DNA of 64,000 nucleotides from Polymorphobacter multimanifer (GTDB taxonomy: Bacteria > Pseudomonadota > Alphaproteobacteria > Sphingomonadales > Sphingomonadaceae): the NCBI RefSeq assembly GCF_014205635.1, contig NZ_JACIIV010000002.1:62001-126000 (forward strand), in the 5' to 3' direction. Shown here piece after piece: positions 1-64,000 of the stretch. The first letter of the stretch is position 1; each line of letters opens with the position of its first letter. The translations under genes were made by a program, and so were the position numbers. Under the pieces are notes generated by a model. It saw only the letters and a program-made list of their open reading frames with translations. It searched no databases and was not told where the DNA came from.

Positions 1-1203
1 ACCGGTGATGCCCCAGGTCTGCCCGTCCGGCCCCAGCAGGTCGGGCGGCGCGCCGATCGACAGGCCGGTCAGCAGGTCATCGGGCCGGCTCCACGCATGG
101 CTGCCACCCGGATCCATCCCCACCGCCAGATCGGCGATCAGCCCCAGCGCCATGCCGCCATCGATGGCGGCACGCTGTGCCGCATCGAGGCTGCGCTTCG
201 CCAGCCATTGCAGAAACCGGTAGAAACCGATGGTCTCGCCATTCTCGGCTGCAAAGCGCGCCACAGCGTTCCCATCGGGGTCGTGATAGGCGACGGGCCA
301 GTCACGCCAGCCCTGCGCGCCGATTGTCTGCAAGAAGTGCGCGTGCAGAGCATCGAACCGCGCATGGCGCTCGAGATCGGCCCCGCCCTGCTGGGCATGG
401 GCGGCGGCGGCGGCGCGCACCGCATCGGACCTTTGGTCATAAGCTTGGCGCAGGGCATGCAGCCGCGCCGGGATGCCTTGCTCCCAATCGATCAACTCGC
501 CGGCGCCAGCCGCCGCCGTTTCACCCCCCACCAGCGCCGGATCGGCATGGAGAACGTTCAAGAATTGCCGCGTCGAAGGCGCATAGGGGCTGAAGCGTCG
601 GGCATCGGCGGGGAACAGCGCGTGGACCGGGCTGATCGCGATCGCATCGGCACCGCGTGCGGCAAAGGCCCGCGCCGCATCCGCCAATGTGCCGAAATCG
701 CCGAACGCGCTGCCTGCATCGCAGCGCAGCGCGGCAATCTGCACTGCCGGCCCCCACAGCCGCCGCCCGCCCGCCGCATCTTCCACCGTAAAGCAGCGCG
801 GCGGAGCGATGGCGACGCTTATTTCGCGCGTGCCGATGGTGAGCCGGTGATAGCCGATGGTATCGATCGCCGGCACACGCAGCCCGGCGCCCACCGCCTC
901 GACAACGACCCGCTGGCGGCTGCCATCTTCCAGGACGAGCTCGGCCGGCCCGGCAGCGCCGCACGCTGCAGGCAGCAGCAGCGGCTCGCCCACCACCGCC
1001 GACACGAAGTTGCAGGCAATCTCCCGGTCGTGCGCGATGCGCGCCGCACTGTCGGCAATCGCGGTGTCGCTGTCGGCCTTGTAGCCGAGCGCCGCCAGGA
1101 TCGCGACGAGCGAGCGGTCCGACACACGCTGCGCCTGGCCGAGCGCATCCTCCCATTCGATCTGCAACCCTGCGGCGGTGGCCAGCGCGTGGAGCATGCT
1201 CAT
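1..1203 (-). CDS. malQ: 4-alpha-glucanotransferase (amylomaltase), cut by the window edge
   Basis: The reading frame opens with ATG at 1203 and stays open for 401 codons to base 1, so only the N-terminal part is visible. Cytoplasmic GH77 enzymes move alpha-1,4-glucan segments between maltooligosaccharides. Near the window edge the protein reads DLAVGMDPGGSHAW and then GAPPDLLGPDGQTWG, the family's loop around the donor site. The catalytic Asp and Glu of GH77 would lie beyond the window. The start overlaps the treZ stop by four bases (ATGA), making it the last visible gene of the glucan operon. The first 140 residues or so are variable, as in other bacterial MalQ proteins with an N-terminal beta-domain. 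The family call rests on the last 60 visible residues and on context, and is firm. Confidence 0.9.
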   Translation of the reverse strand, partial: MSMLHALATAAGLQIEWEDALGQAQRVSDRSLVAILAALGYKADSDTAIADSAARIAHDREIACNFVSAVVGEPLLLPAACGAAGPAELVLEDGSRQRVVVEAVGAGLRVPAIDTIGYHRLTIGTREISVAIAPPRCFTVEDAAGGRRLWGPAVQIAALRCDAGSAFGDFGTLADAARAFAARGADAIAISPVHALFPADARRFSPYAPSTRQFLNVLHADPALVGGETAAAGAGELIDWEQGIPARLHALRQAYDQRSDAVRAAAAAHAQQGGADLERHARFDALHAHFLQTIGAQGWRDWPVAYHDPDGNAVARFAAENGETIGFYRFLQWLAKRSLDAAQRAAIDGGMALGLIADLAVGMDPGGSHAWSRPDDLLTGLSIGAPPDLLGPDGQTWGITG

Positions 1204-2912
1204 CGGCCGATCCAGGCGGCGAAGCTGCCCTCTGCACCGGGTTCACCCAGCGCAAACAACGGCGCGGCGATGTCGGGGAAGACCACCTGCGCGTCCGCCA
1301 GGTTGATCGCGAGCGTCAACGTCACCCCGTCGCCCATAAGCCAGCGCGCCACCACGGCACCGTCGCCGATCGCCTCGGCCCCCAGCGCGCGCGCGCCGCG
1401 CAGGCGGGGCACGATTTCGGCATGCCTCAACGCCAGCAGCTGCGCGTACAGCGCCCGCCATGCGTCGGCATCCGGGCCCGGCGCCGCGCGGGACTGCGCA
1501 AATGTGGTTTCCGCATTGGGATCGGGAATTCGCTCGCGCGCCGACGGATCGGCGAAGGCTTCGAACTTGGCAAACTCCCGGCGCCGTCCCTCGCGCACCG
1601 CATCGGCAAGGTCGGCATCGAAATCGGTAAAGAACAGGAATGGCGACCGGCTGCCGGTCTCGTCGCCCATGAACAGCAGCGGTATCTGCGGCGCGAGCAG
1701 CAGCAGCGCAGTGGCCGCGCGCAGCTTCGCCGGATCGGCCAGCAGCGTCAGCCGCTCGCCCATGGCGCGGTTGCCGATCTGGTCGTGGTTCTGCAGGAAC
1801 GAAACGAACGCCGTGGGCGGCAGATGCCCGCTCGGCTTGCCGCGCGGGGTGCCGGCGTGGTTGGGCGATCCCTGGCCTTGATAGATGAAACCCTCGGCCA
1901 GGCAGCGCGCCAGACGCTCGGCGGGGCGCGCAGCAAAATCCGCATAATAGCCGCTGTTCTCGCCGGTCAGCAGCACATGCACCACATTGTGGAAATCATC
2001 GTTCCATTGCGCGTCATACCGCCCCGGCGTCAGGTGGTCGGGGTCGTTGGCTTCATTCTCCAGCACCAGATGGACATGCCTGTCCGGCCCCGTCGCCGCC
2101 CGCAGATCGCCTGCCAGCCGGTCGAGAAACGCCGGATTGCCGATCGCATGGACGGCATCGAAACGCAGGCCGTCGAAGCGATACTCGCCCAGCCACATCA
2201 GCGCATTCTCGCGGAAAAAGGCGAACACCGCTGGCGACTCGACCGCGACCGCGCCGCCCCAGGGCGTGCTGGCGTCGGCATCGAAAAAGCCGCCGGCATA
2301 AGCGCCCAGATAATTCCCGTCCGGCCCGAAGTGATTGTACACCACATCGAGAAAGACCATCAGCCCCAGACCATGCGCCCGGTCGATCAGCGCCTTCAAG
2401 TCATCGGGCGTGCCATAGCTTTCGGCAGGCGCAAACGGCAGCACGCCGTCATAGCCCCAGTTCCGCGTACCGGCGAACGCGTTGACCGGCATCAGCTCGA
2501 TCGCGGTGACACCCAGTTCCGCGAGCCGCGGCAGCGTTTCGGCAACCCCGGCAAAGCCGCCCAGCGTGCCGACATGCACCTCCTGGATCACCGTCTCTTC
2601 CCAGGGTCGCCCGCGCCAGCCGTCATTCTTCCAGCGATACGCGTCGGGATCGATCACCAGGCTCCAACCATGGACGCCGCCCGATTGTGCGCGGGCTGCG
2701 GGATCGGGGACCACGAGATCGGCATTGAGCCGGAAGCGATAGCGCGTGCCCACCCGCGCCGCCGCCTCGGCGCCGAACCAGCCACCGCGCTCACCTGTCA
2801 TGGCCAGTGGTGGTGCCCCGGCGATTTCGAGCGTTACCGCGTCGCAATCGGGCGCCCATAGCCGGAAGAGGGCGCGGCCGGGCCCTGTGAGCGATGCACC
2901 CCATTCGGTCAT
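1200..2912 (-). CDS. treZ: malto-oligosyltrehalose trehalohydrolase
   Basis: TreZ (GH13) releases free trehalose from the maltooligosyltrehalose made by TreY. The 570-residue protein has an N-terminal CBM48-like domain (about 1-95) and then a GH13 barrel. The motifs DVVYNHFGPDGNYL, GLRFDAVHAI (nucleophile Asp near residue 250), VLENEAND (acid/base Glu near 285) and FLQNHDQIGN are all present. The segment QGSPNHAGTPRGKPSGHLPP is characteristic of TreZ and separates it from branching and debranching enzymes. It starts at ATG 2912, overlapping the glgX stop by four bases, and its own stop overlaps the malQ start by four. The partner treY is not in the window and may lie beyond malQ. Confidence 0.95.
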   Translation of the reverse strand: MTEWGASLTGPGRALFRLWAPDCDAVTLEIAGAPPLAMTGERGGWFGAEAAARVGTRYRFRLNADLVVPDPAARAQSGGVHGWSLVIDPDAYRWKNDGWRGRPWEETVIQEVHVGTLGGFAGVAETLPRLAELGVTAIELMPVNAFAGTRNWGYDGVLPFAPAESYGTPDDLKALIDRAHGLGLMVFLDVVYNHFGPDGNYLGAYAGGFFDADASTPWGGAVAVESPAVFAFFRENALMWLGEYRFDGLRFDAVHAIGNPAFLDRLAGDLRAATGPDRHVHLVLENEANDPDHLTPGRYDAQWNDDFHNVVHVLLTGENSGYYADFAARPAERLARCLAEGFIYQGQGSPNHAGTPRGKPSGHLPPTAFVSFLQNHDQIGNRAMGERLTLLADPAKLRAATALLLLAPQIPLLFMGDETGSRSPFLFFTDFDADLADAVREGRRREFAKFEAFADPSARERIPDPNAETTFAQSRAAPGPDADAWRALYAQLLALRHAEIVPRLRGARALGAEAIGDGAVVARWLMGDGVTLTLAINLADAQVVFPDIAAPLFALGEPGAEGSFAAWIGR

Positions 2913-5008
2913 TCGACGGCCATCTTCCAGGTCAGCAATGCCGCACCCTGCGGGCCGACTTCATAATGGTGGATCACCTCGATCTCGCCCTGATCGGGTC
3001 TGGCGCTGTCGATCATCACGATGCGCGCGCCATCGGGCGGCGGCAGCCGGAACATCAAGGGCTCGGGGCAGGCGTTCAACAGCAGCGTCACCGATTCGAT
3101 CTCGCCCGTTTCAAGCCGCACCGACCGGCGCATCACCAGCGCCCGGCCCTGGGGGTTGTCCCAATCCTCGGAAGACAATTGCAGGCCGCGCTCGTCCCAC
3201 CATTCGAGGTCGTCGATCCCCTGCCCCGGAGAGCCGTCGCCATAGAGGAAGTTGCCGGCACGCAGCATCGGGAAGCGCCGCCGCAGCGCCGTCAGCCGCG
3301 CGGTGAAGTCGATCAGCGCCTCACCCGCCGGCGAGCGCGCCTGCTCCCAATCGAGCCAGCTGGTCTCATTGTCCTGGCAATAAGCGTTGTTGTTGCCGTG
3401 CTGGGTGCGGCCGAACTCGTCGCCTGCCACCAGCATCGGGGTGCCCAGCGATGTCAGCAGCGTCGTCAGCATCGAGCGCATCACGCGGGCGCGCGCGTCG
3501 TTGATGTCGGGGTCGTCCGTCGGGCCTTCCGCCCCCCAGTTGCTTGAATAATTCTCCGAATGGCCGTCGCGATTGTCCTCGCCATTGGCTTCGTTGTGGC
3601 GCTGCTCATAGGCCACGGTGTCCGCCAGCGTGAAGCCGTCATGCGCGCCGATGAGGTTGATGCTCGCCCAGGGCCGCCGCGCGCGCCGGTCGAACAGGTC
3701 GCCCGATCCCGCTAGCCGTGCTGCCAGCTCGCCGCGCTGCGCCTCGTCGCCGCGCCAGAACCTGCGCACGGTATCGCGATACTTGTCGTTCCACTCGGCA
3801 AAGGACGGTGGAAAATTGCCGAGCTGGTAGCCGCCCGGTCCGATGTCCCAGGGCTCGGTCATCAGCTTCAGCCGCCCCAGCACCGGGTCCTGGCGCAACA
3901 CATCGAAAAACGCGGCCCCGGGGTCGAAGCCATGGTTTTCGCGCCCCAGCGTCAGGCCTAGGTCGAAGCGGAAGCCATCGATGCCGAAGCTCGTCGCCCA
4001 ATAGCGCAGGCTGTCGGCGACCATCTGGATCACCCGCGCCTTGGTGAGGTTGAAGGTGTTGCCGGTGCCGGTATCGTTGATGCAGTAGCGCGGATTGTCG
4101 GGAAGCAGCCGATAGTAGGTGGCATTGTCGAGCCCGCGCCACGAGAGCGTCGGCCCCAATTCCGATCCTTCGCAGCTGTGGTTGTAGACGACGTCGAGGA
4201 TCACCTCGATCCCCGCCGCATGCAGGCGGCGCACCGCGCGGCGAAGCTCATGCTGCGTGTCGGTCGCGAAATAGCTCTGCTCGGGCGCGAAGAAGCCCAG
4301 CGTGTTGTAGCCCCAATAATTGTTCAGCCCCTTTTCCAGCAGGAACCGGTCCTGGGTGAAGGCGTGGATCGGCATCAGTTCAAGCGCGGTCACGCCGATG
4401 CGCTGCAGATGCTCGATCACCTTGGGGTGGCCCAGTGCTGCATAGGTCCCGCGCTCGCGCGGCGGCACCAGGTCGAAAAGCTTGGTGAGGCCCTTGACGT
4501 GCGCTTCGTAGATCACCGTCTCGGACCAGGGCGTGTTCGGCTTGCGGTCACGCGACCAGTCGAAATGTTCGTCGACCACCACCGCCTTGGGCATCGCCAC
4601 CGCGCTGTCGCGTCGATCGAAGCTCAGGTCCTCGCGCTTCGAGCGCACCTGATACCCGTGCAGCGCATCGGTCCAGCGCACCGGGCCCGAGAGCTTGCGC
4701 GCATAGGGGTCGAGCAGCAGCTTGTTCGGGTTGAACCGATGCCCTTCCTCAGGCGCATAGCGGCCATGCGCCCGGTAACCGTAGAGCATCCCGGGCCCGG
4801 CGTCGGGCAGATAGCCGTGCCAGACCTCGTCGGTCCATTCGGGCAGCTCATAGCGGCGAAGCTCGCGCCGCCCGCCTTCATCGAACACGCAAAGCTCGAT
4901 CTTCTCGGCATGCGCCGAAAACACCGCGAAGTTGACGCCCAGGCCATCGAACGAGGCGCCCAGCGGATAGGCGGACCCGGATTCGAGCCGATCGGGAAGG
5001 GAATTCAA
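2909..5008 (-). CDS. glgX: glycogen debranching enzyme GlgX
   Basis: GlgX hydrolyses alpha-1,6 branches of glycogen-type glucans, preferring short stubs. The protein is 699 residues, usual for the family, with an N-terminal CBM48 domain ([19 protein letters not shown]-type start), a GH13 barrel and a C-terminal beta-domain. Visible catalytic motifs are [22 protein letters not shown] (nucleophile near residue 346), [11 protein letters not shown] (acid/base near 385) and [12 protein letters not shown]. The start is TTG at 5008, preceded on the minus strand by AAGGA eight bases upstream; it overlaps the glgB stop by four bases (TTGA). Isoamylase-type debranching enzymes are the alternative, but length and motifs favour GlgX. 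Confidence 0.95.
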
Positions 5009-7191
5009 CTGCCGGTTCCTTCAAAGCGAAGCAAAAGGCCGGCAAGCGGCGGTACGACGATATCGGCACTGGCCGGCTGGCCGTCCGCCGGCTCGGCTCG
5101 GGCGTGCACCACGCCGGCATTGCCGATGTTCCCACCGCCATAGATGTCGGCGTCGCTGTTGAGCACTTCGCGCCAGCGACCGGCGCGCGGCATGCCGATG
5201 CGAAAGCCGTGATGGGGATCGGGGCTCATGTTGATCACCACCACCAATGGTGAATCACCGGTGTTGCCGTGGCGTGCATAGACAAGGATGCTGCGCTCGG
5301 CATCGGCACCAACGATCCACTCGAAGCCCGCCGGCTCGGCGTCGCGCGCGTGCAGCGCAGGCTGCTCGGCATAAAGGCGGTTGAGATCGCGCAGCAACCG
5401 TTGCATCGCGGCATGGTCGGGCTCGTCGAGCAGTTGCCACGCCACCTGCGCATCATGGTTCCACTCGCTGTCCTGCGCGATCTCGCAGCCCATGAAGAGC
5501 AGCTTCTTGCCCGGATGCGTCCACATGAAGCTGAAATAGGCGCGCAGATTGGCAAACTTGCGCCAGCGATCGCCGGGCATCTTGCCAATGAGCGATCCCT
5601 TGCCGTGCACCACCTCGTCATGGCTGATCGGCAGCACGAACTTCTCCGACCAGGCATAGACCAGCCCGAAGGTCAGCTCGCCATGGTGCCAGCGGCGATA
5701 CAGCGGGTCGCGCTCGGCATATTGGAGCGTGTCGTGCATCCAGCCCATGTTCCATTTGTACGAAAAGCCGAGGCCGCCCTGCGCCACCGGCGCCGACACG
5801 CCCGGCCAGGCGGTCGATTCCTCGGCGATGGTCATCACACCGGGAAAACGCTCCCCCACCACGCTGTTCATGCGCTTCAGGAAGGCGACCGATTCCAGAT
5901 TCTCGCGGCCGCCATGGATGTTGGGCACCCATTCGCCGGCGTTGCGGCTGTAATCGCGATACAGCATTGACGCGACCGCATCGACGCGCAGCCCGTCGAT
6001 ATGGAATGTCTCGAGCCACCAAAACGCCGATGCGAGCAGAAACCCCGACACTTCGCGCCGACCCAGATTGTAGATCAGCGTGTTCCAGTCCTGATGGAAG
6101 CCCTCGCGCGGATCGGCATGTTCATAGAGCGGCGTGCCATCGAAATGCGCCAGCCCATGCACATCGGTCGGGAAATGCGCTGGCACCCAGTCGAGGATCA
6201 CCCCGATCCCCGAGCGGTGGCAGGCATCGACAAACCCCGCAAACTGGTCGGGCCGCCCGAACCGCGCCGAAGGTGCGAATTGCGACAACGGCTGATAGCC
6301 CCAGGACCCGCCGAACGGATGCTCCATGATCGGCAGCAGTTCGATATGGGTGAAGCCCATGTCGACGACATAGGGGATCAACCGATCGCCCAGCGCCTGC
6401 CAGTCGAGCGTTCCCGTCGGGTCACCGTCCGGTCGCAGCCAGGACGCGGGATGCACCTCGTAGATCGAGATCGGCGCATCGGGGGCGTGGCGCGCGGCGC
6501 GCTCGGCCAGCCAGTCGCCATCGGACCAGGCATAATCGGGCGGCGGCGCGACGATCGATCCCGTCGCCGGCGGCAATTCGGTCTGCCGCGCCAGCGGATC
6601 GGCCTTCTGGACGATGCTGCCATCGGCACCCGCAATCTCGAACTTGTAGTGCGCGCCCGCGCCGATCCGCGGCACGAACAGCTCCCACACGCCGGCACTC
6701 TGCCGCAGCCGCATCGGATGGCGGCGACCGTCCCAACCGTTGAAATCGCCCACCACCGAGACGCGGCGCGCGTTGGGCGCCCACACCGAAAACGCCACGC
6801 CGTCGATGCCATCCATCTGCCGCGGATGGGCGCCCATCACCTGCCCGAGTTCCAGATGAAGGCCCTCGTTGAACAGGTGCAGGTCGAGTTCGCCCAGCAC
6901 CAGCCCGAAGCCATAGGCGTCCTCGGTCTCCTGCATCGCCCCGCCCGGCCAGGCGATCCGCAGCGCATAAGGCACAGTCTCGGCCAGCCTGCCGACGAAC
7001 AGCCCCGGCGCCGATTCTTCAAGCGTGCCGAGCGGTCGGCCATCGTCGCGCGCGATCAGCGACAACGCCTCGGCGCCGGGCTGGAAGGTACGCACCTCGC
7101 CGTCATGGGCGCCCAGCACCGCGAAAGGATCATCCAGCCGGCTTTCGAGCAGTGCCGCAGTGGCAGCCGAGAGGGAGTTGCGCGCCATCAC
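5005..7191 (-). CDS. glgB: 1,4-alpha-glucan branching enzyme
   Basis: GlgB cuts alpha-1,4 chains and reattaches them as alpha-1,6 branches. The 728-residue protein matches the long, enterobacterial-type architecture: two N-terminal beta-sandwich modules (about 1-110 and 115-215), a GH13 barrel and a C-terminal beta-domain. Motifs include [32 protein letters not shown] (nucleophile near 402), [11 protein letters not shown] (acid/base near 456) and [12 protein letters not shown] strong AGGAGG lies seven bases before GTG at 7191 and ten before an in-frame ATG at 7188; GTG is preferred. This gives a four-base overlap (GTGA) with the upstream treS-mak gene. It probably branches the linear glucan made by the neighbouring GlgE. 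Confidence 0.96.
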
Positions 7192-10100
7192 GCGCCATCC
7201 TCCTGCAACAGTCGCGCGGCGGCGCGGGCCAGTCCCGCTGCGGGAACGCCCATCCAGGCAGGGCGATTGGCGGCTTCATAGACAACTTCATAGGCAGCCT
7301 TTTCGAGCACCATCAGGTCGAGCAGCCGGTCGTCGATTGTCTCCGAAACGCCGTGATAGCCCTCCATGAAGGCCCGGCAGGCGCTCTCTCGGAACACCTC
7401 GTAGCGGGCGTCGGTGCGTGCCTCTTCGGACTCGGCCATCGCCGGGCGGGCGCGCTCGGCGACTGCAGCGGCATAGTCGAAAGAGCGCAGCATGCCGGCC
7501 ACGTCGCGTTCGGGCAGGTCCTTGGCGCGCCGTTCTTCGAGGGATCGCACCGGCTCGCCTTCGAAGTCGATCAGCATCACGTCGCTGCCGGTGACGAGCA
7601 TCTGGCCCAGATGCAAGTCGCCATGGATGCGCGTGCGGGTGCGTCCCTCGGCGTGCCGCGCGACCGCGCGGATCCGCGCCATGATGTCGGCTCGGTTGGC
7701 GCGAAGATCGGCGACAGCCTCCGTATCGCCGTCAGCCGATGATGCGGCGGCCAATGCCGCCAGCGCCTTGTCGAACTGGCCTTCGATCCGCCCCGAAAGC
7801 GTGTCGGCATCGGCAAGGCTCATCCGCTCGGGAGCAAAGGCCATATCGTCGCTCGGCGCCGCCAGAACGCCATGCATCTGAGCAAGGCGAACGCCGACAT
7901 TGCGGGCGAAATTCTCGTAGTTTTGCGAGCTCCAGTCGGCATCGGTCGCCAGCCGGTCGAGCATGCCCAACGTCCATTCCCAGCCATCGCCCTGGTTGTA
8001 GACGAAGCGCTGCACCAGCATCAGCAGCGTGGAGCGGTCGCCCTCGTCGAGCCAGACCTCGCCGGAAATGGCAGGCACATTCTCGAAACCATTGGCGGCC
8101 AGATGGCGCACCATTTCGGCATCGGGGTGAACGCCCGGCTGCACCTTGCGCAGCAGCTTGAGCACCACGCGCCGGCCCAGCACCATCGTGCTGTTGGATT
8201 GCTCCGCGCCGATCCACTCGGGTGCCGCATCGGGTTCGATGTCGAGCGCGTCGGTTCCGGCGAAGCGCAAGTTGCCACCCTCAACGGCCACTTCATCATT
8301 GCGCTTGAGCGCGCCCACCACCGCTTCCGCAAAGGCTGCAACGGCAAAGCCATCGGTCAACAGCCCCACCCGGCGTTCCCTGCGCACCCGGCCAACCGCC
8401 AGGTTCGAAGCGAAAGGCCCATGGTGCTCGCCTTCCCAGGCGATGCCGAGCGGCAGCGTATAGGCCTGGGTGCCCGCGTCGGTTGTCACTTCGATCAACG
8501 TCAGCATCAGGTCGGCCACGCCGGGCATCGGAATCGTCCGCCCCACACGAACCTGCGATATCGTCTGGTCCTTGGCCCCGAACCAGCGGCGATGCGCGAC
8601 ATAGGCTGGCAGGATTTCGGTCTCGAGCACCTGCACGTTGCGGCCTTGCGTGACGCCCGAAAGATCCGGCCGAAGCACGAAGGTATGGCGCTCGACTTCG
8701 GCACCGGGGGCCGCACTCGACCATTGCGGCGCCGTCTTGTCGTTCGACAGCTTGAACCAGATGAATCCATAGGGCGGCAATGTGAGGAGATAGGGCAGCT
8801 GGCCGATCGCCGGGAAGGTCGCGCTGCCCGAAAGCTCGACCGGCGTGCGGCCGACATATTCATGCAGGTCCAGTTCCACCGCCTGCGCGGTGCGCCCCAG
8901 ATTGGCAACACACAGCACGACCTCGTCATCCTTCTCGCGCAGATAGGCGAGGATCTTGCGGTTGGCAGGCCGCAGGAAGCGCTGCGTGCCGCGCCCGAAG
9001 GCGCGATACTCGCGCCGCACCGCGAGCATCCGCTTGATCCAGTTGAGCATCGAGTGCTGGTCGCGCTCCTGCGCCTCGACGTTCACCGCCTGGAAGCCAT
9101 AGAGCGGGTCCATGATCGGCGGCAGGGTCAGGCTGGCGGGATCGGCGCGCGAAAAGCCGCCATTGCGATCCGATGACCATTGCATCGGCGTCCGCACCCC
9201 GTCCCGGTCACCGAGATAGACATTGTCGCCCATCCCGATCTCGTCGCCATAATAGAGCACCGGCGTCCCCGGCATCGTCAGCAGCAGCGCGTTCATCAGC
9301 TCGATGCGGCGCCGGTCGCGCTCCATCAGCGGTGCCAGCCGGCGCCGGATCCCCAGGTTTATCCGCGCGCGCTTGTCGGCAGCATAGGTGTTCCACAGAT
9401 AGTCGCGCTCCTCGTCGGTCACCATCTCGAGCGTCAGCTCGTCATGGTTGCGCAGGAAGATCGCCCATTGGCAGTTTTCGGGAATCTCGGGCGTCTGCCG
9501 CATGATGTCGGTGATCGGAAACCGGTCCTCCTGCGCCACCGCCATGTACATCCGCGGCATCAGCGGAAAATGGAACGACATGTGGCATTCGTCGCCATAG
9601 CCCTGGTCATTGGTGTCGCCGAAATATTGCTGGGTGTCCTCGGGCCACATGTTGGCCTCCGCCAGAAGCATCCGGTCGGGGTAATGCGCATCGAGATTGG
9701 CGCGGATCTTCTTCAGCACATCGTGCGTTTCAGGCAGATTTTCGTTCGAGGTGCCGTCGCGCTCGATCAGATAGGGGATGGCGTCGAGCCGCAACCCGTC
9801 CACCCCGGCGTCGAGCCAGAAATGCATGACCGACAGGACTTCTTCAAGCACCTTGGGGTTGTCGAAATTGAGGTCGGGCTGGTGCGAATAGAAGCGGTGC
9901 CAGAAATAGGCCTGCGCTTCGTCGTCCCACGTCCAATTCGATTTCTCGGTGTCGCAGAAGATGATCCGCGTGCCGGAATACAGCTTGTCATTGTCCGACC
10001 AGACGTAGAAATCGCGCTCGGGGCTGCCGGCAGGCGCCTTGCGCGCCGCCTGGAACCACCGATGTTGGTCAGATGTATGATTTATCACCAGCTCGGTGAT

Positions 10101-10400
10101 AACGCGCATGCCGCGCGCATGCGCCGCCTCGATAAAGGCACGGGCATCGTCCATCGTCCCGTAGTCGGGGCTCACCGCGCGATATTCGCCGATGTCATAG
10201 CCATCGTCGCGGCGCGGGCTGGGATAAAATGGCAGCAGCCAGATCGCAGTCACGCCAAGCTCGGCGATATAATCGAGCTTGGCCATCAGCCCGCCGAAAT
10301 CGCCGATGCCGTCATCGTTCGAATCGAAGAAGGACTTGACGTGCACCTGGTAGATGACCGCATCCTTGTACCAGAGGGGGTCCTGGTCGAGCGCGCTCAT
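7188..10400 (-). CDS. treS: trehalose synthase fused to maltokinase (TreS-Mak)
   Basis: This 1070-residue protein joins two steps of the GlgE pathway: isomerisation of trehalose to maltose and ATP-dependent phosphorylation of maltose to maltose 1-phosphate. Residues 1 to about 550 are a GH13 TreS domain ([32 protein letters not shown] with the nucleophile near 203, [10 protein letters not shown] near 248, [12 protein letters not shown]). Residues from about 570 on are a maltokinase domain, with [14 protein letters not shown] (catalytic loop near 923) and MLIDFEGEP (metal-binding Asp). The frame is open further upstream, but that part is antisense-quality sequence overlapping glgE; ATG 10400 gives the natural TreS N-terminus and a four-base overlap with glgE. 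Such fusions are known in proteobacteria. Confidence 0.95.
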
Positions 10401-13400
10401 GCGGTGTCTCCCGGCGCGATGCGCCATATGCGATAGGGCTGTTCGGGTTCGAGGCGGATGTGCTGCGTCTTGCCGCGCCATTCGAACCGGTGCCCCTCGG
10501 CCAGATCCTCGACAGCGATGGCGGCAGTGTCGGACAGGCCGAACTCCCACAGCGGCACTTCGAAGTCCGCCTCCTGTGCATGGTGCGGATCGAGGCTCAC
10601 CATCACCAGGATCATGTCGCCACCATCGGGTGCGGGCTTGCCGAACCAGAGGATCCGGTCGTTGTGCGCGACGTAGAAGCGCGTGTTCAGATGCGTCTGC
10701 AGCGCAGGGTATGCCCGCCGCAGGCGGTTGAGCATCGTGATGTCGGCGATGATGTTGCCCGGAGCGGTCCAGTCGCGCTGGCGGAGCTCGTATTTCTCGG
10801 AATCGAGATACTCCTCCTTGCCCGGCACTGGTGCCGCCTCGCACAGCTCGAACCCGGAATAGACGCCGAACAGCCCCGAAAGCGTCGCCGCTAGCACCGC
10901 GCGGATGCGAAACCCCGGCCGGCCGGAGCTTTGCAGAAACAGCGGGTTGATGTCCGGCGTATTGACGAAGAAATGCGGCCGATAATATTCGCGCGGGGCC
11001 GTTGTGGTCAGCTCGGTGATATAATCCGTCAGCTCGGCCTTTTCGTCCCGCCAGGTGAAATAGGTGTAGCTTTGCGAAAAGCCGACCTTGGCCAGCCGAT
11101 ACATCATCGCCGGCTTGGTGAAGGCTTCGGCGAGGAAGATCGCCTCGGGATGCCGCGCACGGACATCGCCGATCATCCATTCCCAGAAGGGCAACGTCTT
11201 GGTGTGCGGATTGTCGACACGGAAGGTCTTCACCCCGCGCTCGATCCACAAAAGCACCACATCGCGCAGCGCGGTCCACAACCCCGGCACCGCATCCCTG
11301 GCGTAAAATTCGACGTTGACGATATCCTGATACTTCTTCGGCGGATTTTCAGCGTATTTCATCGATCCATCGGGCCGCCACGCGAACCACCCGGGATGCT
11401 CCTTCAGCCAGGGGTGGTCGGGCGAACACTGGATCGCGAAGTCCAGCGCAATCTCGAGGCCATGGTCGCGCGCCGCAGCTACCAGCCGCAGAAAATCCTC
11501 AAGGCTGCCGAGCTCGGGATGAATCGCATCATGCCCGCCTTCGGGCGCGCCGATCGCATAAGGGCTGCCCGGGTCACCCGGCGCCGGCGTCAGCGTGTTG
11601 TTCGGCCCCTTGCGATTGGCAGTGCCGATCGGATGGATCGGCGGAAAATACAGCGTATCGAAACCCATGTCGCGGATCGCGGGCAGGCGCTGCACCACAT
11701 CGTCGAACGTGCCATGCTGGCCGGGCACCATCGATTGCGACCGCGGGAAAAGCTCGTACCAGCTCGAAAAGCGCGCGCTCAGCCTTTCGGCATCGAGCGG
11801 CTGCACCGCCGAGCGCAGCCGATGCGGGCGGTCATCGGCCTCGGCCATCGCTGCCGCCAGCGCGTCCGAAAGCAGCAAGCCGGCATCGTCATCACGCTTC
11901 AAGCCGGTGGCGAATGCGCCCAGCGCCTTCTTCAGCGCACCCTTCGATCGGTCGCGCGCCGCGGCGACAAGCAGCCGACCCTCGGCATGATCGACCGGCG
12001 TCGCCACCCCGGCATCGAGCTTCTTGCGGAAATCGCGCGCAAACCCGCCAAAGCGGTCGAGCCATGCTTCAACGACGAATTCGTGCCGCCCCATCCGCGT
12101 GGTCGCAAAGCGCGCCTCCCACCGATAATTCGGCAGTTCCTCCATCGGCACCACCGACCATTCGGCGGCATCGGCAGGGCGCCACAACAGCTCGGCAGCC
12201 AGCTGCTCATGCCCATCGGCAAAGATCGATGCCTCGACAATCACCGCTTCGCCGACGACGCGCTTCACCGGAAACCCGCCTTCGACGAAGGGCGAAACAT
12301 CCTCCACCACGAGCCGCGGCATCATCGCAGCACCAGCGGCGCCGTTGTGCGCGCGGTCGAGAAGGATCGGTCTTGCGCGTTCGGCAGTTCGCAACCGAAC
12401 CTCGCCGGGCTCAAGGTCGGCGAAGGCATCGCCGCCAAAAGCCTCGAACGCTGCCCCCGCCGCCGACAGCAGATCCCCCGATGCCGGCGCGGGCAAGGCC
12501 CTGTCGGTGGTGTTGATCAGCACCAGCATCGCAGCACCACAATCGCGCACATCGCCGGTGTCTGCACGCAGCAGCGCAGTCACCGGGCTCCCGGCACCAT
12601 TCAGCCGCCGCGTTTCACCGCCGACGCCACTTACCTCCCTGGAAATTTCAATGGCCCGCTTCGCCTCTCGGGGATATCGCTGCATCACGTCGAGCGGCAG
12701 GATCAGCCCATCGGAAGTGGCGGCGGCAGCGGCCAAGGTGCGGGCAATCTGGCTATCGGCGAGCTGCGCGGCGCTGGGCTCGGCGATCAACGCCATGGCC
12801 GCGCCGGCGGCGTGCCGTTCCTCCACCAGCGCCACCGAGCGCAAATCCCAAGTGCCAAACGACGAGACAAGGCCGTCGAGCCCGACACCGCGCAGCGCCG
12901 CTGCGGCCTCGCCCGCCAGACCATGGCTGCGGGCGATGAGCAGCACATCGCCCTGGTGTGACCGCAACCGCGTGATCAGCTCCTGAAGCAAGGCCGGCGC
13001 GATTGTGTCGGCCCGGTCGAAGACGAAACCCCTTGCTCCGGCGTCCAGCAGTTCGATCAGCCTGCTGGCGATCGCCGGCAGCAACGCCTCGGCTGCACCT
13101 TCGGCGCGCAGCCGAGCAAGCGCCTCTCCCGATGCAGGCATGGGGAGGCGCGGATCGACCGGTCCTTCACGGTCAGCCGTCCGGCGCAGCGCGAACAGCG
13201 ACGGCTGTGTCGAGACCAGGGGGTGATCGACGGGAAATCTCGAGACGTCGATCTCGTGCAGCAAGACGAGGCCCGCATCCTCGCAATGTCGGGCCAGTCC
13301 GTCGGACAGCTCGTCCGACGCTCCGAAAAGCCCTTGCACCATGGGCCAGAGGAGGGCGCCGAAACCTGCTGCGGCGCCGCTTGCCAGGGCCGTGATATCA

Positions 13401-13465
13401 GGTCGATCCACTTTGGTGCCCGGGCTGGACGGAATCGACAGGAAACTGGGCACGAGCGGGCGCAA
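10397..13465 (-). CDS. glgE: alpha-1,4-glucan:maltose-1-phosphate maltosyltransferase GlgE, long form
   Basis: GlgE extends alpha-1,4-glucan using maltose 1-phosphate. The core starts near residue 380 with [14 protein letters not shown], the GlgE N-domain, followed by a GH13 barrel with [31 protein letters not shown] (nucleophile near 750) and FLAEAFTKP (acid/base near 779). At 1022 residues it exceeds actinobacterial GlgE (about 670-700) by about 330-350. The extra N-terminal part has weak GH13-like echoes such as [12 protein letters not shown] and [13 protein letters not shown] but no clear catalytic set. The start is TTG at 13465 with GGAG seven bases upstream. It is the first gene of a minus-strand operon whose five junctions all overlap by four bases. 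Confidence 0.93.
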
Positions 13466-13963
13466 AAGATATCTCCGAAGGATCTGGATATTCTGATAAG
13501 CGCTCGTCGTACGAAGACGTTCCCCTCGGACGCGGAGAAAGATTCACATCCGCCGCTGCCATGCCGAGCGAAATGCCGGCATCTGATCACGAAAAGACCA
13601 ATAAAATATCGGCGGTTGTTCAGCCCTTGTCGGGCAAGAATGCACGATATGCATCATTTTGATGACGCAACACAATTTCATGGTGTGTGCCAGTGCTGAT
13701 GATGTATCTTCCGGACGCACCCGAATGAATTTGAATTGGCGTGGAGTATTGGCTCTGACGCGTATTTGATGAGCTTTGCGTTCTTCCGATATGACGCAGG
13801 CATGGCATCGACCCGCTTGCGCCTGCGTCATGGCGGGCGCGCATGAGGAGCGTACATCGTCCAGTCGACCGCTGGTGGGCTCGATCTTTCGCCCGCCCGA
13901 AGACACCTGCCGGCAGTCCCCATCGCGCTTGTTGGCCGGGCGGAAGCGTGGGAGACGATGCAC
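13466..13963. other. divergent intergenic region between glgE and the phosphatase-nuclease gene
   Basis: This roughly 500-base stretch has no convincing gene and is visibly richer in A and T than its surroundings. It must carry the promoters of the minus-strand glucan operon and the plus-strand phosphatase gene. I could not place -35 and -10 boxes with confidence. It contains a perfect 11-bp inverted repeat (13791-13801 and 13821-13831) and a short CATCA-TTT-TGATG hairpin near 13652-13664. Open frames that cross it on the minus strand run antisense into the start of the phosphatase gene and show no family resemblance. Confidence 0.7.
13791..13831. repeat. perfect 11-bp inverted repeat, possible operator
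   Basis: ATGACGCAGGC at 13791-13801 is repeated as its reverse complement GCCTGCGTCAT at 13821-13831, with a 19-base spacer. It is about 130 bases before the phosphatase-nuclease start and 325 before glgE. There is no T-tract after either arm and both flanking genes point away, so a terminator role is unlikely. A dimeric regulator site is the simplest reading; the regulator is not identifiable. Confidence 0.55.
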
Positions 13964-15817
13964 ATGAATCGTCATCGCCATGCAGCCAGCGCCCTCCTTC
14001 GCGCGTCCGCCCTCCTCCTCGCCAGCACCCTCGGCAGCCCGGCGGTCGCCGCTCCCGCGCCGTCGAGCACCGCCAACCTCGATGCGGTGCTCTGGATGCA
14101 GAAGGCACCGGAATACGGGCTGGTGGCGGCAGGCCAGTGGCGCGCGCTCGCCGATCGCCTGCCGGCGCTCAAGCGCAGCGGCGAGGCGCTTGTGGAGAGC
14201 GAGCAGCCGGCCGAAAAGTCACGCCGCCGCCCTCCCGCCATCATCGTCGATCTCGATGAAACGGTGCTCGACAACAGCCCGGCCAATGCCGAGGCGCCCA
14301 CCGGCCTCGCCTTCGACGAAGCCCGCTGGCAGCGCTGGTTGACACGCGTGGACGAGCAATTCGCCGTTCCGGGCGCGGTGGTGGCACTGCAGGCCGCAGC
14401 GCGGATGGGGTTCCGCGTGTTCTACATATCCAACCGGGAATGCCCGGCGGCCACCGCACCGGCGGTTGCCCCGCATCCCGATTGCCCGGCGCGGCGTCAC
14501 ACGCAGGCAGTGCTCGAGCGGCTGGGGCTGCCCTTCGCCGCCGACTCCGATGCGCTGCTGCTGCGCGGCGACCAGCAGGGCTGGGCGGACAAGACCGCTC
14601 GCCGCCAGCACATCGCCCGCCGCTATCGCATCGCAGCCCTGGTGGGGGACGATCTCGGCGACTTCCTGCCGCGCAGCGAAGCCGAGGCGCTGATCGACAG
14701 CATCGGCCGCAGCGGCACCGTCGCCGCCACCATGGCGCGGCCGGAGAGCGCGCTCGCAGCGCTGGCCAGCCACGCCGGGCGGGACTGGTTCGTGCTGCCC
14801 AACCCGGCCTATGGCAGCTGGGAACGCGGACAGGGCAGCCGCATCGCCTGCAGCAGCCCGTGGCTTGCCGACCAGGCCTGCGCCGATGCGGCACTGGCCG
14901 CCAAGCAGGCCCGGCTGGTGCTGCCGGGCGGTGCCCAGCGGCTGCGGCTGGCGACATGGAACATGGAATGGCTGATGCCGGCCGAAACGCGCGATGCGCT
15001 GCTGGCCCGCTGCGTGGAGGGCCAGCCGCCCAGCGCGGTTCGAGCCCTGCCCTGCCCGCGCGATCCCTACCCGCCGGTAGCGCGCCATGATGCCACCGAT
15101 CTGGCGCTCATGGCCGGCTATGCCGCGCGCGCCGGGGCCGATGTGGTGGCGGTGCAGGAAGTCGATGGCCCCGAGGCGGCCCTGCTGGTGTTCCCCGGCC
15201 ATGTGCCGGCCTGTTTCGTCGCCCGCGCCCATCCGCAAAAGACCGGCTTCGTGGTGCGCGCCGGCATCCCTTTCCGCTGCAATGGCGATCTGGCGGCGCT
15301 CGATGATGACGGTGCCGCCCGCGCCGGCGCGGACATCACGCTCTGGCCAGGGACCGGCCAGGCCATCCGCCTGCTCTCGGTCCATCTGAAGAGCGGTTGC
15401 TTCGACCTGCCGCTTTCGAATGCCGGCAATCCGGTTTGCGCACGGCTGCAGGCGCAGGTGCCGGTGCTGGCGCGCTGGGCGGCGGACCGGAACGCCAGCG
15501 GCGAGGCCTTTGCCATCCTCGGCGATTTCAACCGCCGCCTCGAGGCCGACGCTGCGCTGCCGGCTCCGGACAGCCTGTGGGCGGCGCTGCGCAGCGCATC
15601 CCCCGTGGCACGCGTGACCGACCAGCAGGCCTATCGCCGCTGCCGCGCCGGTGAGCGCTACACCGCCTTCATCGACAATATCGTGCTGGGCGGGCCGCTA
15701 GCCACCCTGCGCCGCGATCTGGTCCATGTGCCGATGGCGGACGCGCCGGCGGATGCCGTGCTGTCGGATCATTGCCTGCTCGGCGTGGACCTATGGGCCT
15801 GGCCCGTGCAACCCTGA
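13964..15817 (+). CDS. secreted HAD acid phosphatase fused to an EEP-family nuclease/phosphatase
   Basis: Residues 1 to about 30 form a signal peptide ending AVAAPAP. Residues 35-295 are a class C-like HAD phosphatase with all four motifs: VDLDETVLDN (near 96), FYISNRE, the Lys of WADKTARR, and VGDDLGDF. From about residue 328 an endonuclease/exonuclease/phosphatase domain follows, with LATWNMEWL, VVAVQEVDG (near 398), ILGDFNRR (near 519) and LSDHCLLGVD (near 602). Both halves therefore look catalytically intact. The likely role is periplasmic or extracellular release of phosphate from nucleic acids or nucleotides, an inference. GGGAG lies nine bases before ATG 13964 but only three before ATG 13958, so 13964 is preferred. 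It appears monocistronic; a kinase gene follows after 114 bases. Confidence 0.88.
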   Translation: MNRHRHAASALLRASALLLASTLGSPAVAAPAPSSTANLDAVLWMQKAPEYGLVAAGQWRALADRLPALKRSGEALVESEQPAEKSRRRPPAIIVDLDETVLDNSPANAEAPTGLAFDEARWQRWLTRVDEQFAVPGAVVALQAAARMGFRVFYISNRECPAATAPAVAPHPDCPARRHTQAVLERLGLPFAADSDALLLRGDQQGWADKTARRQHIARRYRIAALVGDDLGDFLPRSEAEALIDSIGRSGTVAATMARPESALAALASHAGRDWFVLPNPAYGSWERGQGSRIACSSPWLADQACADAALAAKQARLVLPGGAQRLRLATWNMEWLMPAETRDALLARCVEGQPPSAVRALPCPRDPYPPVARHDATDLALMAGYAARAGADVVAVQEVDGPEAALLVFPGHVPACFVARAHPQKTGFVVRAGIPFRCNGDLAALDDDGAARAGADITLWPGTGQAIRLLSVHLKSGCFDLPLSNAGNPVCARLQAQVPVLARWAADRNASGEAFAILGDFNRRLEADAALPAPDSLWAALRSASPVARVTDQQAYRRCRAGERYTAFIDNIVLGGPLATLRRDLVHVPMADAPADAVLSDHCLLGVDLWAWPVQP

Positions 15818-15931
15818 TGCAGGGATGCAACCGATGCAAAGTTTCGTGACACGGTTGTGCACTTGTGGACAAGGTGCGGACAGTTTTTCGATTAACCACG
15901 ATGCCACATCGACACGTTAAGATGGTGATAA

Positions 15932-18394
15932 ATGGCAGCAACCGATCAATCACTGGCACGGCCCGAAAAGCATTTTCTCGATGGCGTCGGGGAAATGCCG
16001 ACCCTGTTTCGCAATTTCGACTGGAGCGAGAGCCCGCTTGGCGAGCCGGAAAGCTGGCCGCCCGGGCTCCGCGCTGCCGTGCGCATCATGCTCACCACAT
16101 TGCACCCGGTGTTCATCTTCTGGGGCCCGGAGCATCGCTGCTTCTACAATGATGCCTACAAGGCGCTGCTCAGCGATGTGAAACACCCGGCAATCTTCGG
16201 GCGCCCTGCCGAGGAGGCCTGGGCCGAGATCTGGGAAGATATCGGCCCGCAGATCAACTTCGTCTTCGATGGCAGCGGCTCGATCTGGCAGGAAAACCGT
16301 CGCCTGCCGATCCTGCGCAGCGGAGGCCTCAAAGAAAGCTGGTGGACCTACAGCTACGGCCCGATCGAAGACGATACTGCCGAAAATGCCGTCGGCGGCG
16401 TCTTCGGCATCTGCACGGAGAGGGTGGCGCAGCTTGAGGTCGAGCGCCGCGTCAGCCGCGAACTCGACCGCATGCGACGCCTGTTCGACCAGGGCCCCGG
16501 TGTCATGTTCGTGATGCGCGGCCCCGAGCATCGCTTCGAGCTGGCCAACCGCGCCTGCATGCAACTGCTCCGCCATCCCGGCCTCATCGGCCGCACTGCA
16601 GCCGAAGCGATCCCCGAAGCCGCCGACCAGGGGTTCATCGCCCTTCTCGACTCGGTCTATGCGACCGGCAAGCCGCATGTCGGGCACCACCATCGGCTGG
16701 CGTTCGACCGCGGCCACGGCGAAGCGCCCGACGAGCATTACCTCAACTTCGTCTTCGCGCCGGTGATCGATGAAGCCGGCAAAATCACCGGCATCTTCTG
16801 CCAGGGGACCGATGTCACCGAGAGCCGGCGTGCCGCTCAGGCGACCGCCGAACGCGAAGCGCATTTCCGCAACATGGCGAACAATGCGCCGGTGATGATC
16901 TGGGTGACCGAGCCCGATGGTCGATGCACCTATCTCAACCGCCGATGGTTCGAGGAGACCGGCCAGATACCGGCAAACGCGCTGGGCATGGGCTGGCTCG
17001 ATGCGACCCATCCCGACGACAAGCCCCGTGTGACCGCGGAGTTCGTCCAGGCCAATGCCGCCGAGCGGCCATTCCGCACAGAATATCGGTTGCGCCTTGC
17101 CGATGGCAGCTACCGATGGGTCCTCGACAGCGCCGGCCCGCGCCGCGGCACCAACGGCATCTTTCTCGGCTATGTCGGCTCGGTCATCGACATCGACGAT
17201 CGTCACGAAGCCGAGCGCCGGATCCAGACCAGCGAGAACCGCTTCCGCGCCGCCGTGGGCGCCGTGCAGGGAATCGTCTGGACCAACAGTGCCGAAGGCG
17301 AGATGGTCGACGAGCAGCCCGGTTGGCAGGCCCTCACCGGCCAGATGCCCGACGAATATGCCGGCTATGGCTGGACAGCGGCCGTGCATCCCGATGATGC
17401 CGCCGCCACCGTGACCGCATGGCGCGCCGCCGTCGATGCACGGCGCATCTTCGTCCACGAACATCGGGTCCGCCGCTTCGATGGCGAATGGCGGCAATAT
17501 TCGGTCCGCGCCGTGCCCATCCTCGATGCCGAGGGCGGGATCATCGAATGGGTCGGCGTCCATACCGACGTCACCGAGCAGCGCGCCGCCGAAGCCGCGC
17601 TCAAGGCGCTCAACGACGTTCTCGAAGCACGGGTGCAAACCGAGGTCACCGAGCGGCTCAAGGTCGAAAACGCACTCCGGCAAAGCCAGAAGATGGATGC
17701 ACTCGGCCAGCTTACCGGTGGGATCGCGCATGATTTCAACAATATGCTGAGCCTGATCACCAGCGCCTTCAGCCTGCTCGAACGCAAGCTCTCGAAAGAT
17801 GATCCCTCGGTGCTGCAGTTCATCGAGGTCGGCCAGGATGCCGCGATGCGCGCTGCAGGACTCACCCGCCGGATGCTCGCCTTCGCCCGGCAGCAGCCGC
17901 TCTCGCCGGCTCGCGTCGAAATCAACGCGCTCATCGAGAACCTGCGCTCGCTGCTCGCCCATTCGCTCGGCAAGGGCATCAGCATTGATTGCACCCTCGT
18001 CACCGGCATCTGGCCGACCATCGTCGACCCCAATCAGCTCGAAAACGCCATCCTCAACCTCGCCGTCAACGCCCGCGACGCCATGGACGGCCGCGGCCGC
18101 CTCACCATCGAGACCAGCAACGCAACGCTCGCAGGCGCCGAGCTTTCGGAAAGCGTCGATGCGGGGGACTATGTCGTCATCTGCGTCACCGACAATGGCA
18201 AGGGCATGGAGCCGGAGGTGCGCGCCAGGGTCTTCGAGCCCTTCTTCACCACCAAGCCGGTCGGGCAGGGCACCGGGCTCGGGCTCAGCCAGGTCCATGG
18301 CTTCGTAAAGCAGTCGGGCGGCGGCATCGAGATCGCCTCCGAGCCCGGTCGCGGCACGGCGGTCAGGCTCTACCTCCCCCGCACGACGCCATAA
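15932..18394 (+). CDS. PAS-repeat sensor histidine kinase without receiver domain
   Basis: The 820-residue protein has no transmembrane segment and is probably cytoplasmic. About four PAS units can be traced: 1-165 (PVFIFWGPEHRCFYNDAY), 180-295 (GVMFVMRGPEHRFELANRA), 310-425 (APVMIWVTEPDGRCTYLNR) and 430-545 (the last three ending in DVTE- or DIDD-type exits). A HisKA dimerisation region follows with GGIAHDFNN (phospho-His near 599), then a complete HATPase domain (NLAVNARDAMDG, VTDNGKGMEPEV, FEPFFTTKPVGQGTGLGLS). It ends right after the ATPase, so no receiver is attached, and no response regulator is adjacent. The signal and partner cannot be told from sequence. The upstream ribosome-binding site is weak. 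Confidence 0.92.
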   Translation: MAATDQSLARPEKHFLDGVGEMPTLFRNFDWSESPLGEPESWPPGLRAAVRIMLTTLHPVFIFWGPEHRCFYNDAYKALLSDVKHPAIFGRPAEEAWAEIWEDIGPQINFVFDGSGSIWQENRRLPILRSGGLKESWWTYSYGPIEDDTAENAVGGVFGICTERVAQLEVERRVSRELDRMRRLFDQGPGVMFVMRGPEHRFELANRACMQLLRHPGLIGRTAAEAIPEAADQGFIALLDSVYATGKPHVGHHHRLAFDRGHGEAPDEHYLNFVFAPVIDEAGKITGIFCQGTDVTESRRAAQATAEREAHFRNMANNAPVMIWVTEPDGRCTYLNRRWFEETGQIPANALGMGWLDATHPDDKPRVTAEFVQANAAERPFRTEYRLRLADGSYRWVLDSAGPRRGTNGIFLGYVGSVIDIDDRHEAERRIQTSENRFRAAVGAVQGIVWTNSAEGEMVDEQPGWQALTGQMPDEYAGYGWTAAVHPDDAAATVTAWRAAVDARRIFVHEHRVRRFDGEWRQYSVRAVPILDAEGGIIEWVGVHTDVTEQRAAEAALKALNDVLEARVQTEVTERLKVENALRQSQKMDALGQLTGGIAHDFNNMLSLITSAFSLLERKLSKDDPSVLQFIEVGQDAAMRAAGLTRRMLAFARQQPLSPARVEINALIENLRSLLAHSLGKGISIDCTLVTGIWPTIVDPNQLENAILNLAVNARDAMDGRGRLTIETSNATLAGAELSESVDAGDYVVICVTDNGKGMEPEVRARVFEPFFTTKPVGQGTGLGLSQVHGFVKQSGGGIEIASEPGRGTAVRLYLPRTTP

Positions 18395-18418
18395 ACAGGC
18401 GCCGCAGGATGGGGGGCC

Positions 18419-19492
18419 TCAACCGTCTCCCTCCGCCGCACTCATGTCGGCCACGACAGCGCCGCGCTGGCCCATCGGCCGCGCCGGGCCCGTGGTCGAA
18501 TCCTGCGCCGTCTGCCGCTCGGTCTCGGCATTGATCAGCCCGCCGATCAGGATCGCATAGGCCGAAACAAAGAGCCACATCAGCAGCACCACCACCGCCC
18601 CCAGCGAGCCATAGGTGGCGTTGTAGTTGCTGAACTGCGCCGCATAAACGCCGAAGCCGAGCGTGGCGACCAGCCACAGCACCGTTGCAGCCACCGAGCC
18701 GATGCTCAGCCATCTCCAATGCGCGCTCTCCCGATTGGGCGCAAAGCGGTACATGGCGCCGATCGCCAGGCAGCACAGCCCGCCGGCCACCACCCAGGTC
18801 ATGCCCTGCACCATCAGCACCACCGTGTCGCCGAAGCTCGCCAGCAGCCGCCCGGCCCAGCTCAGCATCGACGCCGCAAAGATGCCGACAATGCCGGTCA
18901 GGATCGCACCGACAATCAGCAGCGCCGATACGGCCATGCCGCCAATGACTCCGCGCTGGTCATGCTGCTCGTAGATCACGTTGAGCGCGGTGATCATCGC
19001 CCGCGACGCCCGCGTGGCGCCGAACACCGACACCCCGAGTGCCATCGCCAGCCCGAATCCCTTCTGCCGCGCCGCCGTGGTGGTGAGGTTCACAAGCTGC
19101 TCGGAGATCAGCCGCGCCGCATCGGCAGGCACCAGCTCGATGATCGTGTTCATGTGCCGCGCCACCGTCCCCGGATCGGCGATCAGGCCATAGCTCAACA
19201 CCAGCGCCGCCAGCAGCGGCACGAACGACAGGAACGCATAAAAGGCCACCCCGGCCGCGAGCAGGCTGAGGTTGCGGTCGCCATTGGCCAGCCATACGCG
19301 CCGCAGGATCGCCTTCCACGCCACCCCCGAATATTCCCTCGGCGAGCGGGCATTGACGCCGCGCAGTTCCGGATCGGCCGCCTCGGCGGCACGGCGCCGG
19401 TCGCGGCGCAGGCTCCAGCGCACCACCGGCGCGGTCACCCGGTCCGGCAACCAGCTGGCCCAGGGCGGCAGATGCGGCGTCGCCACCGTCAA
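18419..19492 (-). CDS. YihY/BrkB family inner membrane protein
   Basis: The 357-residue protein carries the family hallmarks: LLAAGVAFYAFLSFVPLLAA in the first membrane segment, then about six predicted transmembrane helices, with the charged, disordered ends usual for the family. YihY/BrkB proteins are inner membrane proteins of uncertain function; they were once misassigned as RNase BN. The start is TTG at 19492, overlapping the tamB stop by four bases (TTGA), so it is the third gene of tamA-tamB-yihY. That position suggests a link to envelope assembly, an inference. It converges on the sensor kinase gene with a 24-base gap. Confidence 0.9.
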   Translation of the reverse strand: MTVATPHLPPWASWLPDRVTAPVVRWSLRRDRRRAAEAADPELRGVNARSPREYSGVAWKAILRRVWLANGDRNLSLLAAGVAFYAFLSFVPLLAALVLSYGLIADPGTVARHMNTIIELVPADAARLISEQLVNLTTTAARQKGFGLAMALGVSVFGATRASRAMITALNVIYEQHDQRGVIGGMAVSALLIVGAILTGIVGIFAASMLSWAGRLLASFGDTVVLMVQGMTWVVAGGLCCLAIGAMYRFAPNRESAHWRWLSIGSVAATVLWLVATLGFGVYAAQFSNYNATYGSLGAVVVLLMWLFVSAYAILIGGLINAETERQTAQDSTTGPARPMGQRGAVVADMSAAEGDG

Positions 19493-22400
19493 TAGTCCCT
19501 GGCGAACCGCAGCGTGACGTTCGAGCCACCGAATGAGCCTGTCGAGCTGAGCAGGCTGAGCGTGCGCGTCAGCCCGATCTCGAGCTGCGTCGCCGTAAAG
19601 CCGCGCGCATCGGTGATGACTTCCACATAGATGTTGTTGCTGATGTACTGGCCCGCCGCCACCGAAGTGCCGCGCCCGGTCGTCTTGTCCTCACCGAGCA
19701 CGCGCAGCCGGTCCACCCCCGTCACCGAGCGCAGCTTGCCCAGCGGGTTGAGTCCGCCCCCCGACCCGCGCAGCGAGTTGAGTGCGGCCGCCAGCTGTAC
19801 CGCCTGGATCGGCGAGATGTTGGTGACCGAAGCTCCGAACAGCAGCCGCGAAAGAACCTCGTCCTGCGGCAGGTTGGGCGAGGATGTGAAAGTGATCTGC
19901 GGCGCCTGCGCACGGCCACCGATGTTGATGATCGCCGTCACCCCCTCCACCGTCGTCTCGGCAGACAGCGACAGTTCGGGGTTGGTGAACGCGCCGCCAT
20001 CGAAGACGATCGCGCCATTCTGACCCAGCTCGAACCGCCGCCCCGCAAAGCTGTAGGTGCCGCGGATCACTTCGAGCCGGCCGATGATCCGCGGTGCCGC
20101 CGCCGTTCCGGTAATCCGCATGTCGGTTTCCCATTCGGCCTCCAGCCCCATGCCGCTGACGAAGATCTGGTTGTCCGCTCGCACCCGCACATCGAGCCGC
20201 AGCGTCGCAGGGCCCGGCGGCGGTGGCGTAGACTCTCCCGCCGGCGAAGCCGCACCTGCCCCCGCCGCCGTTGCCGACGTCTTGCGGCGTACCCCGGCCA
20301 GCTGGCGAATCTCAGATTCGCCGGTGCGGATGATCTCGTAGCGCGCCTCGGGAATGTCGATCGTCCCGCGCACCAGCGCACCGTCGGGACCATTGGTGAT
20401 CTTCAGCGCACCCGTCGCCTGCGCACCCAGCGCATCGCCGCGCGCCAGCTGCGCCCGGTCGAATGTCACGTCCAGATCCGCCGGGAAGCCGCTCGCCGCA
20501 TCAAGCCCCACCACGCCGCTCGCCGCCACCGTGCCATCACCGGCGCGGCCCGTCAGCGATGTCAGCTGGAAGCGGGACTGGCTGAAGCGGCCCTGCAATG
20601 CGATATCGCGGATCACCGTGCCATAATCCTGGTTGGTGTAGCGCAGCGCATTGGCGCGGATCGTGCCGGTCAGCTGCGGTGCTTCCACCCGGCCACCGAA
20701 ATCGGCGGCGATGGCAATCGGCCCCGTCACGTCCTGGCCGCCGATGCCGGCCATCGCCCAAAGCACTTCCGCCGGCCCGCCATAGCGAATCCCGCCCGAA
20801 AGTGGCGCCGTCATCAGCCGCGCTGCAATGCCGTCACCAGCCGGCAACGCCCCCACCCGCGCCTGCAACCGGCCGATGGTGGCGCTGCCGCGGCGGATCG
20901 CGGCGCTGACGGCGCCTCCCGCGCCGGAGAGCCGCGCCGTCGTCGAAATGTCGACCGGCGCCGAGATGGTATAGGCCGCGGTGCGGGTGAACCCGGCGAC
21001 ATCGATTCGCGCGTCGATGTTCGGCACATCGGCCAGCGTCGCATCGATGCTGCCCGAAGCCTTGCCGCCCAGCCCCAGCCCCGGCACGAAGATGTTGGCG
21101 ATTGCCAGGTCGACGCTGTCGAGCACGGCATTGAGCTGTGTCTGCGCACCATATCGGCCCGCAACCCGCGCCCGCCCTTGCGGGAACACGATCGTCGCCG
21201 GCGCCAGCCGCCATTCGCCAGCGGCGCGCGTGACAACCGCCGGTGCAGCCAGCCGGAAGGCGATGCCGTTGAACGCACCATTGGCGTTGGCGACGATGCG
21301 CTCGGGCGCCAGTTGCGCCTGGGCAGCAACGTTGAACGGCGATGCAGCACTGCCATTGGCCACGAGCGAGACATTGCCGCTGCCACCACGATAATCGAAG
21401 CGGCTGCGCGCACGCGCTACCAGCAACGTGCCCGAGCGCACATCCGAAAGATCGGCACTGCCGGTGATCGACGGCGCCTCGGGAAACAGGATCGCCGTGG
21501 CCTGCGCGGCGCCGCTGCCGATGGTGATCGGCACATCGCCCGGGATTTGCGCCGAGCGGGCGCGGACATTCACATCGGCGCGCTGGTTGGCATCCGCCGC
21601 CGCCAGTCGAACGGTGCCGGCGATGCCCGAGCCATCGAGCGTGATCGCTCCCGCAAACGGCCCGGCCGGCGTCTGCCGCACGCTGCCGCGCGCATCGATT
21701 CCCGCCACCCGCGCCCGGTTGATGTCGACAGCAAGCACCGGCCCGGTCCGCACCAGCACATCGCCCGTCAGCGGGCCATAGGCCGAGCCACCGCTTGCCA
21801 CGATCCGATAGCCCGCCGCGGACCCGGTAAGATCGGCGACAAGGTCGCGCACATCAAGCCCGAGGCCGGGGCGCTCGGCACGCAGCTGCGCCACCGGCCG
21901 GTCGAGCGTGCCCGAGGCGACGATGCTTGCGGGTCCATAGGTCGTCGAGATCGCCCGCACATCAAGGGCAATCCGCCCGCTATCTGTGCGGTAGCTGCCG
22001 CTGCCCTGGGTGATCCGCAACAGCGGCGACGTCAGCCGCAGATTGTTGAGCGTCGCGGCGCCTGCCGGATCATAGCCGAAGCCGGCCGTAACAATTGCAT
22101 TGCCGCCAAGCTGCTCGCGAAGCGCTTCATTCTCGATCGTCCGCGTGGCGATCCGCGCTGTGCCGTTGATCCCGAAGCCGCCCGCCGGCAGCGTCACCAA
22201 CCGCGCATCGGTCACCAGATCGACCCGGCCCAGCCCCTCGACGCGGTAATCGTTCACCCGGCCCTTGAGCGTCCCGGCATAACGACCCTCGGCCACATCG
22301 GCGATGATGATCGCCGTGGCGTCGATCCGGTCCGACCGCAGCCGCAGATTGTCCGACAGCAGCTGACCGTTCGACCAGGCCAGATCACCGTCGATGGCAA

Positions 22401-23664
22401 GGTTGGTCAACAGCCCGCCGGCCGCCGCATTGAGCCCGGTCACCCGCCGCGCCCGCGCCGTCACCGGCACCAGGATACGCTCGGAGTCGATCGTCGCACG
22501 CCCGCTCGCCACCAGCCCCTCGACCTTCGTCGCATCGAAGCGCAGCATGGCGGCGCTGATGCGGTAGGCGATCGTCGGCGTGCCGAAGCCGCCATCGATC
22601 GTTGCCGCCAGCCGCACATCATCGCCGCCGAGATCCTCTGCCAGCACACCCGGCCGCAGCAGCTGCGCGCCGAGCACGACGTTCTCGAAGCGGCTTTCCC
22701 CAAGGTCCACCAGCCCGCTGGCTTCCGCCACAAAAGCGTCACCGCCGATGCGCGCCACCAGATTGACACGGCGCTCGGCAACCCGCGCCGTGATGTCGAG
22801 GTCGAGCGCTCGCAGCATTGCCTGTGCCGGCCCCTCCAGCAACGCCCCGGGGTCGGTGCGGCCCTTGGCGGTGAAGGTGCCATCGGCGGCGGTCAGCGCG
22901 ACATCGGCGAGGCTGGTGCCCGCGCTGCCAGCGGTCAACCTGCCCTGCCAGCGCGCCCAGCTCCCCTCGCCGGCGATGCGCGCGGTCAGCGGTCGGCCCA
23001 GACCGGCGAAGCCGTCGACCAGCCCGCCGACCGGAGCAGCCAGCCGCACATCGACATCGAGCCGATTGTCTTCGGGAACGGCATCCAGCCGCAGCACCAG
23101 CGTGTCACCGCCGGCAAGCCCCGCGCCCTGCCGTGCAGCCCCATCCAGAGCCACCACGGCGCGGCCATCGGAAATGCTCGCCGAACCCGCCAGCCGCACG
23201 GCATGGCGTTGTCCTGTCACCGCCGGCTCGATCACGAAACTGCCGATGCGCAACCGCCCGATCTCGATATCGATATCGGGGAGCAGTGGATCATCGGGGT
23301 CGGAAGGGTTGATCGAAGGGGAGCGCAGCAGGGTGATCGTCTCAGCATCGACCTCCGAAAGCACGATCCGCAGCCCGTCGAACAGCGCCGTCGGGGACCA
23401 GTCGACCAGAACCGCCGGCGATGTCACCAGCAATCCCCGCAAATCGCGGATTTCCAGCCCGCGGATCGTCATCCGACCATAGATCGAGCCGTCGATCGCC
23501 TCGGCCTGGTAGTTCAGTCCATTCGCCATGGTGAAGCCGGCCAGCTGCCCGAGCAGGACGCGCTTGCCGGCAGCCGTGTTCAGGAACACCAGCAGCACCG
23601 CCACCAGGATCAGCAGCCCGACAATGATGCCGCCGACCCAGCCCAGAACCCTCCGCGCGGTCAA
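19489..23664 (-). CDS. tamB: translocation and assembly module protein TamB (AsmA-like, DUF490)
   Basis: The 1391-residue protein begins with one N-terminal membrane anchor (about residues 8-28, GGIIVGLLILVAVLLVFLN) and continues as a very long, repetitive beta-rich periplasmic domain. It ends in the conserved DUF490/TamB C-terminus (GTYSFAGRRFELGQNGAIVF, RLLFGASVTNISPIQ, LRFARDY). TamB spans the periplasm, partners the outer membrane protein TamA and is implicated in phospholipid transport and outer membrane protein assembly. It starts at TTG 23664, overlapping the tamA stop by four bases. Length and end motifs leave little doubt. Confidence 0.94.
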   Translation of the reverse strand: MTARRVLGWVGGIIVGLLILVAVLLVFLNTAAGKRVLLGQLAGFTMANGLNYQAEAIDGSIYGRMTIRGLEIRDLRGLLVTSPAVLVDWSPTALFDGLRIVLSEVDAETITLLRSPSINPSDPDDPLLPDIDIEIGRLRIGSFVIEPAVTGQRHAVRLAGSASISDGRAVVALDGAARQGAGLAGGDTLVLRLDAVPEDNRLDVDVRLAAPVGGLVDGFAGLGRPLTARIAGEGSWARWQGRLTAGSAGTSLADVALTAADGTFTAKGRTDPGALLEGPAQAMLRALDLDITARVAERRVNLVARIGGDAFVAEASGLVDLGESRFENVVLGAQLLRPGVLAEDLGGDDVRLAATIDGGFGTPTIAYRISAAMLRFDATKVEGLVASGRATIDSERILVPVTARARRVTGLNAAAGGLLTNLAIDGDLAWSNGQLLSDNLRLRSDRIDATAIIIADVAEGRYAGTLKGRVNDYRVEGLGRVDLVTDARLVTLPAGGFGINGTARIATRTIENEALREQLGGNAIVTAGFGYDPAGAATLNNLRLTSPLLRITQGSGSYRTDSGRIALDVRAISTTYGPASIVASGTLDRPVAQLRAERPGLGLDVRDLVADLTGSAAGYRIVASGGSAYGPLTGDVLVRTGPVLAVDINRARVAGIDARGSVRQTPAGPFAGAITLDGSGIAGTVRLAAADANQRADVNVRARSAQIPGDVPITIGSGAAQATAILFPEAPSITGSADLSDVRSGTLLVARARSRFDYRGGSGNVSLVANGSAASPFNVAAQAQLAPERIVANANGAFNGIAFRLAAPAVVTRAAGEWRLAPATIVFPQGRARVAGRYGAQTQLNAVLDSVDLAIANIFVPGLGLGGKASGSIDATLADVPNIDARIDVAGFTRTAAYTISAPVDISTTARLSGAGGAVSAAIRRGSATIGRLQARVGALPAGDGIAARLMTAPLSGGIRYGGPAEVLWAMAGIGGQDVTGPIAIAADFGGRVEAPQLTGTIRANALRYTNQDYGTVIRDIALQGRFSQSRFQLTSLTGRAGDGTVAASGVVGLDAASGFPADLDVTFDRAQLARGDALGAQATGALKITNGPDGALVRGTIDIPEARYEIIRTGESEIRQLAGVRRKTSATAAGAGAASPAGESTPPPPGPATLRLDVRVRADNQIFVSGMGLEAEWETDMRITGTAAAPRIIGRLEVIRGTYSFAGRRFELGQNGAIVFDGGAFTNPELSLSAETTVEGVTAIINIGGRAQAPQITFTSSPNLPQDEVLSRLLFGASVTNISPIQAVQLAAALNSLRGSGGGLNPLGKLRSVTGVDRLRVLGEDKTTGRGTSVAAGQYISNNIYVEVITDARGFTATQLEIGLTRTLSLLSSTGSFGGSNVTLRFARDY

Positions 23665-25733
23665 AACGCCTGCCCGATCGAAATATACAGCGCCACGCGC
23701 GATTCACCCGGCTGCCGGTTCAAGGGCGTGCCGACGTCGATCCGCATCGGCCCGAAGTTGGTATAATAGCGGGCACCGATGCCCACGCCGTAGCGCATGC
23801 CGGAGAGCGACGGCGTCGAATCCTCGCCAACACGCCCGGCATCGATGAACGGCACCACCCCGAAATCGCCGAACCGGTAACGCGCCTCGAAGGCGAATTC
23901 GGTCAGCGAACGCCCGCCCAGCGGCCGGTTGTCAGGCCCGCGCGGACCCAGCTCCTGAAAGCCGAAACCGCGCACCGAGCCGCCGCCACCGGCATAGAGC
24001 CGCCGCGATGGCGCAATCTCGTCGCGCGCCGCACCCATGATCGACCCCACCCGTGCCCGCCCCGCCAGCACCAGCGATTCCATCACCGGAAAATAGGCGC
24101 TGCCTTCGAGCAGCAGCCGGCCGTAGCTGTCGAACCCGGCACTGGCACGCTTCTGCGCCTCCGGGCTCGCCCGCACCGTGATCCGGAAGCCGCGCGTCGG
24201 ATCAAGCAGGCTGTTCGACCGGTCATAGCCGAGCTGCGTCGGCAGCGCCGCGATGAAGAAGGTCCCGCGGTCGCGGTCGAGCACTTCGGTGTCGCGCTCG
24301 GGGTCGAACACGCTTTCGCGCGAGGCGATCAGCTCGCCCCCCAGCGACCAGGTCCAGCGCTTCTGCCAGATCGGCGTGCTCACCCTCGAAAGGTTTGTGT
24401 TTAGCTGGATCGTCTCGGCGGAAAACGCCTGGAACCGCTGTCGCGCCACCGATGCACCGATCTGGAACGCCCGGTCGCGCTGCCCGGCATTCGACCGCAG
24501 GAATTGCCCGCGCAGGCTCTGCTCGTTGGTGCCCGCCACCACCGCTCCGGTCACTGCACCCTCGGGCGGGAACAGGTTGCGGTGCGTCCAGCTGCCGCTC
24601 AACCGCACCCCCTCGCCGGTGCCATAGCCGGCATTGGCCGCAAGGTTGCGCGCCGGCCCGCGTGACTGCCGCACGAGCAGGTCGACCGTCTCGATCCCCT
24701 CGGCGTCGATCTCGCCCGTCGCCACCGGCTCCACCGACACCGTCTGCAGCAAATTGGTGGCGATCAGCGCCTGCCGCAGGTCGTCGACGCGGCGGCTGTC
24801 GAAAATCTCGCCCACCTCGAAGCGCGGAAGAATTTCGATGTGCTCCACATCGAAAACATTGTCGGCCTCGGCATCGCCCGGCAGCCGGATGCGCCCGAAC
24901 CGCCCCTTGCGCCCCGCATCCACCGGCAACGTATAGTCGCCCGTGAAGTCCACATCATCGAGCACGATATCCCGCGCGCCGACGCGGGTGAACGGCCATC
25001 CCTGCTCGGGCAGCCGCAACGACACATTGGCCTCCGCCGCCTCGATCACATCCGCCACGATCGGCGCGCCCGGCGCCAGGTCGAGCGCATTGCGCGCAAT
25101 CGCCAGCGGCTCGGGCTCCAGCCCGGTGATATCGATGTCCCCCAGCGTGTAACGCTTGCCCGGGGTCGCCGTCAGCGCGATCAGCAGCTCGCCATCCTCG
25201 CCCGGCAGCGGCCCGACAACCGCACTCACCTCGGCGTCATAATAGCCCTGCGAACGCAGCAGGTTCTCCGCCATCTCGACATCGACATCCGCCCGCGCGC
25301 CAACCTGTGCCGCACTCCCGGCCTTTCGCCCGCCCTCGAGCAACGCCGACAAGTCCCGGAACCGCCCTTCCAGCCCGATCTCTTCGAGCCCCGTCGTTTC
25401 CAGCCGGTAACGCACATCAGGCAAATCGGGATCGTTCGTGGCCGCCAGCGCCTCCGGCACGGTCACGCTGTCGAGCGGGGCGAGCGGTGTGGCCAGCTCG
25501 GCTTCAGGAACGATCGTCTCGGGGGGTGTCAGCGGCGCCGCAGGCTCAAGCGGCGCCAGCGGCGGCACCTCGCCTGCAAGATCAGGGGGCAGGTCGACCT
25601 CGGCATCGGTCTGGGCGACTTCAGGAACCGGCTGCGCATGGACAGCCGACGCCATCAGCGCCAACGCCAAGGCGCACGAAAACCCAAACGGGCGCTGCGG
25701 CCGCGCCGCCAGTCCATGGAAAACACCCGACAT
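23661..25733 (-). CDS. tamA: outer membrane assembly protein TamA (BamA/Omp85 superfamily)
   Basis: The 690-residue protein has a signal peptide (about 1-33, ending SAVHAQP), an unusual Pro/Glu/Leu-rich segment (about 34-105), POTRA-type domains (about 110-350, including LRSQGYYDAEV and GEIFDSRRVDDLRQALIATN) and a C-terminal 16-strand barrel. The family signature [17 protein letters not shown] is present near residue 575 and the chain ends in IGQAF, a typical terminal aromatic. Start ATG 25733. It is the promoter-proximal gene of tamA-tamB-yihY and is divergent from a PRC-barrel gene across 194 bases. Confidence 0.93.
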   Translation of the reverse strand: MSGVFHGLAARPQRPFGFSCALALALMASAVHAQPVPEVAQTDAEVDLPPDLAGEVPPLAPLEPAAPLTPPETIVPEAELATPLAPLDSVTVPEALAATNDPDLPDVRYRLETTGLEEIGLEGRFRDLSALLEGGRKAGSAAQVGARADVDVEMAENLLRSQGYYDAEVSAVVGPLPGEDGELLIALTATPGKRYTLGDIDITGLEPEPLAIARNALDLAPGAPIVADVIEAAEANVSLRLPEQGWPFTRVGARDIVLDDVDFTGDYTLPVDAGRKGRFGRIRLPGDAEADNVFDVEHIEILPRFEVGEIFDSRRVDDLRQALIATNLLQTVSVEPVATGEIDAEGIETVDLLVRQSRGPARNLAANAGYGTGEGVRLSGSWTHRNLFPPEGAVTGAVVAGTNEQSLRGQFLRSNAGQRDRAFQIGASVARQRFQAFSAETIQLNTNLSRVSTPIWQKRWTWSLGGELIASRESVFDPERDTEVLDRDRGTFFIAALPTQLGYDRSNSLLDPTRGFRITVRASPEAQKRASAGFDSYGRLLLEGSAYFPVMESLVLAGRARVGSIMGAARDEIAPSRRLYAGGGGSVRGFGFQELGPRGPDNRPLGGRSLTEFAFEARYRFGDFGVVPFIDAGRVGEDSTPSLSGMRYGVGIGARYYTNFGPMRIDVGTPLNRQPGESRVALYISIGQAF

Positions 25734-25927
25734 GAACCCCCTGTAATCGGAAAACCGGCAATGGGTTCCCGCGATAGTTTCGCAGTCGCGATTTCCAGCG
25801 CATCAGGCGATGCGACGCCAACGCACCACGCCCCATCGCAGCGGTCCGGAACCGACATCCCATCCCGCAATTGGTCTTTCAGCTGGTCGCAACAGCGGCC
25901 GCAATTCCAGATGGGAAGGATCATCAG

Positions 25928-26656
25928 ATGTCTCACCATATCGAAGGCGAAACCGCAGTCGGCAACCGCCGCGAACACGGATCGCTGATCAGCGCCGACA
26001 AGGTCGAAGGTACTGCCGTCTACAACGCCTCGGGCGAAAAGCTCGGCAGCGTCGATTCGATCATGATCGACAAGGTCAGCGGCGAAGTCGCCTATGTCGT
26101 CATGTCATTCGGCGGCTTCCTCGGCATCGGCGAAAAATACCACCCGCTGCCCTGGGACCTGCTGGACTATGACACCGGCCTCGACGGCTACCGCGTCGAC
26201 CTGGGTCGCGAGCAGCTCAGCGAGGCTCCATCCTACGGCCGCGACGAGCTCGACACCGCCGATTATTCCAGCGGCGGCGACATCCAGAATTACTATGGCA
26301 GCGGCCTCAGCGACCGGGAATTGTCGGAAGACAATCCCGAGCGCAGCGATCTCAACGATGGCAAGAGCCGTCCGCTCGGCTATTACAGCACGGCCGCCCA
26401 GTCACGCCGCAACGCCGAGGACAATGACCTCGGCGCCACGGAAGACCGCGGCGACGGCCATGGCGGCGGCCGCCAGACCGGCGGCTACGGCACCAACACC
26501 GGCAGTTCCGAATCGGGCACCAAGGCCGGTTTCTACAGCCCCGAGCAGCAGCAGGCGCGCACCGGCAATGTCATCCCCGATGGCGACCGTGCCGGCGAGC
26601 GGCCGTATGAACTCGATCGTGAGGGCGGCAGCACCTTCGGAAATCCGAAACGCTGA
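25928..26656 (+). CDS. PRC-barrel domain protein with long disordered tail
   Basis: Residues 15-85 form a PRC-barrel (LISADKVEGTAVYNASGEKL, then GEVAYVVMSFGGFLGIGEKY), a small beta-barrel found in photosynthetic reaction centre subunit H and many stress-related proteins. Residues 95-242 are Gly-, Asp-, Asn- and Ser-rich and look disordered. No signal peptide is present. ATG 25928 is chosen because GGAAGGA lies seven bases upstream; an earlier in-frame start lacks such a site. A clear terminator follows at 26680-26712. Function is unknown; the neighbourhood of envelope and stress genes suggests stress adaptation. Confidence 0.88.
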   Translation: MSHHIEGETAVGNRREHGSLISADKVEGTAVYNASGEKLGSVDSIMIDKVSGEVAYVVMSFGGFLGIGEKYHPLPWDLLDYDTGLDGYRVDLGREQLSEAPSYGRDELDTADYSSGGDIQNYYGSGLSDRELSEDNPERSDLNDGKSRPLGYYSTAAQSRRNAEDNDLGATEDRGDGHGGGRQTGGYGTNTGSSESGTKAGFYSPEQQQARTGNVIPDGDRAGERPYELDREGGSTFGNPKR

Positions 26657-26679
26657 CAAGGCCTGAAACGCCATATCAG

Positions 26680-26712
26680 TGCCGCCCGGGAGACATCTCG
26701 GGCGGCACTTTT
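26680..26712 (+). terminator. rho-independent terminator after the PRC-barrel gene
   Basis: Bases 26680-26707 fold into a 12-bp GC-rich stem (TGCCGCCCGGGA with TCTCGGGCGGCA, one G-U pair) with a four-base GACA loop, followed by CTTTT. It starts 24 bases after the stop codon. Confidence 0.85.
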
Positions 26713-26797
26713 CATGTCGGCGCAAATTGACGCATCCCGTGGAACAATGGTCACCACCCACCGTTGGTCCTCAGCAATATTTGGAAGGATAAAGACC

Positions 26798-26950
26798 ATG
26801 GACACTGGTACACTTCTGCCGTCGCTCAACCTGTTCACGTTGGTCGCCGTCTTTCTCGTTCTCGTCATCGGTTTCGCTATTTACTGGAGCAAGCGTTCCA
26901 ACCGCGCGCCCAAGGATGGCGGTCCCCCCACCGAAGACGGCTCCGTCTGA
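26798..26950 (+). CDS. 50-residue single-pass membrane protein
   Basis: A small gene starts at ATG 26798 with GGAAGGA eight bases upstream, the same ribosome-binding sequence as the preceding PRC-barrel gene. The product has one hydrophobic helix (residues 9-28, NLFTLVAVFLVLVIGFAIYW), then a basic stretch SKRSNR and a Pro/Gly/Asp tail, suggesting an inner membrane protein with a cytoplasmic tail. A longer frame from 26714 exists but lacks a good start site and adds charged, unrelated residues. No family recognised. It sits between two PRC-barrel genes. Confidence 0.7.
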   Translation: MDTGTLLPSLNLFTLVAVFLVLVIGFAIYWSKRSNRAPKDGGPPTEDGSV

Positions 26951-26965
26951 TTGCTCTGACGCGCG

Positions 26966-27520
26966 TCAGACCTTCTGATCGAGGTGCGGCAGTGCCGCGA
27001 TCTCCTCGGCCGAAAGGCCGACGCGGATCGTGTCACTGCCCAGCCTCACATCGGCCATCGCGAGCGACACCATATGCTCGCCCACACCTGCGACGCCGCC
27101 AACACGCACGATGATCTCCGCCACCGAGGCGCTTGAACAATCGACCATGGCTTCAACGATCTCGCCGGCCGACTGTCCATCACGGTCGAGCACATCGCGC
27201 CCGATCAGCCCGGCCACTCGCACCACCGGTGCAGCACCACAGGCTTCGTCCTCAGCCGTCTTTGCAACCTCTTCATAGCGCGCCTGGCGCCCGAGCCAGC
27301 GCCATACCCCGACCGCATTGACCAGCGTCAGAAAACCGTTGGTCACCACAAGCCCGGTCTGATCGCTCTCGAGCCCGATCAGGATCCAGCACAGCGATCC
27401 TAGCGTGAACACTGCAAAGCCCCACCCCGTCAGCCGCGCGCCGAGGTTGGAAGCCGTCATCATCGCCGCGATCATCGTCGCGGCGGGTGCCAGCCATTCT
27501 GCAACCTCGTGCGGGGCCAT
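26966..27520 (-). CDS. inner membrane protein with C-terminal PRC-barrel
   Basis: The 184-residue protein has three or so hydrophobic helices in residues 8-80 (AATMIAAMMTASNLG, GWGFAVFTLGSLCWILIGL, NGFLTLVNAVGVWRWLG) and then a PRC-barrel from about 98 (VAGLIGRDVLDRDGQSAGEI to IRVGLSAEEIAALPHL). PRC-barrels tethered to the membrane are known but not functionally defined. It lies nine bases downstream of the alcohol dehydrogenase gene and converges on the 50-residue membrane protein gene. Start ATG 27520. Confidence 0.82.
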   Translation of the reverse strand: MAPHEVAEWLAPAATMIAAMMTASNLGARLTGWGFAVFTLGSLCWILIGLESDQTGLVVTNGFLTLVNAVGVWRWLGRQARYEEVAKTAEDEACGAAPVVRVAGLIGRDVLDRDGQSAGEIVEAMVDCSSASVAEIIVRVGGVAGVGEHMVSLAMADVRLGSDTIRVGLSAEEIAALPHLDQKV

Positions 27521-27529
27521 CGCAGTGAC

Positions 27530-28702
27530 TCAGGGTTGCAGCACCACCTTGGTGAACTCATCCTGGTTGTTGAGGAAATTGTCATAGGCGCCCGGTGCAT
27601 CGCGCAAAGACAGCCGGTGACTGATGATCACATCGGGCTTGATCTCGCCATTCTCGATGCGCGCGAGCAGCGGCGCCATGTACCGATGCACATGCGTCTG
27701 CCCAGTCTTCAGCGTCAGCCCCTTGTTGACGAACGCGCCCATCGGCAGCTTGTCGACAAGACCGCCATACACACCGGGCATCGAGATGGTGCCGCCCTTG
27801 CGGCACGCCACGATCGCCTGGCGCAGCACATGCGGCCGGTCGGTTCCCAGACCCACCGCCTGCTTGCCGCGATCGACGATATTGTCGATCGCCAGCCCAT
27901 GCGCTTCCATGCCGACAGCATCAATGCACCGGTCCGGCCCGCGGCCCCCGGTCGTCTCGGCGAGCGCTGCCATCACATCGACATTCTCGAAGTCGATCGT
28001 CTCCGCACCCGCTTCCGCCGCGAGCGCCAGTCGGCCGGGGCGATGATCGATGGCAATCACCCGCTCGGCGCCGAGCAGGAAAGCCGAGCGGATCGCAAAC
28101 TGCCCCACCGGCCCCGCACCCCAGACCGCCACGGTGTCACCGGACTCGATATCGGCATTCTCCGCCCCCATCCAGCCGGTCGGCAGGATATCCGACAGGA
28201 ACAGCACCTGGTCATCGGTCAGATGCGCCGGCACCTTGAAACAGCCGGTATCGGCAAAGGGAACGCGCACATATTCGGCCTGCCCACCGGCGTAGCCGCC
28301 GAGCATGTGCGAATAGCCGAACAGGCCGGATGGCGAATGCCCCATGCTGGCCTCGGCCAGATCCTGGTTGTCGGCAGGGTTGCTGTTGTCGCAAAGCGAA
28401 GTCAGCGTCTTCTCGCAGAAGAAGCACTGCCCACAAGCGATGGTGAAGGGCACCACAACCCGGTCGCCGATCTTCAGGTTCGTCACGCCGCGGCCGAGCG
28501 CCACCACTTCGCCCATGAATTCATGGCCGAGGATGTCGCCCGCCTGCATCGAGGGGATCATGCCATCATAAAGATGCAGGTCTGACCCGCAGATGGCGGT
28601 GGACGCCACCTTGATGATCGCATCGCGCGGATTGACGATCTCGGGATCGGGCACATTATCGACCCTTACATCTTTCTTGCCGTGCCAGCGGACTGCGCGC
28701 AT
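27530..28702 (-). CDS. zinc-dependent alcohol dehydrogenase (MDR family)
   Basis: The 390-residue protein is a medium-chain dehydrogenase of the formaldehyde-dehydrogenase-like branch. Visible features are the catalytic zinc set ([12 protein letters not shown] near 37, GHEFMGEVV near 60), the structural zinc cysteines ([15 protein letters not shown], about 95-109) and the Rossmann loop [23 protein letters not shown] lies seven bases before ATG 28702. Substrate cannot be read; candidates are short alcohols, glutathione adducts or aldehydes. It follows the SRPBCC and SDR genes on the same strand with short gaps, a set that recurs as a stress-type cluster in this group (inference). Confidence 0.92.
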
Positions 28703-28729
28703 CGGAAACTCCTTGGTTTGACGGCCTGT

Positions 28730-29476
28730 TCAGGCCTTTGGTTCGGTGCCCTGCGGATCGTTGACAGCAATTTCGCCGGTCTCGATCAGGCTCTTGAAAC
28801 GCTTCAGATCGCGTCGCAGCTGGATGCCGGGCTCACGCTGCGTCAGCTTCGCGGCATAGCGGCCAAGGCTGCCTCCGGGAGGCTCGTAAGCCACGGCTGC
28901 ATGAATCTCGGTGCCGCGGCCGCCCGGCGCATCATGGAATTCGTAGCGCACCCGGACCGGCACTGCCGATCCTTCATCCGATGAAATCGCCAGCAGTTCC
29001 TCCGGGCGTTCCTCGGTAACGCCGCCGGTCCACTGCACCGGGCCGGACGGATCCTGCGTGGTGAACCGCAGCCGCGATCCATTCGCCGAAGGACCGATCG
29101 CCTCGATGTTCACCGCCCAGTCGGGCCAGCTTCGCAGGTCGCGGAAGCGCCGCCACACAACCGCGCGCGGCGCATTGATCGTCACCGATCGTGATGCGAC
29201 GGCTGCACTCTTCCAGCCGGCCGCCTTGGCAACCTCGGCCTCGTCGGGCCGCTGGCCCAGCAGCCGCTTCGCCGGTGCAGCGCCCGACATGCCGCGCGCC
29301 ACCAGCAGCGATCCCGCCAGCCCGAGCATCACGCCGGCGGCGCCCTGTTGCCGCGCAGCGAGCACGCCGAGCAACGAGCCGGCCGCCATCGAAAGGCCGC
29401 GCTCTGCAAGTTTCAGGTTCTTGCGCGGCGACAGCCGGGTTCCGGGGGGCGCGAGAGCGCCATCGATATCCGCCAT
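28730..29476 (-). CDS. membrane-anchored SRPBCC/START-like protein
   Basis: The 248-residue protein has a hydrophobic N-terminal region (about 29-75, MAAGSLLGVLAARQQGAAG and MLGLAGSLLVARGM) and then an SRPBCC lipid-binding-like domain (about 98-235, SVTINAPRAVVWRRFRDLRS, INAPRAVVWRRF being the polyketide-cyclase-like opening). Such proteins bind hydrophobic ligands. The start ATG 29476 has AAGGTGAAGGA directly upstream; the frame is open further but that extension is antisense to the SDR gene end. It lies 70 bases after the SDR gene and 27 before the alcohol dehydrogenase. Confidence 0.82.
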   Translation of the reverse strand: MADIDGALAPPGTRLSPRKNLKLAERGLSMAAGSLLGVLAARQQGAAGVMLGLAGSLLVARGMSGAAPAKRLLGQRPDEAEVAKAAGWKSAAVASRSVTINAPRAVVWRRFRDLRSWPDWAVNIEAIGPSANGSRLRFTTQDPSGPVQWTGGVTEERPEELLAISSDEGSAVPVRVRYEFHDAPGGRGTEIHAAVAYEPPGGSLGRYAAKLTQREPGIQLRRDLKRFKSLIETGEIAVNDPQGTEPKA

Positions 29477-29546
29477 TCCTTCACCTTTCCTTATTCTCGG
29501 GTTCAATCGCCGGGCTGCCGGGATAGTTCCGCCGGCCGCAATTGCA

Positions 29547-30650
29547 TCACTTGCGGTATCGGGCGAAATACCGGGCGCGGCGTGCGGCACGGTCCGGCGC
29601 GCGATGCCGTGCCGCAGCAAGACCCGCAACCAGCAAGCCCAACCCGGCGCCGGCGATTCCGACGGCCGCCAGCGGGCGCAGTTGCGCTTCCAGCCACAGG
29701 CTCTGCCGGCGCACATATTGCGGCTCGTCGTTCTCGATGTTTCCATCGGACCGCGCTTCATAAAGATTGTCTTCAGTCTCCGGCGGCGTTTCGCGGTCGG
29801 TCTGCTGGACCCTGGTGCCAAACAGCGCCATCGCCTTGTCGAGGAGCCCAGGGAACAGCATGTCTCCCAACGCAGCCCCCGCCCCGAAGCCACCCACCGT
29901 CAGTTCGCGGCGCGGGGTCTCGGCGGCGAACAGCACCGCGCGCGCCACCAGCCGCGGATCATAGACCACCGGTGGCAGTTTCGCCGGCGTATCCATGCGG
30001 TTGCGCGCATGGTCGGGATAGGGCGTATGCATCGCCGCCGGCTTGATGAGCGTCACCGATATCGGCAGCTCGGCTTCCATGATCTCGGTGCGCAGCGCAT
30101 CGGTGAAGCCCTTCACCGCATGTTTCATCGCCGAATACGGCCCCTGCTGGATCATCGCGCGGTTGCTCAGCACGCTGCCGATATTGATGATGGCACCGCT
30201 CCCGTTCGGGCCCCCGTTAAGGCCGCTATTCGGGCTCTTGGCGCGAAGATGCGCCAGTGCCGCCAGGGAGCCCGTCACCGTTCCCCAATAGCCAACCTCG
30301 AACACGCGCCGATGGTCCTCGATCGGCGTCTCGGCCAGCGTGCCGAAGGTGGCTGCGGCGGCATCGTTGATCCAGGTGTCGAAGCCACCGAACCGCGTCC
30401 GCGCTTCGGCCACCAGCCGTTCGGCATAATCGGGGTCAGCCACATCGACTGCCAGCGTCACCACCTTGTCGGCGAGCTGCCGGCTGTCCAGCCGTTGCTT
30501 GATTTCGGCCAGCGCATCGGCGTTGCGCGCCGCAAGCAGCACGCGTGCGCCGGCCTCGACCGCCGCTTCCGCAATCGCCAGCCCGATGCCGCTCGTCGCA
30601 CCCGTGATGACAAGGCGCTGCTGCGCAAGTGGCTTCAGGGAAATCGGCAT
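29547..30650 (-). CDS. short-chain dehydrogenase with C-terminal membrane tail
   Basis: A 367-residue SDR: NAD(P)-binding TGATSGIGLAIAEA at about 17-28, INDAAAATFG (usual NNAG-type position), and the catalytic YSAMKHA motif with the preceding Ser in IGSVLS. The core ends near residue 245; the rest includes a linker and a hydrophobic helix (about 333-352, GIAGAGLGLLVAGLAAA) with a basic end, so the enzyme is probably membrane-tethered. ATG 30650 is chosen because GGAG sits eight bases upstream; another ATG is at 30689. The substrate is unknown. Confidence 0.88.
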   Translation of the reverse strand: MPISLKPLAQQRLVITGATSGIGLAIAEAAVEAGARVLLAARNADALAEIKQRLDSRQLADKVVTLAVDVADPDYAERLVAEARTRFGGFDTWINDAAAATFGTLAETPIEDHRRVFEVGYWGTVTGSLAALAHLRAKSPNSGLNGGPNGSGAIINIGSVLSNRAMIQQGPYSAMKHAVKGFTDALRTEIMEAELPISVTLIKPAAMHTPYPDHARNRMDTPAKLPPVVYDPRLVARAVLFAAETPRRELTVGGFGAGAALGDMLFPGLLDKAMALFGTRVQQTDRETPPETEDNLYEARSDGNIENDEPQYVRRQSLWLEAQLRPLAAVGIAGAGLGLLVAGLAAARHRAPDRAARRARYFARYRK

Positions 30651-30712
30651 GGTCTCGGCTCCGCTTGTGTCCCAAGCAGAACCGGCCACCCCCGCGATGG
30701 TTCAGCCGAAAA

Positions 30713-31351
30713 TCAGACGAGCACGCTCGTAGGCCGCGGCACATCGGCCAGATCCGAGTGGCGATCGAGCTCCATCAATGGCTTGATGAGGCCATCGCGC
30801 AAATCATAGACCCAGCCGTGCAGCTTCACGTCCTGGCCGCGCGCGAATGCCGCCTGCACCGGCCCCGAGCGCGCGAGCCGCACCAGCTGGTCACGCACGT
30901 TACACTCGACAAAGCGTGATAGCCGGCTCTCCTCGTCCGACATGGCATCGATTTCTTCGAGATGGTTGTCATACACCTCGCGCGCCGGCGCCAGCCACTG
31001 GTCGATCAGGTCCTTGGCGTCACCGCGAAGCGCCCGGCCGAGGGTCACACAGTCATGGTTGCCGCACACGATGATGTGCTTCACCCCCAGGTCGACGAGC
31101 GCATGCTCGACCGCCGACATCAGGTTGAGGTCGCTTTCGGACACGAGGTTGCCGAGGTTGCGGTGGATGTACAGGCTGCCCGGCGGCGAGCGCGTGATGC
31201 GCTCGGGCACCACCCGGCTGTCCGACGAGCCGATCCACAGGAACACCGGATTCTCCGGCCCGGCATGGCGGCTGAAATAATCGGGATCGTCCTGATGCTT
31301 TTCCACCTGCCACGCCATGTTGGCGAGGATCAGCTGCTTGTATTCGCTCAT
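30713..31351 (-). CDS. beta-carbonic-anhydrase-like protein lacking two zinc ligands
   Basis: The 212-residue protein aligns over its full length with the bacterial Can clade of beta-carbonic anhydrases (FLWIGSSDSRVVPERIT, SLYIHRNLGNLV, GWVYDLRDGLIKPL). The family binds zinc with Cys42, His98 and Cys101 (E. coli Can numbering, which this protein shares). Here residue 42 is Ser (codon at 31226-31228) and 98 is Asn (31058-31060); only Cys101 remains, and a His appears at 99. The Asp44-Arg46 dyad is kept. It may be a pseudoenzyme, a partner subunit or use an altered metal site. ATG 31351 overlaps the SulP stop by four bases, so the pair is coupled. Frame upstream of 31351 is antisense-quality and was excluded. 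Confidence 0.85.
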   Translation of the reverse strand: MSEYKQLILANMAWQVEKHQDDPDYFSRHAGPENPVFLWIGSSDSRVVPERITRSPPGSLYIHRNLGNLVSESDLNLMSAVEHALVDLGVKHIIVCGNHDCVTLGRALRGDAKDLIDQWLAPAREVYDNHLEEIDAMSDEESRLSRFVECNVRDQLVRLARSGPVQAAFARGQDVKLHGWVYDLRDGLIKPLMELDRHSDLADVPRPTSVLV

Positions 31352-32967
31352 GCTGCCGATCCTTCCAGTGCCGCAGCCGGCCCGCCGGCGCGGATGCTGC
31401 TGCCCATCACCCCGATCAGCGGCGCATTGATGAGCGGTGCCGTGCGGCCCGCCGGATCGCCCTTCAGCCGCACCTTGATGCCACGGAAGGGAGCACCCTT
31501 GATGAAGCCGTTGATGATGTCGACATTGTCGAGATCGACGAAGCTGGTGCTCGAAAGATCGATGATCAGCTCGGCGCCCTCGGGCACCCTCAGCAGCGCT
31601 TCCTGCAGCTGCGGCTTGTGGATGAAGTAGAGGTCGCGTCGTGCGCGCACCATCACCATGTCCTCGCGCTCGACATAGCTGATAGCAGTGCGGAAGTTCC
31701 GCGCGATCACGAAGCCGAAACCCACCACCAGCCCGATGCCGATCCCGATGAGCAGATCGGTGAACAGGATCGCCACCACCGTCACCACAAAGGGAATGAA
31801 CTGCGTGTATCCCTGCTTCCAGCGCGCCACGAACAGGCTCGGCTTGGCGAGCTTGTAGCCGGTCTGGATCAGGATCGCCGCCAGTGCGGACAGCGGGATC
31901 AGGTTGATGATCGTCGGCACCAGCACCACCGCCAGCAGCAGCCAGCCACCATGGAGCATTGTCGAGAGCTTGCTGTCGGCACCGGCTTCCACATTCGCCG
32001 AGGAGCGCACGATCACGCTGGTCACCGGCAGGCCGCCGATCAGGCCCGACGCCAGATTGCCGACGCCCTGCGCCAGCAGTTCGCGATTCTTGTCGGTCAC
32101 CCGCCGCTTGCGGTCGATTTCGTCCACCGCCTTCACGCTGAGCAGTGTTTCGAGGCTGGCGACGATCGCCAGCGTCAGCGCCACCGTCCACACCGCCGTG
32201 TTGCCGATCTGGCTGAAATCCGGAAACGTCAGCAGGGCGGCAAATTCGGCGCGGCTCACCGCGACCGGCACCTGCACCAGCTGCTCGGCACCGATCCGCA
32301 GCCCCGGCGCACCGAGCCCGAACCCGGTGTTCACCGCCACCGCCACGACCACCACCACCAGCGGCCCCGGCAGCAGCTTCAACGCACCGGTCTTGGGCCG
32401 CGCCTTGTCCCACCAGAACAGGAAGGCAATGCTCGCCAGCGCCACCAGCAATGCGCCTAGGGCGATGTCCCGCTGCAGCATTGCTCCCAGCTCCGAGAAG
32501 GTGTTCTCGCCATCGGCCTGCAAGAACGAGAAGCTCCCCTCGAAATCACCGCGATAGCCGATCGCATAGGGCAGCTGCTTCAGGATCAGGATGAGCCCGA
32601 TCGCCGACAGCATGCCGATCACCACCGACGATGGCACGAACTCGGCCAGCACGCCGCCGCGCGACACCGAAAAGATCAGCTGCAGGACACCAGCGAGGCA
32701 AACCGCCAGAAAGAAGGCCTCAAGCGAGGGCAGCGTCTCGATGGCGGTGAACACGATCGCCGTCAGCCCCGCCGCAGGCCCCGAAACCGAAAGCGCCGAT
32801 TTGCTCAGCGCTCCCACCACGATCCCGCCCATGATGCCCGCGATCAGCCCCGAAAGCGGCGGCGCGCCGCTCGCCACCGCAACCCCGAGGCACAGCGGCA
32901 AGGCCACCAGTGCCACCACGATCGAGGCAGGCAGATCGCTCCGCCAGCTGGCAAACACGCTTCTCAT
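31348..32967 (-). CDS. SulP family inorganic anion transporter
   Basis: The 539-residue inner membrane protein has the SulP layout: about 12-14 hydrophobic helices up to residue 410 (signature LVALPLCLGVAVASGAPPLSG, ALSVSGPAAGLTAIV, QGVGNLASGLIGGLPVTSVI) and a C-terminal STAS-type domain (about 425-525, LIIDLSSTSFVDLDNVDIIN). Family members carry sulfate, bicarbonate or other anions. Translational coupling with a carbonic-anhydrase homologue points to bicarbonate, but this is inference, more so because the homologue lacks zinc ligands. ATG 32967 is used; the upstream site is weak. Confidence 0.92.
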   Translation of the reverse strand: MRSVFASWRSDLPASIVVALVALPLCLGVAVASGAPPLSGLIAGIMGGIVVGALSKSALSVSGPAAGLTAIVFTAIETLPSLEAFFLAVCLAGVLQLIFSVSRGGVLAEFVPSSVVIGMLSAIGLILILKQLPYAIGYRGDFEGSFSFLQADGENTFSELGAMLQRDIALGALLVALASIAFLFWWDKARPKTGALKLLPGPLVVVVVAVAVNTGFGLGAPGLRIGAEQLVQVPVAVSRAEFAALLTFPDFSQIGNTAVWTVALTLAIVASLETLLSVKAVDEIDRKRRVTDKNRELLAQGVGNLASGLIGGLPVTSVIVRSSANVEAGADSKLSTMLHGGWLLLAVVLVPTIINLIPLSALAAILIQTGYKLAKPSLFVARWKQGYTQFIPFVVTVVAILFTDLLIGIGIGLVVGFGFVIARNFRTAISYVEREDMVMVRARRDLYFIHKPQLQEALLRVPEGAELIIDLSSTSFVDLDNVDIINGFIKGAPFRGIKVRLKGDPAGRTAPLINAPLIGVMGSSIRAGGPAAALEGSAA

Positions 32968-33051
32968 TCATCAAACCCAGTAACAACGCCGTTGCCGGCC
33001 ACACGTCGCTAAAGAGCAAATTATGGCCGGAAGCGCAAATGACACTCTATA

Positions 33052-34122
33052 TTATTGCTGCAAGCGATTCGGCAGATCGAACCGCGTGGCGCCATCGGCC
33101 GCATCGAACAGCGACCGGTCGGTGCCCGTCATCCACACTTGTGCGCCCGTTTCCGCCAGTCGCGAAAACAGCCGCGTGCGCCGCGGCGCATCGAGATGGG
33201 CGGCAATCTCGTCGAGCAGCATCAGCGGTGGTTCCCCGGTCCGTGCCCGCACCAGTGCAGCATGGGCCAGCACGATGGCAATCAGCAGCGCCTTCTGCTC
33301 GCCGGTCGAGCCCAGCCCCGCCGGCATCCCCTTTCCGGCATGCACCACCCCGAGGTCGGCCCGGTGCGGCCCGATCAGGGCCCGCCCCGCCGCCGCATCC
33401 AGCCCCCGGTTGCGTTTCAGCGCCGCCGCCAGGTCGGCCGGGGTTGAATCCTCCAGCCGCAGCAGCGGCCGCGCAAAGCCATCCTCGGGTGCGTCGGCCA
33501 GGGCTTCGGAAAGCGCGGTCACAGTGTCCGCCCGCGCCCGCAACAGGGCGCCGCCATGCTCCTCCATTGCCCCCTCGAGTGCCCCCAACCATCCCGAGTC
33601 AGCCCCTGGATGCCCCGTGAGCAACCGTGTGCGACCCCTCATTGCCGCCTCGTAGCGCAAGGTTTCGCGCGCATGACCGGGGTGCAGCGCCAGCACCAGC
33701 CGGTCCAGAAACCGCCGCCGACCTCCCGCACTCTCCGCAAACAACCGGTCCATCGCAGGCGTCAGCCACACCACCGACACCCATTCCCCCAGCGCACTCG
33801 CGGGCCTCGCGGCACCATTCACCCGCACCACCCGGCGCTCGGGCGCTGTCGCCAGCGTGCCGGTGCCAAGCTCCACCGCGCCGCCAGCGGCCATCAAGGT
33901 GGCCGCAATCGAGAAGCCTCCCGCCCCACCGATCCGTGCCACCTCGCCCAGCGAAGCCCCGCGCAGACCCCGGCCGGGTGCCAATAAACTCACCGATTCC
34001 AGTATGTTGGTCTTGCCTGCCCCATTCTCGCCAGTGATAGCCACCAGCCCGGGCGCCGCCTCCAGTGCCAAGGCCGCATGGCTGCGCACATCGGTCAACG
34101 CCAATCGGGTCACGGCCACCAT
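33052..34122 (-). CDS. recF: DNA replication and repair protein RecF
   Basis: RecF is an SMC-like ATPase that helps load RecA at gaps with RecO and RecR. The 356-residue protein shows Walker A in [15 protein letters not shown] (about 30-42), the conserved [17 protein letters not shown], the signature [14 protein letters not shown] and Walker [12 protein letters not shown]. Length is usual. It is not next to dnaN or gyrB here, as is common in this group. ATG 34122. It lies 84 bases after the SulP gene start in the opposite reading sense of the operon and 36 bases after topA, so it may be cotranscribed with topA. Confidence 0.95.
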
Positions 34123-34158
34123 GGAGGCGTCCTAGCAGCGATGCAGAGCCCGGGCCAC

Positions 34159-36765
34159 CTAGGTCACCGGCGCCTTCTTCTTCGTCGCCGTCTTCTTCAC
34201 CGCAGCGGCCTTTGTCCCGGCCTTCTTCGCCGCGGGCTTTTTCGCAGCCGGCTTGCGGGCAGGCTTTTTCTTGCCCTTCGATGGCATCGCCGCGCGAGCA
34301 TCGATCAGCGCCACGGCGTCTTCAAAAGCAATCTCCATGCCATCCAACCCCTTGGGCACATTGGCATTTGTGGTACCATCGGAGAAGTATGGCCCGAAGC
34401 GGCCGCTGAGCAGCTTGATCATGGCGCCGCTCGTCGGGTGCGCTCCCAGTTCTTTCAACGGTGGCTGCGGAGTGCCCCGCGCCGGCCGCCCGGCAGCGGC
34501 TTCGGCGAGTTTGACGACGGCGGCATTCATGCCGGTCTCGAACACTTCGGCGCTGCCGGTGAGGCGGGCATATTTGCCGGCATGGGCCAGATACGGCCCA
34601 TAGCGGCCGATGCTGGCAGTGATCGGTTCGCCGGTTTCGGGGTGGTTGCCAATGGTCCGTGGCAGGCTGAGCAGCTTGAGCGCCGTGTCGAGATCGTCCG
34701 GGCCGGCGACCTGCATGTCCTTGGGAATGCTTGCGCGAGGCGGCTTTTCGGCCTCGCCGATCTGTACATAGGCGCCGAAGCGGCCATCGCGGAGCGTGAC
34801 CGGCTCGCCCGAGGCGGGATCGATGCCGAGCAGCATCGGGCCGTTCGATTCCTTGGCACCGCCCTCGGTCCCGAATTGGCGCGTGTAGCGGCATTCGGGA
34901 TAGTTCGAGCAGGCGATGAAGGCGCCGAACTTGCCGGTCTTAAGCCCCAGCCGGCCATTGTTGCAGCTTGGGCAGAGGCGCGGGTCCTCGCCATCGGCGC
35001 GCTCGGGGAAGAGCATCGGCTCGAGCCATTCATCGAGCGCCTTGGTGACGTCGGAGGGCCGGATCTCAAGCACTTCCTTGGTACGCGCCTCGAAATCGGC
35101 CCAGAAGGCGCGCAGCAGCGCCACCCAGTCCTGGTTGCCGGCCGACACTTCGTCGAGCTGGCCTTCGAGGCCGGCGGTGTAATCATAGCCGACATAGGTA
35201 TCGAAGAAGCGTTCGAGGAAAGCGGTGAGCAGCCGGCCCTTTTCTTCGGCGTGGAAGCGCTTGGCCTCGAGCTTCACATAGGCGCGATCCTTGAGCACCT
35301 GCAGGATCGAGGCGTAGGTGGAGGGGCGGCCGATACCCAGTTCTTCCATGCGCTTGACGAGGCTGGCTTCGGTGTAGCGCGGCGGCGGCTGGGTGAAGCT
35401 CTGCTTGGCCTCGGCGCTGCGGGTGGCGCAGGCTTCGCCCTGGGTGAGGCGCGGCAGGCGGCGGTCGTCATCATCGGCCTCTTCATCGGCGGACACGTCT
35501 TCACGCGTTTCGGTATAGACGGCGAGAAAGCCGGGGCTGATGATGACCTGGCCGCTGGCACGCAATGCCAAGGTGCGGCCGGCATCTTCGAGGAGCACGC
35601 TGGTGCGCTCCATGCGGGCGCTGGCCATCTGGCTGGCGACGGTGCGCTTCCAGATCAGCGCGTAGAGGCGATCGGCTTCACTGGCAGCCCCTTTTGCGGG
35701 GCGGGCGGCGAGCTCGGTGGGGCGGATGGCTTCATGCGCTTCCTGGGCGTTCTTTGCCTTGGTGGCATAGTGGCGCGGCTTTTCAGGCAGCACATCCGGT
35801 CCGCGACCATAATCTTCAGCAATGACGGCACGGACGGCGGTGATGGCTTCGGGCGCCATCTGCACGCCATCGGTCCGCATATAGGTGATGCGGCCGGCTT
35901 CGTAGAGCTGCTGGGCGAGGCGCATTGTCTGGTCGGCGGAAAGCCCAAGCTTTTTCGAGGCTTCCTGCTGCAGCGTCGAGGTGGTGAAGGGCGCATAGGG
36001 ATTGCGGCTCGCGGGCTTGGTCTCGACGCTCGTTACGCTCACCTTGGCTGCTGCCACGCGAGCGCGGGCCGCTTCGGCAAGAGCTTCGGTGTTCAGGTCA
36101 AACTGTTCGAGCTTCTTGCCATCGAGGCCGACGAGCTTGGCGCCGAACGCGTCGCCGGCGGCGGATGCCATTGCGGCAGTCACCGTCCAGTATTCGCGCG
36201 CTTCATGTGCTTCGATTTCCGATTCGCGCTCACAAATCAGCCGCAGCGATACCGATTGCACGCGGCCGGCACTGCGCGCACCGGGCAGCTTGCGCCAAAG
36301 CACCGGGGAAAGGGTGAAGCCGACGAGATAATCGAGCGCGCGGCGTGCGCGATAGGCATCGATGAGGGCGGTATCGAGCTCGCGGGGGCGGGCCATGGCC
36401 GAGGTGACGGCATCCTTGGTGATGGCATTGAAGGTGACGCGCTGTGCCCCGCCCTTGGGCATGAGCTTTTTCTTCACCAGCCATTCGGTCAGGTGCCAGC
36501 TGATCGCCTCGCCTTCGCGATCGGGATCGGTCGCGAGGATGACGTTGGTGGCGCGCTTGGCGGCGTCGCCGATTTCCTTCAGCTGGCGGCTGCGGTCGGC
36601 GGAAACCTCCCAGTCCATCGCGAAATCATTGGTGGGGTCCACCGAGCCATCGCGCACCGCGAGATCGCGGATATGGCCGAAGCTTGCGAGCACCTCGTAA
36701 TCGCTGCCCAGATACTTGTTGATGGTCTTCGCCTTTGCGGGCGATTCGACGATGACGAGCTGCAT
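34159..36765 (-). CDS. topA: DNA topoisomerase I (type IA)
   Basis: TopA relaxes negative supercoils. The protein is 868 residues: an N-terminal TOPRIM domain (MQLVIVESPAKAKTINKYL, ATDPDREGEAI), the type IA core with active-site Tyr295 in GRITYMRTDG and the conserved RPSTYASIL, one four-Cys zinc ribbon (CPSCNNGRLGLKTG to CSNYPEC), and three C-terminal repeats (FGAYVQIGE, IGRYGPYLAHAG, FGPYFSDG). The last 40 residues are a Lys/Ala-rich tail, usual in alphaproteobacteria. ATG 36765 gives the canonical N-terminus, although an in-frame start at 36789 exists. It follows dprA after 78 bases. Confidence 0.97.
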   Translation of the reverse strand: MQLVIVESPAKAKTINKYLGSDYEVLASFGHIRDLAVRDGSVDPTNDFAMDWEVSADRSRQLKEIGDAAKRATNVILATDPDREGEAISWHLTEWLVKKKLMPKGGAQRVTFNAITKDAVTSAMARPRELDTALIDAYRARRALDYLVGFTLSPVLWRKLPGARSAGRVQSVSLRLICERESEIEAHEAREYWTVTAAMASAAGDAFGAKLVGLDGKKLEQFDLNTEALAEAARARVAAAKVSVTSVETKPASRNPYAPFTTSTLQQEASKKLGLSADQTMRLAQQLYEAGRITYMRTDGVQMAPEAITAVRAVIAEDYGRGPDVLPEKPRHYATKAKNAQEAHEAIRPTELAARPAKGAASEADRLYALIWKRTVASQMASARMERTSVLLEDAGRTLALRASGQVIISPGFLAVYTETREDVSADEEADDDDRRLPRLTQGEACATRSAEAKQSFTQPPPRYTEASLVKRMEELGIGRPSTYASILQVLKDRAYVKLEAKRFHAEEKGRLLTAFLERFFDTYVGYDYTAGLEGQLDEVSAGNQDWVALLRAFWADFEARTKEVLEIRPSDVTKALDEWLEPMLFPERADGEDPRLCPSCNNGRLGLKTGKFGAFIACSNYPECRYTRQFGTEGGAKESNGPMLLGIDPASGEPVTLRDGRFGAYVQIGEAEKPPRASIPKDMQVAGPDDLDTALKLLSLPRTIGNHPETGEPITASIGRYGPYLAHAGKYARLTGSAEVFETGMNAAVVKLAEAAAGRPARGTPQPPLKELGAHPTSGAMIKLLSGRFGPYFSDGTTNANVPKGLDGMEIAFEDAVALIDARAAMPSKGKKKPARKPAAKKPAAKKAGTKAAAVKKTATKKKAPVT

Positions 36766-36843
36766 GTCCGGCCTGATACTTTCTCTCACACGTACGCGCG
36801 AGGGTGACGAGCGAGCCGCCCATGCGTCAAGCGAACAGAATTG

Positions 36844-37956
36844 TCACGCGGTTGCGATGCGACCCCCGGCATGGCGGGCCACGGCGCCCTCCAGCTCCAG
36901 ATCGAGCAGCACATGCGCGACGACCGCCGAGGCAAGCCCCGACTGGCGAACAAGCTCATCGACGGCGACGGGGGCGGGGGACAGCAGCCCCAGCAGCAGC
37001 GGCCGGGCATCCGCAGGAGCTTCGGCTGCGACGGGCATGAAAGCGGCCCCGGCATCGGCAAGCTGGAAACGGCCGCCGAGCGTGCCGCCTGCGCCATGGG
37101 CATCGAACGCCGACAGCGCTTCGAGGACATCGGCGGTCGATTGCACCAGCGTGCCGCCTTCGCGGATAAGGGTGTTGCAGCCCTGGGCGCGCGGATCGAT
37201 CGGGCTGCCGGGGACGGCCATAACCTCGCGGCCAAATTCAGCAGCCAGCCGTGCGGTGATGAGCGAGCCCGAGCGGGGAGCGGCCTCGATGACCAGCGTG
37301 CCGGCGGCGATTCCGGCAATGACGCGGTTGCGGCGCGGGAAGTGGCGCGCCTGCGGCTCCACGCCCGGCGGCTGTTCCGCGAGGATGAGGCCACCCTCTG
37401 CGAGTCGCGCCATGAGGGCTGCATTATCAGGCGGATAGGCAATGTCGATGCCGCCGGCGATGACCGCGACGGTGCCGCCGGCGAGAAGTGCTCCCTCATG
37501 CGCCGCGGTGTCGATGCCGCGTGCCAGGCCCGAAACGACGACCATGCCGGCTTCGGCAAGCTCGGTGGCCCAGCGACGGGCGAGGCGCATGCCGGCAGCC
37601 GACGCATTGCGCGCGCCGACGATGCCGATGGCGGGAGCCTCGAGCAGATCGAGCCGGCCATGGGCGGCGAGCATCGGCGGCGCCGTTTCGGTGGCGGCGA
37701 GCAGGGCCGGATAGGCGGGGGTGCCAATGAAGATGGCGGTGGCGCCGAGCGCTGCCAGCCGGTCCAGCTCGGCCTCAGCGGCAGCAGCGGTGGCGACTTC
37801 GAGCCGGCGGCCTCCGCGTGCTGCGAGATCGGGGAGCGCTGTGAGGGCGGCGGCAGCGTCGCCGAAGCGGGCAATGAGCTGGCGATAGGTGACCGGGCCG
37901 ATGCTGGGCGTGCGGATGAGGCGCAGCCTTGCGACCGCATCGGCTGGGAGATTCAT
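36844..37956 (-). CDS. dprA: DNA-processing protein DprA
   Basis: DprA protects incoming single-stranded DNA and loads RecA during natural transformation. The 370-residue protein has an N-terminal helical region, a Rossmann-like core (about 105-300: IGIVGARNASAAG, VVSGLARGIDTAAHEGAL, TVAVIAGGIDIAYPP, LVIEAAPRSGSLITARLA) and a C-terminal winged helix (about 310-370, SPAPVAVDELVRQSGL). ATG 37956 overlaps the plsY stop by four bases. plsY-dprA-topA is a common order in Sphingomonadales. Confidence 0.95.
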   Translation of the reverse strand: MNLPADAVARLRLIRTPSIGPVTYRQLIARFGDAAAALTALPDLAARGGRRLEVATAAAAEAELDRLAALGATAIFIGTPAYPALLAATETAPPMLAAHGRLDLLEAPAIGIVGARNASAAGMRLARRWATELAEAGMVVVSGLARGIDTAAHEGALLAGGTVAVIAGGIDIAYPPDNAALMARLAEGGLILAEQPPGVEPQARHFPRRNRVIAGIAAGTLVIEAAPRSGSLITARLAAEFGREVMAVPGSPIDPRAQGCNTLIREGGTLVQSTADVLEALSAFDAHGAGGTLGGRFQLADAGAAFMPVAAEAPADARPLLLGLLSPAPVAVDELVRQSGLASAVVAHVLLDLELEGAVARHAGGRIATA

Positions 37957-38540
37957 CCCTTGGCGCCGATCCGGCTTTCAGTGCCGGCGCGCAGCCGGAC
38001 GATATTGTCCCGGTGCTTCCAGATAAGGATCGCGGCCATGATCGCCAGCGTGATCGCCGAATGAGTCTTGCCCATCGCGAGCGCAGCAAGCGGGGCAGCG
38101 ACGGCGGCCGCCATGCCGCCGACCGAGGAGAAGCGGGTGAGCAGGGCGCCGCCGAGCCAGGTGAGAAGTGCCGCCAGCCCGGCAAGCGGCACCGCGGCGA
38201 GCGCCACGCCGAGCAGCGTTGCCACGCCCTTGCCACCGCGGAACTTGAGCCACACAGGCCAGACATGGCCGATGAAGGCGGCAAGCCCGGCGAGCATTGC
38301 GGCACCATCGCCCGCGAAATACCGCGCCAGCAGGACGGCAGCGGCGCCCTTGCCGGCATCGAGCAGCAGCGTGGCGGCAGCGAGCCGCTTGTTGCCGGTG
38401 CGCAGCACATTGGTGGTGCCGATGTTGCCCGAGCCGACGCTGCGGATATCGATGCCGATCATCCGCGTCAGCAGCAGCCCGAACGGGATCGAGCCGAGCA
38501 GATAGCCCGGCAGAAACCAGATGAGTTGCGCCCCGTCCAC
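37953..38540 (-). CDS. plsY: glycerol-3-phosphate acyltransferase PlsY
   Basis: PlsY is the inner membrane acyltransferase that makes lysophosphatidic acid from acyl-phosphate and glycerol 3-phosphate. The 195-residue protein has five predicted membrane segments and the three family motifs: SVGSGNIGTTNVLR (about 35-48), the Lys/Gly region around FRGGKGVATLLG (about 100-111) and the end motif ILIWKHRDNIVRLR. The start is GTG at 38540, which gives the usual short N-terminus; frame upstream is antisense to other genes. The ribosome-binding site is weak. It diverges from the amidohydrolase gene. Confidence 0.93.
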   Translation of the reverse strand: MDGAQLIWFLPGYLLGSIPFGLLLTRMIGIDIRSVGSGNIGTTNVLRTGNKRLAAATLLLDAGKGAAAVLLARYFAGDGAAMLAGLAAFIGHVWPVWLKFRGGKGVATLLGVALAAVPLAGLAALLTWLGGALLTRFSSVGGMAAAVAAPLAALAMGKTHSAITLAIMAAILIWKHRDNIVRLRAGTESRIGAKG

Positions 38541-38612
38541 GGAACCCAAGCTAGCCGCAATTGAAAGCCCGCGCCAAGGCCTTATGCTGGCGTGACGATG
38601 GGGGTGATGACG

Positions 38613-40220
38613 ATGCGGGTTCGGGTTCTGGTGGTGACGATGCTGGCGGTGCTGGCCGCTCCCGCGTTCTCGCAAGCGATGCTGCCGCTTGCCGATCGCA
38701 AGGCCAGCGAGGGCGAGGGACCATATCCCAGCCTGGTCATCCGTGGGGCGACGATCATCACCGGCAACGGCGGGCCGCCCTATGGGCCGGCGGATATCGT
38801 GATCAAGGACGGCCGCATCGCCGAGATTCGTGGTGCCGGCACGCCGGGGCTGCCGATGAAGCCCGGCCGGCCGCCGGCGGGCGCCACCCGCGAGATCGAC
38901 GCCAGCGGCATGTTCGTGATGCCGGGCTTTGTCGACATGCACGGCCACCAGGGCGATGCGCAGAAGATGCCCGACCCGAGCTATGCCTATCGGCTGTGGC
39001 TGGCGCATGGCGTGACGACGATTCGCGGCAACCCGCTCTACGGTGGCAATGCTGCCCTGGCGCTCGACGACAAGCGGCGTGCAGCGGCGGGGACAATCTC
39101 GGCGCCGCGGATTTTCGTTTATCAGACGCTGGGTTCGGGCTGGACCGGCGGGCGCGTCCAGACGCCCGAAAAGGCGCGCGAATGGGTGCGCTGGGCGGCG
39201 AAAGCCGGCATTGATGGCATCAAATTCTTCAATCGCGGCGACGAGACGCCGGCGATCGTGCGCGCTGCGATCGATGAAGCGAAGAAGGTCGGGCTGGGCA
39301 CGGTGGCGCATCTGAGCCAGCCCAATATCGCCGAGTTCAACGGTCGTGACGCCGGGGACGCCGGGCTGAACACGATCACGCATTTTTACGGACACTTTGA
39401 ATCGATGCTCAAGGACAGGCGGGTGCAGGACACGCCGGCGGATTATAATTTCAACAACGAGCAGCAGCGCTTCGGTGGCATCGCCGAAATCTGGAACCAG
39501 ATCCACGAGCCCGGCGGGCCCGAGTGGAAGGCGTATCTGGCGGCGCAAAAAGCCAACAAGGTCGTGTTCGACCCGACGTTCAACATCTACTCGGCATCGC
39601 GCGACCTGATGCGCGCCAAGAATGCCGATTGGCACGAGCGTTACACCCCGCCGATCTTGCGCGGCTTCTTCCTCTCCAACCGCGACAACCATGGCAGCTA
39701 CTTCTTCGACTGGACGACGAAGGACGAGGTGAACTGGCGCAAATTCTATGAGCGCTACATGCGGCTGGTGAATGATTACAAGAACATGGGCGGCCGGGTG
39801 ACGGCTGGCTCGGACCCCGGCTTCATCTGGCAGAGCTGGGGCTTCGGCTATATCCTCGAGCTCGAACTGCTGCAGGAAGCGGGCTTTGCGCCGCTCGAAG
39901 TGCTGCAGGCCGCCACGATCAACGGAGCCACGACGCTGATGGAGCCCAAGGGGATGGAGCCCGATTTCGGGCTGGTGCGGGTGGGGATGCGCGCCGACCT
40001 GGTGGTGACGAAGGAAAATCCGCTCGCCAATCTGAAGACGCTTTATGGCACCGGCACCGAGCGGCTGAACGATGCCACCAACACCCAGGAGCGGATTGGC
40101 GGCATCCGATGGACGATCCGCGACGGGATCGTGTTCGATGCGCCCGCGCTGCTCGAATCGGTGGCGCGCGATGTGGCTGCGGCCAAGGCTGCCGTTGCAG
40201 CCGCACCGGCAGCGCCCTAA
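38613..40220 (+). CDS. secreted amidohydrolase-family protein
   Basis: A signal peptide (about residues 1-22, LAVLAAPAFSQA) precedes an amidohydrolase domain of about 510 residues. Metal-site motifs visible are VDMHGHQGD (HxH near 117), the Lys in GIKFF, VAHLSQ, THFYGH and the late Asp in TAGSDPGF. The chain ends with the composite beta-domain that includes VRVGMRADLVVTKENPLANL, common in imidazolonepropionase- and dipeptidase-like members. Substrate unknown. Start: GGGGGTG ends six bases before ATG 38613; earlier in-frame starts (GTG 38592, ATG 38598, ATG 38607) are possible. NadE starts nine bases after the stop. Confidence 0.85.
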   Translation: MRVRVLVVTMLAVLAAPAFSQAMLPLADRKASEGEGPYPSLVIRGATIITGNGGPPYGPADIVIKDGRIAEIRGAGTPGLPMKPGRPPAGATREIDASGMFVMPGFVDMHGHQGDAQKMPDPSYAYRLWLAHGVTTIRGNPLYGGNAALALDDKRRAAAGTISAPRIFVYQTLGSGWTGGRVQTPEKAREWVRWAAKAGIDGIKFFNRGDETPAIVRAAIDEAKKVGLGTVAHLSQPNIAEFNGRDAGDAGLNTITHFYGHFESMLKDRRVQDTPADYNFNNEQQRFGGIAEIWNQIHEPGGPEWKAYLAAQKANKVVFDPTFNIYSASRDLMRAKNADWHERYTPPILRGFFLSNRDNHGSYFFDWTTKDEVNWRKFYERYMRLVNDYKNMGGRVTAGSDPGFIWQSWGFGYILELELLQEAGFAPLEVLQAATINGATTLMEPKGMEPDFGLVRVGMRADLVVTKENPLANLKTLYGTGTERLNDATNTQERIGGIRWTIRDGIVFDAPALLESVARDVAAAKAAVAAAPAAP

Positions 40221-40229
40221 AGCCGGGCC

Positions 40230-41897
40230 ATGACCAAAAGGCTCAGCATCGCGCTTGCCCAGCTCAACGCGCGCGTCGGCGATCTGGCGGCCAATGCCGA
40301 TGCCATTCTTGCCGCGCGTGCCAGCCAGCCCGATGCCGATCTGGTCGCCACGCCCGAGCTGAGCCTGGTCGGCTATCCGCCCGAGGATCTGGTGCTCAAG
40401 CCAGCGCTTGTGGAGGCAGCGGCGGCCTCGCTCGAGCGGCTGCGCGCGGTGACCGAGGATGGTGGCCCGGCGCTGCTCGTGGGGCTGCCGTGGCGCGCGG
40501 AGGGCCGGCTGCACAATGCGGCGGCATTGCTCGATGGCGGCAAGCTTTCGATCAGCCTCAAGCACAACCTCCCCAACTATGGGCCTTTCGACGAAGCACG
40601 GGTGTTCGTGTCCGGGCCGCTGCCGGGGCCGATGGCGTTTCGGGGCGCGCGGCTTGGCGTGCCGATCTGCGAGGATGTGTGGTTTCCCGATGTGCCCGAG
40701 TGCCTCGCCGAAACCGGTGCGGAGCTGCTGCTGGTGCCCAATGGCTCGCCCTATGAGATGGGCAAGGTGGACAAGCGGCTGTCGGTGGCGGTCGCGCGTG
40801 TGGGCGAGACCGGGCTGCCGATGGCCTGGCTCAACCGCATGGGCGGGCAGGACGAACTGGTGTTCGACGGGTCGAGCTTCGTGATGAACGCCGATCGCGG
40901 CATCGTCGTGCAACTGCCCGACTGGGAGGAGCGAACCGTGCTCACCCACTGGACCAGGCCGACCTTTTCCGGCCATTTCAGTTGCGAACCCGGCCCCCGC
41001 GCCGTGCTCGACGAGGACCCGGCGGATATCTGGCACGCCATGATCATCGGCCTGCGCGATTATGTGAACCGAAACGGCTTTCCCGGCGTGGTGCTGGGGC
41101 TTTCGGGCGGCATCGACAGCGCAGTGACCGCCGCGGTTGCGGTCGATGCGCTCGGCGCTGACCGGGTATGGTGCGTGATGCTGCCCTCCCCCTACACCGC
41201 CGACTTGAGCCTGGAGGAAGCCGCCGAGACAGCGAAGCGGCTCGGCTGTCGGCTCGACACCATCCCCATCGGCCCCGCCATGGGCGCGTTCGAGACGATG
41301 CTGGCCGACAGCTTCAAGGGCCGCGGCGCCGACACCGCCGAAGAAAATATCCAGTCGCGGATCCGCGGCCTCACGCTGATGGCGCTCTCCAACAAGTTCG
41401 GGCCGATGCTGCTCACCACCGGCAACAAGTCCGAGATGTCGGTGGGCTATGCCACCATCTATGGCGACATGGCCGGCGGCTATTCGGTGCTGAAGGACGT
41501 GTACAAGACCACGGTGTTCAAGCTCGCCCGCTGGCGCAATGCACACCGGCCGCGCCTCGCCCTTGCAGGATCGGAAGGCCCGCAAGGCATCGTGATCCCC
41601 GAGCGCACCATAACCCGGCCCCCTTCTGCCGAATTGCGCGCCGACCAGCGCGATGACGACAGTCTGCCGCCCTATGACCTGCTCGACCGCATCCTGATCG
41701 GACTGGTGGAGAACGACCAATCAGCAGCCGAGCTGGCGGCGCAGGATATCGACCCGGCGTTGATCGCGCGGATCGAACGGCTGCTGCATCTGGCCGAATA
41801 CAAGCGCCGCCAGGCGCCGCCGGGTGTGAAGATCAGCCACCGCAACTTCGGCCGTGACCGGCGCTATCCGATCACCCATGGGTTCCGCACCGCTTGA
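40230..41897 (+). CDS. nadE: glutamine-dependent NAD(+) synthetase
   Basis: The 555-residue protein joins a nitrilase-type glutaminase domain (residues 1 to about 265) to an NAD synthetase domain. The glutaminase triad is readable: Glu in TPELSLVGYPPEDL (near 42), Lys in LKHNLPNYGPFDE (near 111) and Cys in VPICEDVWFPD (near 147). The synthetase has the P-loop GLSGGIDSAVTA (near 293) and TTGNKSEMSVGYATIYGDMAGG. It amidates nicotinic acid adenine dinucleotide using ammonia from glutamine. ATG 40230 follows the amidohydrolase stop by nine bases. Confidence 0.97.
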   Translation: MTKRLSIALAQLNARVGDLAANADAILAARASQPDADLVATPELSLVGYPPEDLVLKPALVEAAAASLERLRAVTEDGGPALLVGLPWRAEGRLHNAAALLDGGKLSISLKHNLPNYGPFDEARVFVSGPLPGPMAFRGARLGVPICEDVWFPDVPECLAETGAELLLVPNGSPYEMGKVDKRLSVAVARVGETGLPMAWLNRMGGQDELVFDGSSFVMNADRGIVVQLPDWEERTVLTHWTRPTFSGHFSCEPGPRAVLDEDPADIWHAMIIGLRDYVNRNGFPGVVLGLSGGIDSAVTAAVAVDALGADRVWCVMLPSPYTADLSLEEAAETAKRLGCRLDTIPIGPAMGAFETMLADSFKGRGADTAEENIQSRIRGLTLMALSNKFGPMLLTTGNKSEMSVGYATIYGDMAGGYSVLKDVYKTTVFKLARWRNAHRPRLALAGSEGPQGIVIPERTITRPPSAELRADQRDDDSLPPYDLLDRILIGLVENDQSAAELAAQDIDPALIARIERLLHLAEYKRRQAPPGVKISHRNFGRDRRYPITHGFRTA

Positions 41898-41921
41898 TTG
41901 CAGCGCCGAAGCGACAGCTGT

Positions 41922-42866
41922 ATGAGCTTACTCATGCACCGTCGAATGTTGTTCCCCCTGCTCCTCGTCACCACAACGATGGCGTCTGCGCGCGACAAGC
42001 CGCTGCCGCCCCTGATGCTGCCGATGACGACGCCGGTGGTAACAATGACCTTCGAAGGCCAGCCGCTGCGCCTTCGTGTGGACCCCGGTGCCACCCGATC
42101 GGTCGAGCTCAACGCCAGTGCCGCGCGCCGGCTGGGGCTGGCCGACCCTGCATTTCGCATCGGGCGGCGCAAGCCCGAGCGAGGCCGGGCCACTATCCAG
42201 GTCGGCAAGGTGAAGCTGCGCGAGGATACCATCGACTTGCCGCTCGATTACGCCGGCCGCGTGCTGCCGCTCACGCTGGCGTGGAGCGATGCCGACCATG
42301 TCGACGGCGCCGACGGGCTGATCTCGCCGCGCCAGCTTCCGCACGATGTGGTGCGACTGGTTGCCCGCCCTGCTTCGCCGAATGACCGCACCACCGTGCT
42401 GCCGATGCGCTGGGAGGGCGGGCGCGGGCTGCTCGGCAGCTTGCCGCTGGGCCGCAACACGGTCGATATCGTGATCGACACAAGCATGGCGACAAGCGTG
42501 GCCACTGCGGCGGCGGCAGCTTGGCTGGCTGAGGCGCATGATGGCCGGCTGACCGGACCGCGCCGTGACCTGCGCATCAGCCGCGCCGTCGAGCGGCCGG
42601 TTCGCGATGTACGCTTCGGCCGGCCGGTCGATATGGCCGGTGTACGAATCGACCGTGTGGCAGCGCGCATCTTCGACTGGAGCGGCCGCACGACGATTCC
42701 CGAGGACACCGCACCCAGCGACGAACTGGTGGTGACCGGGCGGGTGGAAAGCCAGTCGCGCTGGGCCAAGCTCACCATCGCGCAGGACCGGCTGGCCGCC
42801 TGCGCCGAGATCGGCTGGCAGCGCGAGCCACTCCAGATCAGCCTCACTTGCCCCGCATTGCCCTGA
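41922..42866 (+). CDS. exported retropepsin-like (aspartyl protease fold) protein with altered catalytic motif
   Basis: The first 25 residues look like a signal peptide (MLFPLLLVTTTMASA). The segment RVDPGATRSVELNASAARRLGL resembles the retropepsin-like flap motif in which DTGA is usually followed by a hydrophobic strand and AARRLGL; here Thr is Pro (DPGA). A second, weaker repeat IDTSMATSVATAAAAAWL near 190 may mark a second lobe. Function unknown: a degraded or specialised protease is possible. It lies 24 bases after nadE and 47 before the M16 protease gene. Start uncertain: TTG 41898, ATG 41922 and ATG 41934 are all in frame, with no clear ribosome-binding site. Confidence 0.6.
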   Translation: MSLLMHRRMLFPLLLVTTTMASARDKPLPPLMLPMTTPVVTMTFEGQPLRLRVDPGATRSVELNASAARRLGLADPAFRIGRRKPERGRATIQVGKVKLREDTIDLPLDYAGRVLPLTLAWSDADHVDGADGLISPRQLPHDVVRLVARPASPNDRTTVLPMRWEGGRGLLGSLPLGRNTVDIVIDTSMATSVATAAAAAWLAEAHDGRLTGPRRDLRISRAVERPVRDVRFGRPVDMAGVRIDRVAARIFDWSGRTTIPEDTAPSDELVVTGRVESQSRWAKLTIAQDRLAACAEIGWQREPLQISLTCPALP

Positions 42867-42913
42867 CGTTCGGCCTCGGGCAAACAACCGGAACCATTCG
42901 CCGAGGTGCCTTG

Positions 42914-45727
42914 ATGTTCCGTTCCGTCCTGCTCGCCGCCACGCTGTTCACGACCCCGGCACTTGCAGCGCCGCTGCTGCCGACCGAGACCTTCACGCTG
43001 GCGAACGGCTTCAAGGTGATCGTGCATGTCGACAAGTCCGATCCGGTAGCGGCGGTGGCGCTGGCCACGCATGTCGGCTCGGCGCGCGAGACGCCGGGGC
43101 GCACCGGCTTTGCGCACATGTTCGAGCATCTGTTCTTCCTCGATTCGGAGAATCTCGGGACCGGCGGGCTCGACCGGCTGAGCGCGCGCATCGGTGGCTC
43201 GGGGGCAAACGGCAACACCGACCGTGACGTGACCATCTATGCCCAGGCAGTGCCCAATGATGCACTGGAGAAGATGATATGGGCGGAAGCGGACAAGCTC
43301 GGCTTCTTCATCAAGACCGTGTCCGAGCCGGTGCTCGCCAAGGAGAAGCAGGTCGTCAAGAACGAGAAGCGGCAGAGCTATGACAACCGCCCCTATGGCC
43401 AGATGGAGCTCATCATGGCCAAGGCGCTCTACCCCGCCAGCCACCCCTATAGCTGGCCGGTGATCGGCTCGCTCGCCGATCTCGATGCAGCGACGCTGGG
43501 TGATGTGCAGGATTTCTATGCCCGCTGGTACCAGCCCGCCAACAGCGCGCTGGTGGTGGCCGGCGATGTCGACCCGCAGCAGGTGCGTGCACTCGCCGAG
43601 CGCTATTTCGCCGAATACAAGTCGGCAGGCGATTTCGCGCGCGAGAAGCCGCGGCCAGCCGGGCTCACAACGACAAAGCGCCTGCAATATGAGGACAATT
43701 TCGCGCAACTGCCGCAGCTTGGACTGGGCTTTCCCGCACCGCCGATTGCCGACCCAGACTCCCCGGCACTCGAAGTGCTGCTCGAGCTGCTCACCGATGG
43801 CCGGGACTCGCCGCTGACCGCCGTGCTGGTGGAGGAAATGAAGCTGACCGAAAAGGTCGAGGCGTTCGTCTATGATGGCGAACTGGCGAGCGATGCCTTC
43901 ATCCAGATTCGCGCCTTCGAGGGCACACCACTCGACAAGGTGCAGGCGGGGCTGATTACCGCCCTCGACCGCTTCGAGAAGAACGGCGTCGATGCGACGG
44001 CGCTGGCGCGGGTCAAGACCACGCAGGAGGCGGCCTTCTACCGGAGCTTTCAGGGCGTGCTGCAAAAGGCGGACAGCATTGCCCGCTACCATGCGATGAC
44101 CGGGCGGACCGACTTCATCGATGACCGGCTGGAGCGGCTGCGTGCGGTAACCGCCGCGGATGTGATGCGCGTCTATGGCCGGGTGTTCCGCTCGGGGGGC
44201 GCGCTGCGGCCGCACGTGGCGGTGAGCGCGTTGCCGAAGGGCGGGGCGGTGCTGGCACTGGCGGGCTCGCAAAAGGCGGTGATCGAGGAGGAGAAGATCG
44301 TCCAGGGCGCCGAGGCCGAGGTCGACCCCAAGGCTGGGGTGAAGCCCTATGCGCGGACGCCCTCCAGCTTCGACCGCACGGTCGAGCCGCCGGCCGGCCC
44401 GCAACCACGCGTGCCGCAACCGGCGATCTGGACGGCAGCACTTGCGGGCGGGCTGCCGGTGTCGGGGATCGTCGACAACGAACTGCCGCTGGTCAGTTTC
44501 CAGCTGAGCATCGATGGCGGTCGGCTGCTCGATGATGTGAAGAAGCCGGGAGCGGCGAGCCTGCTCGCACAGATGCTCACCCGCGGCACGCGGACGAAGA
44601 CCGCGGCCGAGCTGGAAAATGCTCTGAAGTCGCTCGGTGCCACGCTCGAGGCCGAGGCTGGGGATGAGCGGATCATCATCAGCGGCACCACGCTGGATCG
44701 CAACCTGCCGGCCACCGCCGCGCTGGTGGCCGAGGTGCTGACCCAGCCGCGCTGGGACCCGGCCGAGCTGGCGCTCGTCAAGGCGGCGACGCTTGCCGAG
44801 ATCGCCGACAACAAGGCGCAGCCGGCGCAGCTGGCTGTGGCGGTGATGGCGCGCGTGACCTATGGCCCCGACCATATCCTGGGCCAGGACGAGCTGGGCA
44901 CGCCGGCCTCGGTGGTGGCGCTGACGATGGACGACCTCAAGGCCTTTCATGCGCGCAACATCTCGCCGGCGAGTGCGCGACTGCGGGTGGTGGGTGCCGT
45001 CGACCAGGCGGCGGCGCAGGCTGCCTTTGCGCCGCTTGGCGCCTGGACCGGCAACCCCGTCGCCATCCCCGAATGGCCGCTGGCAAAGCGTCCCGAGGCG
45101 CCGGCGCTGTGGTTCCAGGATCTTCCCGATGCCAAGCAGTCGGTGCTGCTGTTCGGGAGCCCGGCGATGCGGCGGGCGGACCCGGACTATTATCCGGTGC
45201 AGGTGGCCAACTACATCCTCGGCGGCGGCGGCTTTGCCTCGCGGCTCACCCAGCAGCTGCGCGAGGGCAAGGGCTATACCTATGGCATCCGCTCGGGGCT
45301 TGGCGGGGGATCGCGTGAAGGCGGTTTCCAGATCTTCAGCCCGGTGCGTGCCAATGTCACCCTCGAAGCGGCACAGCTGGTGCGGGAGATTGTCCGGGAC
45401 TATCCCGCCACTTTCACCGATGCCGATCTCGCGGTGACCAAGAGCTTTCTCGTGAAGTCGCGCGCACGGGCCTTCGAATCACAGGGCGCCAAGCTCGGGT
45501 TGCTTGCCGGCATCGGCGACCTGGGGCTGCCAGCCGATTTCGTGGCCCGCGAAGCCGAGGTGGTGGCGAGCATGACGACCGCGCGCGTTTCCGAACTGGC
45601 GCGCAAATGGTTCGATCCGCAGCGGATGACCTATGTGATCGTGGGGGATGCCAAGACGCAGGCGAAGCGGCTTGAAGCGCTTGGGCTGGGTCCGGTGCGG
45701 CCGGCGAACGGGCTGCTGAAAGAGTAG
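42914..45727 (+). CDS. M16 family zinc metallopeptidase, two-domain
   Basis: A 937-residue exported peptidase with a signal peptide (about 1-19, TLFTTPALAAP). The first M16 unit has the inverted zinc motif HMFEH (near 69-73) and the distal Glu in VVKNEKRQSYDN; the second unit (from about 510) lacks the motif, as in pitrilysin-like proteins where it is structural. A GGGGFASRLTQQLREGKGYTYG segment near 775 (quoted in parts) is the conserved R/Y region of M16 C-terminal halves. The likely role is periplasmic peptide degradation. GAGGTG lies five bases before ATG 42914. Confidence 0.92.
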   Translation: MFRSVLLAATLFTTPALAAPLLPTETFTLANGFKVIVHVDKSDPVAAVALATHVGSARETPGRTGFAHMFEHLFFLDSENLGTGGLDRLSARIGGSGANGNTDRDVTIYAQAVPNDALEKMIWAEADKLGFFIKTVSEPVLAKEKQVVKNEKRQSYDNRPYGQMELIMAKALYPASHPYSWPVIGSLADLDAATLGDVQDFYARWYQPANSALVVAGDVDPQQVRALAERYFAEYKSAGDFAREKPRPAGLTTTKRLQYEDNFAQLPQLGLGFPAPPIADPDSPALEVLLELLTDGRDSPLTAVLVEEMKLTEKVEAFVYDGELASDAFIQIRAFEGTPLDKVQAGLITALDRFEKNGVDATALARVKTTQEAAFYRSFQGVLQKADSIARYHAMTGRTDFIDDRLERLRAVTAADVMRVYGRVFRSGGALRPHVAVSALPKGGAVLALAGSQKAVIEEEKIVQGAEAEVDPKAGVKPYARTPSSFDRTVEPPAGPQPRVPQPAIWTAALAGGLPVSGIVDNELPLVSFQLSIDGGRLLDDVKKPGAASLLAQMLTRGTRTKTAAELENALKSLGATLEAEAGDERIIISGTTLDRNLPATAALVAEVLTQPRWDPAELALVKAATLAEIADNKAQPAQLAVAVMARVTYGPDHILGQDELGTPASVVALTMDDLKAFHARNISPASARLRVVGAVDQAAAQAAFAPLGAWTGNPVAIPEWPLAKRPEAPALWFQDLPDAKQSVLLFGSPAMRRADPDYYPVQVANYILGGGGFASRLTQQLREGKGYTYGIRSGLGGGSREGGFQIFSPVRANVTLEAAQLVREIVRDYPATFTDADLAVTKSFLVKSRARAFESQGAKLGLLAGIGDLGLPADFVAREAEVVASMTTARVSELARKWFDPQRMTYVIVGDAKTQAKRLEALGLGPVRPANGLLKE

Positions 45728-45736
45728 AGCCGGCGT

Positions 45737-47299
45737 CTATTTTTCGGCGATCCGCCCCGCCAGCCAGCGCGCCGCCTGTTCGGGCGTGCGCTTGTCAGTG
45801 GCGCGATCGACCTGCCAATTGGCCTGGCGCATCGCTTCCACCGCGATGCGGCCTTCGAGGGCCTGCAGGCGGCGGGCGAGATCGGGGCGGGTGGGACCGA
45901 TGAGCAGCATGGCATCATAGCTCGGCAGCGCACCGGCGGGATCGGTGAGCAGCGTCAGGTCGTCGGCGGCGATGCGGCCATCCGACGAAAAGGCAGTCAT
46001 CACATCCGCCTCGCCGCCTATGAGGGCGCGGACCATCAGCGTCGGCGTATAGGCGGTGAGGCGGGCGAAGCGCAGGCCATAGGCGCGCTGCAGTGCCGCC
46101 CATTCCTCGCGGCTCTGGAATTCGGTGTCGGTGGCGAGGCGCAGCCGGTCGGACTGGCGCGCGAGATCGGCGAGGCTGGCGATGCCGAGCCGTTCGGCAT
46201 CGGTGCGCTGCATCGCCAGCGCATAGGCGTTCTCGAAGCCGAGCACGGCGGCGACTTGCACCTTGTGGCGCCTGGGCAGTTCGGTGCGCAACGTGGCGAT
46301 CATGCTGGCGCGCGGGGCGACGTCGGTGCGTCCAAGGGCGTTCGACCAGAGCGTGCCCGAATAATCGACATAGAGATCGATGTCGCCGGCGGTGAGCGCG
46401 CGAAATGCCACCGCCGAGCCGAGGCCGGAGCGGACGGTGACCGCCAGCCCCTGCTCGCGCAGCCGCGAAGCGATCAACTCGGCAAGGATATACTGCTCGC
46501 CGAAGCTCTTGGCGCCGACCACCACCGGGCGCTCGGCGGTTTCGGGCGGGCGGGCATTCCACCACAGCGCAAGCACCGCCGCCACCATGGCAGCGAGCAG
46601 GGCGCCGCCCAGCCCGGCCTTGCGCCACTTGCGGGCGGCGATGCCGGTCTCCACCCGCCACAGCGCCATGTCGGTGATGATGGCAAGCGCCGCGGCGGCG
46701 AGGCAGCCGGTAACGACGAGCGCCCAATCCTCGAGCTGCAGCCCGGCGAAGATGAGGTCTCCCAAGGATTTCTGGCCGACGGTGGTGGCGAGCGTGGCAG
46801 CGCCGATCGTCCAGACCGCAGCGGTGCGCAGACCACCGATGATGATGGGCGCCGCCATCGGAAGCTCGACATGCAGCAGCCGCTGGCCGCGCGTCATGCC
46901 GATGCCATCGGCGGCATCGAGCGTGGCAGGGGGCACGCTCGCCAGCCCGTCCGCCCCGCCGCGCAGCAGCGGCAGCAGTGCATAAAGGGTGAGCGCCAGC
47001 ATCGACGGCAGGAAGCCGAGCGCGGGCACCCCGAAGCCGGCCAGCCGCTCGGTGAGCGCGGACAAGGCGAGCAGCAGCGGATAAAACAGCGCCAGCAGCG
47101 CCAGCGCGGGCACCGTCTGCACCACGCCGGCGGCGGTGAGCACGGCGGCGCGCAGCCGGGGGCGCCCGGCCATCACCAGCACCACCGGCACCGCGATGAG
47201 CAGCGCCAGCCCGACGGCAGCGGCGCTCACGCCGAGATGCGCTGCCATCCGGTCGGGCAACATGCCGATCGCCCTGTCCCAGGCGGCGTTGGCAATCAT
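45737..47299 (-). CDS. betaine/choline-type ABC transporter permease fused to substrate-binding domain
   Basis: The 520-residue protein has an OpuB/ProW-like permease (residues 1 to about 215, about six helices, with the EAA-type loop ATLDAADGIGMTRGQRLLHVELP) and, after a further helix (about 232-248), an OpuAC-like substrate-binding domain (about 260-520, VVVGAKSFGEQYILAELIA, VDYSGTLWSNALG). Such fusions import glycine betaine, choline or related osmolytes. The ATPase gene ends seven bases upstream of ATG 47299, so the two form an operon. Exact substrate cannot be told. Confidence 0.9.
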   Translation of the reverse strand: MIANAAWDRAIGMLPDRMAAHLGVSAAAVGLALLIAVPVVLVMAGRPRLRAAVLTAAGVVQTVPALALLALFYPLLLALSALTERLAGFGVPALGFLPSMLALTLYALLPLLRGGADGLASVPPATLDAADGIGMTRGQRLLHVELPMAAPIIIGGLRTAAVWTIGAATLATTVGQKSLGDLIFAGLQLEDWALVVTGCLAAAALAIITDMALWRVETGIAARKWRKAGLGGALLAAMVAAVLALWWNARPPETAERPVVVGAKSFGEQYILAELIASRLREQGLAVTVRSGLGSAVAFRALTAGDIDLYVDYSGTLWSNALGRTDVAPRASMIATLRTELPRRHKVQVAAVLGFENAYALAMQRTDAERLGIASLADLARQSDRLRLATDTEFQSREEWAALQRAYGLRFARLTAYTPTLMVRALIGGEADVMTAFSSDGRIAADDLTLLTDPAGALPSYDAMLLIGPTRPDLARRLQALEGRIAVEAMRQANWQVDRATDKRTPEQAARWLAGRIAEK

Positions 47300-47306
47300 G
47301 CCGCAG

Positions 47307-48065
47307 TCATTCGGTCAGACGCACCAGCCGCCGCGCCTGGTCGAGCGGCGAGGCGATGAGCGCCTGAACCGCCGGATGCGGATCAGCGACCAGTGCTGCC
47401 GGCGTGGCATCGGCAACGAGCCTGCCGCCGTCGAGCACGAGGATGCGCGTGGCACGGGTGAGCGCATCGGCCAGATCATGCGTCACCAAAAGCGTTGTCA
47501 GCCCCTGAGCCTTGTGGAGCGCTTCAATCCGGTCGGCGAGCTCGTTTCTGGTTTCGGGATCGAGAGCCGCAAAGGGCTCGTCGAGCAACAGCAGGCCGGG
47601 GCGTGCCGCCAACGCGCGCGCAAGCCCCACCCGGCTTGCCTGGCCACCGGAAAGTGCCGCTGGCATCCGGCTGGCGAAACTTTGTGGGAGTTCCACCAGA
47701 TCGAGCATTTCCAGCACGAGACGGTCGCGCCCCTGTCGTTCCATGCCGTTCAGCCATGGCACGGCCGCGATATTGTCTCCAACCGTCCAGTGCGGAAACA
47801 GCCCCACGCCCTGCGCTGCATAGCCGATGCGCCGGCGAAGCTGCGGCCCCGGCTCGTTCGCGGCATCGGCGCCGTCGATCAACAGCCGGCCCGAATCGGG
47901 CGCTAGCAGGCGGTTGGTAATCCGCAGCAGCGTCGTCTTTCCGGCCCCCGATGCGCCGGTGAGTGCCACCAGTCCGCCGGCAGGCAGCACGAGATCGATG
48001 TCGACCAGCACCGGCCGGCCGCCACGCGAAATGTTGATCCGCTCATATTCGAGGGTGACGGCCAT
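47307..48065 (-). CDS. ABC transporter ATP-binding protein for the betaine-type importer
   Basis: The ATPase (252 residues from ATG 48065) has Walker A TGASGAGKTTLLRI, Q-loop, signature LSGGQASRVGLARAL, Walker B LLLLDEPFAALDPET and the switch His in LLVTHD. It lacks the C-terminal CBS pair of ProV/OpuA, so a simple osmolyte- or amino-acid-type ATPase is likely. It immediately precedes the permease-binding-protein fusion. The start is uncertain: the frame is open to 48137, but MAVTLEYERI at 48065 is the usual beginning; neither has a clear ribosome-binding site. It diverges from lnt across about 140 bases. Confidence 0.88.
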   Translation of the reverse strand: MAVTLEYERINISRGGRPVLVDIDLVLPAGGLVALTGASGAGKTTLLRITNRLLAPDSGRLLIDGADAANEPGPQLRRRIGYAAQGVGLFPHWTVGDNIAAVPWLNGMERQGRDRLVLEMLDLVELPQSFASRMPAALSGGQASRVGLARALAARPGLLLLDEPFAALDPETRNELADRIEALHKAQGLTTLLVTHDLADALTRATRILVLDGGRLVADATPAALVADPHPAVQALIASPLDQARRLVRLTE

Positions 48066-48207
48066 CGGAGGTTGTTGCCGGTCTGGCGCGGCTTCGGCAA
48101 GGGTGCGCGGCCGCACATGGCGCAAGGTCATTGGCAATCACGCCGATCGGCCGCTAAAGCGAAGCTGATTGCTCGTCACAATCCAAACCAAAGGCTCTGC
48201 TTCGCGC

Positions 48208-49899
48208 ATGTTTCTTGATCCTCGCCTGCGCCTGCCGCTTGCCTTTGCCGCCGGGGTGGCAACGGCGCTGGGCTTTGCGCCAACCGACTTCTGGATCCTC
48301 GCCATCCTCGGCACTGCCATGCTCGTGGGGTTGGTCGATACCGCCCCCTCACGCCGCAACGCTGCTGCAACAGGCTGGGTCTGGGGCTTTGCGATGTTCG
48401 CCACCAGCCTCACCTGGATCGCCACCGCCTTCACCTTCCAGTCGGCCATGCCGGCGGCGATGGGCTGGGTAGCCGTGCTCGGCCTATCTGCATTCCTCGC
48501 GCTTTATCCGATGATTGCGTCTGTGGCGGCACGCGCGTTGCCGCAGCCCGGGCTGGCGCGGCTTTTGGTGCTCGCCGGTGCCTTCATGATTACCGAATGG
48601 CTCCGCGGCGTGCTGTTCAGCGGCTTTTCCTGGAACCCGCTGGGGGTGGCCTGGCTGGCGTCACCAGGCATCGCGCAGCTGGCGCGTGACATCGGGGCTC
48701 AAGGACTGAGCGGCTTGATGGTGATCGCCGGCGGGGGACTGTGGCTGCTGCTCGGGCCGCAGCGCACCCTCACCCAGCGCGGGGTGGGCGTTGCCATTGC
48801 CGCCTTCATGCTGCTCAGCGGCCTGATCGGTCGAACCTATATCCAGAACGTCTATTTCCCCGACAATCCGACCCTTGTCATCGTGCAGCCGAACATCGGC
48901 CAGGACGAGAAATATGATGAGGGCGCCAACGCCAGACATCTGGAGCGTTACCTCGCGATCACTCGCGAGGCGGTGGCCGATTCGACAATGGGCGGAGCGG
49001 TGGAAGAGGAACGTTCGGACCAGCAAGCTGCAGCCCCGTTCGCGGGCGTCGACGAGAACGCGGAGCGCAGCGGCGGTGACCAGAATCCGCCAGAGCAGGA
49101 AGTGGGCAGCACGATTTCCGAAACGCTTGCCGGCGCCGATCTGGCAGAGCGACCCAATCTGGTGATCTGGTCCGAATCCGCCGTGTTCGGGCTCCCGGAG
49201 GAAGACCCTGCGCTGCGCCGCAAACTTGCAACCGTGTTGCGGCCACGCGATCTGCTGCTGTTCGGCGGCGTTGCTGCAGAGCGGGATGCCGCAGGCAACA
49301 TCGACAAGCTGCGCAACAGCCTTTTCGTGCTCGATGCGAGCGCACGGATCTTGGCGCGCTATGACAAGGCACATCTGACGCCCCTTGGCGAATATGTTCC
49401 GGCGCGCGGCATCATGGAGACGATCGGCCTGGCGCGGCTTGCACCCGGCGGCATCGATTTCGCGCCTGGGCCGGGACCGAAGACGTTCTCCCTGCCCGGC
49501 ATCCCGCCGTTCAGTGCGATGATCTGCTACGAGATCATCTTTGGCGGCCGCGTGACCGAATATGGCCAGCGCCCAGCATGGATCGTCAACATATCGAACG
49601 ATGCATGGTTCGGCCCCACTGGCCCGCCGCAGCATCTGGCACAGGCACGGCTGCGCTCGATCGAGGAAGGGCTTCCGCTGGCCCGCGCCACGCCGACCGG
49701 CATCAGCGCGGTGATCGGGCCGTCAGGGGGCATATTCGCGCAGCAGGACGCCGGCATCAGCGGCTTCATTCGCACCACGCTGCCGCCGCCACTTCCGGCC
49801 ACACCCTATGCCATCTACGGCGATCAAATCCCCCTCGGCCTTTCCGGGCTGCTGCTGATCTCGGGCGTCGTGCTGTGGAGGCGCAGAACGGTCCTGTAA
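48208..49899 (+). CDS. lnt: apolipoprotein N-acyltransferase with an acidic insertion
   Basis: Lnt adds the third acyl chain to lipoproteins in the inner membrane. The 563-residue protein has about six N-terminal membrane helices, then a nitrilase domain and a final helix. The catalytic triad is visible: Glu in VIWSESAVFG (near 322), Lys in YDKAHLTPLGEYVP (near 387) and Cys in AMICYEIIFGG (near 440). About 50 extra residues (about 255-310, rich in Glu, Asp, Gln, Ala) sit just before the catalytic Glu, compared with E. coli Lnt where it is residue 267. ATG 48208 is used, although the frame opens at 48169. Confidence 0.94.
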   Translation: MFLDPRLRLPLAFAAGVATALGFAPTDFWILAILGTAMLVGLVDTAPSRRNAAATGWVWGFAMFATSLTWIATAFTFQSAMPAAMGWVAVLGLSAFLALYPMIASVAARALPQPGLARLLVLAGAFMITEWLRGVLFSGFSWNPLGVAWLASPGIAQLARDIGAQGLSGLMVIAGGGLWLLLGPQRTLTQRGVGVAIAAFMLLSGLIGRTYIQNVYFPDNPTLVIVQPNIGQDEKYDEGANARHLERYLAITREAVADSTMGGAVEEERSDQQAAAPFAGVDENAERSGGDQNPPEQEVGSTISETLAGADLAERPNLVIWSESAVFGLPEEDPALRRKLATVLRPRDLLLFGGVAAERDAAGNIDKLRNSLFVLDASARILARYDKAHLTPLGEYVPARGIMETIGLARLAPGGIDFAPGPGPKTFSLPGIPPFSAMICYEIIFGGRVTEYGQRPAWIVNISNDAWFGPTGPPQHLAQARLRSIEEGLPLARATPTGISAVIGPSGGIFAQQDAGISGFIRTTLPPPLPATPYAIYGDQIPLGLSGLLLISGVVLWRRRTVL

Positions 49900-49909
49900 G
49901 CCGGCAAGC

Positions 49910-49942
49910 GAAAGCTTTGCTTTCATATAAAGCAATCTTTAT
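49910..49942. promoter_or_regulatory. palindromic elements upstream of metK
   Basis: GAAAGC-TTT-GCTTTC (49910-49924) is followed at once by ATAAAG-CAAT-CTTTAT (49927-49942). The second lies within CATATAAAG at the left and CTTTATGCC at the right, an imperfect palindrome. It sits 64 bases before the metK start, where a promoter or operator is expected. From memory it resembles operators of the SAH-responsive ArsR-type regulator SahR in alphaproteobacteria, but I could not check the motif. The first hairpin may also serve as a weak end for lnt. Confidence 0.4.
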
Positions 49943-50006
49943 GCCCCTTGCGTAGCGACCAGACGGCATGTAGCACCCCTGCAAACTCCAGAGGTGGGAT
50001 TCGAAC

Positions 50007-51272
50007 ATGACACGCACTTCCTTCATTTTCACCAGCGAGTCTGTGTCCGAGGGGCACCCGGACAAGGTGGCCGACCAGATTTCGGACGCAGTGGTCGATC
50101 TGTTCCTGTCGAAGGACCCGCAGGCGCGGGTGGCGTGCGAGACACTCACCACCACCAACCGTGTGATCCTTGCCGGCGAAGTGCGCGGGTTGGGCATGAT
50201 CGATTCCGAGGGAAACTGGGCGGAAGGCGCGCAGGAAGAGATCCAGACCGTGGTCCGCCAGGCGGTGAAGCGCATCGGCTATGAGCAGGACGGCTTTCAT
50301 TGGCAGAACCTGCACTTCGAGAATCATCTGCACCCGCAGTCGGCGCATATCGCCCAGGGAGTCGATGCCAGCGGCAACAAGGACGAGGGTGCCGGGGACC
50401 AGGGCATCATGTTCGGCTATGCGACCGATGAGACCCCCGATTACATGCCGGCCACGCTCTATTATTCGCACAAGATCCTCGAGCGGATGGCCACGGACCG
50501 GCACTCGGGTGCTGCTCCCTTCCTCGAGCCCGACGCGAAGAGCCAGGTGACGCTGCAGTATGAGAATGAAGTGCCGGTGCGCGCGATGGCCCTCGTCGTT
50601 TCCACCCAGCACGCAGTTGACTATTGCCTCCCTTGGGAAAACACGAAGGCCGATGGCACGGTCGAGAGCGGTGGCGATGCCGCCAAGTACAAGACGCTTC
50701 GCGACTATGTGATGGGCGTGTTCAACGATGTGCTGCCCGCCGGCTTCATCACCGACGACACGGTTATCCATGTGAACCCCACCGGCCGCTTCGAGATCGG
50801 CGGACCCGACGGCGATGCCGGCGTGACTGGTCGCAAGATCATCGTCGACACCTATGGCGGCGCATCCCCGCACGGTGGCGGCGCCTTCAGCGGGAAGGAT
50901 CCGACCAAGGTCGATCGCTCGGCGGCCTATATTACCCGCTACCTCGCAAAGAACATCGTGGCGGCCGGGCTTGCCAAGCGCTGCACCATCCAGCTGAGCT
51001 ATGCCATCGGCGTCGCCGAACCGCTGTCGATCCATGTCGACCTGCATGGCACCGGCACCGTGGCCGAGGCGCGGATCGAAGCGATCCTGGCAGATAGCGC
51101 CAAGCTCGGCTTCGCGCTCACCCCGCGCGGCATCCGCACCCGGCTCGGCCTCAACAAGCCGATCTACCAGCGGTCGGCAGCCTATGGGCATTTCGGCCGC
51201 ACGCCCGATGACGAGGGCGGCTTCTCCTGGGAACGGCTCGATCTGGTCGATACACTGAGGGGCGCTATCTGA
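50007..51272 (+). CDS. metK: S-adenosylmethionine synthetase
   Basis: MetK makes S-adenosylmethionine from methionine and ATP. The 421-residue protein is a little longer than the E. coli enzyme (384) and carries [21 protein letters not shown], the conserved [12 protein letters not shown] (about 131-141) and [27 protein letters not shown] is eight bases before ATG 50007. The upstream palindrome at 49927-49942 may control it. TrmB follows with overlap. Confidence 0.97.
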
Positions 51273-51958
51273 CTGCGTCCGACCCCACCACCATCCGCCG
51301 CCTCTACGGTCGCCGCGCCGGCCACAAGCTGCGCATCGGCCAGGCGGCGATGCTCGAAGCCGATCTGCCCGATCTCGAGATTGCCGTCGAAGGCCCGGTG
51401 ACGGCCGAGACAGTGTTCGGCGATGCGCGCCCGCTGTGGCTTGAGATCGGCTTCGGCCGCGGCGAGCATATGGTGGCACAGGCCGCCGCGCATCCGCATG
51501 TCGGCATCATCGGCGCCGAGCCGTTTCTGGATGGCGTGGTGGGGGCGCTCGCCGGCATCCGCGAAGCGCGGGTGGACAATGTGCGGCTGCACCATGGCGA
51601 TGCGCTCGATGTGCTCGACCGGCTGCCGCCCGCCAGCCTTGACCGCGCCTTCCTGCTGCATCCCGACCCCTGGCCCAAGGTGCGCCATGCCAAGCGCCGC
51701 TTCGTCAACCCGGGGCCACTCGCGCTGCTGGCACGGGCGCTGAAGCCGGGGGCGGAGCTGCGGGTCGGCACCGACCATCCGGTCTATTGCCACTGGACGC
51801 TGATGCAGATGCAGCACACTGCCGATTTCGAATGGCTTGCCAGCAGCCCGGCGGACTGGGACCACCGCCCTGCCGACTGGCCGCCGACCCGCTACGAGCA
51901 GAAGGCGCTGCGCGAGGGCAAGCAAGTCTGGTATTTCCGTTATCGCCGCATCGGCTAA
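51269..51958 (+). CDS. trmB: tRNA (guanine-N7-)-methyltransferase, apparent CTG start
   Basis: TrmB methylates G46 of tRNA. The protein holds the SAM-binding [21 protein letters not shown]-type [20 protein letters not shown] and the end WHFRYRR-like [10 protein letters not shown]. The only in-frame ATG/GTG/TTG is at 51350, but family-like sequence ([20 protein letters not shown]) extends upstream of it to CTG at 51269. That CTG overlaps the metK stop by four bases (CTGA) and has AGGGG six bases before it. A CTG start is therefore inferred, giving 229 residues. The alternative ATG 51350 would drop about 27 conserved residues. Confidence 0.85.
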
Positions 51959-51967
51959 GCTCGGCGC

Positions 51968-53155
51968 ATGGCGCGGCTGCTGGCATGTTGGGAATTGGGG
52001 CTCGGCAACGGCCATCTGAGCCTGATGGTGCCCGCCGCGCGCGCGCTGGCGGCCATGGGACATGAGAGCTGGCTTGCGGCCCGCGATGTCGTGACACCTC
52101 CGACGCTCTGGGGAGATGGCCCTCCGGCCTTTTCAAGGGTCGTGCAGGCGCCGCTCTGGGTGCGGCAGCGGATTGCCGTGCCCACCTTCAGCTATGGCCA
52201 GGTGATCGGCGATGGCGGCTTCATGAGCGAGGAGGGGCTAATCGAGATCGTCCGCGCCTGGCTCACCCTGTTCGAGCTCGTGCGGCCGGTGGGCATTTAC
52301 GGCGAGCATGCCCCGGCAAGCCTCCTGGCGGCGCATGTGGCCCGGTTGCCGTCGGCACGGCTGGGCTCGCCGTTCAGCTGCCCGCCTGCCACCGGCCCGA
52401 TGCCGAGCATCATGCCCTGGGTGCGCGGGCCGGAAGCGGCCGATGATGCCGTGGCCAACCGCGTGATCCGGGCGGTGTGCCGGCATTTCAAGGCGCCGAT
52501 GCTGGGCAGCGTGCGCGAGCTGCTTGCCACCGCCACGCCGTTCGTGACGAGCTGGCCCGAGGTTGATCCCAGTGCCGGGCGCCGCGACAGCGACTATTAT
52601 GGTCCGATGGACGGACTGGCACTGGCCGCCCCGCCCGACTGGCCATCAGCACCGGCAGGCGCGCCGCGTATCTTCGTTTATCTGCCTTTCGAGCGGGTAC
52701 AGGCCGCACCGCTGGTGGAAGCACTGGCGGTGCGGGGCTGGCCGACGGTTTGGGTGAGCGGCAGGCCGTTTGCGGGCCGCTTGCCCGAGTCCATCCGCCA
52801 CGAGGTGGAACCGGTCGACATCGCTCGCGCGCTCACCGAGGCGCGCCTGTTCGTCACCCGCGTCGGCCATGCCTCGTCGCTCGATGCGCTGCGCCACGGT
52901 GCGCCGATGCTGCTGCTCCCCGACATGCTTGAAGCTGAGACGCATGCCCGCCAGCTCGAAGCCCGCGGCCTTGGCCGCCGGCCTGCGGCGTGGACGGCGG
53001 ACGCGATCGGCGATGCGCTGGATGCGCTTGCAGACGATGATGCCCCCGAGCGCGCAGCGGCGGCGACGGTAAGGGCGCGCTATGCTGCCTATGACGCTCC
53101 AGCCGTCGCCGCGACGCTGGGAAGGCGCATGGCACGCGCGCTGCGCCTCCTCTAG
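51968..53155 (+). CDS. GT-B fold glycosyltransferase-like protein
   Basis: The 395-residue protein opens with ARLLACWELGLGNGHLSLMV and PAARALAAMGHESWLA, the acceptor-domain start seen in macrolide-type GT1 enzymes, and ends with VTRVGHASSLDALRHG and PMLLLPDMLEAETHARQLE, the nucleotide-sugar side. No signal peptide or membrane segment. The donor and acceptor are unknown. It lies nine bases after trmB and 38 before accA, an unusual place for such an enzyme. GT-B epimerase-like folds are an alternative. Confidence 0.7.
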   Translation: MARLLACWELGLGNGHLSLMVPAARALAAMGHESWLAARDVVTPPTLWGDGPPAFSRVVQAPLWVRQRIAVPTFSYGQVIGDGGFMSEEGLIEIVRAWLTLFELVRPVGIYGEHAPASLLAAHVARLPSARLGSPFSCPPATGPMPSIMPWVRGPEAADDAVANRVIRAVCRHFKAPMLGSVRELLATATPFVTSWPEVDPSAGRRDSDYYGPMDGLALAAPPDWPSAPAGAPRIFVYLPFERVQAAPLVEALAVRGWPTVWVSGRPFAGRLPESIRHEVEPVDIARALTEARLFVTRVGHASSLDALRHGAPMLLLPDMLEAETHARQLEARGLGRRPAAWTADAIGDALDALADDDAPERAAAATVRARYAAYDAPAVAATLGRRMARALRLL

Positions 53156-53193
53156 ATTGACCGCACGCACGAACTTGCCTAGTCGCTGGAACC

Positions 53194-54147
53194 GTGAGCA
53201 GCACCTATCTTGATTTCGAAAAGCCGGTCGCGACGATCCAGGCGCGGGCCAATGATTATCGCGCAGCCGGGGACGAGGCGGGCGCGCGGCATGCCGAGGG
53301 GGCGGCGCGGCGGCTGCTGGCCGAGACCTATGCGCGGTTGACGCCCTGGCAGAAGACGCAGGTCGCCCGGCATCCTGCGCGGCCGCACTTCAAGGATTTC
53401 GTGGCCGGGCTGGTCGAGGATTTCACGCCGCTGGCCGGTGACCGGGCGTTTGCCGAGGATCATGCGATCGTGGGCGGGCTCGGTCGGCTGCGCGGGCAGA
53501 ATACGCCGGTGATGGTGATCGGCCATGAGAAAGGCAACGACACCGCCAGCCGGGTGAAGCACAATTTCGGCATGGGACGGCCCGAGGGCTATCGCAAGGC
53601 GATCCGGCTGATCGAGCTGGCCGGGCGCTTCAGTGTGCCGATCATCACGCTGGTCGATACCGCGGGCGCCTTTCCCGGGCTCGATGCCGAGGAGCGCGGC
53701 CAGGCCGAGGCGATCGCGCGCGCCACCCAGGCGTGCCTCGAAGCACCTGTGCCGCTGATCACGGCCATTACCGGCGAAGGCGGCTCGGGGGGTGCAGTCG
53801 CGTTGGCGGCGGCGGACCGCGTTTTGATGTTCGAGCATGCCATTTATTCGGTGATCTCGCCCGAGGGGTGCGCGTCGATTCTGTGGCGCACTGCCGACAA
53901 GGCCGCCAGCCATGCCGCCGACGCCGCGGATGCGATGAAGGTGACGGCGGGTGACCTGAAGAAATTGGGCGTGATCGATACGATTGTCGCCGAGCCGCTG
54001 GGCGGTGCACACCGCGATCCCCGCGCCGCCGTAGCGGCGTTGGCGATGGCGCTGGCCACCGAGCTGGCGCCGCTGCTGACGCTCGACGGTTCAGCATTGC
54101 GCAAGGGCCGGCGTGCAAAATTCCTTGCCATGGGCCGCACGCTCTAG
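53194..54147 (+). CDS. accA: acetyl-CoA carboxylase carboxyltransferase subunit alpha
   Basis: AccA with AccD transfers carboxyl from carboxybiotin to acetyl-CoA. The 317-residue protein shows the conserved [48 protein letters not shown] and [13 protein letters not shown] stretches and the end region [11 protein letters not shown]. Length is normal. The start is GTG at 53194 with GGA just upstream. The signature zinc-ribbon of AccD is not in this window. Confidence 0.96.
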
Positions 54148-54192
54148 CGTGATTTCAATTTGCCGGGGGGCAACAGCTTCGGGAGCACCACC

Positions 54193-55617
54193 TTGCGCAA
54201 GATTTCACTCGCCCTCATTCCGCTCGCGCTGCTTGCCAGCGCGTCGGCGGCACAAGGGCCAGGCTTTTCCACCAGCGAGCGCAAGATCGGAATCGAGGCG
54301 CACCCGCAGTTGCTGCAACAGTTCGGCGGCGCCATGCAGGGGCGTGCTGCGGATTATGTGAAATCCGTTGGCCAGCGGATTGCCGGGCAATCCGGCATGT
54401 CGGCGCGGCCACAGGATTATACCGTCACGCTGCTCAACTCCAATATCAACAACGCCTTCGCGTTGCCGGGCGGCTATGTCTACATTTCGCGGCAGCTGCT
54501 GGCGCTGCTCAGCAACGAGGCCGAACTGGCCTTCGTCATGGGCCACGAAGTTGGCCATGTCGCCGCCCGGCACTCGCAGAGCCGGCAGCAACGCTCCACG
54601 ATCAGCGGCATCGGCGCGGCGATCCTGGGGGCAGTGACAGGCTCCAACATCGTTGGCCAGCTCGCCAACACCGGCGCGCAACTCTATACCCTCGGCTTCA
54701 GTCGCGAACAGGAACGGCAGGCGGACAGCCTGGGTCTTCGCTATCTGGCCCAGGCTGGATATGACCCGATGTCGAGCGCCAGCTCACTCAATTCGCTCGG
54801 CGCACAGACCGGCCTCGAAGCACGTTTGACCGGGAAGGGATCAGGGTCCGGGCCGAGCTGGCTTTCCACCCACCCCGCCAACAATGAGCGCGTAGCGCGC
54901 ATTCGCAAGGAGGCGCAGACCTTCACTGCGCGTGCGGGCGCACGCGCAATGAACCGCGACACCTTTCTCGATGCCATCGACGGCCTGCCCTATGATGACG
55001 ACGCGACCCAGGGCGTGATCGAGGGCACGCGCTTCCGCCACCCGCAGCTGGGGCTGGCATTCGAGGCGCCCAGCGGTTTCGTGCTCGAAAACACACCCAC
55101 GGCAGTCAACGGCGCCCGCGGCAATGCCGGGCGATTCCAGTCCACCGGTGGCCAGCCCGAAGGCCAGACGCTTGCCGCCTATTCGGCAAGGATATGGGCG
55201 GCGGCCGGCGCGCAGTCCGCCCCACAGGTGCAGATCAGGCGGATCAACGGCATCGAGACGGCAGTGTCCTCGGTGCGGCAGCGGTCGAACAGTGGCGAGG
55301 TCGATGCCACGCTCGCGGTGTACCGCTGGAACGACAATGCCTGGTATCAGATGCTTATGATCGCGCCTGCCGGCCGCGACCCGGGTTTCCAGACGTTGCT
55401 GAACTCGGTACGTCGCCTCACACCGCAGGAAACTGCCGGCATCCGTGGCCGCCGGGTCAGCGTGGTGCGTGTGGGCGCAAACGACACCGTAGCGAGCCTT
55501 GCGGCGCGCATGGATTATACCGACGACAAGGTGGCGCGCTTCACCATCCTGAACGGCATTGCTGCCAATACGCGCCTGGTGCCGGGAAGCCGCGTCAAGC
55601 TGATCGTCCGCGGCTGA
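54193..55617 (+). CDS. exported M48-family zinc metalloprotease with LysM-like end
   Basis: The 474-residue protein has a signal peptide (about 1-20, [17 protein letters not shown]), an M48 protease domain with [13 protein letters not shown] (HExxH near 117-121) and the distal Glu in [15 protein letters not shown], and a C-terminal region whose last 50 residues ([32 protein letters not shown]) resemble a LysM module. It is close to BepA/YfgC-like periplasmic chaperone proteases, so a role in outer membrane protein quality control is likely (inference). TTG 54193 is chosen: GGGAG lies seven bases upstream and the signal peptide begins there. Confidence 0.9.
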
Positions 55618-55622
55618 GCGAC

Positions 55623-56042
55623 GTGCGCATCGTCCAGGTTGCCGCAGGCGCGCTGATCGACGCGCAGGGCCGGGTGCTGGTTGCCGAGCGGCCGGCGGGC
55701 GGCACGATGGCGGGGCTTTGGGAGTTTCCCGGCGGCAAGATCGAGGCCGGCGAAACACCCGAAGCCGCACTTGCGCGCGAGCTGGACGAGGAACTGGGTG
55801 TTACCATCGGGTCGCCTACACCGCTCGGCTTTGTGAGCCACGCCTATCCGACCTTTCACCTAGTCATGCTGCTGTTCGGCGTGCGCGAGTGGCGCGGGGA
55901 ACCACGAGGCCGGCTCAACCAGCGGCTGCAATGGGTGGCAGCGTGCGATCTGGCGGAACTGGCGATGCCGTCGGCCGATTATCCGCTGGTACCGGCGATC
56001 ATCGCGGCATGTGACGCGCGCGTGACATTGCCGAGCCGGTAG
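55623..56042 (+). CDS. mutT: Nudix hydrolase, MutT-type 8-oxo-dGTP diphosphatase
   Basis: The 139-residue protein has a complete Nudix box at about residues 37-59 ([17 protein letters not shown] followed by LDEELG). The flanking WEFPGGKI and [13 protein letters not shown] match MutT-type sanitising enzymes that remove oxidised dGTP. GTG 55623 lies five bases after the M48 protease stop. A coding frame that runs upstream is antisense-quality and was ignored. NudG- or CTP-type specificity cannot be excluded. Confidence 0.9.
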
Positions 56043-56083
56043 CAGGCGGCTATGCCGCCCACTCCAAGCAAAGGGCGGCGCGC

Positions 56084-57019
56084 ATGAAGATTCTGGCAGG
56101 CAATGGCAATCCCGAGCTCGCCCAGGCGATCGCCCATTATCTCGACATGGAGCTGACCAAAGCCTCGGTGCGGCGCTTCGCCGATGAGGAAATTTTCGTC
56201 GAGGTGCATGAGAATGTGCGCGGCGAGGATGTGTTCGTGGTGCAGCCGACCGCTGCCCCCGCCAACGACAACCTGATGGAATTGCTGATCTGCATCGATG
56301 CGCTGAAGCGCGCCTCGGCGCGGCGCATTACGGCGGTCGTCCCCTATTTCGGCTATGCCCGGCAGGACCGCAAGCCGGGGCCGCGCACGCCGATCTCCGC
56401 CAAACTGGTCGCCAATCTCATCACTGTGGCGGGCGCTGATCGGGTGCTGAGCGTCGATCTCCACGCCGGGCAGATCCAGGGCTTTTTCGACATCCCGGTG
56501 GACAATCTCTATGCCGCCCCGGTGATGGCATCGGACATCGCCACCCGGCTGCCGCGCGATGCGATCACCGTCGTCTCTCCCGATGTCGGCGGCGTGGTGC
56601 GGGCGCGCGCGCTGGCCAAGCGGCTCGGCAATGCGCCGCTGGCGATCGTCGACAAGCGTCGCGAGCGCGCCGGCGAATCGGAAGTGATGAACATCATCGG
56701 CGATGTGCGGGACCGCTATTGCGTTCTGGTGGACGATATCTGCGATTCGGGCGGCACGCTGTGCAACGCGGCAGCCGCCCTGATGGAAGCCGGCGCGCGT
56801 GGTGCCACGGCGTACATCACCCATGGTGTGTTGTCGGGCGGGGCGGTTGCACGCGTCGAAGGCTCGGCGCTGACCGAACTCGTCGTTACCGATTCGATTG
56901 CCGCGGTGCACAGCGTAAAGACCGCGAGCAAGATTCGCCGCATCACCATTGCACCGCTGCTCGCCGAAGCGATGCGCCGCACGAGCGAGGAAAGCTCGGT
57001 ATCGAGCCTGTTCGACTGA
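56084..57019 (+). CDS. prs: ribose-phosphate pyrophosphokinase
   Basis: Prs makes PRPP from ribose 5-phosphate and ATP. The 311-residue protein has [20 protein letters not shown], the ATP-site [13 protein letters not shown], the flexible-loop region and the PRPP loop [15 protein letters not shown]. Length is typical. ATG 56084. Its stop overlaps the start of the transketolase-like gene by one base (TGATG), suggesting coupling. Confidence 0.96.
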
Positions 57020-59355
57020 TGCTGGAGACCGCCACCGACAGCCGCGCCGCGCGGATTGCTGCCCTGGAGGCGCTCGACACGCGGCTGCGCTGGCTTTCGG
57101 CCTGGACGATCCACAACGCCAATCACCTGCGCCCGAGCCGCGATGGTCTCAAGGTCGGCGGGCATCAGGCGAGCTGCGCCTCGATCACCGCGATCATGGC
57201 CGCCCTGTATTTCCATGCGCTGCGGCCGCAGGACAAGGTGGCGGTGAAGCCGCACGCCGGGCCGGTGCTGCACGCGATCCATTATCTGCTCGGCCAGCAA
57301 AGCCTTGAGCAATTGCAGGCGTTTCGCGCCTTTGGTGGCGCGCAGAGCTACCCCAGCCGCACCAAGGACGTGATCCCGGTCGATTTCTCCACCGGGTCGG
57401 TCGGCCTCGGCGTGGCGGTGACGGCATTTGCCAGCCTGGTGCAGGATTATCTGATCGCGCATGGCCAGTTGGCGGAAGCCGATGCCGGGCGGATGATCGC
57501 GCTGATGGGCGATGCCGAGCTCGATGAGGGCAATATCTACGAGTGCCTGATCGAGGGCTACAAGCATGATCTGCGCAACTGCTGGTGGATCGTCGACTAC
57601 AACCGCCAGTCGCTCGACAGCACCACCGCCGACCGGATGTTCCGGCGTTTCGACGATATTTTCGAAACCTGCGGCTGGCGAGTGTTGACGCTGCGCCACG
57701 GCAAGCGCCTGCAGGCGGCCTTCCGAAAGCCCGGTGGCCAGGCGCTGCAGGACTGGATCGAGACCTGCCCCAATGCCGATTATGCCGCCCTCACCTATCA
57801 GGGGGGCGCTGCGTGGCGTGCGCGGCTAAACGCCGACATGGCAGGCGATACGGCGGCACTGGCGCTGGTGGCGGCGCATGACGATGCGGCACTTGCGGCG
57901 CTGATGACCAATCTCGGTGGCCATTGCATCGAGACGCTGATCGAGGCGTTCGAGCTGGCAGCGCAGGACGAGCGGCCGGTGATGTTCATCGCCTATACCG
58001 TCAAGGGCATGGGGCTGCCCTTTGCCGGCCACAAGGACAATCATTCGGGGCTGATGAACCCCGGGCAGATCGCGTCCCTGCGGGCCGATCTCGGGATATC
58101 CGAGGGTGACGAATGGGCGCGCTGGGGCGGGCTGGGGGACAATAGTGCCGCTGAATTGCAAGCGGTGGTGGATGGCTGTTCGCTGGCTGGACATGCGCCT
58201 GAGCCTTTGGCGGCGCCGGTTCCTGTCCCCGCACTTGCCGTGCCGGAGGGGGCGGAACAGGCGACCCAGGCGGCGTTCGGGCGCATCCTGCTCGATCTGG
58301 CGAAGTCGGGCCACCCGCTGGCGGACCGGATCGTCACCACCTCGCCCGATGTGACTGTTTCGACCAATCTCGGCGGCTTTGTGAATGCGCGCGGGCTGTT
58401 CCGCCGGCAGGAACTGAAGGACGTGTTTGCCGGCGCCAAAATTCCCTCGGCGCAGAAATGGGCTGCGCACGCGGCCGGCCAGCATATCGAGCTGGGCATT
58501 GCCGAGAACAACCTGTTCCTCATGCTCGCTGCCACCGGGCTGGCGGCACCGCTGTTCGGCACGCGGCTGCTGCCGGTGGGCACGGTCTATGATCCCTTCA
58601 TCTCACGCGGGCTCGATGCACTGAATTATGCCTGTTACCAGGATGCGCGCTTCCTGCTCGTCGCCACGCCGTCCGGCCTGACGCTGGGGCCCGAGGGGGG
58701 TGCGCACCAGTCGATCAACACGCCGCTCATCGGCATGGGCCAGCCAGGGCTGACCGCCTTCGAGCCGGCGTTCGCCGATGAGCTGGCGGCGATGATGGAA
58801 TGGGCTTTCCATCACATGCAGGCAGTGGACGGCGGCTCGGTTTATCTGCGCCTCACCACCCGCGCCATTGCGCAGCCGGTGCGCGCAGACGATTCCTGGC
58901 GTGCGGCTGCGCTCAAGGGCGGCTATTGGCTGCGCGCCCCCGGCTCGCACACCCGCGCCGCAATCGCCTTCTCCGGCGCCATCGCGCCGGAGGTGCTTGC
59001 GGCCGCCGATCTGCTCGCCGAAGACATGCCCGAGTTGGGGCTTCTCGTCGTCACCTCGCCCGATCTGCTGCACCGTGGCTGGTCCGCCGCAAACGCGGCG
59101 CGCTGGACCGGCGCCGCGGCACAGCTTGCGCATGTCGATGAACTGCTCGCAGCCCTTCCTGCCAGCGCCGGGCTTGTCACCATCCTCGATGGCTCACCCT
59201 CGGCATTGAGCTGGCTCGGCGGCGTGCGCGGCCACCGTGTGGCACCCCTGGGCACCGACAGTTTCGGCCAGACCGGCGACCTGCCCGATCTTTTTCATCG
59301 CTATCGGCTCGATGCCGACGCCATTGTCGATGCCGTGGCAAGCCTGCTGGACTGA
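57019..59355 (+). CDS. transketolase/pyruvate-dehydrogenase-E1-like ThDP enzyme
   Basis: The 778-residue protein has a transketolase fold: an N-terminal ThDP domain with KVGGHQASCASITAIMAALY, the Mg/ThDP motif GDAELDEGN (near 163) to VDYN (near 192), and a middle domain with GIAENNLFLMLAA and a C-terminal domain. The residue spacing and length resemble homodimeric E1 (AceE-like) and group-specific transketolases more than classic TktA, which is about 660 residues. Substrate cannot be read. ATG 57019 overlaps the prs stop by one base; pentose-phosphate metabolism is suggested by this pairing, an inference. Confidence 0.8.
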   Translation: MLETATDSRAARIAALEALDTRLRWLSAWTIHNANHLRPSRDGLKVGGHQASCASITAIMAALYFHALRPQDKVAVKPHAGPVLHAIHYLLGQQSLEQLQAFRAFGGAQSYPSRTKDVIPVDFSTGSVGLGVAVTAFASLVQDYLIAHGQLAEADAGRMIALMGDAELDEGNIYECLIEGYKHDLRNCWWIVDYNRQSLDSTTADRMFRRFDDIFETCGWRVLTLRHGKRLQAAFRKPGGQALQDWIETCPNADYAALTYQGGAAWRARLNADMAGDTAALALVAAHDDAALAALMTNLGGHCIETLIEAFELAAQDERPVMFIAYTVKGMGLPFAGHKDNHSGLMNPGQIASLRADLGISEGDEWARWGGLGDNSAAELQAVVDGCSLAGHAPEPLAAPVPVPALAVPEGAEQATQAAFGRILLDLAKSGHPLADRIVTTSPDVTVSTNLGGFVNARGLFRRQELKDVFAGAKIPSAQKWAAHAAGQHIELGIAENNLFLMLAATGLAAPLFGTRLLPVGTVYDPFISRGLDALNYACYQDARFLLVATPSGLTLGPEGGAHQSINTPLIGMGQPGLTAFEPAFADELAAMMEWAFHHMQAVDGGSVYLRLTTRAIAQPVRADDSWRAAALKGGYWLRAPGSHTRAAIAFSGAIAPEVLAAADLLAEDMPELGLLVVTSPDLLHRGWSAANAARWTGAAAQLAHVDELLAALPASAGLVTILDGSPSALSWLGGVRGHRVAPLGTDSFGQTGDLPDLFHRYRLDADAIVDAVASLLD

Positions 59356-59357
59356 CG

Positions 59358-59870
59358 CTATTTGCCGATCTCGATCGCGGCATTCGACGCCAACAGCGGA
59401 AGCCAGCGCAGCAGCACATCGCGCGCCACCGCCACACAGCCTTCGGTGGCGCGGCCATCGGGCTGTTCGCAGTGCAGGAAGATGGCGCTGCCCAGCCCCG
59501 GCACCGGCGGCGCATCATTGTGGCCGAGTACCAGCACCACATCATAGGCGCCATCATCACGCCACAACCGCTCGGCACTGAAGTCGTGCGGATGCTGAAC
59601 CGGCCGGTTGTACGCCGGGTCGGCCGCATCGTCCGACCAGCCGTCGTTCCGGCGCAGCCAGCGCCACGGCAGCAGCGTCTTCGGTGCCGCCAGCGCGCGA
59701 TCAGGACGCAGCAGAAGTGTGCGGAGCGGCCAGCTACCATATGGCGTCATCCCGTCGCCCTCGCGCTTGGCCTCCGCTGCGCACGCCCCGTTGCGCCCGA
59801 AGCGCGCAGGTACAGTCTCACTGTCGAATGTCAGGGTACCGGCGCCGATGCTGGCGGTCAGGTTGCTCAA
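59358..59870 (-). CDS. L,D-transpeptidase-like (YkuD domain) protein
   Basis: The 170-residue protein is a compact YkuD-like domain: AEAKREGDGMTPYGSWPLR, DDAADPAYNRPVQHP, VVLVLGHNDAPPVPGLGSAI and then FLHCEQPDGRATEGCVAVAR, in which the catalytic Cys of EGC is retained along with an upstream His. Such enzymes act on peptidoglycan, but this member lacks a recognisable signal peptide. The start is TTG at 59870, overlapping the ribA stop by four bases; an alternative internal ATG gives a shorter product missing the conserved opening. It converges on the transketolase-like gene with two bases between. Confidence 0.82.
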   Translation of the reverse strand: MSNLTASIGAGTLTFDSETVPARFGRNGACAAEAKREGDGMTPYGSWPLRTLLLRPDRALAAPKTLLPWRWLRRNDGWSDDAADPAYNRPVQHPHDFSAERLWRDDGAYDVVLVLGHNDAPPVPGLGSAIFLHCEQPDGRATEGCVAVARDVLLRWLPLLASNAAIEIGK

Positions 59871-60940
59871 AGCTGGTGCCCCTGCCGGTCGCGCTTGGTG
59901 GCGAGATAGGCATGGTTGTGCGGGTTGGGCGGCATGGCATGCGCGCGGCGCGACGCGGTGAGACCGTGCGCGGCGAGGCCGGCCACCTTGTCCGGGTTGT
60001 TGGTGAGCAACTCCACGCTGCGCACGCCCAACGCTGTCAGCATGGCGGCGGCTATGCTGAAGTCCCGCTCGTCGGGCTCGAATCCCAGCCGGGTGTTGGC
60101 GTCGACCGTGTCGAATCCCTGGTCCTGCAGGGCATAGGCGCGCAGCTTGTTGATGAGCCCGATGCCGCGGCCTTCCTGCTGCAGATAGAGGAGGATGCCG
60201 CCGCCGGGGTTGGCGGCGATGGCAGCAAGGGCTGCGTGCAGCTGCGGCCCGCAATCGCACTTCAGGCTGCCGAGCACATCGCCGGTGAGGCAGGCGCTGT
60301 GCAGCCGGGAGAGCACGGTGGTGACAGGGTTGGGATCGCCGATGAGCAGCGCCAGATGCTCGGGGCCGCCATCGACACTGCGAAAGGCCACGACCTGTGT
60401 GTCGGGGGCCAGCGCCAGCGGCAGCCGGGCGCGCGAGGCGATGCGAAGTCGTGCCGCTTGCGCTGGAAGTGCGAGGGCAAGGCCAGCGGATGTTTCAACG
60501 ACCGCCTCCGCAGCGCCGTGCGGCACGGCATAAACCGCGGGGATCAACCCGGCGTGCTTCGCCAGCGTAATGGCCGCGCGACCCGAATCGGTATCCTCCC
60601 CAAGCGGCCGGGTGCGGAACGGGCCCTTCATCGGCGTGGCGAGATCGAGCACCGGGTCGGCGACGGCACGGCTGGCTTCGAGATCGAGCCATGCCGGCCG
60701 CTCGACCCATACCGGCTCGGGATCGGCCGCTGCAGCAGCGATCTGGTTGGCCAGGTTGAGCACGGCAGCCCGGCGCGCGGTGATGATCAGCCCGGCACGT
60801 GACCGGGTTTCGAGCGCTGCCAGCGCTGCGTCATCGGCCAGCTCGGCCGAAAGCACGGCAAGGCTGCCCACCCGCACGATCTGCCCACGGCGCAGCGCGT
60901 CCGACGCGGCGATGCCGGCATAATCGGCGGCGAGCGTCAC
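59867..60940 (-). CDS. ribA: GTP cyclohydrolase II with degenerate RibB-like N-terminal domain
   Basis: RibA starts riboflavin synthesis by opening GTP. The C-terminal half (about 170-357) carries the zinc motif SACLTGDVLGSLKCDCGPQLHA, the catalytic LQQEGRGIGLINKLRAYALQ and GLAAHGLTASRR. The first 160 residues resemble a 3,4-dihydroxybutanone phosphate synthase in layout but lack its acidic signature, so only cyclohydrolase activity is likely. This form is common in alphaproteobacteria. ATG 60940; xthA ends ten bases upstream. Confidence 0.94.
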   Translation of the reverse strand: MTLAADYAGIAASDALRRGQIVRVGSLAVLSAELADDAALAALETRSRAGLIITARRAAVLNLANQIAAAAADPEPVWVERPAWLDLEASRAVADPVLDLATPMKGPFRTRPLGEDTDSGRAAITLAKHAGLIPAVYAVPHGAAEAVVETSAGLALALPAQAARLRIASRARLPLALAPDTQVVAFRSVDGGPEHLALLIGDPNPVTTVLSRLHSACLTGDVLGSLKCDCGPQLHAALAAIAANPGGGILLYLQQEGRGIGLINKLRAYALQDQGFDTVDANTRLGFEPDERDFSIAAAMLTALGVRSVELLTNNPDKVAGLAAHGLTASRRAHAMPPNPHNHAYLATKRDRQGHQL

Positions 60941-60950
60941 AGGTCCCCCG

Positions 60951-61739
60951 TCACAGATCGAGCGTCACGATCTGCGGGATATGATCGGAAGGCTTGCCCC
61001 AGTTGCGGGCATCCTCCAGCACCAGGAACGCCTTTGCGGCCGGCGCCAGGTCAGGCGAGGCCCAGATATGGTCGAGCCGCCGGCCGCGATCAGAGGCCTT
61101 CCAGTCGGCGGCGCGGTAGCTCCACCAGGTGTAGAGCCGTTCGGGCGGGGCGATGAAGCGGCGGCCGAGATCGACCCAGCCATGGCTCGCCTGGAAGCGC
61201 TCGAGCGTCTCCACCTCGAGGGGCGTGTGGCTGACGACATCGAGCAGCGCCTTGTGGCTCCACACATCGCATTCGAGCGGGGCGATGTTGAAATCTCCCA
61301 CGATCAGCGTCGGTTCGCGCAGGGCGGCCGACCAGTCGGTCATGCGGCCCAGAAAATCGAGCTTCTGGCCGAACTTCGGGTTGAGCAACCGGTCGGGAAT
61401 GTCGCCACCGGCGGGCACATAGACATTCTCGATCAGGAGTCCGTTCGGCAGCCGGGCGCCGATGTGGCGCGCCTCGCCATTGTCCTGCCAATCGTTGCGG
61501 CGGGCTTCCGCGAGCGGGATCCTGGACAGGATCGCCACGCCATGGTGCATCCGCTGGCCGTGGAGCAACCGGTGCCGATAGCCCATCGCCTCGAAGGCGG
61601 CGTGCGGAAAGGCATCGTCCATCACCTTGGTTTCCTGGAGGCACAGGATATCCACGCCGGTCTCGGCCAGGAAGCGCTCGACGATATCGATGCGGAAACG
61701 AACGGAATTGATGTTCCAGCTGGCGATGGTGATGCTCAT
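60951..61739 (-). CDS. xthA: exodeoxyribonuclease III
   Basis: The 262-residue EEP-family enzyme has IASWNINSVRFRI, the Glu in LCLQETKV, the nuclease core YVPAGGDI, GDFNIAPLECDVW, and end SDHIPQIVTLDL. It repairs abasic sites and has 3' exonuclease activity. Starts at ATG 61739, divergent from the DUF1330 gene. It is the second EEP-fold protein here, besides the phosphatase fusion. Confidence 0.96.
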   Translation of the reverse strand: MSITIASWNINSVRFRIDIVERFLAETGVDILCLQETKVMDDAFPHAAFEAMGYRHRLLHGQRMHHGVAILSRIPLAEARRNDWQDNGEARHIGARLPNGLLIENVYVPAGGDIPDRLLNPKFGQKLDFLGRMTDWSAALREPTLIVGDFNIAPLECDVWSHKALLDVVSHTPLEVETLERFQASHGWVDLGRRFIAPPERLYTWWSYRAADWKASDRGRRLDHIWASPDLAPAAKAFLVLEDARNWGKPSDHIPQIVTLDL

Positions 61740-61802
61740 CGGTCCAGCCTTAGGGATTCCGCGGCCTTGCGAAAAGGGTCCGCGCGCGCGACACTCCGCG
61801 CG

Positions 61803-62300
61803 ATGCGCGCTCTCATGCTCCTGTTCCTCTCGGCTCCGGCGCTGTCACAGGCGCCGCCGCCTTCACTCGATCCTGATGTGTGCGACAACAAGCCAGTGAT
61901 CATGCTGGTGGCAGGTGACATCAAGGACTGGACGCGGATTCGCGCCTATGGCGCCGCAATCCGGGATTCGGGCCTCTACGACAAGCTCGGCGGCTATTAC
62001 ATCAACGTGCCGCGCAGCATCGCCACCTTCGAGGGCACCCCGCCGCCTGAGCAGAGCATGTTGATGGTCCGGTTCCCCTGCTTCGCGCATGCCAGGACGT
62101 TCTGGTATTCGAGGGAGTATCAGGAGCGGCTGAAGCTGCTGCGGCTGGACCCGAGCGCCGGGGATTTCACCGTGACGGTCTATCCCGAAGCCGCCCCGCC
62201 TCCGGGGGTGTCGGCGTGGTGGCCCAAGCTCGGGCCGATCAAGACGGCAACGCCGGAGCTGGCGGCCGGCGTGCCGCAAATTGCGGACAAGCCGAAGTGA
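61803..62300 (+). CDS. exported DUF1330-like protein
   Basis: The 165-residue protein begins with a short signal peptide (RALMLLFLSAPALSQAPPP) and contains a ferredoxin-like DUF1330 domain (about 29-130: VIMLVAGDIKDWTRIRAYGAA, YYINVPRSIATFEG, FPCFAHARTFWYSREYQERL). DUF1330 proteins are small dimeric-type alpha-beta barrel relatives with no assigned function. It is the first of three coupled genes for exported proteins; its stop overlaps the cytochrome start by four bases (GTGA). Confidence 0.8.
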   Translation: MRALMLLFLSAPALSQAPPPSLDPDVCDNKPVIMLVAGDIKDWTRIRAYGAAIRDSGLYDKLGGYYINVPRSIATFEGTPPPEQSMLMVRFPCFAHARTFWYSREYQERLKLLRLDPSAGDFTVTVYPEAAPPPGVSAWWPKLGPIKTATPELAAGVPQIADKPK

Positions 62301-62671
62301 AGCTCATTCTGCTGGCAGCCCTGCTCGCGAGCCCTGCGGCAGCGCAGATGGCAGATGCCGACCCGACGATGAAGCGCGGGCGCAGTCTCGCGTTGCAGTG
62401 CCGGAGCTGCCACAATTTCAAGGCCGGCGAGCCGCACAAGATCGGGCCCAATCTGCACGGCGTCATCGGTGCCAAGGCAGCCGACACCGATTTCGCCGGC
62501 TATTCTGACGCGATGAGGGGCGCAAAACTGGTGTGGGACAAGCCGACCCTCGACAAATATCTGGCCGGCCCGGCAACGCTGGTGCCCGGCACCAGGATGG
62601 TGTTTGCCGGCATCGCCAAGCCCGAGGACCGGGGGGCGGTGATCGGCTGGCTGGAGGCCAATACCAAATGA
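62297..62671 (+). CDS. exported class I cytochrome c
   Basis: The 124-residue protein has a signal peptide (MKLILLAALLASPAAAQ from GTG 62297) and the haem motif CRSCH at about residues 35-39, followed by FKAGEPHKIGPNLHGVIG and the axial Met in LVPGTRMVFAGI. It is a soluble periplasmic cytochrome of the c550/c2-like group. The GTG overlaps the DUF1330 stop, and its own stop overlaps the amine oxidase start (ATGA), so it probably takes electrons from that flavoenzyme (inference). Confidence 0.92.
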   Translation: MKLILLAALLASPAAAQMADADPTMKRGRSLALQCRSCHNFKAGEPHKIGPNLHGVIGAKAADTDFAGYSDAMRGAKLVWDKPTLDKYLAGPATLVPGTRMVFAGIAKPEDRGAVIGWLEANTK

Positions 62672-64000
62672 TCTCGCGCCGCGCCCTGCTGGCAGCGGGC
62701 GTGGCGAGTGCGGTCCCGGTCCGCGCCCGGAGCGCGGGGCTTACGGCGGGGCTCGATGTGATCGTCATCGGCGCCGGGCTGGCCGGGCTGAATGCAGCCC
62801 TGCTGCTTGAGGAGCATGGGTTGCGCGTGCAGGTTCTGGAGGCCTCGCAGCGCGTCGGCGGGCGGGTGCTGAGCTTGCCGCAAGTGCCCGGCACCCCCGA
62901 AGCCGGTGCCAATGTGATCGGCCGCGGCTATGCGCGACTGGTCGACCGCGCCGAGAGCCTCGGCGTGGCGCTGCGGCGCACAGACGCCAATGATCCTGCC
63001 GCGGCCGGCCTGCGGATCGCCTTCGGCGGCCGGCTGATTGCGCAGAATGCATGGGAGGGCGATGCCGCCAACCCTTTCGCCGGTCGGCTGCGCGCGCTGC
63101 CTCCCTGGGTGGCCGGCAGCGCTGCCCTGCGTGCGCTCAATCCGCTCAAGGGGCCTGAGGATTGGCGCGCACCCGCGTTTACACGTCTTGATATCGCAGT
63201 GGCCGAACTGCTTGCACCGCAGGGCTGGAGCGACGCGGCACTGCGCCTCGGCTTCGGCATCAATCCCGGCTATGCGCGCGACGCGACCGACCTCAACGCG
63301 CTGATGGCGATGCAAATCCAGACCAGCCTCGCCGGCATGATCGCCGCCGGTCCCGGCATCTTCGGGGCGGTGGGCGGCAACGACCGGATTCCTGCGGCCA
63401 TGGCGGCAGCCCTCAAGACTCCGGTGCGCTTCGGCGCGCGCGTGGCTGCTATCGATGTCGATACGCAGGGTGCCGATGTGCAGCTTGCCGATGGCCAGCG
63501 ACTGCACGCGCGTGCCGCAGTGATGGCGCTTCCGGCGCCCGCCCTACGTCGCGTGGTGATTCGTCCGCTCCTGCCCCGGGCACAGAGGCATGCTATTGAC
63601 TCACTCCCCTACAATGCCGTCACCCAGGTCCACTTCTGAGTAGAGCGCATCTGGTGGGGCGAATCGGGGCCGGGCATGTGGACGGACACCGTGGCAGGGC
63701 GGCTGTTCCCTCTTCGCAACGGCGCGGACGGCGCGGTCACCTCGCTGCTGGCCTTTGTGTCGGGCCGTCGGGCTGAAGCGCTTGACGCCATGCCCGAAGT
63801 CGCTGCGATGCAAGCGGTGCAATCGTCAATCGAGACCCTGCAGCCAGAAGCGCGTGGCGCGCTGAAGCCGCTCAGGCTGGTCAGTTGGGGGCGCAACAGC
63901 TTGGCAGGCGGAGCCTATGCCTGTTGGGCACCCGGGCAGATCGGTGCATGCGCCGATGCAATCGGGCAGGCTGCAGGGCGGCTGGTGTTCGCCGGCGAGC
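62668..64000 (+). pseudogene. Tat-exported FAD amine oxidase, interrupted by an in-frame TGA and cut by the window edge
   Basis: The frame starts at ATG 62668, with a twin-arginine signal (ISRRALLAAG), and runs 323 codons to TGA 63637. It shows the FAD motif VIVIGAGLAGLNAALLL and the GGRV motif of flavin amine oxidases. After the TGA the same frame stays open to base 64000 and continues with family sequence: WGESGPGMWTDTVAGRLFPL, NSLAGGAYACWAPGQ and RLVFAGE, the last marking the FAD-binding end. A single point change is therefore the simplest reading (for example CGA to TGA). A sequencing error cannot be ruled out. No selenocysteine is expected in this family. The part from 63640 to the edge would complete most of the enzyme. 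Confidence 0.85.

Follow-up and report, generated by a model that had tools for sequence, protein, structure and literature searches.

The window, that is, the whole 64,000-nucleotide stretch of Polymorphobacter multimanifer DNA that was analysed, encodes a β-carbonic anhydrase (CA) homologue that lacks two of the three protein zinc ligands and is paired with a SulP-family anion transporter. We propose, with about even confidence, that this protein is a pseudo-carbonic anhydrase which has retained its fold and persists as a partner of SulP without a catalytic role. At the level of the sequence, the residue losses, the open frame, the predicted fold, the intact SulP gene and the conserved pairing are established, and so are a second, intact β-CA at another place in the genome and a lineage of ligand-lost copies that arose independently and is maintained by selection. 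The features concerned are given below; the rows referred to are those of an alignment of 60 SulP-linked copies including that of the window (in one of them, L111, the SulP is a fragment), and residue numbers as far as 101 are those of E. coli Can.

30713-31351, minus strand: ligand-depleted β-carbonic anhydrase homologue, 212 aa (open reading frame and translation, Pro_CA match, model).
31226-31228, minus strand: codon 42, TCG, Ser instead of the zinc ligand Cys (59 other rows: Cys in 52, Gly in 7).
31058-31060, minus strand: codon 98, AAC, Asn instead of the zinc ligand His (59 other rows: His in 58, Ile in 1).
31049-31051, minus strand: codon 101, Cys, sole remainder of the three protein zinc ligands (Cys in 60/60 rows).
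31253-31255, minus strand: codon 33, Glu for Gln33 (Gln in 59/59 other rows).
31043-31048, minus strand: codons 103 and 102, Thr and Val for the Gly-Gly adjoining Cys101 (other rows: Gly103 in 59/59, Gly102 in 49/59).
31214-31222, minus strand: codons 44 to 46, Asp-Ser-Arg, dyad kept (Asp44 and Arg46 in 60/60 rows).
31235-31237, minus strand: codon 39, Trp, which together with Arg64 (31160-31162) and Tyr182 (30806-30808) is found in 60/60 rows.
31348-32967, minus strand: anion transporter of the SulP family (539 aa, STAS domain included), encoded upstream of the CA gene and in the same direction (Pfam PF00916 and PF01740; 182/188 conserved columns kept).
31348-31351, minus strand: ATGA overlap of 4 nt between the SulP stop and the CA start (read from the sequence).

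The CA frame (30713-31351, minus strand) runs through its 212 codons without interruption. A sequence-only reading of this DNA had reported the replacement of Cys42 by Ser and of His98 by Asn, and both codons were confirmed on the minus strand, as were Cys101, Asp44 and Arg46 and the presence of a His at position 99; the sequence also has Asp at position 100 and Glu at position 33. Beyond what that reading had noticed, the protein is also devoid of Gln33, Gly102 and Gly103. To place these changes among the others, a column was called conserved when it was so in at least 95% of the 52 intact rows, a definition under which 63 columns qualified, L212-L215, for which no SulP was found, being left out of the conserved-column counts and of the 52-row tree described below. 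The window protein departs at 7 of these 63 columns: Q33E, C42S, A67G, V80A, H98N, G103T and G114D. Three of the seven departures hit the 6 ligand or catalytic columns (hypergeometric P 0.015), and counting Gly103 four of the seven lie at the active site (P 0.0018), P values that are modest evidence of enrichment, the list of active-site columns having been fixed after the losses were seen. This list was drawn from β-CA chemistry as we take it to be. That an ordinary β-CA was misread or misassembled has next to no probability in our view: it is true that the gene is known only from the assembled letters of a single assembly, but seven departures at conserved columns lie within an open frame with codon-position GC values of 0.69/0.39/0.84, and two of the new codons (TCG at Cys42, ACC at Gly103) are each two base changes away from any codon of the replaced residue. 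Several conserved codons being changed within an open frame, a read error is thus unlikely even for this single assembly.

By sequence and predicted fold the protein belongs to the β-CA family. Pfam Pro_CA matches residues 38-188 (E 1.4e-37) and is the only Pfam match at E 0.001, residues 4-192 align with the E. coli β-CA 1i6o, and other solved β-CAs such as 4o1k also align. The AlphaFold model, for which 25 relatives were supplied, has a pLDDT of 92.9 and a pTM of 0.87; the Foldseek rows listed for this model are headed by β-CAs, the best PDB match being 4o1k (TM 0.85, rmsd 1.4), and its nearest PDB matches include the enzymes of E. coli and H. influenzae. The earlier suggestion that the β-CA fold is otherwise intact is hence borne out by the predicted model, with the reservation that point changes may leave an AlphaFold prediction unaffected. 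Family membership by sequence and by predicted fold, as well as the Asp44-Arg46 dyad, was found; the Cys-His-Cys zinc triad was not, the three positions being occupied by Ser42, Asn98 and Cys101. The NCBIfam model PRK10437 (carbonate dehydratase, Can equivalog) matches at 162.5 bits against a cut-off of 251, a shortfall that may be common to intact orthologues.

The closest described enzymes are the type II β-CAs (E. coli Can/YadF and H. influenzae HICA), with which the window protein shares the fold, the length, Asp44-Arg46, Cys101, Trp39, Arg64 and the Tyr, and from which it differs by the replacement of Cys42, His98, Gln33, Gly102 and Gly103. We take Trp39, Arg64 and Tyr182 to be the non-catalytic bicarbonate pocket of the type II enzymes, in which the Tyr is Tyr181. 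Such a non-catalytic bicarbonate site is named in the title of Cronk 2006, and there are PDB entries whose titles give Y181F with bicarbonate. The type II zinc site is Cys-Asp-His-Cys according to an excerpt of PMC7287614, and with these five residues replaced such a site cannot form as described in the window protein. One may ask whether the protein could hydrate CO2 with no metal at all, by analogy with the COG4337 proteins and crotonyl-CoA carboxylase/reductase. These have folds other than that of β-CAs. Metal-free CO2 hydration is indeed reported in PMC8132391 and PMC10966969, but for such unrelated proteins, whereas Pro_CA is the one Pfam family that the window protein matches at E 0.001, and Gln33 is a further residue that it no longer has; we regard this explanation as very improbable.

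The SulP gene upstream is intact, with a Pfam Sulfate_transp match (E 7.2e-55) in addition to the STAS domain. The four-base overlap with the CA gene, which had been pointed out before, was found as described, with the sequence ATGA; it suggests that translation of the two genes is coupled. Such a 4-nt overlap is present in 41/60 rows, the other 19 having a gap of 7-27 nt between the two genes. The NCBIfam models sulP, DauA and BicA all match the window SulP below their cut-offs, and bicarbonate as its substrate is a likely guess. At the conserved columns of SulP, the window has no departure that recurs in 5 or more of the 7 rows whose CA has Gly at position 42; H229Q is common to the window and L201 alone. 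The window SulP (31348-32967) also has an Ala/Gly-rich C-terminal tail, GSSIRAGGPAAALEGSAA, and the 11 other tails compared end sooner.

We then asked how the altered site is distributed. Matches at E <= 1e-30 were obtained in 19/24 genomes of the genus, 43/397 of the family and 28/396 of the order, three samples that overlap, the larger ones being drawn from the bigger groups. The window gene is of the SulP-linked Sphingomonadaceae type: it lies directly 3' of SulP on the same strand, as in the orthologous loci. The 60 aligned rows comprise 52 intact copies (Cys42, Asp44, Arg46, His98 and Cys101), 7 copies with Gly42 and the Ser42/Asn98 copy of the window. L074, which is truncated at a contig end and shows no ligand columns, was dropped before these counts, and L040, an intact SulP-linked copy at only 38% identity, is outside the 60 aligned rows. 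The copy nearest to that of the window (L032, 64% identity) has its ligands intact, and the five nearest copies as well as 18/18 other copies from the same genus keep Cys42 and His98; the Ser-Asn state is therefore unique to one genome among those examined. A wider survey of β-CA genes, in which matches of less than 300 nt were dropped, yielded 223 CA places corresponding to 151 distinct cores, and the Ser42/Asn98 pair was absent from the 150 cores other than that of the window. The idea that the Ser-Asn pair marks a conserved subfamily, to be checked by alignment, was thus rejected; Cys42 and His98 in the orthologues of close relatives are what the sequence-only reading had itself named as evidence against it.

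The sequence-only reading had also raised a rewiring of the site through His99. More generally, zinc or another metal might be held by Cys101, Asp44 and new residues (Glu33, His99, Asp100), for CO2 hydration or for other chemistry. Such a rewired site is in keeping with the conservation of Asp44, Arg46 and Cys101 and with the position of the three potential new ligands, which are near the site in sequence. The argument for His99 is a weak one: a His99 is found beside an intact His98 in 11/52 intact copies, so that it is not a relocated ligand and there is no compensating shift, and as a special feature of the window protein it was rejected. As Gly102 and Gly103 are gone too, and as the candidate new ligands of the window protein are all absent from the Gly42 copies (which keep Gln33 and have Tyr99 and Gly100 in 7/7), we consider a rewired site improbable. 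These Gly42 copies do lend it one point of support, since 6/7 of them keep His98, Cys101 and Asp44, and may, judging from these residues, still bind zinc. The same possibility counts against the pseudo-carbonic anhydrase reading.

The Gly42 copies represent a second loss of a zinc ligand from the same gene pair. They comprise L123, L196, L197, L198, L199, L200 and L201, from 7 genomes and 2 genera (6/60 genomes of genus g104 and 1/10 of g7), and L201 additionally has Ile98. The gene order is the same in 7/7 of these loci: an intact-motif β-CA, SulP, and the Gly42 CA with an ATGA overlap (in L123 the Gly42 CA gene lies at 6716-7381). Among the intact loci, 37 had 1.2 kb or more of sequence upstream of SulP, and an extra CA 5' of SulP was found in 0/37 of them; 14 others had less flank. 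In a 52-row tree, from which L111 was left out, as it was from the SulP counts, a coding as intact or altered requires two changes (bootstrap range 2-2), and a coding with all four states requires three; the direction of change is not given by the tree, and the two changes are read as losses because the intact state is the general one. Of the distinct cores of the wider survey, 59 lie directly 3' of SulP (51 intact, 6 Gly42, 1 Gly42/Ile98 and that of the window). Ligand loss therefore affects 8/59 of the cores directly 3' of SulP vs 0/86 others, a contrast that is no more than suggestive, the eight losses having arisen in only two lineages; 6 further cores, all intact, had too little flank to be assigned. 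A core was counted among the 'others' when four SulP queries taken from this group detected no SulP immediately 5' of it, a procedure that may overlook a highly divergent SulP; the additional CAs of the Gly42 operons, whose SulP neighbour is on the 3' side, belong here. By itself the window would be an oddity, the event of one lineage; it becomes more interesting because the same pair has lost ligands independently and is kept under selection elsewhere. The earlier view that the locus is a notable variation on the usual SulP-CA pair thus holds in so far as ligand loss is recurrent and is maintained in the Gly42 lineage, and fails in so far as the Ser-Asn state itself occurs in one genome.

To estimate the selection acting on these genes we used our own codon model (GY-type, F3x4) on fixed trees; as synonymous sites are probably near saturation, the omega values are rough. 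On the window CA branch omega was 0.204 vs 0.094 elsewhere (ten rows), and equality of the two was mildly rejected (2dlnL 4.9), while omega = 1 was rejected on this branch (2dlnL 16.9). Without 8 active-site codons the branch had an omega of 0.24 (2dlnL 7.2 vs background and 10.1 vs omega 1). The window SulP branch had an omega of 0.104 and showed no relaxation (2dlnL 0.7). A model in which constraint on the window branch is followed by a neutral segment fitted about equally well (lnL -4748.0 vs -4747.5); in this model the neutral segment measures 0.30 substitutions per codon, over which 0.86 stops are expected and the probability of none is 0.42. Neutral drift along the whole of the window CA branch is therefore rejected, and recent decay is not. 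The Gly42 lineage has the pattern of a conversion after which constraint returned: omega was 1.20 on the stem (2dlnL 8.5 vs one ratio), 0.084 in the crown, where omega = 1 was rejected (2dlnL 631), and 0.066 at the L201 tip.

These values bear most directly on the possibility that the window gene is a CA that was inactivated recently and is turning into a pseudogene, in which, redundant beside another β-CA, the ligands have drifted and the frame is not yet broken. The restriction of the Ser-Asn state to the window genome, the mild relaxation of the branch and the about equal fit of a recent neutral segment, in which the lack of a stop is unsurprising, are all compatible with such a decay. Yet the losses concentrate at the active site, the fold is predicted with confidence, neither SulP nor the ATGA overlap is damaged, and a parallel ligand-lost lineage, that of Gly42, is under strong purifying selection. 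We consider this explanation possible, if somewhat unlikely. Whether the window CA decays faster than its own SulP was also examined, and no marked difference was found: its CA/SulP tip ratio was 1.9 on the SulP tree (rank 10 of 42 tips, median 1.4) and 1.7 on the CA tree (median 1.2), in a comparison that left out L115 and the rows with a SulP of less than 470 aa.

The window genome (3.92 Mb in 72 contigs) encodes a second β-CA on contig C14, in which all ligands are present (CSDSR ... CGHTDC). A match to a second β-CA is found in 16/18 same-genus genomes with an orthologue, and its presence is thus ordinary; unlike the extra CA of the Gly42 loci, that of the window genome lies outside the SulP operon. 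In the scheme that we propose, a protein with the β-CA fold and without a usable catalytic zinc site would be co-translated with the SulP anion transporter, catalysis in the cell being carried out by another, intact β-CA. The window protein itself would bind no zinc and hydrate no CO2; it would contact SulP physically and serve in stabilisation or gating, perhaps by means of the bicarbonate pocket that it has kept. The Gly42 operons, with an intact CA beside the pair, suggest how a handover of catalysis could occur.

The usual explanation for pairs of SulP and CA is a catalytic one, in which bicarbonate moved by the transporter is converted by the CA. Repeated ligand loss with the pair left intact would mean that the CA has a second job, structural or sensing, and the ligand-lost pairs would be natural separation-of-function variants with which to test it. 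Work on SulP-CA fusions was reportedly done by Felce and Saier. SulP-family bicarbonate transporters are described in a review (PMC10880623), and pairs or fusions of SulP with a β-CA, such as M. tuberculosis Rv3273, resemble the window locus in the coupling of a β-CA to an anion transporter; in PMC6834203, however, the CA domain of Rv3273 is described with conserved zinc-binding residues and activity studies, whereas the window protein is without two ligands. Among the matches listed from the open-access literature there was no report of a ligand-lost β-CA partner of SulP, which is weak evidence of absence.

Catalytically silent CAs are described in animals. The mammalian CA-related proteins VIII, X and XI have a CA fold that is non-catalytic because active-site histidines are missing, and they are reported to enhance the transporter MCT1 in a non-catalytic manner (both in passages of PMC6609565). 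They differ from the window protein, of which they are analogues and not relatives, by being animal proteins of the alpha-class fold, not coupled in an operon; the alpha-CA fold was not found in the window protein, Pro_CA being its sole Pfam match. If repeated loss holds, the SulP-linked copies would be a bacterial, β-class parallel to these proteins. The CA-like domain of RPTP-gamma is the extracellular part of an animal receptor phosphatase and of the alpha class, and thereby differs from the window protein. It too has its catalytic histidines missing, and it has been proposed to act as a bicarbonate sensor (excerpt of PMC7541084). A broader and unlikely reading would extend this to SulP-β-CA pairs in general: the CA would primarily be a bicarbonate-sensing regulatory subunit, with the pocket (Trp39-Arg64-Tyr182) and the fold as its conserved core, and the zinc site would be dispensable and have been discarded in at least two lineages with another intact CA. 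The three pocket residues, being kept in all 60 rows, permit a sensing role without proving it. Were it true, no other copy examined here would be as far reduced as the window protein, a sensor of the product made from the enzyme.

As for the placement of the window gene, the window CA groups with L032 and L105 with a support of 97/84 in a 37-row tree and of 92/78 in the 52-row tree, neither of which has an outgroup; the close relatives L012, L013, L014, L017, L018, L020 and L021 were left out of both trees. The trees of the two genes conflict: the window CA falls with genus g120 (L032 and L105; 97/84), and the window SulP with a clade rich in its own genus (92/89). Recombination or a long-branch effect may account for this conflict. 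The highest CA/SulP tip ratios were those of L123 and L129. The latter, a SulP-linked CA of genome G116 (6318-6905), has all its ligands present, the longest end branch (1.77) and a CA/SulP tip ratio of 3.9. Genome G118 has two SulP-CA loci, in one of which (L111, 6684-7561) the SulP is a 117-aa open reading frame covering the STAS end only, beside an intact CA. Finally, L177 (G873:C25:2296-2919), a β-CA match from another family, has an in-frame TAG.
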